Below, one piece after another: positions 1 to 33,076 of a stretch of 33,076 bases of DNA (position 1 is the first letter of the stretch; each line of letters begins with the position of its first letter). This stretch comes from Candidatus Zymogenus saltonus (GTDB taxonomy: Bacteria; Desulfobacterota; Zymogenia; Zymogenales; Zymogenaceae). A model generated the notes under the pieces. It searched no databases and was not told the origin of the DNA. It saw only the letters and a program-made list of their open reading frames with translations. The stretch spans positions 1 to 33,076 of the forward strand of contig JAFGIX010000020.1 in the NCBI GenBank assembly GCA_016929395.1, read 5' to 3'. Both the position numbers and the translations under genes were made by a program.

Positions 1-70
1 AAAGAAACGAGATACCAAAGGAAGCCGCCTAAATCGGCGGCCCCGAGAGGACATACTGTACGGAAGGTGC

Positions 71-382
71 TTGACTTTTACAATTAAGGAATCCATAAGC
101 GCAGTTGAGGCGATGTTAAAAATAATTTCTGGGAGGAAAAATGAAAGTTTGGGTGATGCATTTAAGAATATTGAAAAATCCGGTAGGGTTGAAATAAATA
201 CAAACTTGCAGGAAGCCTATAAACGTATTTATGGTTGGGCCAGCAATGAAGGTATTCGCCATCCAAAGACTAAAGGTGATATTAAAATCTTTCCGGAAGA
301 TGCAAAATACATGCTCGTCTCTTGTTCCGCCTTTGTCAACTACCTTAAGGAAAAGGCGATAAGGGGGGGGATTAAGTTTTAA
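71..382 (+). CDS. AbiJ/HEPN-like protein, C-terminal fragment
   Basis: The 103 residues from a TTG at 71 resemble the C-terminal part of AbiJ-type (HEPN-like) abortive-infection proteins, whose end typically reads like the KESISAVEA, GIRHPK and DAKYMLVSCSAFVNYL stretches seen here. Such proteins are usually about 250-300 residues, so the N-terminal two thirds are missing. The frame stays open back to the window edge, but the codons before about position 80 do not look like the family. A neighbouring frame gives VLDFYN just upstream, close to the DYxNSxKES that usually precedes this motif, so a frameshift near 80-90 is possible. There is no convincing ribosome-binding site at the TTG. It is either the 3' end of a gene cut by the window or a decayed remnant. 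Family assignment is from remembered motif similarity. Confidence 0.5.
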   Translation: MTFTIKESISAVEAMLKIISGRKNESLGDAFKNIEKSGRVEINTNLQEAYKRIYGWASNEGIRHPKTKGDIKIFPEDAKYMLVSCSAFVNYLKEKAIRGGIKF

Positions 383-492
383 CCTTTGTTCTTCAAATGT
401 TTCTCCAAAAGATCCTATTGAAAATTGTCTTGTCAAATTTACTAAATAAGTATATTGTTTAGTCAAATCTGTATAACCTTTCTATTAAAAAA

Positions 493-744
493 ATGTTTCT
501 AATAGTCATCATCATCGCATTCCTTCTCATTGTCGCCGGGCTTGCCGCCATCTTTTTCCTCGGGAGGTGCCTCCTTGAGAAGCGGGAGGGGATTCAGGAG
601 GAGGAGGGGGAAGACATCTTTGATGCGCTTGACAGGAGGCTCGCCGCGGGGGAGATAAGAAAGGACGAGCACGAAAGGCTGTCTAACCTCGCAAGGTCGC
701 GTCCCACGGCCGTCGGGCATGGCGCCAGAGACAAGGAAAAGTAG
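493..744 (+). CDS. small SHOCT-like membrane protein
   Basis: This is an 83-residue protein with one strongly hydrophobic N-terminal segment (about residues 2-24), then an acidic linker and a short helical motif, DALDRRLAAGEIRKDEHERL. That motif matches the pattern of SHOCT (short C-terminal) domains: leucine-rich, with a central 'G-E-I' turn and a following 'EY/EH' helix. SHOCT domains are common at the ends of small bacterial membrane proteins and are thought to mediate oligomerisation. The C-terminal 15 residues are polar and probably disordered. No Shine-Dalgarno is obvious before the ATG. It is separated by about 95 bp from the lipoprotein gene downstream and may be co-transcribed with it. 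Its cellular role is unknown. Confidence 0.6.
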   Translation: MFLIVIIIAFLLIVAGLAAIFFLGRCLLEKREGIQEEEGEDIFDALDRRLAAGEIRKDEHERLSNLARSRPTAVGHGARDKEK

Positions 745-839
745 TCGCATTTGAGGCGGTCTTCCCCGCCCGTCCAAAGGGGCGGAGCGCTGTTTAGATA
801 GTAGTTTTTTGATGAAACAGGTAATAAGTGAGGCTTGAT

Positions 840-1637
840 ATGAAATTGAAAAGATCAGATAGGACTAAAAGCTTCCGTTGGGCGGCGCTTATTGTCACGG
901 CCATCTTTGCGCTGTCCACAAGCTCGGTAATATTGAGCGCCTGCGCAACAATGTCGCCCGCGATAGGCTCCGGTGACCTGAATAAGCTCAAATCCGCCTA
1001 TATCATGGCTGTGGCCGACGCCGAGACGGCGGAGCCAAGCGAGATATCCACAAACCTCGTCCCTATCGTCGAGACGAACAAGAACCTCGTCTGGCGCGGG
1101 GAGCCGGGAAAGAGGGAGCTTCTGGTCGTGACATGGACGTCCTGGAACGGCTACGATGTGCTGGTGGGAAAGAAGATGGTCCTGACGAGGGAGATCTGGG
1201 TGACTACCGTCCCGGAGCTGAAAGAATTCTCCAGAGAAAACCGCCTCGGTAGATTGGCGCCGGAGGCCCTTACCTTGAGGCTCGAAGGGCTTATGGGGCT
1301 TCCGCCGAATAACGGAAAGGACAGGTTTGTGGAGATATGGGTCTCCCCCGAAGACCTTTTTCGCCCCAGCCCCGACCCGGAGGTCACGGATATGGAGGCG
1401 GAGCTCGACTTCCCGGGGCCGAAGCGGCTCGTCACGATCTCGAAAAAACATATCCTCTGGTTCAACGACCTCAGGTCGAAGTCGTACGGCGAGGGTGGAT
1501 ACCCGTGGACGAGACTCGGCTACACCTACGACTGGGGAAGCAAAGAGGGCGAGGTGGGCCTGAGCGAGTTTGTCATAATGGAGGGGGCAGAGGTCACGAT
1601 CAACTCGGTAACCAAGACCTCCGACTACTGTAAGTAG
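840..1637 (+). CDS. lipoprotein of unknown function
   Basis: I place the start at the ATG at 840 (265 residues). A GAGG lies 7 nt upstream, overlapping an alternative GTG at 828. The N-terminus is basic and then hydrophobic, ending in LSAC followed by ATMSP, a good lipobox, so the mature protein should be anchored by a lipidated Cys near residue 35. There is no Asp at +2, so outer-membrane sorting is plausible. The middle contains WxGEPGKRELLVVTWTSW. The end contains YPWTRLGYTYDWG, then a xVGLSEFVI-type strand and a terminal YC. This end pattern looks like a conserved uncharacterised periplasmic family, but I know no function for it. A strong multi-arm terminator follows at 1663-1758. Confidence 0.75.
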   Translation: MKLKRSDRTKSFRWAALIVTAIFALSTSSVILSACATMSPAIGSGDLNKLKSAYIMAVADAETAEPSEISTNLVPIVETNKNLVWRGEPGKRELLVVTWTSWNGYDVLVGKKMVLTREIWVTTVPELKEFSRENRLGRLAPEALTLRLEGLMGLPPNNGKDRFVEIWVSPEDLFRPSPDPEVTDMEAELDFPGPKRLVTISKKHILWFNDLRSKSYGEGGYPWTRLGYTYDWGSKEGEVGLSEFVIMEGAEVTINSVTKTSDYCK

Positions 1638-1662
1638 ACATTTGCCAATCCACGAGGGGCAA

Positions 1663-1758
1663 AAAGGCCGGGATTTCCGAAAAAAGCTCCTTTCTGTCGC
1701 CCGAAAATGCGTTTTTCGGCGACAAAAGAGGGAAATCAGGGCCTTTTCCCCTTTTTTC
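1663..1758 (+). terminator. nested-stem terminator after the lipoprotein gene
   Basis: An outer stem pairs about 1665-1678 (GGCC, GATTTCC) with about 1731-1744 (GGAAATC, GGCC). Inside it lies a strong hairpin at 1694-1724, TGTCGCC..GAAAA against TTTTCGGCGACA with a single bulge. A T-rich run (1743-1757) follows. It lies 25-120 nt after the lipoprotein stop and before the M23 promoter, so it should insulate the two units. The nested architecture is more elaborate than an ordinary intrinsic terminator. Confidence 0.65.
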
Positions 1759-1792
1759 ATCAGTGTAAAATAATTAAATTTATATAATATTA

Positions 1793-1821
1793 TTGACATT
1801 AGCTCAATTTAATGATAGATT
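1793..1821 (+). promoter_or_regulatory. sigma70-type promoter for the first M23 gene
   Basis: An exact TTGACA at 1793-1798, a 17-nt spacer and TAGATT at 1816-1821. The predicted start of transcription is about 80 nt before the M23 start codon at 1907. The site lies just after the terminator of the preceding gene, which supports a new transcription unit. Confidence 0.6.
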
Positions 1822-1906
1822 CCAAACTCGCCTTCTTTGTTTTTAGCCTCCGTAACACTATTTTCATTTCGAGTTCGATATTTGGTTCGGTATTTGATAT
1901 TTAGCT

Positions 1907-2821
1907 ATGAATTATCGAAGTTATTATACCATTATGATAGTTACGGACGGGGCTGAGAGTCTGAGCAGATTTAAGATATCGTCCATATCCCTGAATATCA
2001 TGATTTTTCTATTCATCGCCTCATTTATCCTCTCCGGCGTCCTCGCCGTGAGCTACGTGAAAATGCACATGGAGTCTAAGAAGTTGGCGTATCTCGAGGA
2101 GGAGACGGAGGTTCAGGAGAGACAAATAAAGGAGTTCGAGAGCACCTTCGCCGACCTGTCAACCCGACTGAACGGGTTGAAGGCCCTGAATGACAAGCTT
2201 TGCGATATGGCGGACGTGAAGGTATACTCGGGGGGATACGAGATGTTCGGCATAGGCGGCCCCCTTGTTGATGAAGAGGGAGAGTCAAAAACCGACAAGG
2301 ACGATTTCGGCTCTTTCACGGATAAAATCAGCAATGATATTGATAGACTCCAGAAGAAATCGGAGACGCAGGGAAAGAGCCTCCAGGAGCTCTACAGCTT
2401 CCTCGAGGGGCAGCAGAACCGCCTCGATTCCACCCCCTCGATTCTGCCTACGAGGGGTATCTACAACGTAAAGGGCTTCGGTTTCAGGAAAGACCCGATC
2501 ACCGGCAAGCTGAGAATGCACAACGGCGTCGATATAATCAACAAGGCCGGTACCCCGATATTTGCGCCGGCGGTGGGAGTCGTATCCTTTACGGGAATCA
2601 GGACCGGTTACGGCAAATACGTCATCATAGATCACGGCTACGGAATCTCCACCGGCTACGGCCATCTTGAAAACATCCTTGTTGACGAGGGGGACAGGGT
2701 AAAGCGCGGGCAAAAGATCGCCCTCATGGGAAACACCGGGCGCTCAATCGGCACCCACCTCCACTACGAGGTAAGAATAAACGATGTGCCGATAAATCCG
2801 CTCCTCTTTGTCTTGAACTGA
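1907..2821 (+). CDS. M23 (LytM) family peptidase, first of a tandem pair
   Basis: This 304-residue protein has a short cytoplasmic head, one membrane segment (about residues 22-45), a coiled-coil region (about 50-95) and a C-terminal M23/LytM domain (about 180-304). The zinc-site motifs are intact: HNGVD (His205, Asp209) and HLHYE (284-288), with the GYGKYVIIDHGYG and YGHL strands between them. M23 enzymes cleave peptide cross-bridges of peptidoglycan, and an intact site suggests an active hydrolase. The transmembrane plus coiled-coil plus LytM layout resembles membrane-anchored division or envelope hydrolases and the EnvC-like group. The start fits an alignment with the paralogue that follows 147 bp downstream. 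No strong ribosome-binding site is visible. Confidence 0.88.
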   Translation: MNYRSYYTIMIVTDGAESLSRFKISSISLNIMIFLFIASFILSGVLAVSYVKMHMESKKLAYLEEETEVQERQIKEFESTFADLSTRLNGLKALNDKLCDMADVKVYSGGYEMFGIGGPLVDEEGESKTDKDDFGSFTDKISNDIDRLQKKSETQGKSLQELYSFLEGQQNRLDSTPSILPTRGIYNVKGFGFRKDPITGKLRMHNGVDIINKAGTPIFAPAVGVVSFTGIRTGYGKYVIIDHGYGISTGYGHLENILVDEGDRVKRGQKIALMGNTGRSIGTHLHYEVRINDVPINPLLFVLN

Positions 2822-2968
2822 AAAATTGAGAGTGGTGAGTGCAAGTTTTTTTATATGACAGGAGATGTTGTCCATAATCTTCGATCGATATGTTAAGTAT
2901 TTGTGTTGATAAACGGTTTTCGTAAGGCGGCTTTATACTAAAATCCTAAATTGGGATAGATTTTAATC

Positions 2969-3859
2969 ATGGTAAGAAAAAAACATTATACCGTTATAAT
3001 AGTCCCGGAAAGGGCCTCGACCCTTTTCAAGCTGAAATTCTCCAACCACTCTCTATATATTCTTACGGCTTTAATCCTTGCGACTTTTATAATATCGGGA
3101 TATATGTTTTACAACTATATAGATGTTCGATCCAGATATGTTGAAATGGGAGACCTCTCCGAACAGAACAGACAGCTGAAGGAGGAGCTCAAAGGATTTG
3201 AGAAGACCTATGAAACCCTCTCGGCGAGAATGGATAAGATAAAGGGATTCGACGAGAAGATTAGAGATCTCGCCGACATCGATGAGTACACCGAAGAGAA
3301 GACCCTCTTCGGCATCGGGGGTCCCATCCCCGGAGGGAAGGAGAAATCTTCCCTCGACGATAGAACGTCCGCCCTCTTCGATGAGCTGAACAGCGAGATC
3401 GAAAGGCTCAGTGAGGTGGCAAATCACGAGGAGCAAAGCCTGAACGAGCTTCTGAGCTTCCTGGAAGAGCAGGAAAACCTCCTTGCCTCCACGCCCTCCA
3501 TCTGGCCGACCCGGGGATTTGTCACATCCGGCTTCGGGTTTCGCGGAAGGAGGATGCACGAGGGGCTCGACATAGCAAACAGGGTCGGTACCAGAATTAA
3601 CGCCTCGGCGGACGGCATCGTTATATTTGCCGGCATCAGAAGCGGCTACGGCAAATTCCTGATAATAGATCACGGCTACGGCATCTCAACCTGTTACGGT
3701 CACCTCAACAGCATAGACGCCAGAGAGGGTCAAAGACTCAAAAGAGGGGAGAGGTTGGGCACAATTGGAAACACGGGGCGGAGCACCGGCCCCCACCTCC
3801 ACTATGAGGTCAGGATAAACGGCGTTCCCGTGAATCCGGTCAACTACATTCTAAACTAA
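2969..3859 (+). CDS. M23 (LytM) family peptidase, second of a tandem pair
   Basis: A 296-residue paralogue of the preceding gene with the same order of parts: a basic head, membrane segment (about 22-45), coiled coil (about 50-95), a conserved LFGIGGP linker and a C-terminal LytM domain (about 170-296). The Zn ligands are present in HEGLD (His197, Asp201) and HLHYE (276-280). The similarity runs the full length, including the linker, so this is a gene duplication and not shuffling of the peptidase domain. The linker and catalytic domain are more alike than the head and coiled coil, which suggests different partners or localisation. A 147-bp gap separates the copies, so separate transcription is possible, but I see only a -10-like TATACT at 2934 without a good -35. 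Confidence 0.88.
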   Translation: MVRKKHYTVIIVPERASTLFKLKFSNHSLYILTALILATFIISGYMFYNYIDVRSRYVEMGDLSEQNRQLKEELKGFEKTYETLSARMDKIKGFDEKIRDLADIDEYTEEKTLFGIGGPIPGGKEKSSLDDRTSALFDELNSEIERLSEVANHEEQSLNELLSFLEEQENLLASTPSIWPTRGFVTSGFGFRGRRMHEGLDIANRVGTRINASADGIVIFAGIRSGYGKFLIIDHGYGISTCYGHLNSIDAREGQRLKRGERLGTIGNTGRSTGPHLHYEVRINGVPVNPVNYILN

Positions 3860-3898
3860 TCGGTCGGGATCTAAATTGTGGTAGGGAGAGAGGGAGAG

Positions 3899-4092
3899 GG
3901 AGATTTTTTTATTTGATCGACGAGGGTGGCGGGGATAAACGAAAATTCCCTTTTTCTGATTTATCAAGGGGGCAGGGGATAGAAAGTAGGGAGTTAAGGA
4001 GATTTTTTTATTTAATCGATGTGGAGAGATGGGTAGGGGGGGGTGGGCAGGGGAAATCAGGATTTCAGTTTTCTGATTTATTAAGGGGGAGG
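3899..4092 (+). repeat. two imperfect direct repeats, about 100-bp period
   Basis: Unit 1 (about 3899-3977) and unit 2 (about 3999-4092) share an opening GGAGATTTTTTTATTT, an ATCGAyG block a few bases on, and a closing TTCTGATTTATyAAGGGGG. The middles are divergent and purine-rich. They look like a decayed tandem duplication of a non-coding element. Confidence 0.6.
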
Positions 4093-4447
4093 GAAAGAGG
4101 GTGTTGCCGGTTCGATGATGCGGGGAAGTGGACAGACGGGTTGAATGAGAGTAAGTGAGCAAGGGGGCAGTGGGCAGGGCTTTGTTCTTGGGGTCTTCAA
4201 TTCATCGAGTGAAGGGGGAGGGGGGATGTCTTGTAGATTCGATCAATAGGGGGGATGAGATGGGGAGCGCCCGCTTTTCTATTGCAGTGCCTTTATAAAA
4301 AAGCGAAAAACCCCTTAATTGTAAAGACCTTTCAATCCGCTGATCTTCCATGGGCGTGATTAATCAATAATTGCCTTCCTCCTTTAAGGAAATAACTTAT
4401 CTTCACAATATCATAAAGTCAGGGTATCTATATTGTCTAAAAGAAAT

Positions 4448-4488
4448 GGGGACACCGGCGGGTGAGATAGGGCCGATGTCCCCTTTTT
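4448..4488 (+). terminator. terminator-like hairpin, repeat copy 1
   Basis: A 12-bp stem, GGGGACACCGGC (4448-4459) against GCCGATGTCCCC (4472-4483), with one mismatch and a 12-nt loop, followed by TTTTT. It lies just beyond the 3' end of the minus-strand gene at 4539-5285. The left arm and loop recur at 5497-5520 on the other side of that gene (21 of 24 bases identical). Confidence 0.6.
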
Positions 4489-4538
4489 ATATTAGTAAGT
4501 CGATTTGTTCCGTCAAAAAGAGGCGGGCGAAAGTATTA

Positions 4539-5285
4539 TCAGCCTTTCCATTCTGGAAGTGCTTCCGGCGGCCAACCATCAGCGGTCTCTCCCCCTTTCT
4601 TGAATCTAAAATCACATACGGGACCGCCTGACGCTAGGGTAGACGTGCGATAAAAGCCCGTAAAAAGGCTCTTGCATACACAATAATCGGTGATGCAGAG
4701 ATACGGCGTGAACTCCTCAATCCCTAAAGATTGGAAGAACTTTAAAATTCCGCATTCCTTGATGTCCAATCCATAGTCGAAACTCTCCCCGTCCCCCCCC
4801 ACATAATCGTATACAAAGCCCTTGGGGTAAATTCCGCTTTTAGACTCCGAAACGCCTCCCTCGTATCTTTTTTTGACAAAGGGCGAAAAACTCCACGCTC
4901 CCATTAACCATCTGATGGATCTAGGGAGGGTATTGAGATAATACTCGAAGGACCTGTACAGCGTCAAACCGATGTCCCGCAGCGGTATCCCGCTGCGGTT
5001 CATAGCTTGGTAAAACGAGACGGCGTATGCGGAAAGGACCATCTCCCTGATAAAGGGGCTCTTTTTGCCGCCGACATCGGGTATTTTTGGGATGATCTCT
5101 TCAAGCTCCAACAGCAGCTGCGGTATTAGGGTTTCCGCAAATTCGCCTCCAAATTGAGACTCGATGTAAGGATACATCTTTTTTAACATCGAATTGAATT
5201 GCCCGACAATACTTCTCTTCCTCTTTAGGTAGTACTTGTCTTCGCCGTTCATTCTGACGTCTTTTTGGATTTCGTCAGTTTCCAT
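4539..5285 (-). CDS. L-2-amino-thiazoline-4-carboxylic acid hydrolase-like protein
   Basis: This 248-residue soluble protein resembles the ATC hydrolase family, named for an enzyme that opens 2-amino-thiazoline-4-carboxylate on the route to cysteine in pseudomonads. Many relatives in anaerobes have no known substrate. Supporting features are the mixed helical N-terminal half, the central YGLDIKECGILKFF segment, the FTPYLCITDYCVCKSLF stretch and a C-terminal CDFRFKKGG, a signature ending of the family. Several cysteines (in KECG, YLCITDYCVC and VCDFRF) are consistent with the family's conserved Cys. The ATG is preceded by AAGGA at a 6-nt spacing. The gene stands alone between two related hairpin repeats. 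The real substrate cannot be inferred from the neighbours. Confidence 0.65.
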   Translation of the reverse strand: METDEIQKDVRMNGEDKYYLKRKRSIVGQFNSMLKKMYPYIESQFGGEFAETLIPQLLLELEEIIPKIPDVGGKKSPFIREMVLSAYAVSFYQAMNRSGIPLRDIGLTLYRSFEYYLNTLPRSIRWLMGAWSFSPFVKKRYEGGVSESKSGIYPKGFVYDYVGGDGESFDYGLDIKECGILKFFQSLGIEEFTPYLCITDYCVCKSLFTGFYRTSTLASGGPVCDFRFKKGGETADGWPPEALPEWKG

Positions 5286-5583
5286 GGTTTTTCCTTAATA
5301 ACCTTTTGTATTGACACCTTGAGATGCTTGAAAAACTTTTATTGTAGCAAAATCACTTTACCAAATTCCACCTCATTAAGCTCTGTTGAAGGTTTTTAGT
5401 CTATAACAGCGTTTGCTCTTTTCAAGGCAGACCTAGGATGAACAATGTCCCAGGGAAGGGAATCGAAACAAAATGTTTGTCTCATATAACGATGAGGGGG
5501 ACACCGGCAGAGGAGATAGGTAAAGTGCCCCCTTTTCAATGTTATATGTTCAGATAGAGCATGCAATTTTCAATTCAACTTCA
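5286..5583. other. 298-bp intergenic region before the ATC hydrolase-like gene
   Basis: It holds the hairpin repeat at 5483-5548. I see no clear promoter: a TACAAT-like -10 on the minus strand near 5341 lacks a good -35. No small gene is supported. Confidence 0.4.
5483..5548 (+). repeat. long inverted repeat, repeat copy 2
   Basis: Outer arms CATATAAC (5483-5490) and GTTATATG (5541-5548) enclose an inner stem, GGGGG..CAC (5496-5504) against GTGCCCCC (about 5525-5532), followed by TTTT. The segment 5497-5520 matches 4448-4471 at 21 of 24 positions. It lies just past the 3' end of the minus-strand gene at 5584 and could act as a terminator or a non-autonomous repeat. Confidence 0.55.
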
Positions 5584-6417
5584 CTATGCGACCATCTCCC
5601 GCCAAGGCACCAAGTCCCAGTCCACATCCTCTCCCGACCCCGATAGCTTTAAGACCACAATCCTCGTGTCACCGCCCAGGGGGGAGTCGACCTCTTTACA
5701 TTTTACCGAAAGGCTCTCCTTTTTCGCCAGGCTCTCTCCTATCCCCTCGATCTGGTTTTTGAGTATTGTAAGGGACGCCTTATCGCCGCCCACCTCGGCC
5801 TCGTATATTCCTTTCATAACAAATACGACAACGCGATCCTCTGCCTTCATAAAAAGTTCCAGCTTCCCCCAGCCCAGCGTCCTGAAATTTTGGGGCATTA
5901 TTCCGCCCATGCTCGAAATGACCTTATCCATTGAATCCCAGTTAAAGGCCTTGCCCACCGAATTGGCAAACTCCCTTCCGGCCTTTCGGGACGCCTGCCC
6001 TATGATGGCGTTGGCTCCCCTCTCCGTAAGGGCCTTTTCCGCCGATGACTTGAACGCCCCGATGGTCTTCAGGGGCCACAGCTTGGTTTTGAGGAAATTT
6101 CCATATTTCATATTCCTGCTCTTGCCGTCCCACTCAAGCTCGGCCGGTTTATTATTGATTTCTTCAAACGGTGACAGAAATTGGTCCATTTTATCCTCGA
6201 AGGAGCGCCAGTTCAGGCCGTTTGACTCGGAATAGTCGATTCCGATGGATAAGGCCATATCCTTGATCACCATCTTCTCCAGCGCCGTGCCCCCCGATTT
6301 CGTAAGCTCCTCTATAAAACCCCTGATGAAACCCTCGGCGTACATTACCAGTCTCCCGAAGTTTGATTCGATAATACCGTTATCAGGGTCCCACTTTATC
6401 CATTTTTGCTCCGTCAT
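5584..6417 (-). CDS. unknown protein, possibly V4R-like
   Basis: I place the start at the ATG ending at 6417 (277 residues), because a GGAGG sits 5 nt upstream and would overlap the alternative TTG at 6429. The protein is soluble, without signal peptide or membrane segment. The second half (about residues 135-260) has a run reading GxAxRKAGREFANSVG, then TLGWGKLEL, a VVFVMKGIYEAEVGG strand and a VKCKEVDSPLGGDTRIVVLKL ending. This loosely follows V4R domains (the fold shared with vinyl-reductase and heme-NO-binding proteins), where a Cys near the end often binds ligand. The resemblance is weak and I do not assign a function. The first half may be a diverged duplicate of the same fold. Confidence 0.65.
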   Translation of the reverse strand: MTEQKWIKWDPDNGIIESNFGRLVMYAEGFIRGFIEELTKSGGTALEKMVIKDMALSIGIDYSESNGLNWRSFEDKMDQFLSPFEEINNKPAELEWDGKSRNMKYGNFLKTKLWPLKTIGAFKSSAEKALTERGANAIIGQASRKAGREFANSVGKAFNWDSMDKVISSMGGIMPQNFRTLGWGKLELFMKAEDRVVVFVMKGIYEAEVGGDKASLTILKNQIEGIGESLAKKESLSVKCKEVDSPLGGDTRIVVLKLSGSGEDVDWDLVPWREMVA

Positions 6418-6523
6418 CTTATCCTCCAATATATAATATTTAAGCTCAAAGGCGGCACTAATAAATTCACAGCTTTCCCTCTATTCTATAGACGCTTTTA
6501 AGCCCGTGATTATTTTATTGCCT

Positions 6524-6694
6524 TCACTTTTTTTCGCACCCTTCGCCCTTCACATACATGGCGCAGTTTCCCGACATCGGGCACGAGCCGCAGCCGCTTG
6601 CGCCGTCTTTTAATGAGAGGGCCTTGACTATCCTTCGGATAATGTAGAAGGAAGCCAATAGCACCACGGAAAAAACAATAATTATATCCCACAT
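6524..6694 (-). CDS. FeoB-associated Cys-rich membrane protein
   Basis: A 56-residue protein starting MWDIIIVFSVV: one N-terminal transmembrane helix (about 3-20), a basic RRIVK stretch and a Cys-rich tail, with SGCGSCPMSGNC and a further Cys near the end (GEGC). This is the typical form of the small proteins found after feoB in many anaerobes (FeoB-associated Cys-rich membrane protein family). They replace FeoC in position and are presumed to bind iron or a Fe-S cluster at the inner face of the transporter. A strong GGAGGG lies 8 nt before the ATG. It begins 67 nt after the feoB stop, so it is the last gene of the feo unit. A slightly longer ORF in another frame (6510-6692) is only a shadow. 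Confidence 0.88.
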   Translation of the reverse strand: MWDIIIVFSVVLLASFYIIRRIVKALSLKDGASGCGSCPMSGNCAMYVKGEGCEKK

Positions 6695-6761
6695 CTTACA
6701 ATCCCTCCTCTTTAAAAATTACTGACCCGTCCCTGTCTCCGATGATGAGGGGCGCTCTCGA

Positions 6762-9146
6762 TTAGAGCTCCAGGACCAGCCTTCCCCCCTGCCAGATGGT
6801 GAAGCAGACGATCCAAGCCAAAACTAAGGTGTAAAGGACCAAAAATCCGGCCCATCCCCAGCTCCCCGACTCCTGCTTCACCACTGCCACCGTGGCCATG
6901 CAGGGCGTCGACAGGAGGGAAAAGACCATGACGACAATTGCGAGGAGGATCCCCGCCCTTCCCGCAAAGAGGGGGTCGTCTCTCACCGACTGGATGAGGG
7001 CCTTGCTCTCCGCCCCGACTTCCCCGCCGAGGGAGTAGAGCGTTCCCATCGCCGCCACGAACACCTCCTTTGCCGCAAAGGACGCAACCATAGCAACGGA
7101 AAGCCGCCAGTCCATCCCCAGCGGCCTAAATACAGGCTCTATCCCCCTGCCTACCTTGCCGCCGTAGGAGAGGGAGAAGAGCTCCATCGCCTCTTTGTTG
7201 TCGATCTCCTCGATGTCGGGGAGGTACTTTTCCCTGTAGACGGAAACCGCATCGAACAGGTCGGGACTTTCCGCCTTGAGTACCGACAGCTCTTTGTCGA
7301 GGGTATCCTTTGCCGATTTGTATCCCTCGTCCCCCTCCTCGAATCCCCCCTCCTCGACCGCCTTGTCGAATTCGGCGTAAGGCAGGTATTTGTCGTAAAG
7401 ATCGCCCCCCTCTTCGAGGGCGCCCGGCTTGAATCCGGTCTCCTGTACAAACTCGGTCTTTCTATTTTCCCTCAGCTTGTCGTAGTCGACCTTTGTATCG
7501 GGATTTCTGGGGAAGGTGAAGAGAAACCAGATGACTATCGATATGGCGAGGATGATCGTCCCCGCCTTCTGGACATAGTGCTTCGAACGATCCCACATCT
7601 GCACGAAAATCTCCTTCAGCGTCGGAATCCTGTAGGGTGGAAGCTCGATTACGAGGGGCGGGGACTCCCCTTTTAATATCGTGGCCTTGAATATAAGGGC
7701 CATCACCATCGCCACCAGGATTCCCCCGAAGTAGAGGGAGAAGAGCGTGAATCCCTGGGCGTCGATCAGCCCCCCGAATATCTTCTTCTGCGGTATCAGG
7801 GCCGAGATCATAAGTGTGTAGACGGGGAGTCTGGCCGAGCAGGACATAAGGGGGGCCAGGAGCATCGTGACAAGCCTCCCCTTTTCCGACTCGATCGTCC
7901 TCGTCGCCATTATCCCGGGGATGGCGCAGGCGAAGGACGAGAGGAGCGGGACGAAGGCCTTCCCGTTCAGCCCGAACTTCTCCATGACCCTGTCCATGAT
8001 GAACGCCGCCCTGGCCATGTAGCCGGAGCCCTCCAAAAGCGCGATGAAGAAAAAGAGGAAGAGTATCTGGGGGAGAAAAATAAGGACCCCCCCCACGCCC
8101 CCGATGATCCCGTCGACAACAAGGCTCTGGATCAATCCCTCCGGGATTATGAGTGCGGCGACGCTCCCCATCCATCCGAAAAAGGCGTCGATTAAATCCA
8201 TAAAGGGGCCCGCCCATTTGAAGACGCCCTGAAAGACTATGTACATCACGCCGACGAATATCGGAATCCCGAGGAGGTTATTCAGGAGAACCTTGTCGAT
8301 CTTGTCGGACACGATTATGTGATCCTCTCTGATGTGTCTTACCGCCTTCTTCATCGTGCCCTTGATAAATCCGTAGCGTCCCTCGGCTATCAGGTTTACC
8401 GAGTCCTCCTTGAGAACCTTCAGCAGGTTTTCCCTGCTCCCTTCAAGGGCGGTCTCTATCTCCTCCCATTTTTCATCTTCCGACAGCCTCTTTTCCACCT
8501 CTGTGTCGTGCTCCAGGAGCTTTACCGCGAGCCACTGGGGGGAGAATCCTGATTCCGAAAGGGACGACTTTTCTATGATCTCCGCGAGCCTCGCTATCTC
8601 CTCTTCCACCCTGTCTTCATAATATATCTTGCTCGGAGTCGACTCGATCTTTCCCTCGGCGACCATAACGATCGTCCGCTTGAGCTGATCCAAGCCCGTC
8701 TTCTTGTTGCCGATTGTTTTCACTATCGGAATGCCAAGGAGCCCGGAGAGCTCTTCAACATTAATCTCGATCCCCCTCAGCTCCGCAAGGTCTGTCATGT
8801 TGAAGGCCAGGATCAGTGGAACGTTCATCTCCATAAGCTGAACGGCGAGGTAGAGGCTCCGCTCGAGGTTCGAGGAGTCGATGATGTCGACCACCATGTC
8901 CGGCTTTTCCTCGACTATGAAATTCCTCGCCACTAACTCCTCGAGGGAATAGGCGGTAAGGCTGTATGTCCCCGGAAGGTCGATGAAATTTACCTCCCTC
9001 CCCTCGATTTTTATCTTTCCCTCCTTCTTCTCCACTGTAATGCCGGGGTAGTTCCCCACCATATGTCTCGAACCCGTCAGGGCGTTGAAGATGGTGGTTT
9101 TTCCGCTGTTTGGGTTTCCGGCTATCGCCACATTAATAACGCTCAT
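6762..9146 (-). CDS. feoB: ferrous iron transport protein B
   Basis: FeoB (794 residues) imports Fe2+ across the inner membrane. The N-terminal G domain shows GNPNSGKT (residues 10-17, G1), NYPGITVE (switch), DLPGTYSL (G3) and NMTD (G4), followed by the helical GDI-like region. The membrane core from about 290 carries the two Gate/nucleoside-recognition repeats and the conserved Cys segments in SSFACAIPGIMATR and APLMSCSARLPVY. Between about residues 545 and 672 there is an acidic, charged insertion of over 100 residues before VFRPLGMDWR, larger than the corresponding loop of the E. coli protein. The start has AGGA about 8 nt upstream. FeoA is not a separate gene here but is fused to the regulator upstream. 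A palindromic operator lies 137 nt upstream. Confidence 0.96.
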   Translation of the reverse strand: MSVINVAIAGNPNSGKTTIFNALTGSRHMVGNYPGITVEKKEGKIKIEGREVNFIDLPGTYSLTAYSLEELVARNFIVEEKPDMVVDIIDSSNLERSLYLAVQLMEMNVPLILAFNMTDLAELRGIEINVEELSGLLGIPIVKTIGNKKTGLDQLKRTIVMVAEGKIESTPSKIYYEDRVEEEIARLAEIIEKSSLSESGFSPQWLAVKLLEHDTEVEKRLSEDEKWEEIETALEGSRENLLKVLKEDSVNLIAEGRYGFIKGTMKKAVRHIREDHIIVSDKIDKVLLNNLLGIPIFVGVMYIVFQGVFKWAGPFMDLIDAFFGWMGSVAALIIPEGLIQSLVVDGIIGGVGGVLIFLPQILFLFFFIALLEGSGYMARAAFIMDRVMEKFGLNGKAFVPLLSSFACAIPGIMATRTIESEKGRLVTMLLAPLMSCSARLPVYTLMISALIPQKKIFGGLIDAQGFTLFSLYFGGILVAMVMALIFKATILKGESPPLVIELPPYRIPTLKEIFVQMWDRSKHYVQKAGTIILAISIVIWFLFTFPRNPDTKVDYDKLRENRKTEFVQETGFKPGALEEGGDLYDKYLPYAEFDKAVEEGGFEEGDEGYKSAKDTLDKELSVLKAESPDLFDAVSVYREKYLPDIEEIDNKEAMELFSLSYGGKVGRGIEPVFRPLGMDWRLSVAMVASFAAKEVFVAAMGTLYSLGGEVGAESKALIQSVRDDPLFAGRAGILLAIVVMVFSLLSTPCMATVAVVKQESGSWGWAGFLVLYTLVLAWIVCFTIWQGGRLVLEL

Positions 9147-9282
9147 TCCATATTCCTTTTCATGATAGAATCCATATTATTAAACCCGATTATCCTTCAA
9201 TCGACAGCCTGCGTCAACTTCCACACATGTAACCCTTCAAAATCGGTGTGCCATTTTTTATTACGATACTATCTCTAATAAA

Positions 9283-9298
9283 GTTAGACATGCCTAAC
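9283..9298 (-). promoter_or_regulatory. metalloregulator operator upstream of feoB
   Basis: GTTAGACATGCCTAAC is a 16-bp palindrome with 7 of 8 paired positions matching. Its partner at 10227-10242 matches 13 of 16 positions, so two sites flank the regulator gene. A weak promoter, TTGTCG (9304-9309), 17 nt, TAACTT (9281-9286), on the minus strand would place the operator between -35 and -10. The sequence resembles TTAGG..CCTAA sites read by DtxR-type regulators more than a classical Fur box. Confidence 0.72.
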
Positions 9299-9330
9299 TC
9301 AAACGACAAAAAAAATCTCCTAAGTGTTCC

Positions 9331-10035
9331 CTAAAAGTGGTTTACCAGGACCCACACCTTTCTCGAAAGCATGTGGCCCAGGGCGATTCGGCTCCCGTCC
9401 ACTGCGATGATTGTGGGGCCGGGCCTGCCCGCGTTTAACACCTCGACCTCCTTTCCGACTGAGAGCCCCATTGAGAGAAGGCGGTTCTTCAGCCTGTGTC
9501 CCCCCATGAATCTCTCTATTCTCACCCTCTCCCCCGGATTTGCGTCGCTGAGGCGGATGAACTTCTCTCTCTCCCCCTGGCATTTATCGCAGAGTCCGTA
9601 CATGGTCAGGCTGTGTTTGAGGGGCAAAAACCCGTGGTATGCGGCCACACTATTCTGCAGATGCTCTATATCGGCGTCTTCAAATTCGAGTATCTTCCCG
9701 CACTTGACGCAGATCATGTGATCGTGGTGTTTTCCGAGATGAAGGTGCTCGTAGAGAACGTTCCCGTCCTGATTTTCGACCTTTTCTGCAAGGCCGTATC
9801 GCTCAAAAATATCCATGTAATCGGAGATCTTCTGGGGAGTAAGAAAAAGGCCTGCGGCCTGAGACATCTCATGCAGCTTGTTAAGCGAGAGGTGATTTTC
9901 CGAATCCAAAAATAGATCGAGGAGCTTGAACCGCTCTTCGGGATTTTCAAGGCCGTCTTCTGAAAAAACGGTGTAGAACTTGTTTATGATCTCTTCTCTC
10001 TCCCTCTTTTCGTTATGGTTCCTTCTTACGGCCAT
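9331..10035 (-). CDS. Fur-FeoA fusion: iron-responsive regulator with C-terminal FeoA domain
   Basis: This 234-residue protein joins two iron proteins. Residues about 15-155 form a Fur-family repressor: a winged helix (about 30-95), the metal-site HHDH (103-106), and the two structural zinc pairs CVKC (109-112) and CDKC (149-152). Residues about 160-232 are a complete FeoA/SH3-like domain: RLSDANPGERVRIERF, GHRLKNRLLSMGL, EVEVLNAGRPGP, SRIALGHMLSRKVWV. FeoA normally is a small separate protein that assists FeoB, and the same fold is the C-terminal domain of DtxR. The fusion could sense iron through Fur, touch FeoB through FeoA, or use FeoA as a DtxR-like regulatory module. It is encoded 184 bp upstream of feoB on the same strand and preceded by an operator and a consensus promoter. 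No frameshift separates the halves. Confidence 0.92.
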   Translation of the reverse strand: MAVRRNHNEKREREEIINKFYTVFSEDGLENPEERFKLLDLFLDSENHLSLNKLHEMSQAAGLFLTPQKISDYMDIFERYGLAEKVENQDGNVLYEHLHLGKHHDHMICVKCGKILEFEDADIEHLQNSVAAYHGFLPLKHSLTMYGLCDKCQGEREKFIRLSDANPGERVRIERFMGGHRLKNRLLSMGLSVGKEVEVLNAGRPGPTIIAVDGSRIALGHMLSRKVWVLVNHF

Positions 10036-10065
10036 ATCCTAATTACCTTGTTAAAACCTATTTGA

Positions 10066-10197
10066 CCCATCCCCGCTTTTGTACCGTGCCCGCCTTTTAC
10101 CCCGTCCCCCGTCCCCGTTTTTGCCCCACTCCCTCTTTTTGCCCTTCGCCTGCCTCCTTCCCCGTCCCCGCTTTTGCCCCATCCCCTCTTTTGCCCA
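10066..10197 (-). repeat. G-rich tandem repeats in the regulator's 5' leader
   Basis: About seven imperfect copies of a 17-18-bp unit; on the minus (RNA-sense) strand it reads CAAAAGCGGGGAYGGGG. Two segments fulfil the four-run G-quadruplex pattern on the sense strand: 10160-10186 (four runs of G4, loops of 2, 7 and 2) and 10100-10127 (runs of G4, G4, G5, G4, loops of 7, 2 and 2). They lie between the predicted transcription start (about 10242) and the start codon at 10035, so they would be in the mRNA leader. Confidence 0.8.
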
Positions 10198-10226
10198 ACC
10201 CACGGGTATTCGATGCATATAACATT

Positions 10227-10242
10227 ATTAGGCAAGACTAAC
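10227..10242 (-). promoter_or_regulatory. metalloregulator operator at the fur-feoA promoter
   Basis: ATTAGGCAAGACTAAC on the plus strand, arms TTAG and CTAA with inner G-C pairs. It matches the feoB site at 13 of 16 positions. It begins at the predicted +1 and runs downstream, a position where a bound protein would block initiation or clearance. Confidence 0.7.
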
Positions 10243-10248
10243 AATATT

Positions 10249-10277
10249 ATTATATATAGCGGAGGGTTTGTTGTCAA
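10249..10277 (-). promoter_or_regulatory. exact-consensus sigma70 promoter for fur-feoA
   Basis: On the minus strand TTGACA (10277-10272), a 17-nt spacer and TATAAT (10254-10249) match the housekeeping consensus at all positions. The predicted start near 10242 gives a leader of about 205 nt. A perfect promoter is what one expects where a strong repressor sets expression. Confidence 0.85.
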
Positions 10278-10320
10278 GAAAAAAAAGAAGGGGGTTGAAA
10301 AAATATTACTCCTTTTTCCC

Positions 10321-10348
10321 TTGACATTCAGGTCAAAATAGATAGATT
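10321..10348 (+). promoter_or_regulatory. probable promoter of the hemolysin III-like gene
   Basis: TTGACA at 10321-10326, a 16-nt spacer and TAGATT at 10343-10348. The -35 lies in a short inverted repeat TTGAC-N6-GTCAA (10321-10336), which could be an operator half-pair or chance. The leader to the ATG at 10469 would be about 115 nt and shows nothing else notable. Confidence 0.45.
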
Positions 10349-10468
10349 AGATAAAATAGTAAAATTCCGATCGGCCTTGCTGCCGATGGCTGGACAGTAT
10401 TTTAAATACAAAAGCTGCTATATTTAAAACGGTTCGAAAACGGTGAAAGATAGTAGGAAAGTTCTAAA

Positions 10469-11143
10469 ATGAGCGGTGAATCGGATAAATCGAGGGAAGT
10501 TTCAGGGTCGACGGATCAGACCATAGGGGAGGAGATCGCAAACAGCATCACCCACGGGATCGGGGTTGCCCTCTCCATAGCGGGACTGGTGCTTCTGGTA
10601 GTCTTTTCGAGCCTCTACGGCGACGCATGGCGGGTCGTCACTTTTTCAATCTACGGAGCCACGCTGATAATTCTCTACCTCGCCTCGACCCTCTACCACG
10701 GCTTCACAAATCCAAAAGTCAAGCATTTTTTCAGGGTTATGGACCATGCGTCTATTTACCTTTTAATAGCAGGATCCTATACGCCCATAACCCTTACCGT
10801 AATGCGTGGTCCCTGGGGCTGGACCCTTTTCGGCCTCATCTGGGGGATGGCTATAGCTGGGATAATCACGAAGTTCTTCATAATAAACAAGCTCAAAATT
10901 CTCTCCGTATTATTTTACATCGCTATGGGGTGGCTCGTCGTAATAGCCATCAAGCCGATGCTCATAATGGCCCCCAAGGGATTGATAGTCTGGCTCGTCA
11001 TAGGAGGGCTGAGCTACACCTTTGGTATAATCTTCTACGCCCTGGATAAGATGCCCTATAGTCACACCATATGGCACCTCTTCGTGATGGGGGGGAGCAT
11101 TTCCCACTTTTTCGGGATGTTTTTCAACCTGACAAGGGTTTAA
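10469..11143 (+). CDS. hemolysin III family (PAQR-like) membrane protein
   Basis: This 224-residue protein has about seven hydrophobic segments and the family signature: GEEIANSITHGIGVAL near the N-terminus, STLYHGF after the second helix, MDHASIYLLIAGSYTP in the middle and SHTIWHLFVMGGSISHFF at the end. Conserved Ser, Asp and His residues in these motifs form the metal site known in the eukaryotic PAQR/adiponectin receptor relatives. Bacterial members (YqfA/HlyIII) are inner-membrane proteins of uncertain function, possibly hydrolases; the 'hemolysin' name comes from one Bacillus cereus homologue. AGGA lies about 10 nt before the ATG. It is divergent from fur-feoA and does not share its operator. 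Confidence 0.92.
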   Translation: MSGESDKSREVSGSTDQTIGEEIANSITHGIGVALSIAGLVLLVVFSSLYGDAWRVVTFSIYGATLIILYLASTLYHGFTNPKVKHFFRVMDHASIYLLIAGSYTPITLTVMRGPWGWTLFGLIWGMAIAGIITKFFIINKLKILSVLFYIAMGWLVVIAIKPMLIMAPKGLIVWLVIGGLSYTFGIIFYALDKMPYSHTIWHLFVMGGSISHFFGMFFNLTRV

Positions 11144-11410
11144 CTCGAAAGACGCTGCCCCGGATTCTCTCTTCCCTTCCGATTCTCCAGTTTATATTTC
11201 TTTTAGCCTTTAAGGTCAACGTGTGTATTCAGCCTGATTTCCTTAGTATAAATTTGATCCTACGGTTTGATCTTTGACTCGAGCAATATTTGTCCGATTC
11301 TTTTTGCGCGCACGGGCCTGTTGATATACCTGAAATTCTTTTTGATGATTTAACCTTTCCCCTTCTTTTCAGTCTAATATTCACAGAATATTTTTTGATG
11401 GGGGAGCGAA

Positions 11411-12595
11411 ATGAATATAAATAAGCTTATCGTTCTGTCGGCGGTCATCGTTTTTTTTATTGCGGCGGTCGCCTCCGATGCCGTGATGGACAAGAAAAAG
11501 GGGGAAGATTCGGTCCGGATTACGATACTGGACAGGAACTCGTCCGATGTGGAGTGGTCGCCTGGCGGGGATTTTATCGTCTACTCCAGGGCCAGCTTTC
11601 ATGACGGTTATCACGACGTCTGGATCATTCGGCCGAACGGCTCCGACCGCCGCTGTCTGACGTGCGGCAACGGATTTCCGAAAAGGCAGAACGGCGGCGC
11701 GGCGCTCCACCCATCCGGGGAATATTTCGTATTTACCGCCCAGAACGAGGACGCCGTGGGCGAAAAGGCCGATGCATTTGCAAAGCCGGGGACGGGGCTA
11801 AACTGCAACCTCTGGGCCGCGGGAATCGACGGCGACTTCGTCGTCAGGCTAACCGATATCGAGACAAATCTCAAGAGGTCCCGGGGGGTGATTCACCCGC
11901 AGTTCAGTCACGACGGGAAGAAGCTCCTCTGGACGGAGTCGCTGGGGAGGGGTTACGGTAAGGGGGGCAAGGAGTGGGGCGAGTGGGCCCTCAAGATCGG
12001 AGAGATCGGCTTCGAGGACGGTAAGGTCGTGATCAAGAACGTGACGACGCTGACCCCCGGCAATTTCAGGAGCTTCTACGAGAGCCACGGCTTCTCGCCC
12101 GATGACTCCAGAGTGCTCTTTTCCGGAAACCTTATTCCTAAACAACCCCTGAACGGACTCGATATTTACGAGCTTGAGCTTGACGGCAATATCCTCAGGA
12201 GGCTGACCCCCACGGCCGAGGACTGGGACGAGCACGCTCACTACTCGCCCGGGGGAGACCTCATCGTCTGGATGTCCGGCGAGGGACTCGATGTGGAGTT
12301 CGACTCGGTTAGCGGCCATACCTGGCGGAGATACGTTAAGACGGAGCTGTGGGCCATGAATCCGGACGGGAGCGGAAGGAGACCGATAACCTTCTTCAAC
12401 GAGTCGGAAAGCAACGACTCGAGATGGTTTAGGGAGAACGTCTGCGACACGGAGAGGGTTGTCGTCTCGGACAGCTCATTTTCCCCGGACGGGGAGCGGC
12501 TCGCCGCGACGATCGCCTACGAGGGGCCGAATATGGGGGGATCGGGGAGCATCCGCTCTGTCCTTGCAGTGATTTACCTTGAAGGACGGCTCTGA
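11411..12595 (+). CDS. TolB-like (PD40) beta-propeller protein, exported
   Basis: A 394-residue protein with an N-terminal hydrophobic segment (about 5-23) lacking a lipobox, probably a signal peptide or anchor. The rest contains WD40-like/PD40 blades recognisable by repeated S-P-G/D-G-x-x-h motifs: VEWSPGGDFIVYS, ALHPSGEYFVFTA, PQFSHDGKKLLWTE, GFSPDDSRVLFSG, HYSPGGDLIVWM and SFSPDGERLAATI. In several blades it is followed by a LWAM/DVWIIRPNGSD strand, as in TolB. This gives a six-blade propeller, complete in one chain. Such proteins act as periplasmic scaffolds; this one lacks the N-terminal TolB domain and pal/tol neighbours, so a role in Tol-Pal is not implied. GGAG lies 5-6 nt before the ATG. 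Confidence 0.85.
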   Translation: MNINKLIVLSAVIVFFIAAVASDAVMDKKKGEDSVRITILDRNSSDVEWSPGGDFIVYSRASFHDGYHDVWIIRPNGSDRRCLTCGNGFPKRQNGGAALHPSGEYFVFTAQNEDAVGEKADAFAKPGTGLNCNLWAAGIDGDFVVRLTDIETNLKRSRGVIHPQFSHDGKKLLWTESLGRGYGKGGKEWGEWALKIGEIGFEDGKVVIKNVTTLTPGNFRSFYESHGFSPDDSRVLFSGNLIPKQPLNGLDIYELELDGNILRRLTPTAEDWDEHAHYSPGGDLIVWMSGEGLDVEFDSVSGHTWRRYVKTELWAMNPDGSGRRPITFFNESESNDSRWFRENVCDTERVVVSDSSFSPDGERLAATIAYEGPNMGGSGSIRSVLAVIYLEGRL

Positions 12596-12629
12596 AGGGG
12601 GCGCCGATCGATGAGTTCCCCTTCGTCGC

Positions 12630-12881
12630 TCACTCATTAAGACCCTCGATCTCGTCGTAATACTCGACGAAGTCACAGTAATGGATCAGCATCTCCAAGG
12701 TGTCGATCCTCATCATCCTGCTTGCAGCCTCATTGAGTGAGAGTCTGCCGTCAAAGTATCGCTTCACCAGGTTTGTCTTTGCGACGAAGATGAGTAGCTG
12801 CGCCTCGTTTCTGAAAAGATCCTCCATTATTTCTCCAAACGTTTGCGTTATCTTAAAAAACATTTTTGAGCCTATGCTCAA
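12630..12881 (-). CDS. small helical protein, unknown
   Basis: An 83-residue protein predicted mostly helical, with the block KRYFDGRLSLNEAASRMMRIDTLEML and an acidic end DFVEYYDEIE. There is no membrane segment or signal. I do not recognise the family. The start is uncertain. A nine-codon ORF, well supplied with a GGGAGGGAG ribosome-binding site, starts at 12907, and its TGA overlaps the TTG used here (TTGA at 12881-12878). So the gene is either translationally coupled to that leader ORF or truly begins at 12907 with a one-base frameshift in this sequence. It ends 34 bp from the convergent TolB-like gene. Confidence 0.5.
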   Translation of the reverse strand: MSIGSKMFFKITQTFGEIMEDLFRNEAQLLIFVAKTNLVKRYFDGRLSLNEAASRMMRIDTLEMLIHYCDFVEYYDEIEGLNE

Positions 12882-13017
12882 CTTTGAGACTCGATCTTAC
12901 CGTTCATATTATCTCCCTCCCGAAAAAAGTATCTAAAATATTAATTTGTGATATATTAAACGAATACAAAATCGCATTATCTGAAGTTTCCTTAAAAAAG
13001 TTTAAAGGGGTATCATT

Positions 13018-14028
13018 ATGACAAGGATTGCCATAAACGGGCTTGGGCGAATCGGGAAGCTCGTCCTTCGCCACTATATTCAGGACGATCCGGAGGGGAT
13101 AGAGATCGTTGCGGCAAACGACCTGACACCGATTGAAGAGCTCGCATACCTGGTCGAGTACGACTCCGTACACAGGAGGGCAAGCTTCGGCGTCGGAAAC
13201 GAGGGCGACAGTCTTATCCTCGGCTCCAAGAAGATCGAGGTCACAAACGAGACGGACCCCGAGAAACTCCCCTGGGGGAAGATGGGGGTGGATATCGTTC
13301 TGGAGTGCACGGGGCGCTTCAGGAGGAGGGAGGATGCGGCAAAACATATCACCGCCGGCGCCAGAAAGGTGGTCATAAGCGCGCCATCGGAGTCGGCCGA
13401 CCTGACCGTGGTCATGGGGGTGAACGAGAGCCTCTACGACAACGGCAAGCATGATATTATCTCCAACGCCTCGTGCACGACCAACTCCCTCGCCCCGCCG
13501 GTCAAGGTCTTGAACGACGCCTTCGGGATCGAGTACCTGATGGTAACCACGATCCACGCCTACACCGCGAGCCAGGCGCTGGTGGACAAGGCCACCGCCT
13601 CCCTTAAGAGGACGAGGGGGAGGGCCGCGGCGGTATCCCTTATTCCCACGTCGACCGGGGCGGCCAAGGCCACGGCCCTTGTCATCCCGGAGCTCGACGG
13701 GAAGATGGACGCCATAGCGGTCAGGACGCCCGTCCCGGACGGGGCGCTGACCGACATCGTTGCGCACCTGAAAAAGGACGTTACGGTGGAGGGCGTAAAC
13801 GGCGAGCTCAAGAGGGCGGCCGAGGGGCCGATGAAAAAGATCATCGAGTTCAACGAGGACCAGATAGTCTCGGCGGATATTCTGGGGAACTCCCACTCCG
13901 CCATCGTGGACGCCCCGTCGACTAGGGTGATAATGAACAGGGTGGTAAAGCTCCTCGTCTGGTACGACAACGAGTACGGCTACGCGGGGAGGCTCCTCGA
14001 CCTGGCAAAGTACATCGCTGGGAGGTGA
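13018..14028 (+). CDS. gap: NAD-dependent glyceraldehyde-3-phosphate dehydrogenase
   Basis: GAPDH (336 residues) oxidises glyceraldehyde-3-phosphate to 1,3-bisphosphoglycerate in glycolysis, or runs in reverse in gluconeogenesis. The Rossmann motif INGLGRIGK begins at residue 6. AANDL near residue 35 carries the Asp that selects NAD over NADP. The catalytic motif SNASCTTN places the nucleophile at Cys153, with the partner His in TTIHAYTASQ. STGAAKA and WYDNEYGYAGR complete the substrate and tetramer motifs. The length is normal for the type I enzyme. AAAGGGG lies about 8 nt before the ATG. It stands alone; no pgk or tpi is adjacent. Confidence 0.97.
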   Translation: MTRIAINGLGRIGKLVLRHYIQDDPEGIEIVAANDLTPIEELAYLVEYDSVHRRASFGVGNEGDSLILGSKKIEVTNETDPEKLPWGKMGVDIVLECTGRFRRREDAAKHITAGARKVVISAPSESADLTVVMGVNESLYDNGKHDIISNASCTTNSLAPPVKVLNDAFGIEYLMVTTIHAYTASQALVDKATASLKRTRGRAAAVSLIPTSTGAAKATALVIPELDGKMDAIAVRTPVPDGALTDIVAHLKKDVTVEGVNGELKRAAEGPMKKIIEFNEDQIVSADILGNSHSAIVDAPSTRVIMNRVVKLLVWYDNEYGYAGRLLDLAKYIAGR

Positions 14029-14134
14029 GCGCAGATTTTGTAGGTTTACTCCATTTCTGTTTTGTAAATTGATGTAACTTCTGTTGAGATAGCGAAAGTT
14101 CTCGGAAGTAATATTAATATGTCAGATATTTGGA

Positions 14135-14162
14135 GTTCGACGGCAAAAATCCTTCGGCGAAC
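14135..14162. other. hairpin between convergent genes
   Basis: GTTCGACG (14135-14142) pairs with CGGCGAAC (14155-14162), 7 of 8 positions, 12-nt loop. No T-tract follows on either strand, so intrinsic termination is doubtful, though its place between the convergent gap and glycosyltransferase genes suits a transcription boundary. Confidence 0.35.
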
Positions 14163-14221
14163 TGAGAGTGACCTATGACTTGGCCGCTTACCGGTCTGAA
14201 AGACTTATATCCTCGATCTCC

Positions 14222-15331
14222 TCAGTCCTCCGAATCGTCCACCGTCCCCGCGCGCCTCGCCACGTAGAGGGGGCGCCCCTTGACGTTGTCGAAGATCCGG
14301 GCGATATACTCCCCCATTATGCCGAGGGTCAAAAGCTGGACGCCCCCCACGAAGAAGAGGGCGACGATCAGGATTGCGGCCTTAGGCTCACTGAGGCCCC
14401 CCGTCAGATGGACGGTCAGATAGTATGCGCCGAAGACGAGAGAGATCAGGAGGCTTGCTACCCCCGAGTAGGAGGCGAATTTCAAGGGGAGGTGGGAGAA
14501 GGATATCAGGCCGTCTATGGCGAACCTCACCCTGTAGGCAATCGAATATTTCGTCTCGCCGGCGTGGCGGGCGTGGCGCTCGTAGGTGTAACCCTCCTGT
14601 TTTAAACCCACCCAGCTCCTCATTCCCCTCAGAAACCGGTTCTCCTCCTTCATCCCCCGCATGATGTCGGCGACCCTCCTGTCCATGAGGCAGAAGTCCC
14701 CCGTGTCCAGCGGGATGTATATTGATGAGACCCGCTGCAGGATGCGGTAGAAGAGGGCGAAGGCCGCCCTTATCAGAAAGAACTCCTTCCTCTTCTCCCT
14801 TATGGCGTAGACCACGTCCCTTCCGTTCCGCCACCTCTTTATCAGGTCGGGGAGGACCTCAGGCGGATCCTGGAGGTCGGCGTCCATGATTATTACGGCG
14901 CTGCCCACGGCGTAGTCGATCCCGGCGGTGACGGCGAGCTGGTGGCCGAAGTTTCGCGCCAGCTCCACGCACCTGACCCGACCATCTTTGCCTGCGAGAC
15001 CCCGCATAATATCGAGGCTTCCGTCTTTGCTTCCGTCGTCCACGAAAATTATCTCGAAGGACGAAGAGGCTTCCTCCAATATCTTTATCAGCCTGTCGTA
15101 GATGAGGGGGAGGTTATCCTCCTCGTTGTATACAGGGATGACCACGGATACCTCGACGCCGTCGCCTTTTGACATTTTCGGCAGGGACGGCCTCGTGGGG
15201 TCTTCTTCGGGGCCATACTCCTTCATCATTGCGGAGAGTCTCCGGCAGAACTCTAGGGCCGCCTTCTGGTCGTTGACGGGTATTTCCACCATACTAATAT
15301 TACCTTTAAGCTCGGTCTTTTTACGTGCCAT
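14222..15331 (-). CDS. GtrB/DPM1-like family 2 glycosyltransferase
   Basis: A 369-residue enzyme of the polyprenyl-phosphate glycosyltransferase type. An extra N-terminal segment of about 55 residues precedes the GT-A domain, which begins SVVIPVYNEEDNL. The domain contains EIIFVDDGSKDGS, ARNFGHQLAVTAGIDYA, the metal-binding MDADLQDPPE and LDTGDFCLMDRR. Two transmembrane helices follow near the C-terminus (about 280-300 and 312-335), as in GtrB and the DPM synthases. Such enzymes load a sugar onto undecaprenyl phosphate at the cytoplasmic face for later use in envelope glycosylation. The ATG at 15331 has AAGGAG 10 nt upstream; a TTG two codons earlier is a close alternative. The sugar is unknown and no flippase gene is adjacent. 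Confidence 0.9.
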   Translation of the reverse strand: MARKKTELKGNISMVEIPVNDQKAALEFCRRLSAMMKEYGPEEDPTRPSLPKMSKGDGVEVSVVIPVYNEEDNLPLIYDRLIKILEEASSSFEIIFVDDGSKDGSLDIMRGLAGKDGRVRCVELARNFGHQLAVTAGIDYAVGSAVIIMDADLQDPPEVLPDLIKRWRNGRDVVYAIREKRKEFFLIRAAFALFYRILQRVSSIYIPLDTGDFCLMDRRVADIMRGMKEENRFLRGMRSWVGLKQEGYTYERHARHAGETKYSIAYRVRFAIDGLISFSHLPLKFASYSGVASLLISLVFGAYYLTVHLTGGLSEPKAAILIVALFFVGGVQLLTLGIMGEYIARIFDNVKGRPLYVARRAGTVDDSED

Positions 15332-15702
15332 TTTCAAAACGCTCCTTGAAAGTCTATCTGGGCCGATTCTACAATACAGGGGAACCTCCCTTTAGCCCCT
15401 CAAATTTTCCTTAAGTCAATCTTTCTCTATCCGACTTTCTTCCTTCCAAAGAAGATATAATACCAAAAATGGGGGATTTGGTTCAAGGAATTTATTGTCT
15501 TGACAACCGATTATGGTTCAGACCTGACGGTAAAATCTACACTCTTTTTGTCGTCTAAAAGACGGTTTCACAGCGGAGAGTTTATGACCAATATCATGTA
15601 TGGAATTTTCAATCTCCCATATTATGTATTTATACACTCTCTCATTGTTGACTAATCTTCTAATGCTGTGGTATCTTAGATAGTAAGATCGGAGGTTAAG
15701 CC
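15332..15702. other. 371-bp intergenic region, little recognisable
   Basis: Between divergent genes. It holds a TTGACA at 15500-15505 without a matching -10, a TATAAT at 15456-15461 without a matching -35, and a small perfect hairpin CGTCT-AAA-AGACG (15552-15564). Nothing else stands out. Confidence 0.35.
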
Positions 15703-16845
15703 TTGGCAAATATTGATAAAAGGGTAAAGGTCTCTCTGGTAAGATGCGACGACTACGGCTCGGGGGAGGTTTATAAGAAGGTCGGTCAGGCCGTAGATCT
15801 CTTGGGGGGAATCGGTAGATTCGTGTCAAAGGGGGAGAGAGTCATCGTGAAGCCGAACATGCTCTCCGCAAGGCCGCCTAAGAAGGCGGTCCAGACCCAC
15901 CCAGCCGTGGTGGAGGCCGTGGTCAAGCTCGTCATGGACGCCGGGGGCGTCCCGATGATCGGGGACAGCCCCGCCATCGGGAGCCTCGCGTCCTGTCTTT
16001 CGAAGGGGGAGTTTATTCCCGTAATAAAGAAGTACAATGTTACGGTCTTGAAGTTCGACGAGCCTGTGACCCTGAGCAATCCGAGCGGGATGTTCAAGTC
16101 CTTTCAGGTGGCAAGGGAGATAACCGAGGCGGACAAGATCATCAACGTCCCGAAGCTGAAAACCCATGGCCAGATGGTCATGACGATGGCGGTGAAGAAC
16201 CTCTTCGGGGCTGTCGTGGGGGCCAGGAAGACCCAGTGGCACCTCAAGGTGGGAAACCACCCTGAGAAATTCGCAAGGATGCTCCTCGACCTCCACTACC
16301 TGATAAATCCAACGTTGTCTATCATGGACGCAATAACGGCGATGGAGGGAAACGGCCCCGGAAGCGGCGACCCGGTTGACCTGGGGCTGATCTTCGCCGG
16401 AGTGGACGCTTCTGCCGTAGACGCCGTGGCAGCAAAGGTTGTGGGGCTTGACCCCTCGCTCCTCTACACCCTTGCCGTTGCGAAAAGGGAAGGGATGGGT
16501 GTCGCAGAATTGTCGGACGTCGAGGTCGTCGGCGAAAGGGTCGAGGACGTCTCGGTCGACGGGTTCAGGTTTCCGCCCACCGGCCCTATCTTGGGGGGGG
16601 TGCCGTCGGTCATCACGAGGATAGCGAGGAGGACCCTGACCCCCAGGCCCGTTGTCGATCACGAAGCCTGCATCGTGTGCGGGCAGTGCGCCAATATCTG
16701 CAGCGCAAAGGCGATCACCGAATCGGAGACGAAGATCAATATCGACTACAACAAGTGCATCCGCTGCTTCTGCTGCCAAGAGATATGCCCCGAGGGGGCG
16801 ATCCAGATCAGGACCGGCTTTTTCCCGAGCCTTCGGAAAAGCTGA
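15703..16845 (+). CDS. DUF362 protein with C-terminal 2x[4Fe-4S] ferredoxin domain
   Basis: A 380-residue soluble protein. The N-terminal about 300 residues are a DUF362 domain, seen in VIVKPNMLSARPP, TTHP-like QTHPAVVEAVV, GDSPAIGS, the INVPKLKTHGQMVMTMAVKNLFGAVVG block and DAITAMEGNGP. The C-terminus has two complete clusters of the CX2CX2CX3C type, CIVCGQCANIC and CIRCFCCQEIC, each followed by P/K-A-I as in bacterial ferredoxins. DUF362-ferredoxin proteins are widespread in strict anaerobes; their reaction is not established. The TTG start is chosen because a clean GGAGG lies 7 nt upstream. It is 83 bp from the RND exporter gene on the same strand and may be co-transcribed. Confidence 0.9.
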   Translation: MANIDKRVKVSLVRCDDYGSGEVYKKVGQAVDLLGGIGRFVSKGERVIVKPNMLSARPPKKAVQTHPAVVEAVVKLVMDAGGVPMIGDSPAIGSLASCLSKGEFIPVIKKYNVTVLKFDEPVTLSNPSGMFKSFQVAREITEADKIINVPKLKTHGQMVMTMAVKNLFGAVVGARKTQWHLKVGNHPEKFARMLLDLHYLINPTLSIMDAITAMEGNGPGSGDPVDLGLIFAGVDASAVDAVAAKVVGLDPSLLYTLAVAKREGMGVAELSDVEVVGERVEDVSVDGFRFPPTGPILGGVPSVITRIARRTLTPRPVVDHEACIVCGQCANICSAKAITESETKINIDYNKCIRCFCCQEICPEGAIQIRTGFFPSLRKS

Positions 16846-16928
16846 GGGGATATTTCTTAAATGAACTCCGGAGCTTTGAAAATTGAAGCGGAAGTTAAAT
16901 CCAAGGGCGGCATGAAGTTAGACGAGAT

Positions 16929-19214
16929 ATGAAAAGATTCGGCCAGCTGATTCTTAAATTCCGCATCCCCATACTTGCGGCAATCCTTTGCATATTTACA
17001 ATTTCCCTTTACGGAGCCAGGGACGTCTCTGTCGACAACTCCATAAAGATCTGGTTCGTCGAGGACGACCCGAACATGCAGGACTTCGCCGAGTTCAACA
17101 AGACCTACGGCGGGGACGAGTTCATCTCCGTTGCCCTCAAGACCAAAAACGTCGACTCCATATTCAACGCCAGAGACCTAAAGATCATCTCCGACATCAG
17201 CGCCGACCTGAAGAAAGTCAAGGGTGTCACCTACGTGGTCAGCGTGACAGACGCCGTGGACGTATGGGGGGTCGAGGACGGAGTTCACATAGGGGACTTG
17301 ATGGAGGAGTTCCCGAAAAATGAGGCCGAGATCGAAAAGCTCAGGGAGCGGGTCTTTTCCAACCCCCTATACATCGGCACCCTGATCTCGGAGGACGGAA
17401 AGACAACGCTGATAACGGCGCGACTTAAGGACATCAGCATCATCGACGAGAGGCGCCCCGAGATCGTGAGGGAGGTGAGGGGGATCGCCAAAAAATATGA
17501 AAAGGAGTGGGGAGACACCATCCACATAGCGGGGATTCCCGTCCTCAACGTCTCCTTAAATGAGCTTACGTTCAAAGACCTCACGACCTTTATCCCCATC
17601 ACCATCCTCCTTACGGTCTTCACCCTGTTTATCACCATGAGGCGGTGGTCGGCGGTCGCCCTCTCAATCTCGTCGGTCGGAATAAGCGTAGTGATCGCCA
17701 TGGGGATCTACAAGATCACCGGAAAGTCGATGAGCATGATGACCACGATGGTGCCGACCCTGATCATGGTCATCGGCGTCGCCGACTCGATCCACATCAT
17801 AAACCACTACTTCGAACGCGCCCTGGACTCCGCAGGGAAATCTAAGCGGGAGATTATCGTGAACACAATCGGGGTTATCGGCGTGCCGTGTCTCATGACC
17901 ACCGTGACCACCGCCGTCGGTTTCTCCACGCTGGGCCTGAGCCAGATGGTGCCGGTGAGGGAGACGGGGCTCTTCACCGCGGCGGGGATATTGACGGCGT
18001 TCATTATAACGATGACCTTTATCCCCATAAGCTACAGCTTCATGCGCCTCCCTAAAAAGAAGACCCCCCACGACGAGGGGAGGGGGGTAATCGTCTCCGT
18101 CCTCAACTGGTGCTACAGGATTTCGACCTCCCATCCCGTCCCCGTCGTAATCTTAGGGGCGGCGCTTTTTTTCGGCTCGGTCTACTACATGACGAAGATC
18201 AACGTGGAGACCCAGGACATCGAGTTCATGCGCGAGAGCCACCCGCTCAGGGTCGCCTACCACTTCATGGAGGATAACGTGGGCAACGTCACCCCCGTGG
18301 AGTTCATCATCGAGGGGGAGCCGGGCACCGGCCACGAGCCTAATACGCTCAAAGCCGTGGAGGACTTCCAGAGATACCTCGCGGCCGACCCTGACATCTC
18401 CACCTCCCTTGCCGTCACCGACCTGATAAAGCGCCTCAACATGGCCTTTGATGAAAACAACCCGGAGAGCTACAGGATCCCCGAGACTCGGGGGGGGATC
18501 GCCCAGCTCCTCCTACTCTACGAGATGGCCCCGGACGGCGAGCTGGAGTACTTCCTAAACTTCGACTCGTCCGGTATGCGGATCAGCGGGAGGGCGAAGA
18601 ACATCACGTCCAAGCAGTGCAAAATCCTTCTCAACAAGACCGACAAATACTTCAAGGAGAACCTCCCCGAGGGGCTGACCGGCAGGATGACCGGCATCGT
18701 TCCCCTCTACGTCCACATGGTGGATTACATCATAAGGAGCCAGATGGTCTCGTTCTCCCTGGCGTTTGTGATAATCTTCCTGCTCTTAGGTCTCCAGCTC
18801 AGGTCGGTGAGGCTGGGGCTGATCTCGATCATCCCGAACACGATCCCGATCGCCATGACGATGGGGGCGATGGGGCTCTTCGGGATTAATCTCGACACGG
18901 CGACGGTTATGATATCCACGGTGGCCATCGGCATTGCGGTGGACGACACGATCCACTTCCTGAACCGCTACAAGTTAGAGTTCAGGGAGGTCAACGACCA
19001 CGAGGAGGCGATCAAAAGGGCGCTCAACACCTCCGGGAGAGCCATCGTCACCACGTCGATCATACTGCTGTTCGGGTTCTGGACGCTGCTGTTCGGGAGC
19101 TTCAAGCCGACGACCTACTTTGGTTTTCTCTCCGGCGTCACGATGCTGACGGCGCTGATAGGGGATCTCTTGGTGCTGCCGGCGGCGCTGGTGCTCTTCC
19201 GGCCGAAGTTTTAG
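16929..19214 (+). CDS. RND superfamily (MMPL/SSD-type) exporter
   Basis: A 761-residue inner-membrane protein with the RND two-fold layout: a lone first helix (about 10-28), a large periplasmic domain (about 35-210), five helices (about 215-375), another helix near 400, a second periplasmic domain (about 420-610) and five closing helices. The helix-4-like motifs carry the proton-relay Asp in VIGVADSIHIINHYFERA and, in the second half, IGIAVDDTIHFLNRY. This is the small RND/MMPL group that exports lipids or hydrophobic compounds and works without an obvious adaptor. No adaptor or outer-membrane factor is adjacent. The start codon overlaps the stop of a 23-codon ORF (ATGA at 16929), discussed as a finding. 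Substrate unknown. Confidence 0.92.
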   Translation: MKRFGQLILKFRIPILAAILCIFTISLYGARDVSVDNSIKIWFVEDDPNMQDFAEFNKTYGGDEFISVALKTKNVDSIFNARDLKIISDISADLKKVKGVTYVVSVTDAVDVWGVEDGVHIGDLMEEFPKNEAEIEKLRERVFSNPLYIGTLISEDGKTTLITARLKDISIIDERRPEIVREVRGIAKKYEKEWGDTIHIAGIPVLNVSLNELTFKDLTTFIPITILLTVFTLFITMRRWSAVALSISSVGISVVIAMGIYKITGKSMSMMTTMVPTLIMVIGVADSIHIINHYFERALDSAGKSKREIIVNTIGVIGVPCLMTTVTTAVGFSTLGLSQMVPVRETGLFTAAGILTAFIITMTFIPISYSFMRLPKKKTPHDEGRGVIVSVLNWCYRISTSHPVPVVILGAALFFGSVYYMTKINVETQDIEFMRESHPLRVAYHFMEDNVGNVTPVEFIIEGEPGTGHEPNTLKAVEDFQRYLAADPDISTSLAVTDLIKRLNMAFDENNPESYRIPETRGGIAQLLLLYEMAPDGELEYFLNFDSSGMRISGRAKNITSKQCKILLNKTDKYFKENLPEGLTGRMTGIVPLYVHMVDYIIRSQMVSFSLAFVIIFLLLGLQLRSVRLGLISIIPNTIPIAMTMGAMGLFGINLDTATVMISTVAIGIAVDDTIHFLNRYKLEFREVNDHEEAIKRALNTSGRAIVTTSIILLFGFWTLLFGSFKPTTYFGFLSGVTMLTALIGDLLVLPAALVLFRPKF

Positions 19215-19271
19215 GGTTGGGTGGAAACGGGAATCCAGCCTGTCCCTGCGTATGTAGGGATTGATATCAAT

Positions 19272-19384
19272 CTGGATTCCCGGTCAAGCCGGGAATGACA
19301 GAATAAAGGATTCCCTTTTTTCTATAAATCCCTTTTCCCAGCCGTTCCCCTTCCATTGTCATTCCCGCGAAAGCGGGAATCCAG
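19272..19384. repeat. pair of inverted extragenic palindromes (REP-like)
   Basis: Two near-identical palindromes lie in opposite orientation: 19272-19299 (CTGGATTCCCGG...GGGAATGAC) and 19358-19384 (GTCATTCCCG...CGGGAATCCAG). Each forms its own hairpin, and together they could form a larger one. This word, built on TTCCCG/CGGGAA, is a familiar mobile extragenic repeat in Desulfobacterota and other lineages. The 344-bp gap (19215-19558) contains no other gene. Confidence 0.75.
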
Positions 19385-19441
19385 ATATAAAATCATAATG
19401 TTTTATATACTATCATACTCTAATCTTCCAATTTCAAAACA

Positions 19442-19470
19442 TTGACAAAATTGAATATTCCTGATAAATA
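19442..19470 (+). promoter_or_regulatory. possible promoter of the pentapeptide-repeat gene
   Basis: TTGACA at 19442-19447 with TAAATA at 19465-19470 after 17 nt. The -35 is exact and the -10 is weak. It lies about 90 nt upstream of the start codon, between two extragenic palindromes. Confidence 0.35.
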
Positions 19471-19501
19471 ATATCTGTGCGTCTGCGTAGTCAGTTTTCT
19501 T

Positions 19502-19537
19502 GTCATTGCGAGCGACTGGAGTGAGCAAAGCAATAAC
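19502..19537 (+). repeat. second REP-like palindrome (TCATTGCGAGCG type)
   Basis: The segment begins TCATTGCGAGCGAC and ends AGCAAAGCAATAA, the usual pattern of a second widespread extragenic palindrome, with ATTGC and GCAAT arms. It sits 22 bp before the pentapeptide-repeat gene start. Confidence 0.6.
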
Positions 19538-19558
19538 AGGTAATTGAGGTTTTATAAA

Positions 19559-21124
19559 ATGTGTGATTATAGAAGCAATAAAACAACGTATATAAGAATA
19601 GATGATAAAGATTTTATATGCGTACATGATATGCATTATATATGCCCACATTCCGATTACGGGCCGGGGAAGGATAATAAAAAAGCTTTTTGTATCTTCC
19701 ACAACGATAGAGAAGATAAGGATTTAGAATATTTCTGTAAAGAGTTCAAGAAGCTCTATGAATCGGGGAAGCATGATTTCCGGGATTTTATATTCCCGAA
19801 GGACTTCGATTTCAGTAAGTTGAGAGTGGAAAAGGGAGGTCTCGAGTTTAAAGAGGCCAACTTCGGGGGGGCGACATTCTCGGGAGAAGCCGACTTTATA
19901 GAGGCAACATTCTCGAAATGGGCTAACTTCGGAGAGGCGAAATTCTCGGGAGTGGCCAACTTTAGTAGGGTGACATTCTCGAGAAAAACCTGCTTCATGG
20001 AGGCGAAATTCTCAGGGAAGGCCTGCTTCGTGGGGGCGAAATTCTTGGGAGGGGCCGACTTTATGGAGGCGACATTCTCGGAAAGGGCCGAATTCAGGGG
20101 GGCGAAATTCTCAGGACAGGCCTACTTCGTGGGGGCGAAATTCTCGGGAGAGGCAGACTTTATAAATGCAACATTCTCGGAAAAGTGTAAAGTCGTTTTT
20201 AGAGGAAAAACCTTCGATGACAACAAAAAAGCCTATTTTGAAAATCTAAATATCGAAAAAGACGCAGATCTTATATTTAATGAAGTGAATCTTAATTGTG
20301 TTAGATTTCTGCGTACCGACTTGAGTAAAATAGATTTTCTAAAAGTATACTGGACGGGCAGAAAATATAAATCTTTATTCTATTGGGGCAGGATTAAAGT
20401 TTTCGATGAGAAATTTCAGGAGAAAGGATGGCCTCTTCGAAACCTCCAACTACTATTGTATAACCTTAGATATTGGCTTTTTAAGCTAAAAAAAGAACCT
20501 AAAGAGAGAGAAGAAAAAAGTCGATTAAGGACCTTTTTCAGAAAGATAGTTTTTAAAATTCTAAAACAGTTTAAAATATCAGTACCAAGAAAAAGAGAGC
20601 AAGAACATTACGAAGTCTACCGATTATACAACCAGCTCCTCTTCAATTACGAAGGGACTAATAGACATCACGAAGCCGGAGATTTTTTCGCTGGGCAAAT
20701 GGAGATGAGAAGAAGAGGGTATCTAGATGGAAAGATATTCTCATGGATTCTGCTAATTTTATATAAAATCACATCGGAATATGGAGAGAGACCACTTAGA
20801 GCTTTTGGGTGGCTTCTTGTTGTTTGGTTGATATTTGGTTATGTCTATTTGCAAATAGGATTATATCCTTCCGCTGGTGGTGAAATATTACAAAAAAGTA
20901 TCATTATTCAAAAAAACATATTTGCTTTTTTAAGAGACTACTTTCAGGGACTTATAGTCAGCTTGGATATTATGACCATTGGTAGAGTAAAACAGCTTTA
21001 TAATATGTATACTGTTGTGGATAAGCCGATAGCGTCTGTCTTTAAATTTATTCAAACTGTACTTAGTGCTATATTGCTCGCGCTCTTTCTTTTCTCGATA
21101 AATAGAAAGTTTAAAAGGAAGTAA
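19559..21124 (+). CDS. pentapeptide-repeat (11-residue period) membrane protein
   Basis: I place the start at the ATG at 19559 (521 residues), with GAGG 9 nt upstream. An alternative TTG at 19544 overlaps that site. The N-terminus is rich in Cys and His (CVHDMHYICPHSDY, FCIFH), possibly a metal site. Residues about 102-211 form ten units with Phe spaced 5 and 6 alternately, built on F-x-x-A-x-F-S-G-x-A-x, as in the Pentapeptide_3 family, expected to fold as a beta-helix. A basic helical region follows (about 280-370, rich in KREE), then two or three hydrophobic segments from about 405 (SWILLILYKI, FGWLLVVWLIFGYVYL, TVLSAILLALFLFSI). The unrepeated parts are much more AT-rich than the neighbouring genes, suggesting transfer. 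Function unknown; the membrane end is channel-like in layout only. Confidence 0.8.
   Translation: MCDYRSNKTTYIRIDDKDFICVHDMHYICPHSDYGPGKDNKKAFCIFHNDREDKDLEYFCKEFKKLYESGKHDFRDFIFPKDFDFSKLRVEKGGLEFKEANFGGATFSGEADFIEATFSKWANFGEAKFSGVANFSRVTFSRKTCFMEAKFSGKACFVGAKFLGGADFMEATFSERAEFRGAKFSGQAYFVGAKFSGEADFINATFSEKCKVVFRGKTFDDNKKAYFENLNIEKDADLIFNEVNLNCVRFLRTDLSKIDFLKVYWTGRKYKSLFYWGRIKVFDEKFQEKGWPLRNLQLLLYNLRYWLFKLKKEPKEREEKSRLRTFFRKIVFKILKQFKISVPRKREQEHYEVYRLYNQLLFNYEGTNRHHEAGDFFAGQMEMRRRGYLDGKIFSWILLILYKITSEYGERPLRAFGWLLVVWLIFGYVYLQIGLYPSAGGEILQKSIIIQKNIFAFLRDYFQGLIVSLDIMTIGRVKQLYNMYTVVDKPIASVFKFIQTVLSAILLALFLFSINRKFKRK
19862..20191 (+). repeat. ten 33-bp coding repeats
   Basis: Ten 11-codon units in phase, encoding F-x-x-A-x-F-S-G-x-A-x. 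The DNA words GGCGAAATTCTCGG and GGCGACATTCTCGG recur, so the array is recent enough to keep nucleotide similarity and could change copy number by slippage. Confidence 0.8.
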
Positions 21125-21206
21125 GATTAGTTTGATAAAGAAATCATGAACCGCAAGTTCAGGCGCACGAAGGATTAGGCGCCGGGGGGCTTTCCCTCCA
21201 ACATTT

Positions 21207-21998
21207 TCATTTCACGCCGGTCGCCCAGAATATAGGCATGAAGACCAAGCGCAGGCCGTTTTTTATCGCCGCCCGCTCCCGCTTGATAATCGGCCCCGGG
21301 TCCCTGCCGGCGGCGGAAAGCCACCACCCCAGATCGTCGAGGTAGATATTTAGGTCGCCCTTATCCCCCCCCTCCCCCGTCCAGAAGGAGGGGTGGACGC
21401 CCGCCTCGATCTCCTTAAAACCGGCGGAGCGAAACAGCGACACGAGTCTCCTCCCGAAGAACGGGTCTCCCCCCTTCTTCCTGATGCTGTCCGCCCAGAA
21501 ATCTTTAAGCGACAGCTCCTCGGGGAGGTCGATCCTCCCGCCGTAGTCCGGCTCCCCCGTGGCGAGAAAGACCCCCCCCTTCTTCAAGACCCTTGCCGCC
21601 TCTTTTACCGCCCGCTCCGGCCTCTCCACCCACATCAGCGTGAAGTTGGTGGTAACAGCGTCGAGCTCCCCCCGCCTGAACGGGAGGTTTTGGAAGTCGC
21701 CGACCTTAAAATCGATCTTGTCGCTCTCGGGCTCAATCTCAAGATATTTCTCCCGCGCCCGCGCAATCGCCTCGACCGAGATGTCAATGCCCACGACCTT
21801 GCCCCTCGTCCTTCCGGCGATCTCGGCGGTGATCAGGCCGTCGGCGCACCCGATGTCCGCTATCTTCTCCCGCCTCATCAGCCCCGCCCGCCGGTAGAGG
21901 TCGAGGCGCATCGGCCGCGTCCACCTGGCCTGCAGGGCGAGGTATTCGAGCTCCCTTTCGAGTTCGGCGTTAATATCAAAATGGTTAATAGGGGCCAT
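21207..21998 (-). CDS. class I SAM-dependent methyltransferase
   Basis: A 263-residue methyltransferase of the Methyltransf_11/25 type. Motif I is KIADIGCADGLITAEIAG (about residues 45-62), followed by VVGIDISVEAIARAREKY with the acidic Asp that binds the SAM ribose, then VGDFQNLPFRRGELDAVTTNFTLMWV and the ARVLKKGGVFLATGEPDYGG post-I strands. The N-terminal FDINAELERELEYLALQARWTRP resembles lids of small-molecule methyltransferases such as UbiE-like enzymes. Substrate unknown. The gene has no ribosome-binding site, and a promoter with TTGACA, 17 nt, GATTAT ends six bases before the ATG, so its mRNA may be leaderless. Confidence 0.9.
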   Translation of the reverse strand: MAPINHFDINAELERELEYLALQARWTRPMRLDLYRRAGLMRREKIADIGCADGLITAEIAGRTRGKVVGIDISVEAIARAREKYLEIEPESDKIDFKVGDFQNLPFRRGELDAVTTNFTLMWVERPERAVKEAARVLKKGGVFLATGEPDYGGRIDLPEELSLKDFWADSIRKKGGDPFFGRRLVSLFRSAGFKEIEAGVHPSFWTGEGGDKGDLNIYLDDLGWWLSAAGRDPGPIIKRERAAIKNGLRLVFMPIFWATGVK

Positions 21999-22004
21999 AG
22001 CGAC

Positions 22005-22033
22005 ATAATCGGTCTTTTTGGCGGCTTTGTCAA
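22005..22033 (-). promoter_or_regulatory. promoter giving a leaderless methyltransferase mRNA
   Basis: On the minus strand TTGACA (22033-22028), 17-nt spacer and GATTAT (22010-22005). Only 6 nt separate the -10 from the ATG at 21998, so transcription should begin at or within a base of the start codon. Confidence 0.5.
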
Positions 22034-22077
22034 GGGGGAGATTCTTCTGCGTAGGGAAATCTGCCCCGAGGCTTAGG

Positions 22078-22959
22078 CTATTTCACCCTCGTCCCCTTCA
22101 TCTCATATTTATACTCGCTCTCGCCGAAATGCCACTCTCCGGAGATGGAGCCTCCGTCCGGGGAGAGCGTGATGGTGAAGATACCGGCGCATTCGGGCCT
22201 TTGGTAAGTCGGGGCCTCCGACCACCACCCTTTTATCGTCCTTCCGTCGGCGGAGAGGGTTCCGTTTATCCTCCCCTGGCTCTCCTCGTAGTTCCCGGTC
22301 ACGCTGCCGCCGTTGATTGTGATCGTCAGCACGCCCCACCAGTCGGTCTTCCACTTACCCTCCAGGGTTTTGGGTCCGGATACGGCCGGCCCTCCCGGAG
22401 TGGATCCGGGCTTCGTCGTTGTTCCGCCGGGTGTTGTCGGGGTTGTGCCTGGGGTTGCGGGGGTGGTGCCGGGAGTCGCAGGGGTAGTCCCGGGGGTCGT
22501 CCCAGGGGTGCCGGGGGGTGTTGTCAAACCGCCCGTGACCTTGAACTCCAGGACGACGTAGGCGTTTCTCCCGCCGTAGGCGTAAAGGGTGTACGTGGAG
22601 CCGGAGGAGAGGGTGATCGTAGATAGGGGCGCGGGACTTACAACAGGCGGATTGTCCAGATACTTCGACTCGCTGTATATAATGGGTCCCGCCTCTAACT
22701 GGAATCCCTGGGTGTCGGCCGGGGCGCCGGTGACGCAGTTGAATCCGGGGCTGATTCCCATAACCTTGAGGTCGGTGCCGGTAAGACCGTCCGCTATGGT
22801 AAAATAGGCGGGATTTGGAGAGCATCCCGCGTCGATAGAGGCGCTGACATAGTAGGCGCCCGGTTTGTTGAAGAGCTGTGTCTCGGCCGCCGGAACTGTA
22901 GCCGTAAGGAGCAAAAGCGCAATGCTTAAGCCGCAGAGGGTAATAAGAGTCCTTTTCAT
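22078..22959 (-). CDS. secreted two-domain protein with Thr/Pro/Gly linker
   Basis: I place the start at the ATG ending at 22959 (293 residues), with GGGAGG at a 6-nt spacing; the alternative TTG upstream lies outside this. A signal peptide (MKRTLITLCGLSIALLLLTATVPAAE) is cleaved near residue 25. The first domain (about 26-145) is a beta-rich module with one Cys pair (GCSPNP, FNCVTG). A linker of about 50 residues (146-195) is made of TPGTTPAT and TPGG repeats. The second domain (about 198-293) is a small beta-barrel-like repeat: GKWKTDWWGVLTITINGG, VTGNY, GRINGTLS, IKGWWSE, GIFTITLSPDGGSISGEW. This pattern recurs in exported proteins of several environmental bacteria, but I do not know its function. 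Confidence 0.78.
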   Translation of the reverse strand: MKRTLITLCGLSIALLLLTATVPAAETQLFNKPGAYYVSASIDAGCSPNPAYFTIADGLTGTDLKVMGISPGFNCVTGAPADTQGFQLEAGPIIYSESKYLDNPPVVSPAPLSTITLSSGSTYTLYAYGGRNAYVVLEFKVTGGLTTPPGTPGTTPGTTPATPGTTPATPGTTPTTPGGTTTKPGSTPGGPAVSGPKTLEGKWKTDWWGVLTITINGGSVTGNYEESQGRINGTLSADGRTIKGWWSEAPTYQRPECAGIFTITLSPDGGSISGEWHFGESEYKYEMKGTRVK

Positions 22960-23253
22960 AGTTAACCTCCCATTCAATATTTACCGTCTGCTAATGAAAG
23001 ATTAGCCTTTTTCTATGGTTTTACTATATGATACCCCTTAAAGTCCCAAAAGTCAAAAAACACCCGGTTTTGAGGATAGACCCGAAACGGGCGATGTTAA
23101 TAACGGGCATTTTGTTAGTCATAAGTGAAACTATATGATTTTATTATATAAAAGACAAAGAGGGGATATGCGGCAGAAGCACAATGTAAGCTGATAATAT
23201 TTAAATTTTCTTGGGCGCTCAATAGACTTGCATCGTATAGATATTGATTATTT
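22960..23253. other. intergenic region between the secreted protein and TPR-CHAT genes
   Basis: AT-rich and without a gene. It contains a perfect hairpin GCTAAT-GAAAG-ATTAGC (22990-23006) in the leader of the minus-strand gene. Together with the promoter, hairpin and terminator described next it makes a 502-bp gap (22960-23461). Confidence 0.45.
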
Positions 23254-23282
23254 TTGACAACGCAGGAACGAGGCAGTATAAT
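23254..23282 (+). promoter_or_regulatory. exact-consensus sigma70 promoter upstream of TPR-CHAT
   Basis: TTGACA at 23254-23259, 17-nt spacer, TATAAT at 23277-23282, a perfect match to the housekeeping consensus. Predicted start of transcription near 23289, about 170 nt before the preferred start codon at 23462. Confidence 0.8.
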
Positions 23283-23389
23283 GAATCATGTTTTGAAATT
23301 TACAATTCCTTAGAAATTTCGTTGAATTATGCATAGATGGATATTTTAAATCTGTCCTGGGAAAGGGGATAAAAAGAGAAGAGATGAAT

Positions 23390-23424
23390 AAGGGGGGGAT
23401 ATTGAAAATCTACCCCCCTTTTTT
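23390..23424 (+). terminator. intrinsic terminator inside the TPR-CHAT leader
   Basis: AAGGGGGG (23390-23397) pairs with CCCCCCTT (23413-23420). An inner GAT/ATC pair extends the stem, and six T residues (23419-23424) follow. It sits between the consensus promoter and the TPR-CHAT gene, so it would end transcripts of about 135 nt unless read through. A weaker hairpin, GAAATTT (23295-23301) with AAATTTC (23314-23320), lies near the 5' end. Confidence 0.75.
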
Positions 23425-23461
23425 AGTTCGATACAATAAGCTGTCTGCGGGGAAAAACAGT

Positions 23462-26400
23462 ATGAAAAGGTCATTCGCTATTTTAATCGCGGTTATCGTC
23501 TTTTGTTCTTCGGCTGTAATAGCGAATTCGGAGACGATAGAGGATGGGTTAAGGTATCTCTCACTGGGAGAGAGCTCCGCCTTAAAGATGGACTATGCTT
23601 CCGCCCTCGATTATTATAAAAAGGCGGAGAGAGTCTTCAAAGAGAACGACGGTGAAAGGGCTGCCTATTACGTTCACATTGCCGTCGGCGAGGTGTACCG
23701 CAAGATGGGCGAATATGAGGAGGCCCTCTCATACGCAGGGGAGTCCCTCTCGTATATGAAGAAGACGGGTGACATAAGAGGGATCGGCTGTTCCCTCAAC
23801 GTCCTGGGCCTGACCTACTGGAATATGAATAAATATGACAAGGCCCTTCCAGCTCTTGTGGAGGCCCTCAAGATACTCGAGGAGGTGGGAGAGGCCGGAT
23901 CGACCGGGGATAACCTCCTCGCTCTGGGCGAGATCTATCTTGCCTTCGGCGATTCGGAGAAGGCGCTCGCCTACTTCATGAAGGCGGCTCCCATATTGAG
24001 CGGAGCTTACGACCGCAGTATCGAGGCAAGATTGTTTATAAACATCGGCGATATATACTGGAATATGGACAAACCGGAAGAGGCCTTCAAACATTACAGG
24101 GACGCCCTGAACTCATTGAAGGGGATCGTCGACGGGGCGGAAAAAGGGATCTCGCTTTTTATAAACGGCGCGACACGCCTTGAAAAACAGGAAAACGAAA
24201 AGGCCCTTGAATATCTCGAGCAGGCCCTTCCGATATTCAGGGGTGCGGGAATAAGGACGATCGAGGGGGTGATTCTGGCAGGAATCGGCGAAGTCTATTT
24301 GAACACGGATAAATACGACGATGCCCTTCTTTACACAAAGAAGGGTCTGGAGATAATAGAAGATGCGGGCAATAAGACAATGGAGGTATCGGTCCTCTAC
24401 AACATGGGACTGATCCATTACAGCCTCGGCGATTTCGACAAGTCCCTTGAATACTATCAAAGGAGTCTGAAGCTGGCAAGAGAGAAGGGAAATCAGTACT
24501 ACATAGTGAACAACACCTTCAATATGGGGGTTCTTTCAGCGGAGGGGGGTCAATACGAGAAGGCGCTGGATATTTTAGGTGAGGCCCTGTCGATGTGTCG
24601 TAAACAGGGCGACAGGCTCGGGGAGCTTAAGGCGATCTCCAATATCGGCTCTACCTATTTCACGATGGGGTATTACGACAAAGCCCTCCCCTACTTCGAG
24701 GAGGCGATCGCACTGAGCAAAAAGATAAAGGACAGAACGACCACGGGGACCCTCCTCAGAAATGTAGGCAATGTCTACAGGGTAACCGGCGAGTATGAAA
24801 AGGCGCTCGCCTATTTTAGCGATTCCCTGAAGATAAAGAGAGAGATCGGAGACCAATGGGAGATAGGCGCCGGGTTGAACGACATGGGACTCATATACAC
24901 GAATCTGGGGCAGCACGAAAAAGCGCTCGATTACTACAAAGAGGCGTTGAAGATATTCAGGAAGACGGGCGACAGAAAAACCCAAGCCGTAGTACTCGGT
25001 AATATGGGCGTGATATATTCGGACAATGGGAGATTTGACGAGGCCCTTGCATCTCTCGAAGAGGCCCTCGAGATAAACCGGGAACTCAAGATAAAGCCGA
25101 GCGAGGCGATCACCCTTAACAATTTGGGCGGCGTATACTGGAGAACCGGACGATATGAGAAGTCCCTCTCCTTCTTTGAGGAGGCGTGTAAGATTTTTGA
25201 CGAGATTGGAAAAGTGGACGCCAAGGGGACGGCGCTCCTGGACATGAGCGCGGCGTACTGGGGGATGAAGCAATACAACAAGGCGATTTTAAATCTCGAA
25301 AAAGCGCTTTCCATCGCCAACCAGATCAGAAACGTCGAAAACGTATACCTGTGTGCCTGGGGTCTGGGAAGATCGTACAGGGGACTGGGCCAAAGGGACA
25401 AGGCGATCCAGTATTACATCATGTCGATAAACGCCCTCGAGTCGATGAGGACGGGGCTCAAGAGCGAGGGGCACAAGATGTCCTTCAGCAGCAATAAGAT
25501 GGAGGTTTACGAAGAGCTGATCGATCTACTGCTGGAGACGGGAAGGGTAGGTGATGCCTTCAACTACGTGGAGAGGGCGCGCTCCAGGGCCTTTCTCGAT
25601 ATGCTTGCAACGAAGAGGCCGGAGGTCAGAAAGGCGACGGACAAAGAGCTCCTGAAAGAGGAGGAGGAGATCAGGCACAAGCTCATGGTCTTGAGCGAAA
25701 AGAGGTCATCGGGAGAGGCTTCAAAGGCCCGGTCGACCCTGGAGGATACGAACAGGGAGATCGACGAGATAGAGAAAAGATACAGCTCCGTGATAAGAGA
25801 AATTCAGGCCAAGAGCCCGGAGCTCGCGTCCCTCGTGTCGGTAAATCCCTTTACCTTAAAGGAGGTTCAGGGCTTTATTCCCGAGGGTGTCGGCATCATC
25901 GAATTTTTCACCACGGACGACAAGGTCATTCTTTTCTCCATCGATAGGGCAGGGACTGATCTGTATCAGATTGAAGTAAACAGGAGTTCCCTCAACGAAA
26001 AGGTAAACGGGCTTCGCGACTCCCTCCTGACGTTTGACCTCGATGACTTTCAGTACAAATCCCGAGAGCTGTACGATCTGCTCCTCTCTTCGGCCCTGAA
26101 AGACGTCAAGGGTGAAAAGCTCATAATCATTCCCCACGGGCCGCTCCACTATCTCCCGTTTGCGGCGCTTTACGACGGGGAAAAATATATTGTCGACAGG
26201 TACACTGTTATTGTTGACCCCAGCGCAAGCGTCTTGAGGTTCATAGTCGATAAGAGGAAGGGGATCGGCGGCAGGGTCCTGGCTTTTGGGAATCCGAAGA
26301 CAAATCATTCATCTCTCCCCTATGCCGAGAAAGAGGTGGGGGACATCAAAGCCGTAATGGGGGACGTCGATATATACGTGGAAGATCGCGCCACGGAGAC

Positions 26401-26863
26401 ATTGGGGAAGGAAAAATTCCCCAACTACAACGTCATCCACCTTGCGTCCCATGGGAAATTTAAGGAGGAAGAGCCTCTCCTATCCTCCCTGTATCTCGCC
26501 GAAGATGGAAAGAACGACGGGGTCCTTATGGTCCACGAGCTTTTCGGTCTCGACCTTAACAAGACGTCTCTGGTTGTCCTCTCCGCCTGCGAGACTGGCC
26601 TCGCCAAGGTGACGGGCGGAGACGAGCTTATAGGCCTCTCCAGGGGATTTACCTTTGCAGGGACGCCGTCCCTTGTCGTCACCCTCTGGGAGGTCTCAGA
26701 CGATTCGACCGCCGAGCTGATGGTCGAGTTCTATAAAAATCTCAAGTCCGGCATGGATAAGCCGGACGCGTTGAGAGAGGCGCAGATCATATTGAAATCG
26801 AACGAGAAATACAAACACCCCTTTTACTGGGCGCCGTTCGTGATAATCGGGGACTGGAAGTGA
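23462..26863 (+). CDS. secreted TPR-CHAT protein (caspase-like protease domain)
   Basis: From the ATG at 23462 the protein has 1133 residues and begins with a signal peptide (MKRSFAILIAVIVFCSSAVIANS). An in-frame ATG at 23384 would add 26 residues upstream of it and run through the terminator hairpin, so I prefer 23462. About sixteen TPR units with 40-residue spacing follow (about 30-670, for example EYEEALSYAGESL, QYEKALDILGEAL). The linker (about 690-770) is charged and coiled. The C-terminal CHAT domain (about 830-1133) keeps a His in VIHLASHGKF (His997) and a Cys in VVLSACETGLAK (Cys1043), the caspase/separase dyad. CHAT proteases are typically regulated by their repeat domain. Here export to the periplasm is predicted, and no gasdermin or CRISPR gene is nearby, so no defence role can be claimed. 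Confidence 0.9.
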   Translation: MKRSFAILIAVIVFCSSAVIANSETIEDGLRYLSLGESSALKMDYASALDYYKKAERVFKENDGERAAYYVHIAVGEVYRKMGEYEEALSYAGESLSYMKKTGDIRGIGCSLNVLGLTYWNMNKYDKALPALVEALKILEEVGEAGSTGDNLLALGEIYLAFGDSEKALAYFMKAAPILSGAYDRSIEARLFINIGDIYWNMDKPEEAFKHYRDALNSLKGIVDGAEKGISLFINGATRLEKQENEKALEYLEQALPIFRGAGIRTIEGVILAGIGEVYLNTDKYDDALLYTKKGLEIIEDAGNKTMEVSVLYNMGLIHYSLGDFDKSLEYYQRSLKLAREKGNQYYIVNNTFNMGVLSAEGGQYEKALDILGEALSMCRKQGDRLGELKAISNIGSTYFTMGYYDKALPYFEEAIALSKKIKDRTTTGTLLRNVGNVYRVTGEYEKALAYFSDSLKIKREIGDQWEIGAGLNDMGLIYTNLGQHEKALDYYKEALKIFRKTGDRKTQAVVLGNMGVIYSDNGRFDEALASLEEALEINRELKIKPSEAITLNNLGGVYWRTGRYEKSLSFFEEACKIFDEIGKVDAKGTALLDMSAAYWGMKQYNKAILNLEKALSIANQIRNVENVYLCAWGLGRSYRGLGQRDKAIQYYIMSINALESMRTGLKSEGHKMSFSSNKMEVYEELIDLLLETGRVGDAFNYVERARSRAFLDMLATKRPEVRKATDKELLKEEEEIRHKLMVLSEKRSSGEASKARSTLEDTNREIDEIEKRYSSVIREIQAKSPELASLVSVNPFTLKEVQGFIPEGVGIIEFFTTDDKVILFSIDRAGTDLYQIEVNRSSLNEKVNGLRDSLLTFDLDDFQYKSRELYDLLLSSALKDVKGEKLIIIPHGPLHYLPFAALYDGEKYIVDRYTVIVDPSASVLRFIVDKRKGIGGRVLAFGNPKTNHSSLPYAEKEVGDIKAVMGDVDIYVEDRATETLGKEKFPNYNVIHLASHGKFKEEEPLLSSLYLAEDGKNDGVLMVHELFGLDLNKTSLVVLSACETGLAKVTGGDELIGLSRGFTFAGTPSLVVTLWEVSDDSTAELMVEFYKNLKSGMDKPDALREAQIILKSNEKYKHPFYWAPFVIIGDWK

Positions 26864-26987
26864 AGATTCTATAACGCCAACTTGGATATACGAGTGTTAT
26901 ATACAGACCTTCAATGAATCAGACGAAATATGAGCACAATGTGCGGCTGCCTGATATAAGTCTATATTGATTGTACCTTTTTAGAGA

Positions 26988-27944
26988 ATGATATTAGAAA
27001 TAGTTTTATACATTTGCGGTGGACTCGCCCTGTTGACATTGGGGGCCGAAGGTCTTGTCAGGGGCAGCGCCTCACTTGCGGAGAGGATCGGACTTTCCCG
27101 CCTGATAATCGGCCTTACGATCGTAGCGTTCGGGACAAGCAGCCCGGAGATGGTAGTGAGCGTCAGCGCCGCTTTGGACGGGAACAGCGCCATCTCCCTC
27201 GGAAATGTCATCGGGTCCAATATTGCCAACATCGCCTTGATAGCGGGGTTGTCGGCCATGGTTCATCCCATAGGTATTGACAGGAATATCGTCCGCTATC
27301 AGATCCCCTTCCTGATCTTTGTCTCCGTTTTGATATGCATAAATTTCATTGACGGAATCCTTCAGAGGTACGAGGGGCTGATTTTAATTGCCATTCTGGT
27401 AGTTTTTTTGTTTGTCGCGATCCGCAGATCCAGGGAGAATTCAAGGGAACCGGTGGCCGATGCAAAAACGTCGCAGGACAATTCGAAACCCGGCCTGCTT
27501 AACAGGATTCCGATCCTTCTGATATTAATAACTCTGGGATTGTTCTTTCTGGTGGCGGGGGCGGATTTCTTCGTAAAAGGCGCAATACTTTTTACGGAGC
27601 GCTTCGGGGTATCCGAAGGGGTGGTGGGGCTGACCATTGTTGCCCTGGGAACCAGCCTTCCAGAGCTAGCCACGTCGCTTGTCGCGGCGTACAAGGGAGA
27701 AAGCGACATAGCGATCGGCAACGTCGTGGGATCGAATATCTTCAACATCCTCGCAATACTCGGCATCACCTCGATGCTTCGCCCGGTCCCGCAAATAGGC
27801 ATTACCTTTGTGGATTTCCTTGTGATGCTGGGCACGGCGATTATTCTTCTCCCCCTCTCGAAGAGCGGCTTTGTCCTTGACAGGAAAGAGGGATTTGTTA
27901 TGGTGTTGATCTATGTCGTGTATGTAGTGGTTATCTACATTTAA
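26988..27944 (+). CDS. Na+/Ca2+ exchanger-type (CaCA) antiporter
   Basis: A 318-residue membrane protein of about ten helices with the two inverted alpha-repeats of the CaCA family. The first reads IIGLTIVAFGTSSPEMVVSV plus ISLGNVIGSNIANIALI (about residues 38-87). The second reads VVGLTIVALGTSLPELATSL plus IAIGNVVGSNIFNILAI (about 210-260). The acidic Glu in each SPE/LPE motif coordinates the cation. This is the YrbG-like prokaryotic group, which exchanges Ca2+ for Na+ or H+. The central cytoplasmic loop (about 145-175, SRENSREPVADAKTSQDN) is short, without a regulatory domain. It is convergent with the KefB-like gene and ends 25 bp from it. Confidence 0.94.
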   Translation: MILEIVLYICGGLALLTLGAEGLVRGSASLAERIGLSRLIIGLTIVAFGTSSPEMVVSVSAALDGNSAISLGNVIGSNIANIALIAGLSAMVHPIGIDRNIVRYQIPFLIFVSVLICINFIDGILQRYEGLILIAILVVFLFVAIRRSRENSREPVADAKTSQDNSKPGLLNRIPILLILITLGLFFLVAGADFFVKGAILFTERFGVSEGVVGLTIVALGTSLPELATSLVAAYKGESDIAIGNVVGSNIFNILAILGITSMLRPVPQIGITFVDFLVMLGTAIILLPLSKSGFVLDRKEGFVMVLIYVVYVVVIYI

Positions 27945-27969
27945 TTATTTTTATCCTTTATGGTGGGAA

Positions 27970-29970
27970 TCATTGAAGATCGTCTTCGAATACGTCGCTG
28001 ATCTTTGATACCGACTCAGGGGATCCCTGAAGTATCAGCCTGTCACCCTTTTTCAAGGTTACATCTCCATTGGGATCCAATATTGTTTCTTTACCCCTTC
28101 TTATCATAAGGATATCTACGTCATACCTTTTTCTCAAATCGATTTCTCCTACGGTCTTTTTCGCCAGTTCTGATTTCTCTCCTATATTGTAAATGCATAT
28201 TTCGATTTCGGGAATGCACTTGGCGTAATCTGATAGCTGGTCTTTCTTCATGAAAATGGAGCGATAGAAGCTGTATCCATCCGCTCGTATTTCATCGACA
28301 ATCTGGTCGATTTCACGATCGGGAACGCTAAACTGCATCAGTACACGGGAGAATATCTCGATCGATGTTTCAAATTCTTCCGGTATTACCTCATCCGCGC
28401 CGAGTTGATACAGTGGAACCATTTCGCTGACGAACCTGGTCCTTGCAATAATACTTATATCTTTGTTTAATGTTCTTGCAATTGACACTATTCTCCTTGT
28501 TGCTGCAGGATCGGATATTACCGATACTAAAACCTTTGCCTTTTTAATACCGGCCTTTTTCAAGATAGATTCATGGGTTCCATCACCATAAAGTATTAAC
28601 TCTCCCTTTTTCCGTTCCAAATGGATCGTGTCGGGATTCATCTCAATAATCACATAAGGTATCCCTTTCATTTTAGCCGACCGGGCAACATTCCTGCCGT
28701 TTATTCCGAAGCCGATAATCATAATGTGATTCTTTAGATGAAAGGTCTTTTCCACATAAGTTTCAGCTATAGTACCGTATAGGCCTTCTCGCAGGAAGTT
28801 AGGTATTGGCAGTCTGTTGAATGCATCTGATACAGATGGTGACATTTTTATCAAGAAGGGAGTTGCCAGCATGGTCAGTATTGCTACGTTAAGGAAAAGC
28901 TGGTAGGTGTCGTTAGCGATGAGATTGAGATCTCCACCGATCTCAAGCAAGAGGAAGGAGAATTCGCCCACCTGACAGATCGTCAGGCCGACTATTATAA
29001 CCACACGAATCGGATAACCCAAGAGAAATACGGAAAGAGATACCAGCATTATCTTGATCAATATTATCAAGGAGAATGCCGAGATAGCGAGAACTAAATT
29101 ATCTATGAAGTAGTTGACGTTTAACAGCATTCCGATCGATATGAAAAAAAAGCTGGAAAAGACAACACGAAAAGGGAGGACATCGCTGAGTACCTGCTGA
29201 CTATATTCGGAGTTTGAGATAATCAGCCCCGCAAGAAAAGCTCCAAACGCCAGCGATAGTCCAAAAAAATAGGTCAGCCATGCGATAGAAAAACAAATGA
29301 CCACAATTACGAGAGATAACAGCTCCTTGCTCTGGGTTTTTATCACGTAATATAGGATGCGATTGATGAACCACTGTCCCCCAATAATAGTTAATAGTAT
29401 TATGCTTATCGCCTTAACGGCAAAAAGAAATAGTGCCGTGGTGATATTTTCATCAGATCCCGCTAAAAACGGGACGACAAGAATCATAAGGACTATAACT
29501 ATGTCCTGAAAAATCAATATTCCCACGGACAGCTGTCCATGGGGAGTCTCAAGCTCCGCCTTGTCCTGTAATAGCTTAAGCACGATTGCCGTACTGCTCA
29601 AAGCCGTTAAAAAACCTAAAAAAATCGATTCATTGAAGGGCTTGCCTAAAAACATAAAGATGAGAAATATGACGAATATCGTCGACATGACCTGAAGTGA
29701 TCCACCGAGAATGGTGTTTCTTCCGATTCTCAGAAGGTTCTTCATCGAAAATTCGATGCCGAGGCTGAACAAAAGAAGGACAATGCCTATCTCGGAGAGC
29801 ATCTTTACTTCTTTATAGCTGGAAATCAACCCAAGGGCGAAGGGACCTATAAGCGCCCCTGTAGTGATGTATCCCAAGACTATTGGGATGTCAAACCTGT
29901 GGCAGATGAAGAGAACGACCACAGCCGTCCCAAAGATTATTAGAATGTCGTTGAATATCGTTATTTCCAT
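27970..29970 (-). CDS. KefB/KefC-like cation/proton antiporter with RCK domains
   Basis: A 666-residue CPA2-family transporter. Residues about 1-385 form the antiporter core of about 12-13 helices, with LGYITTGALIGP near the N-terminus, SLGIEFSMKNLLRIG, FLTALSSTAIVLKLL, GQLSVGILIFQDIVIV and LAFGAFLAGLIIS. An RCK_N domain (about 410-530) starts HIMIIGFGINGRNVA, a GxGxxG nucleotide-binding motif, then VIIEMNPDT and GDGTHESILKKAGI. A RCK_C (TrkA-C) domain closes the protein (about 580-666, KKGDRLILQGSPESV). Such proteins exchange K+ (or Na+) for H+ under control of nucleotides or glutathione adducts. No KefF/KefG partner is adjacent. No ribosome-binding site is evident before the ATG. Confidence 0.95.
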   Translation of the reverse strand: MEITIFNDILIIFGTAVVVLFICHRFDIPIVLGYITTGALIGPFALGLISSYKEVKMLSEIGIVLLLFSLGIEFSMKNLLRIGRNTILGGSLQVMSTIFVIFLIFMFLGKPFNESIFLGFLTALSSTAIVLKLLQDKAELETPHGQLSVGILIFQDIVIVLMILVVPFLAGSDENITTALFLFAVKAISIILLTIIGGQWFINRILYYVIKTQSKELLSLVIVVICFSIAWLTYFFGLSLAFGAFLAGLIISNSEYSQQVLSDVLPFRVVFSSFFFISIGMLLNVNYFIDNLVLAISAFSLIILIKIMLVSLSVFLLGYPIRVVIIVGLTICQVGEFSFLLLEIGGDLNLIANDTYQLFLNVAILTMLATPFLIKMSPSVSDAFNRLPIPNFLREGLYGTIAETYVEKTFHLKNHIMIIGFGINGRNVARSAKMKGIPYVIIEMNPDTIHLERKKGELILYGDGTHESILKKAGIKKAKVLVSVISDPAATRRIVSIARTLNKDISIIARTRFVSEMVPLYQLGADEVIPEEFETSIEIFSRVLMQFSVPDREIDQIVDEIRADGYSFYRSIFMKKDQLSDYAKCIPEIEICIYNIGEKSELAKKTVGEIDLRKRYDVDILMIRRGKETILDPNGDVTLKKGDRLILQGSPESVSKISDVFEDDLQ

Positions 29971-30150
29971 AACGCTTTGTGTGTTTAAGAGTCTTTTTGT
30001 AAAGGTTCTTAATTCCTTCTAAACTGTATTATAGTTAAGTTTTGGATGTGTTGTAAACTAAATTCTCTCTATTAAGAGATGGATATGTAAGCACTCTTAC
30101 CCGAGCTCCTATAAGGATTTGAAATAGATAAGAGGCCTGATACAAACTGA

Positions 30151-30179
30151 TTGTGAAAATTGTTTAAGGGTGTTATAGT
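30151..30179 (+). promoter_or_regulatory. possible promoter of the radical SAM gene
   Basis: TTGTGA (30151-30156), 17 nt, TATAGT (30174-30179), about 65 nt before the GTG start. Both boxes deviate from consensus. The rest of the 278-bp gap (29971-30248) shows nothing further. Confidence 0.4.
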
Positions 30180-30248
30180 ATTACAGGTTCTGGTTGTGCC
30201 GGGATCAATATAGCAAAGACCTGTTAAAACGATCATTAAGGAGGATAT

Positions 30249-31679
30249 GTGAGGACACTTATTGTTTCCGCGAACCTGGAGGTGACGCCCGACCCGGTAT
30301 ACCCGATCGGGGCGGCGTACGTGGCGGCGGCCGTCAGGGAGGCGGGCCATGAAGTCGATATCCTGGACGTAGTCTTTGCGGATGACATGGCAAAGGCGGT
30401 GGGGGAAAAGATCGCGTCTTTCAATCCTGAAGTCGTGGGGGTGTCGATAAGAAACATAGACAACGTGGCCTATCCCCTATACCTCTCTTATATAGACGAG
30501 ACGAAGGAGATCGTCGATACGATCAGGTCCTCCTTTTCCGGCCCCCTGGTCCTCGGGGGGTCGGGCTTTACGATGATGCCTATTGACATGCTCGAATATG
30601 TGGGCGAGACGACCGGAATAGTCGGGGAGGGGGAGGATGCGATGGTGAGGTTTCTCACAGCCCTCTCCGGAGACGGGGAGCTCTCCTATGTATCGGGCCT
30701 TATTGTGACGGAAAACGGCAAAGTCAAGATAAACAACCCGCCCCGAATAATCGAGGACTTCGACCGCGTCCCGATTCCCGCAGACGACCTGTGCGACAAC
30801 GCCGCCTACCTGAAGTGGGGGGGGATGGGGAGCGTCCAGACGAAGCGCGGCTGCCCCATCGGGTGCATCTACTGCACCTACCCGGTCGTCGAGGGAAAGG
30901 CGATGAGGCTGAGAGACCCGGCGGCCGTGGTCGACGAGATGGAGCGCTCGCTCGATCGGTGGGGGGTGGACACCTACTTCATCGTGGACAGCGTCTTCAA
31001 CAACCCGCCGGAGCACGCCCGCCAGATCGCCCGGGAGATTGTTAGGAGGGGTCTTACCCTTCGCCTGTCGGCATACTTCTCCCCCGCCTTCATCGATGAG
31101 GGGCTGCTGGAAGACCTCGCCCGCGCCGGGGTGACCGGCGTTGACCTGGGTGCGGACAGCCTGGCCGACCCTATTCTCAAGAAGCTGGGGAAGAACTTCA
31201 AGAGACGGGACGTGGTTGAAGCCGTCAGGGCGGCAAAGTCGGTGGGCATCATGACGTGCCTCAACATAATTTTCGGGGCGCCGGGGGAAACAAAGGACAC
31301 GATGCGGGAAACCGTCGACCTCTTGGACGAGCTACAGCCCACGGCGAACCACGCCATGGTGGGGATTCGGATCTTCCCCGGGACGGGCCTCCAGAGGCTT
31401 GCGATAAAAGAAGGGATGCAGGAGGCTAAAAATATCAACCTCTCCCCGATATTTTACATCGCGCCGGCTGTTGTGGAGGAGGCCGTCGAGTTCGTCCACG
31501 AGTGCGCCGTCAGCCGCCCCTACTGGATAGTGCCGGGGCAGATGGTGATGGCGGGCCAGGACTTCTCCGGGATGCTCAAGCCTCAGCGCTACGACAGCGG
31601 CCTTGGCGCTCCCTTCAGGATGCAGGGAATAAAAGGCCCCCTCTGGGAGATGATGGGAAAACCGCCGGAGGGGGAGTAG
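30249..31679 (+). CDS. B12-binding-domain radical SAM protein
   Basis: A 476-residue enzyme. The N-terminal about 150 residues are a B12-binding-type Rossmann domain (YPIGAAYVAAAVREAGHEVDILDV, VGVSIRNIDN, LVLGGSGFTMMP, VGEGEDA), without the DxHxxG base-on motif. The radical SAM domain follows with the cluster motif RGCPIGCIYCTYP (CX3CX2C) at about 200-210, then DSVFNNPPEHARQI, a GADSLADPILKKLGK strand and GAPGETKDTMRETVDLL. Members modify lipids, antibiotics or other small molecules, often by methyl transfer or ring chemistry; the substrate here is unknown. The GTG is preceded by AAGGAGG at a short 4-nt spacing; an overlapping ATG is immediately followed by TGA and cannot be used. No precursor peptide or hopanoid gene is adjacent. 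Confidence 0.93.
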   Translation: MRTLIVSANLEVTPDPVYPIGAAYVAAAVREAGHEVDILDVVFADDMAKAVGEKIASFNPEVVGVSIRNIDNVAYPLYLSYIDETKEIVDTIRSSFSGPLVLGGSGFTMMPIDMLEYVGETTGIVGEGEDAMVRFLTALSGDGELSYVSGLIVTENGKVKINNPPRIIEDFDRVPIPADDLCDNAAYLKWGGMGSVQTKRGCPIGCIYCTYPVVEGKAMRLRDPAAVVDEMERSLDRWGVDTYFIVDSVFNNPPEHARQIAREIVRRGLTLRLSAYFSPAFIDEGLLEDLARAGVTGVDLGADSLADPILKKLGKNFKRRDVVEAVRAAKSVGIMTCLNIIFGAPGETKDTMRETVDLLDELQPTANHAMVGIRIFPGTGLQRLAIKEGMQEAKNINLSPIFYIAPAVVEEAVEFVHECAVSRPYWIVPGQMVMAGQDFSGMLKPQRYDSGLGAPFRMQGIKGPLWEMMGKPPEGE

Positions 31680-31752
31680 GGGGGGGCACAGATCAGAATC
31701 CAAATTGAAAGAAAACTCGTGACTGATGCGTTTTTTATTAAAAGGGACTATT

Positions 31753-32109
31753 ATGCCGGAAAAACAATTCTTTATCGGTTTTATTCTTTTTTTTGTATGG
31801 ATTTTGGCCAGCACCCTTTCGATCTATCTTGGGGCGCGATTGGCGCATATTGAGAAAAACACACTCTGGCGATCCTTCTTTGTGGCTTTTGTTAGCGGCT
31901 TTTTGCTGTTGATTGTTGTCTCGATCACCCGAGACACCACCGGAGCAAACCTTCTTATATGGGTTGTCTTATATGCCGCGATAGCCTTACCAATTATCAA
32001 GTGGGTTTTTAAAACGACTTTCAAAAAAATTGTCATCCCTTGGATCTTAACTGTACTGTGTCTTGGAATTGCGTTCCTAATACGACATTTTTTAATCGAC
32101 ATCCTCTAA
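31753..32109 (+). CDS. small multi-pass membrane protein, unknown
   Basis: I place the start at the ATG at 31753 (118 residues), with AAAGGGA about 6 nt upstream; a TTG-type start at 31726 has no such site. Four hydrophobic segments (about 6-28, 38-60, 65-83 and 93-115) leave only short polar loops, the first rich in basic residues (HIEKNTLWR) and the third in Lys (KTTFKKI). I do not recognise a family. It is 73 bp after the radical SAM gene on the same strand and may be co-transcribed. It converges on the next gene with a 16-bp gap. Confidence 0.65.
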   Translation: MPEKQFFIGFILFFVWILASTLSIYLGARLAHIEKNTLWRSFFVAFVSGFLLLIVVSITRDTTGANLLIWVVLYAAIALPIIKWVFKTTFKKIVIPWILTVLCLGIAFLIRHFLIDIL

Positions 32110-32125
32110 GTTGAAAGAATCATAC

Positions 32126-32548
32126 CTACCTCACATCAAACACCACGGTCCTGTACAGCTGATCCCCGATGTAAATCTCCACCACCCACCGCCCGGAGGG
32201 GTCCCCCGGGTCAATCCTGTTGACCGAATACTGGATGGAGCTTTCCGTGTCAAGGCCGAAGGTTGCGGAAACCACACGGTTTTCACCGGGCAAGTACTCG
32301 ATATCGGTGGAGCCGTCTATGGTCTGGGCGGTCTTGGGCTCTCTTGGAAGGATCATCTCCCACCGGTGCCCGACGGTTTTTCCCATGTCGTTTTCGTAGC
32401 TGAAGATAAAGCCGAAGTGGATGCCCGGAATATTCGGGATCGACTTAGTCTTTTTCGACACGTAATACATGCCGTATTGGTCTTTTGCCAATAGCCCGAA
32501 CTCAAAATTGGTAATTGTAATGCCGGCGATATGCTCCCTTGTCTCCAT
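32126..32548 (-). CDS. DUF3859-like protein
   Basis: A 140-residue beta-rich protein starting at METREHIAG (ATG ending at 32548), 17 nt after the stop of the upstream gene on the same strand. The frame stays open further upstream, overlapping that gene, but those residues are out of character. The sequence ITNFEFGLLAKDQYGMYYV, then IPNIPGIHFGFIFSYEND, an HRWEMILPREPKT strand and a closing VEIYIGDQLYRTVVFDV follows the pattern I associate with DUF3859, a small immunoglobulin-like fold. The match is from memory and moderate. No signal peptide. It probably forms an operon with the membrane protein before it. No strong ribosome-binding site. Confidence 0.6.
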   Translation of the reverse strand: METREHIAGITITNFEFGLLAKDQYGMYYVSKKTKSIPNIPGIHFGFIFSYENDMGKTVGHRWEMILPREPKTAQTIDGSTDIEYLPGENRVVSATFGLDTESSIQYSVNRIDPGDPSGRWVVEIYIGDQLYRTVVFDVR

Positions 32549-32565
32549 GTCGGTCTTTGAGACCT

Positions 32566-32970
32566 TTACTCTTTCTTGAATACGTAGGTGAAAGGTATCG
32601 CGATCAGGTCGCCTATGATGTACGTTATAAAAAATACGGTTAGCATCACCGCATACATCTCCACCTTGCCCGCAAACAATAGGGGCAGTATCACGCAGAT
32701 CATCCATATCGATTTGTAGCAGAGCTGCAGCAACAAAATCGGCGTAAATTTGAGGGGCGAGCGTAAGCCCAATATCGACAAGACTCCAAAGGCGACGTAG
32801 ACGCTGCCGACAATTCCGAACACGACCGGGTCTTGGGGCGGAAATTTAAACAAGGATTTCATCAGCTCCGGCGCAAAGAGCATTCCCAGTCCTGAGCCCC
32901 CCGCCCCCAGAATCGTGTAGATATACATGAACTTAATCCAGCCGAATCTGGCCTTTTCATGGTTGGACAT
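32566..32970 (-). CDS. four-helix membrane protein, unknown
   Basis: A 134-residue protein starting MSNHEKARFGWIKFMYIY at the ATG ending at 32970, which has AAGGAGG 5 nt upstream. A longer frame to 33042 lacks such a site and its first 24 residues do not fit. Four hydrophobic segments: about 12-33, 47-68, 74-97 and 100-124. A conserved-looking FAPELMKSLFKFPPQDP loop lies between the first two. The layout resembles the DoxX/DUF4345-type small membrane proteins, but I cannot assign it. It is the first gene of a two-gene unit with the DUF3859-like gene. Confidence 0.7.
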   Translation of the reverse strand: MSNHEKARFGWIKFMYIYTILGAGGSGLGMLFAPELMKSLFKFPPQDPVVFGIVGSVYVAFGVLSILGLRSPLKFTPILLLQLCYKSIWMICVILPLLFAGKVEMYAVMLTVFFITYIIGDLIAIPFTYVFKKE

Positions 32971-33076
32971 GACGACCTCCTTAAAAATTTTAGGTGATTG
33001 TAAAAGATTTGCCACCATGATAAGGTAAATCATGGACATCAAATCTTTCCAAAGTATCGTAAAAACAGAGAAAACA

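Follow-up and report, generated by a model that had tools for sequence, protein, structure and literature searches.

What does a protein do in which a Fur-type iron sensor and a FeoA domain are joined in one reading frame, and does it still act on DNA? The question is raised by a locus in the window, i.e., the whole stretch of 33,076 nucleotides analyzed here, with the following features:

9331–10035, minus strand: Fur-FeoA fusion gene, 234 amino acids, ATG start, single open reading frame without internal stop
9598–9954, minus strand: Fur domain, residues 28–146 (Pfam FUR), with the full metal ligand set and an acidic winged helix
9349–9555, minus strand: FeoA domain, residues 161–229 (Pfam FeoA), of the 'RxALGxxxxxK' subtype
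6762–9146, minus strand: FeoB, ferrous iron transporter, 794 amino acids, downstream of the fusion on the same strand
9283–9298, no strand assigned: DtxR/IdeR-type palindrome GTTAGACATGCCTAAC, between the fusion gene and feoB; minus-strand core TTAGGCATGTCTAA
10228–10242, no strand assigned: DtxR/IdeR-type palindrome TTAGGCAAGACTAAC, upstream of the fusion gene

The in-frame joining of Fur and FeoA, the adjacency to feoB and the lack of a separate feoA, all claimed in an earlier sequence-only reading, were confirmed. The frame is free of stops, and the matches to Pfam FUR (E = 2.3e-19, 70.1 bits against a cut-off of 23.1) and Pfam FeoA (E = 6.7e-17, 61.8 bits against a cut-off of 23) lie far above the curated cut-offs. 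Apart from one sub-threshold unrelated match, the domain search of the window protein returned only these two domains and no DtxR helix-turn-helix or dimerisation domains. The feoB gene follows directly after the fusion gene, and its product scored 588.9 bits against TIGR00437 (cut-off 315.65). No stand-alone feoA was present in the window genome (99.6% complete), where the only other FeoA domain forms the C-terminus of a DtxR protein on contig C28. Three other Fur-family genes in this genome all have ordinary recognition helices (TVYRN, SVYRS, and SVYRT). Further features of the locus were a long charged insert in FeoB (~residues 555–680), ahead of the last transmembrane part, and imperfect C-rich direct repeats with units of 37 to 53 nt at 10066–10197, in the segment that separates the fusion gene from the 10228 box. 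A haemolysin-III family membrane protein gene (10469–11143) is divergent from the fusion gene and shares with it the intergenic region that holds the 10228 box.

The Fur-FeoA protein is a recurrent architecture of the window's phylum. When a profile of the fusion was searched in 395 genomes of this phylum, a stop-free fusion spanning both domains was counted in 68 of them among the matches listed, the window included, distributed over 28 family groups. Three named records, all Deltaproteobacteria/Thermodesulfobacteriota MAGs, also carried the fusion (L003, L004, and L005). A sequencing error or frameshift placing two separate genes in one frame, which the sequence-only reading had named as one outcome that would overturn it, was ruled out by the open fusion in these three records and, beyond the window genome, in 67 genomes of the phylum. 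Samples of three other phyla, comprising 198 genomes for the phylum of G399 and 17 and 247 genomes for the other two, gave no member of the fused clade among the matches listed and at the E-value thresholds applied, limits under which weak members could have been missed. Based on a tree of the 71 fusions and 63 unfused Furs, all fused Fur domains fell on one side of a single branch (SH-aLRT 99 for the full domain). The same split was obtained from 58 columns of the sensor half alone (SH-aLRT 91), and is hence not due to the DNA-binding half alone. In the phylum of G399, one genome (L170) encodes a Fur-FeoA protein followed by FeoB; its Fur domain groups with the unfused Furs, indicating an independent fusion.

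The sequence-only reading had described the Fur part as a complete repressor, a description that held for the metal ligands and the fold and failed for the DNA contacts. In the window protein, all ligands of the structural zinc site (two CxxC) and of the regulatory metal sites were found, namely H48, E96, H103, H104, D105, H106, C109, C112, E117, E124, H141, C149, and C152. Across the 71 fusions, nine of the 12 iron/zinc ligands tested were invariant (H33, E81, H88, D89, H90, C93, C96, E101, and C133 in E. coli Fur numbering), and the less constant H87, E108, and H125 were present in 57, 57, and 64 proteins, respectively. Structure and mutation of Magnetospirillum Fur have demonstrated that K15, Y56, and R57 grip the DNA, R57A abolishing, Y56A nearly abolishing and K15A weakening binding ~10-fold (PMC4506495). 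A Lys or Arg at the Lys14/15 position was observed in 2 of 71 fused versus 61 of 63 unfused proteins, Tyr56 in 0 of 71 versus 61 of 63, and Arg57 in 1 of 71 versus 62 of 63, with Asp or Glu in place of Arg57 in 42 fusions. All three contacts were missing from 67 of the 71 fusions and present together in 58 of the 63 unfused Furs. The window protein has E30, S71, and D72 at these positions; since H48 and E96 are separated by the same 48 residues as H33 and E81 of E. coli Fur, the assignment of S71/D72 to Y56/R57 is independent of gaps. The mean net charge of the recognition helix was −1.55 in fused and +1.78 in unfused proteins, and the median for the whole DNA-binding domain was −4 and +2, respectively, with −9 in the window protein. 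The charge of the dimerisation half hardly differed between the two groups. An AlphaFold2 model of the window protein (mean pLDDT 84.7, pTM 0.48) placed helices where expected but, as a monomer model, does not define the domain arrangement; the best fold matches were solved Fur structures. Because the contact residues are lost, the fusion has very probably ceased to recognize Fur boxes.

DNA binding through other winged-helix contacts is conceivable, and the fusion might remain a transcription regulator with a changed operator, in which new residues of the winged helix read the site while FeoA contributes control that depends on metal or FeoB. The fold of the winged helix is retained and predicted with good confidence (residues 31–80), the Fur family is otherwise DNA-binding, and palindromes lie at both promoters of the window locus, one at 9284 before feoB and one at 10228 before the fusion gene. 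These palindromes share the form TTAGG-N5-CTAA, which differs by one base from the 14-bp IdeR/DtxR half-site TTAGGNNNNCCTAA (PMC8464063). Nine such sites were found in the window genome, fewer than in a reversed control, and four of the nine lie at feo loci, i.e., the two in the window and two on contig C28 (C28:50077, ~27 bp before the DtxR-FeoA start, and C28:51004, before a second feoB). This second feo locus (contig C28 of genome G000, ~50077–53230, L164) mirrors the window layout in the order box, DtxR-FeoA, box, feoB. The box positions were repeated in both fusion-bearing relatives of the family (L099 and L112), and hence in three of three species with the window. In other families, an upstream box was found at only 1 of 65 fusion loci, so that the palindromes follow DtxR and not the fusion. 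As the boxes are of the DtxR/IdeR type and also stand before the DtxR-FeoA gene of this genome and its feoB, repression of the window locus is probably exerted by DtxR. The local palindromes are therefore unlikely operators of the fused Fur, and the proposal that the fusion acts as a Fur repressor on two local operators was not borne out, the DNA contacts being lost clade-wide. Since most fusions carry a net negative charge on the recognition helix and L1 loop, and Arg57 is so often exchanged for an acidic residue, a changed operator appears unlikely.

Upstream of the window gene, the best match to the delta-proteobacterial Fur box consensus (PMC545781) had 5 mismatches in 14 positions, and E. 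coli-type Fur boxes upstream of the fusions did not clearly exceed chance. With three or fewer mismatches, the delta-proteobacterial box was found in 8 regions upstream of fusions versus 1.8 expected, a modest enrichment, and seven of the eight are loci with a tandem canonical Fur. A canonical Fur adjoins the fusion at 22 of the 68 loci (13 tandem, 9 divergent). Many of these neighboring Furs (L093, L096, L098, L101, and similar loci) read HHCH rather than HHDH; this exchange of the metal ligand Asp89 for Cys was observed in 23 of the 63 unfused Furs. Such adjacency, together with the tendency of tandem loci toward Fur-box-like sites, would fit a dominant-negative partner that uses its intact dimerisation domain to form inactive heterodimers with canonical Fur and thereby tunes that Fur, an idea already proposed for D. 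desulfuricans FUR2, which has no DNA-binding domain (PMC545781). However, 46 of the 68 loci, the window among them, have no adjacent canonical Fur, the fused and neighboring Fur domains lie far apart in the tree, and the FeoA domain would be left unexplained; we consider this explanation rather improbable.

The FeoA half, in turn, keeps the hydrophobic positions proposed for contact with FeoB. The window domain matched the solved FeoA structure 3e19, of SH3-like fold (E = 2.6e-11), and was predicted with a pLDDT of 90–97 across most of its length. FeoA has been reported to contact the G-domain of GTP-state FeoB and to slow hydrolysis, and a hydrophobic clamp was proposed to form the contact (PMC8980893). 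The clamp positions of the window protein are L182, L186, M189, I217, and L219. Across the 71 fusions the clamp is mostly hydrophobic, with Leu, Met or Ile in all 71 at both the I27 and the M30 position and more variation at F23. A PxxP motif has been proposed as the binding partner of the clamp; the window FeoB lacks it as such and has PIVK there. Two FeoA subtypes could be distinguished by their C-terminal ends: '..DP.E...KGYH.SLR..EA..I' in stand-alone and DtxR-linked domains and '..VAV..R.ALG.G.A.K..V' in fused ones. Being of another subtype than stand-alone FeoA, the fused domain may bind FeoB differently.

For half of the fusions (34 of 68), the next gene on the same strand is feoB or the feoA of a feoA/feoB pair, mostly in the order Fur-FeoA, feoA, feoB. 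Most feo loci with a fusion also carry an ordinary feoA, which is missing from the fusion locus in the window's family. The other half have no feoB within about 5 kb. This counts against a FeoB-directed role; there the fusion would have to act in trans or on some other partner. Since FeoB was found in all 15 fusion genomes tested, 12 of which were selected for having their fusion at a distance from feoB, action on FeoB in trans is possible. The neighbors of such distant fusions recur by family (L137, L146, and L153; L097 and L103) and include proC-like and DNA polymerase delta-subunit-like (holA-like) genes and, elsewhere, hypB/hypD-like or trpB-like genes.

The sequence-only reading had also offered the acquisition of a DtxR-like module by a Fur, an origin that the comparison does not favor. 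FeoA domains of the fused subtype occur in three unfused fur-feoA pairs (L009, L161, and L163) and the C28 DtxR carries a classical-subtype FeoA, suggesting that the fused FeoA came from a neighboring feoA gene, although the FeoA tree has too few columns to place this origin firmly. The unfused fur and feoA genes overlap in L009, and in L160, L161, and L163 they share a frame before feoB with at most a stop codon between them. The same arrangement is found in L162, with no feoB detected. Adjacent fur-feoA pairs could easily fuse, and a fusion could as easily split into such a pair. Triple Fur-FeoA-FeoA proteins with a second FeoA of classical subtype and feoB as the next gene were observed in L101, L105, and L156.

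Taken together, the fusion, its single clade, the conserved metal ligands, the lost DNA contacts, the DtxR-type boxes and the frequent feoB adjacency point to an Fe(II) sensor that derives from Fur and now regulates FeoB post-translationally through FeoA, a reading to which we assign a probability of about 0.5. We infer that the fusion binds Fe(II), contacts FeoB and restricts import. A Fur paralogue would have retained its metal-sensing and dimerising half and given up the reading of Fur operators. In an iron-replete cytosol, the Fur part would bind Fe(II) and change the shape of the dimer, which would in turn govern the contact between the FeoA part and the FeoB G-domain and allow fast throttling of import. 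Another iron regulator would take care of transcription at the locus, namely DtxR-FeoA in the window's family and, at about a third of the other loci, the canonical Fur encoded beside the fusion. Of the regulator suggested in the sequence-only reading, which could contact FeoB and link transport to transcription, the real in-frame fusion beside feoB and a plausible tie between iron sensing and FeoB are supported, but not a working Fur repressor. That the fusions form a widespread class of Fur proteins without DNA binding that sense cytosolic Fe(II) and gate FeoB directly through the fused FeoA has, in our estimate, slightly less than an even chance. A passive Fur half that serves as a scaffold or iron-holding dimeriser and supplies FeoA to FeoB without sensing would suit the window genome, where the fusion is the only FeoA besides that of DtxR and may simply be FeoB's helper, but it is quite unlikely, since the regulatory-site ligands H33, E81, H88, H90, and E101 are invariant over 71 proteins whose DNA face diverged freely, as expected if metal binding is under selection, and since an ordinary feoA is also present at most feo loci with a fusion.

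If the proposed regulation of FeoB holds, a metalloregulator has been turned into a post-translational transport valve. The protein bears on two questions, the mode of action of FeoA on FeoB and the rapid shut-off of ferrous iron import. A natural iron sensor joined to FeoA without DNA-reading residues makes the link between sensor and transport directly testable in one protein, through targeted mutations of metal site and clamp and a GTPase activity that can be measured. Such genes should not be annotated as Fur repressors. A description of Fur-FeoA was not found in the open-access full-text literature, and an earlier mention in subscription journals, outside this scope, is possible; FeoA with 'an additional domain' has been mentioned without Fur being named (PMC8749426).

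Among known systems, Fur itself (PF01475) shares with the fusion its fold, all three sets of metal-site ligands and the dimerisation half, and provides the nearest solved structures; the fusion differs in lacking the K15, Y56, and R57 contacts, in its acidic winged helix and in its C-terminal FeoA. DtxR, IdeR and MntR proteins with a C-terminal, SH3-like FeoA likewise combine a metal sensor with FeoA beside feoB, and the C28 DtxR-FeoA locus parallels the window locus within the same genome, but their sensor is unrelated, DtxR is a DNA-binding family, and its FeoA is here of the classical subtype. FeoC of Gammaproteobacteria, a small winged-helix protein that binds the cytosolic domain of FeoB, is a functional parallel only, with neither a Fur sensor nor FeoA. 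The Fur-FeoA of L170 also precedes FeoB, but it keeps its DNA contacts (ATVYRT). FUR2 of D. desulfuricans is another Fur protein thought unable to bind DNA (PMC545781), but its DNA-binding domain is wholly missing and no FeoA was reported. Fusions of FeoA with FeoB, FeoA and DtxR are already documented; the FeoAB fusion of Bacteroides fragilis and FeoA-FeoA fusions (PMC8980893, PMC8749426) resemble the present protein in fusing FeoA within the Feo system, the partner there being FeoB or FeoA and here a metal sensor.
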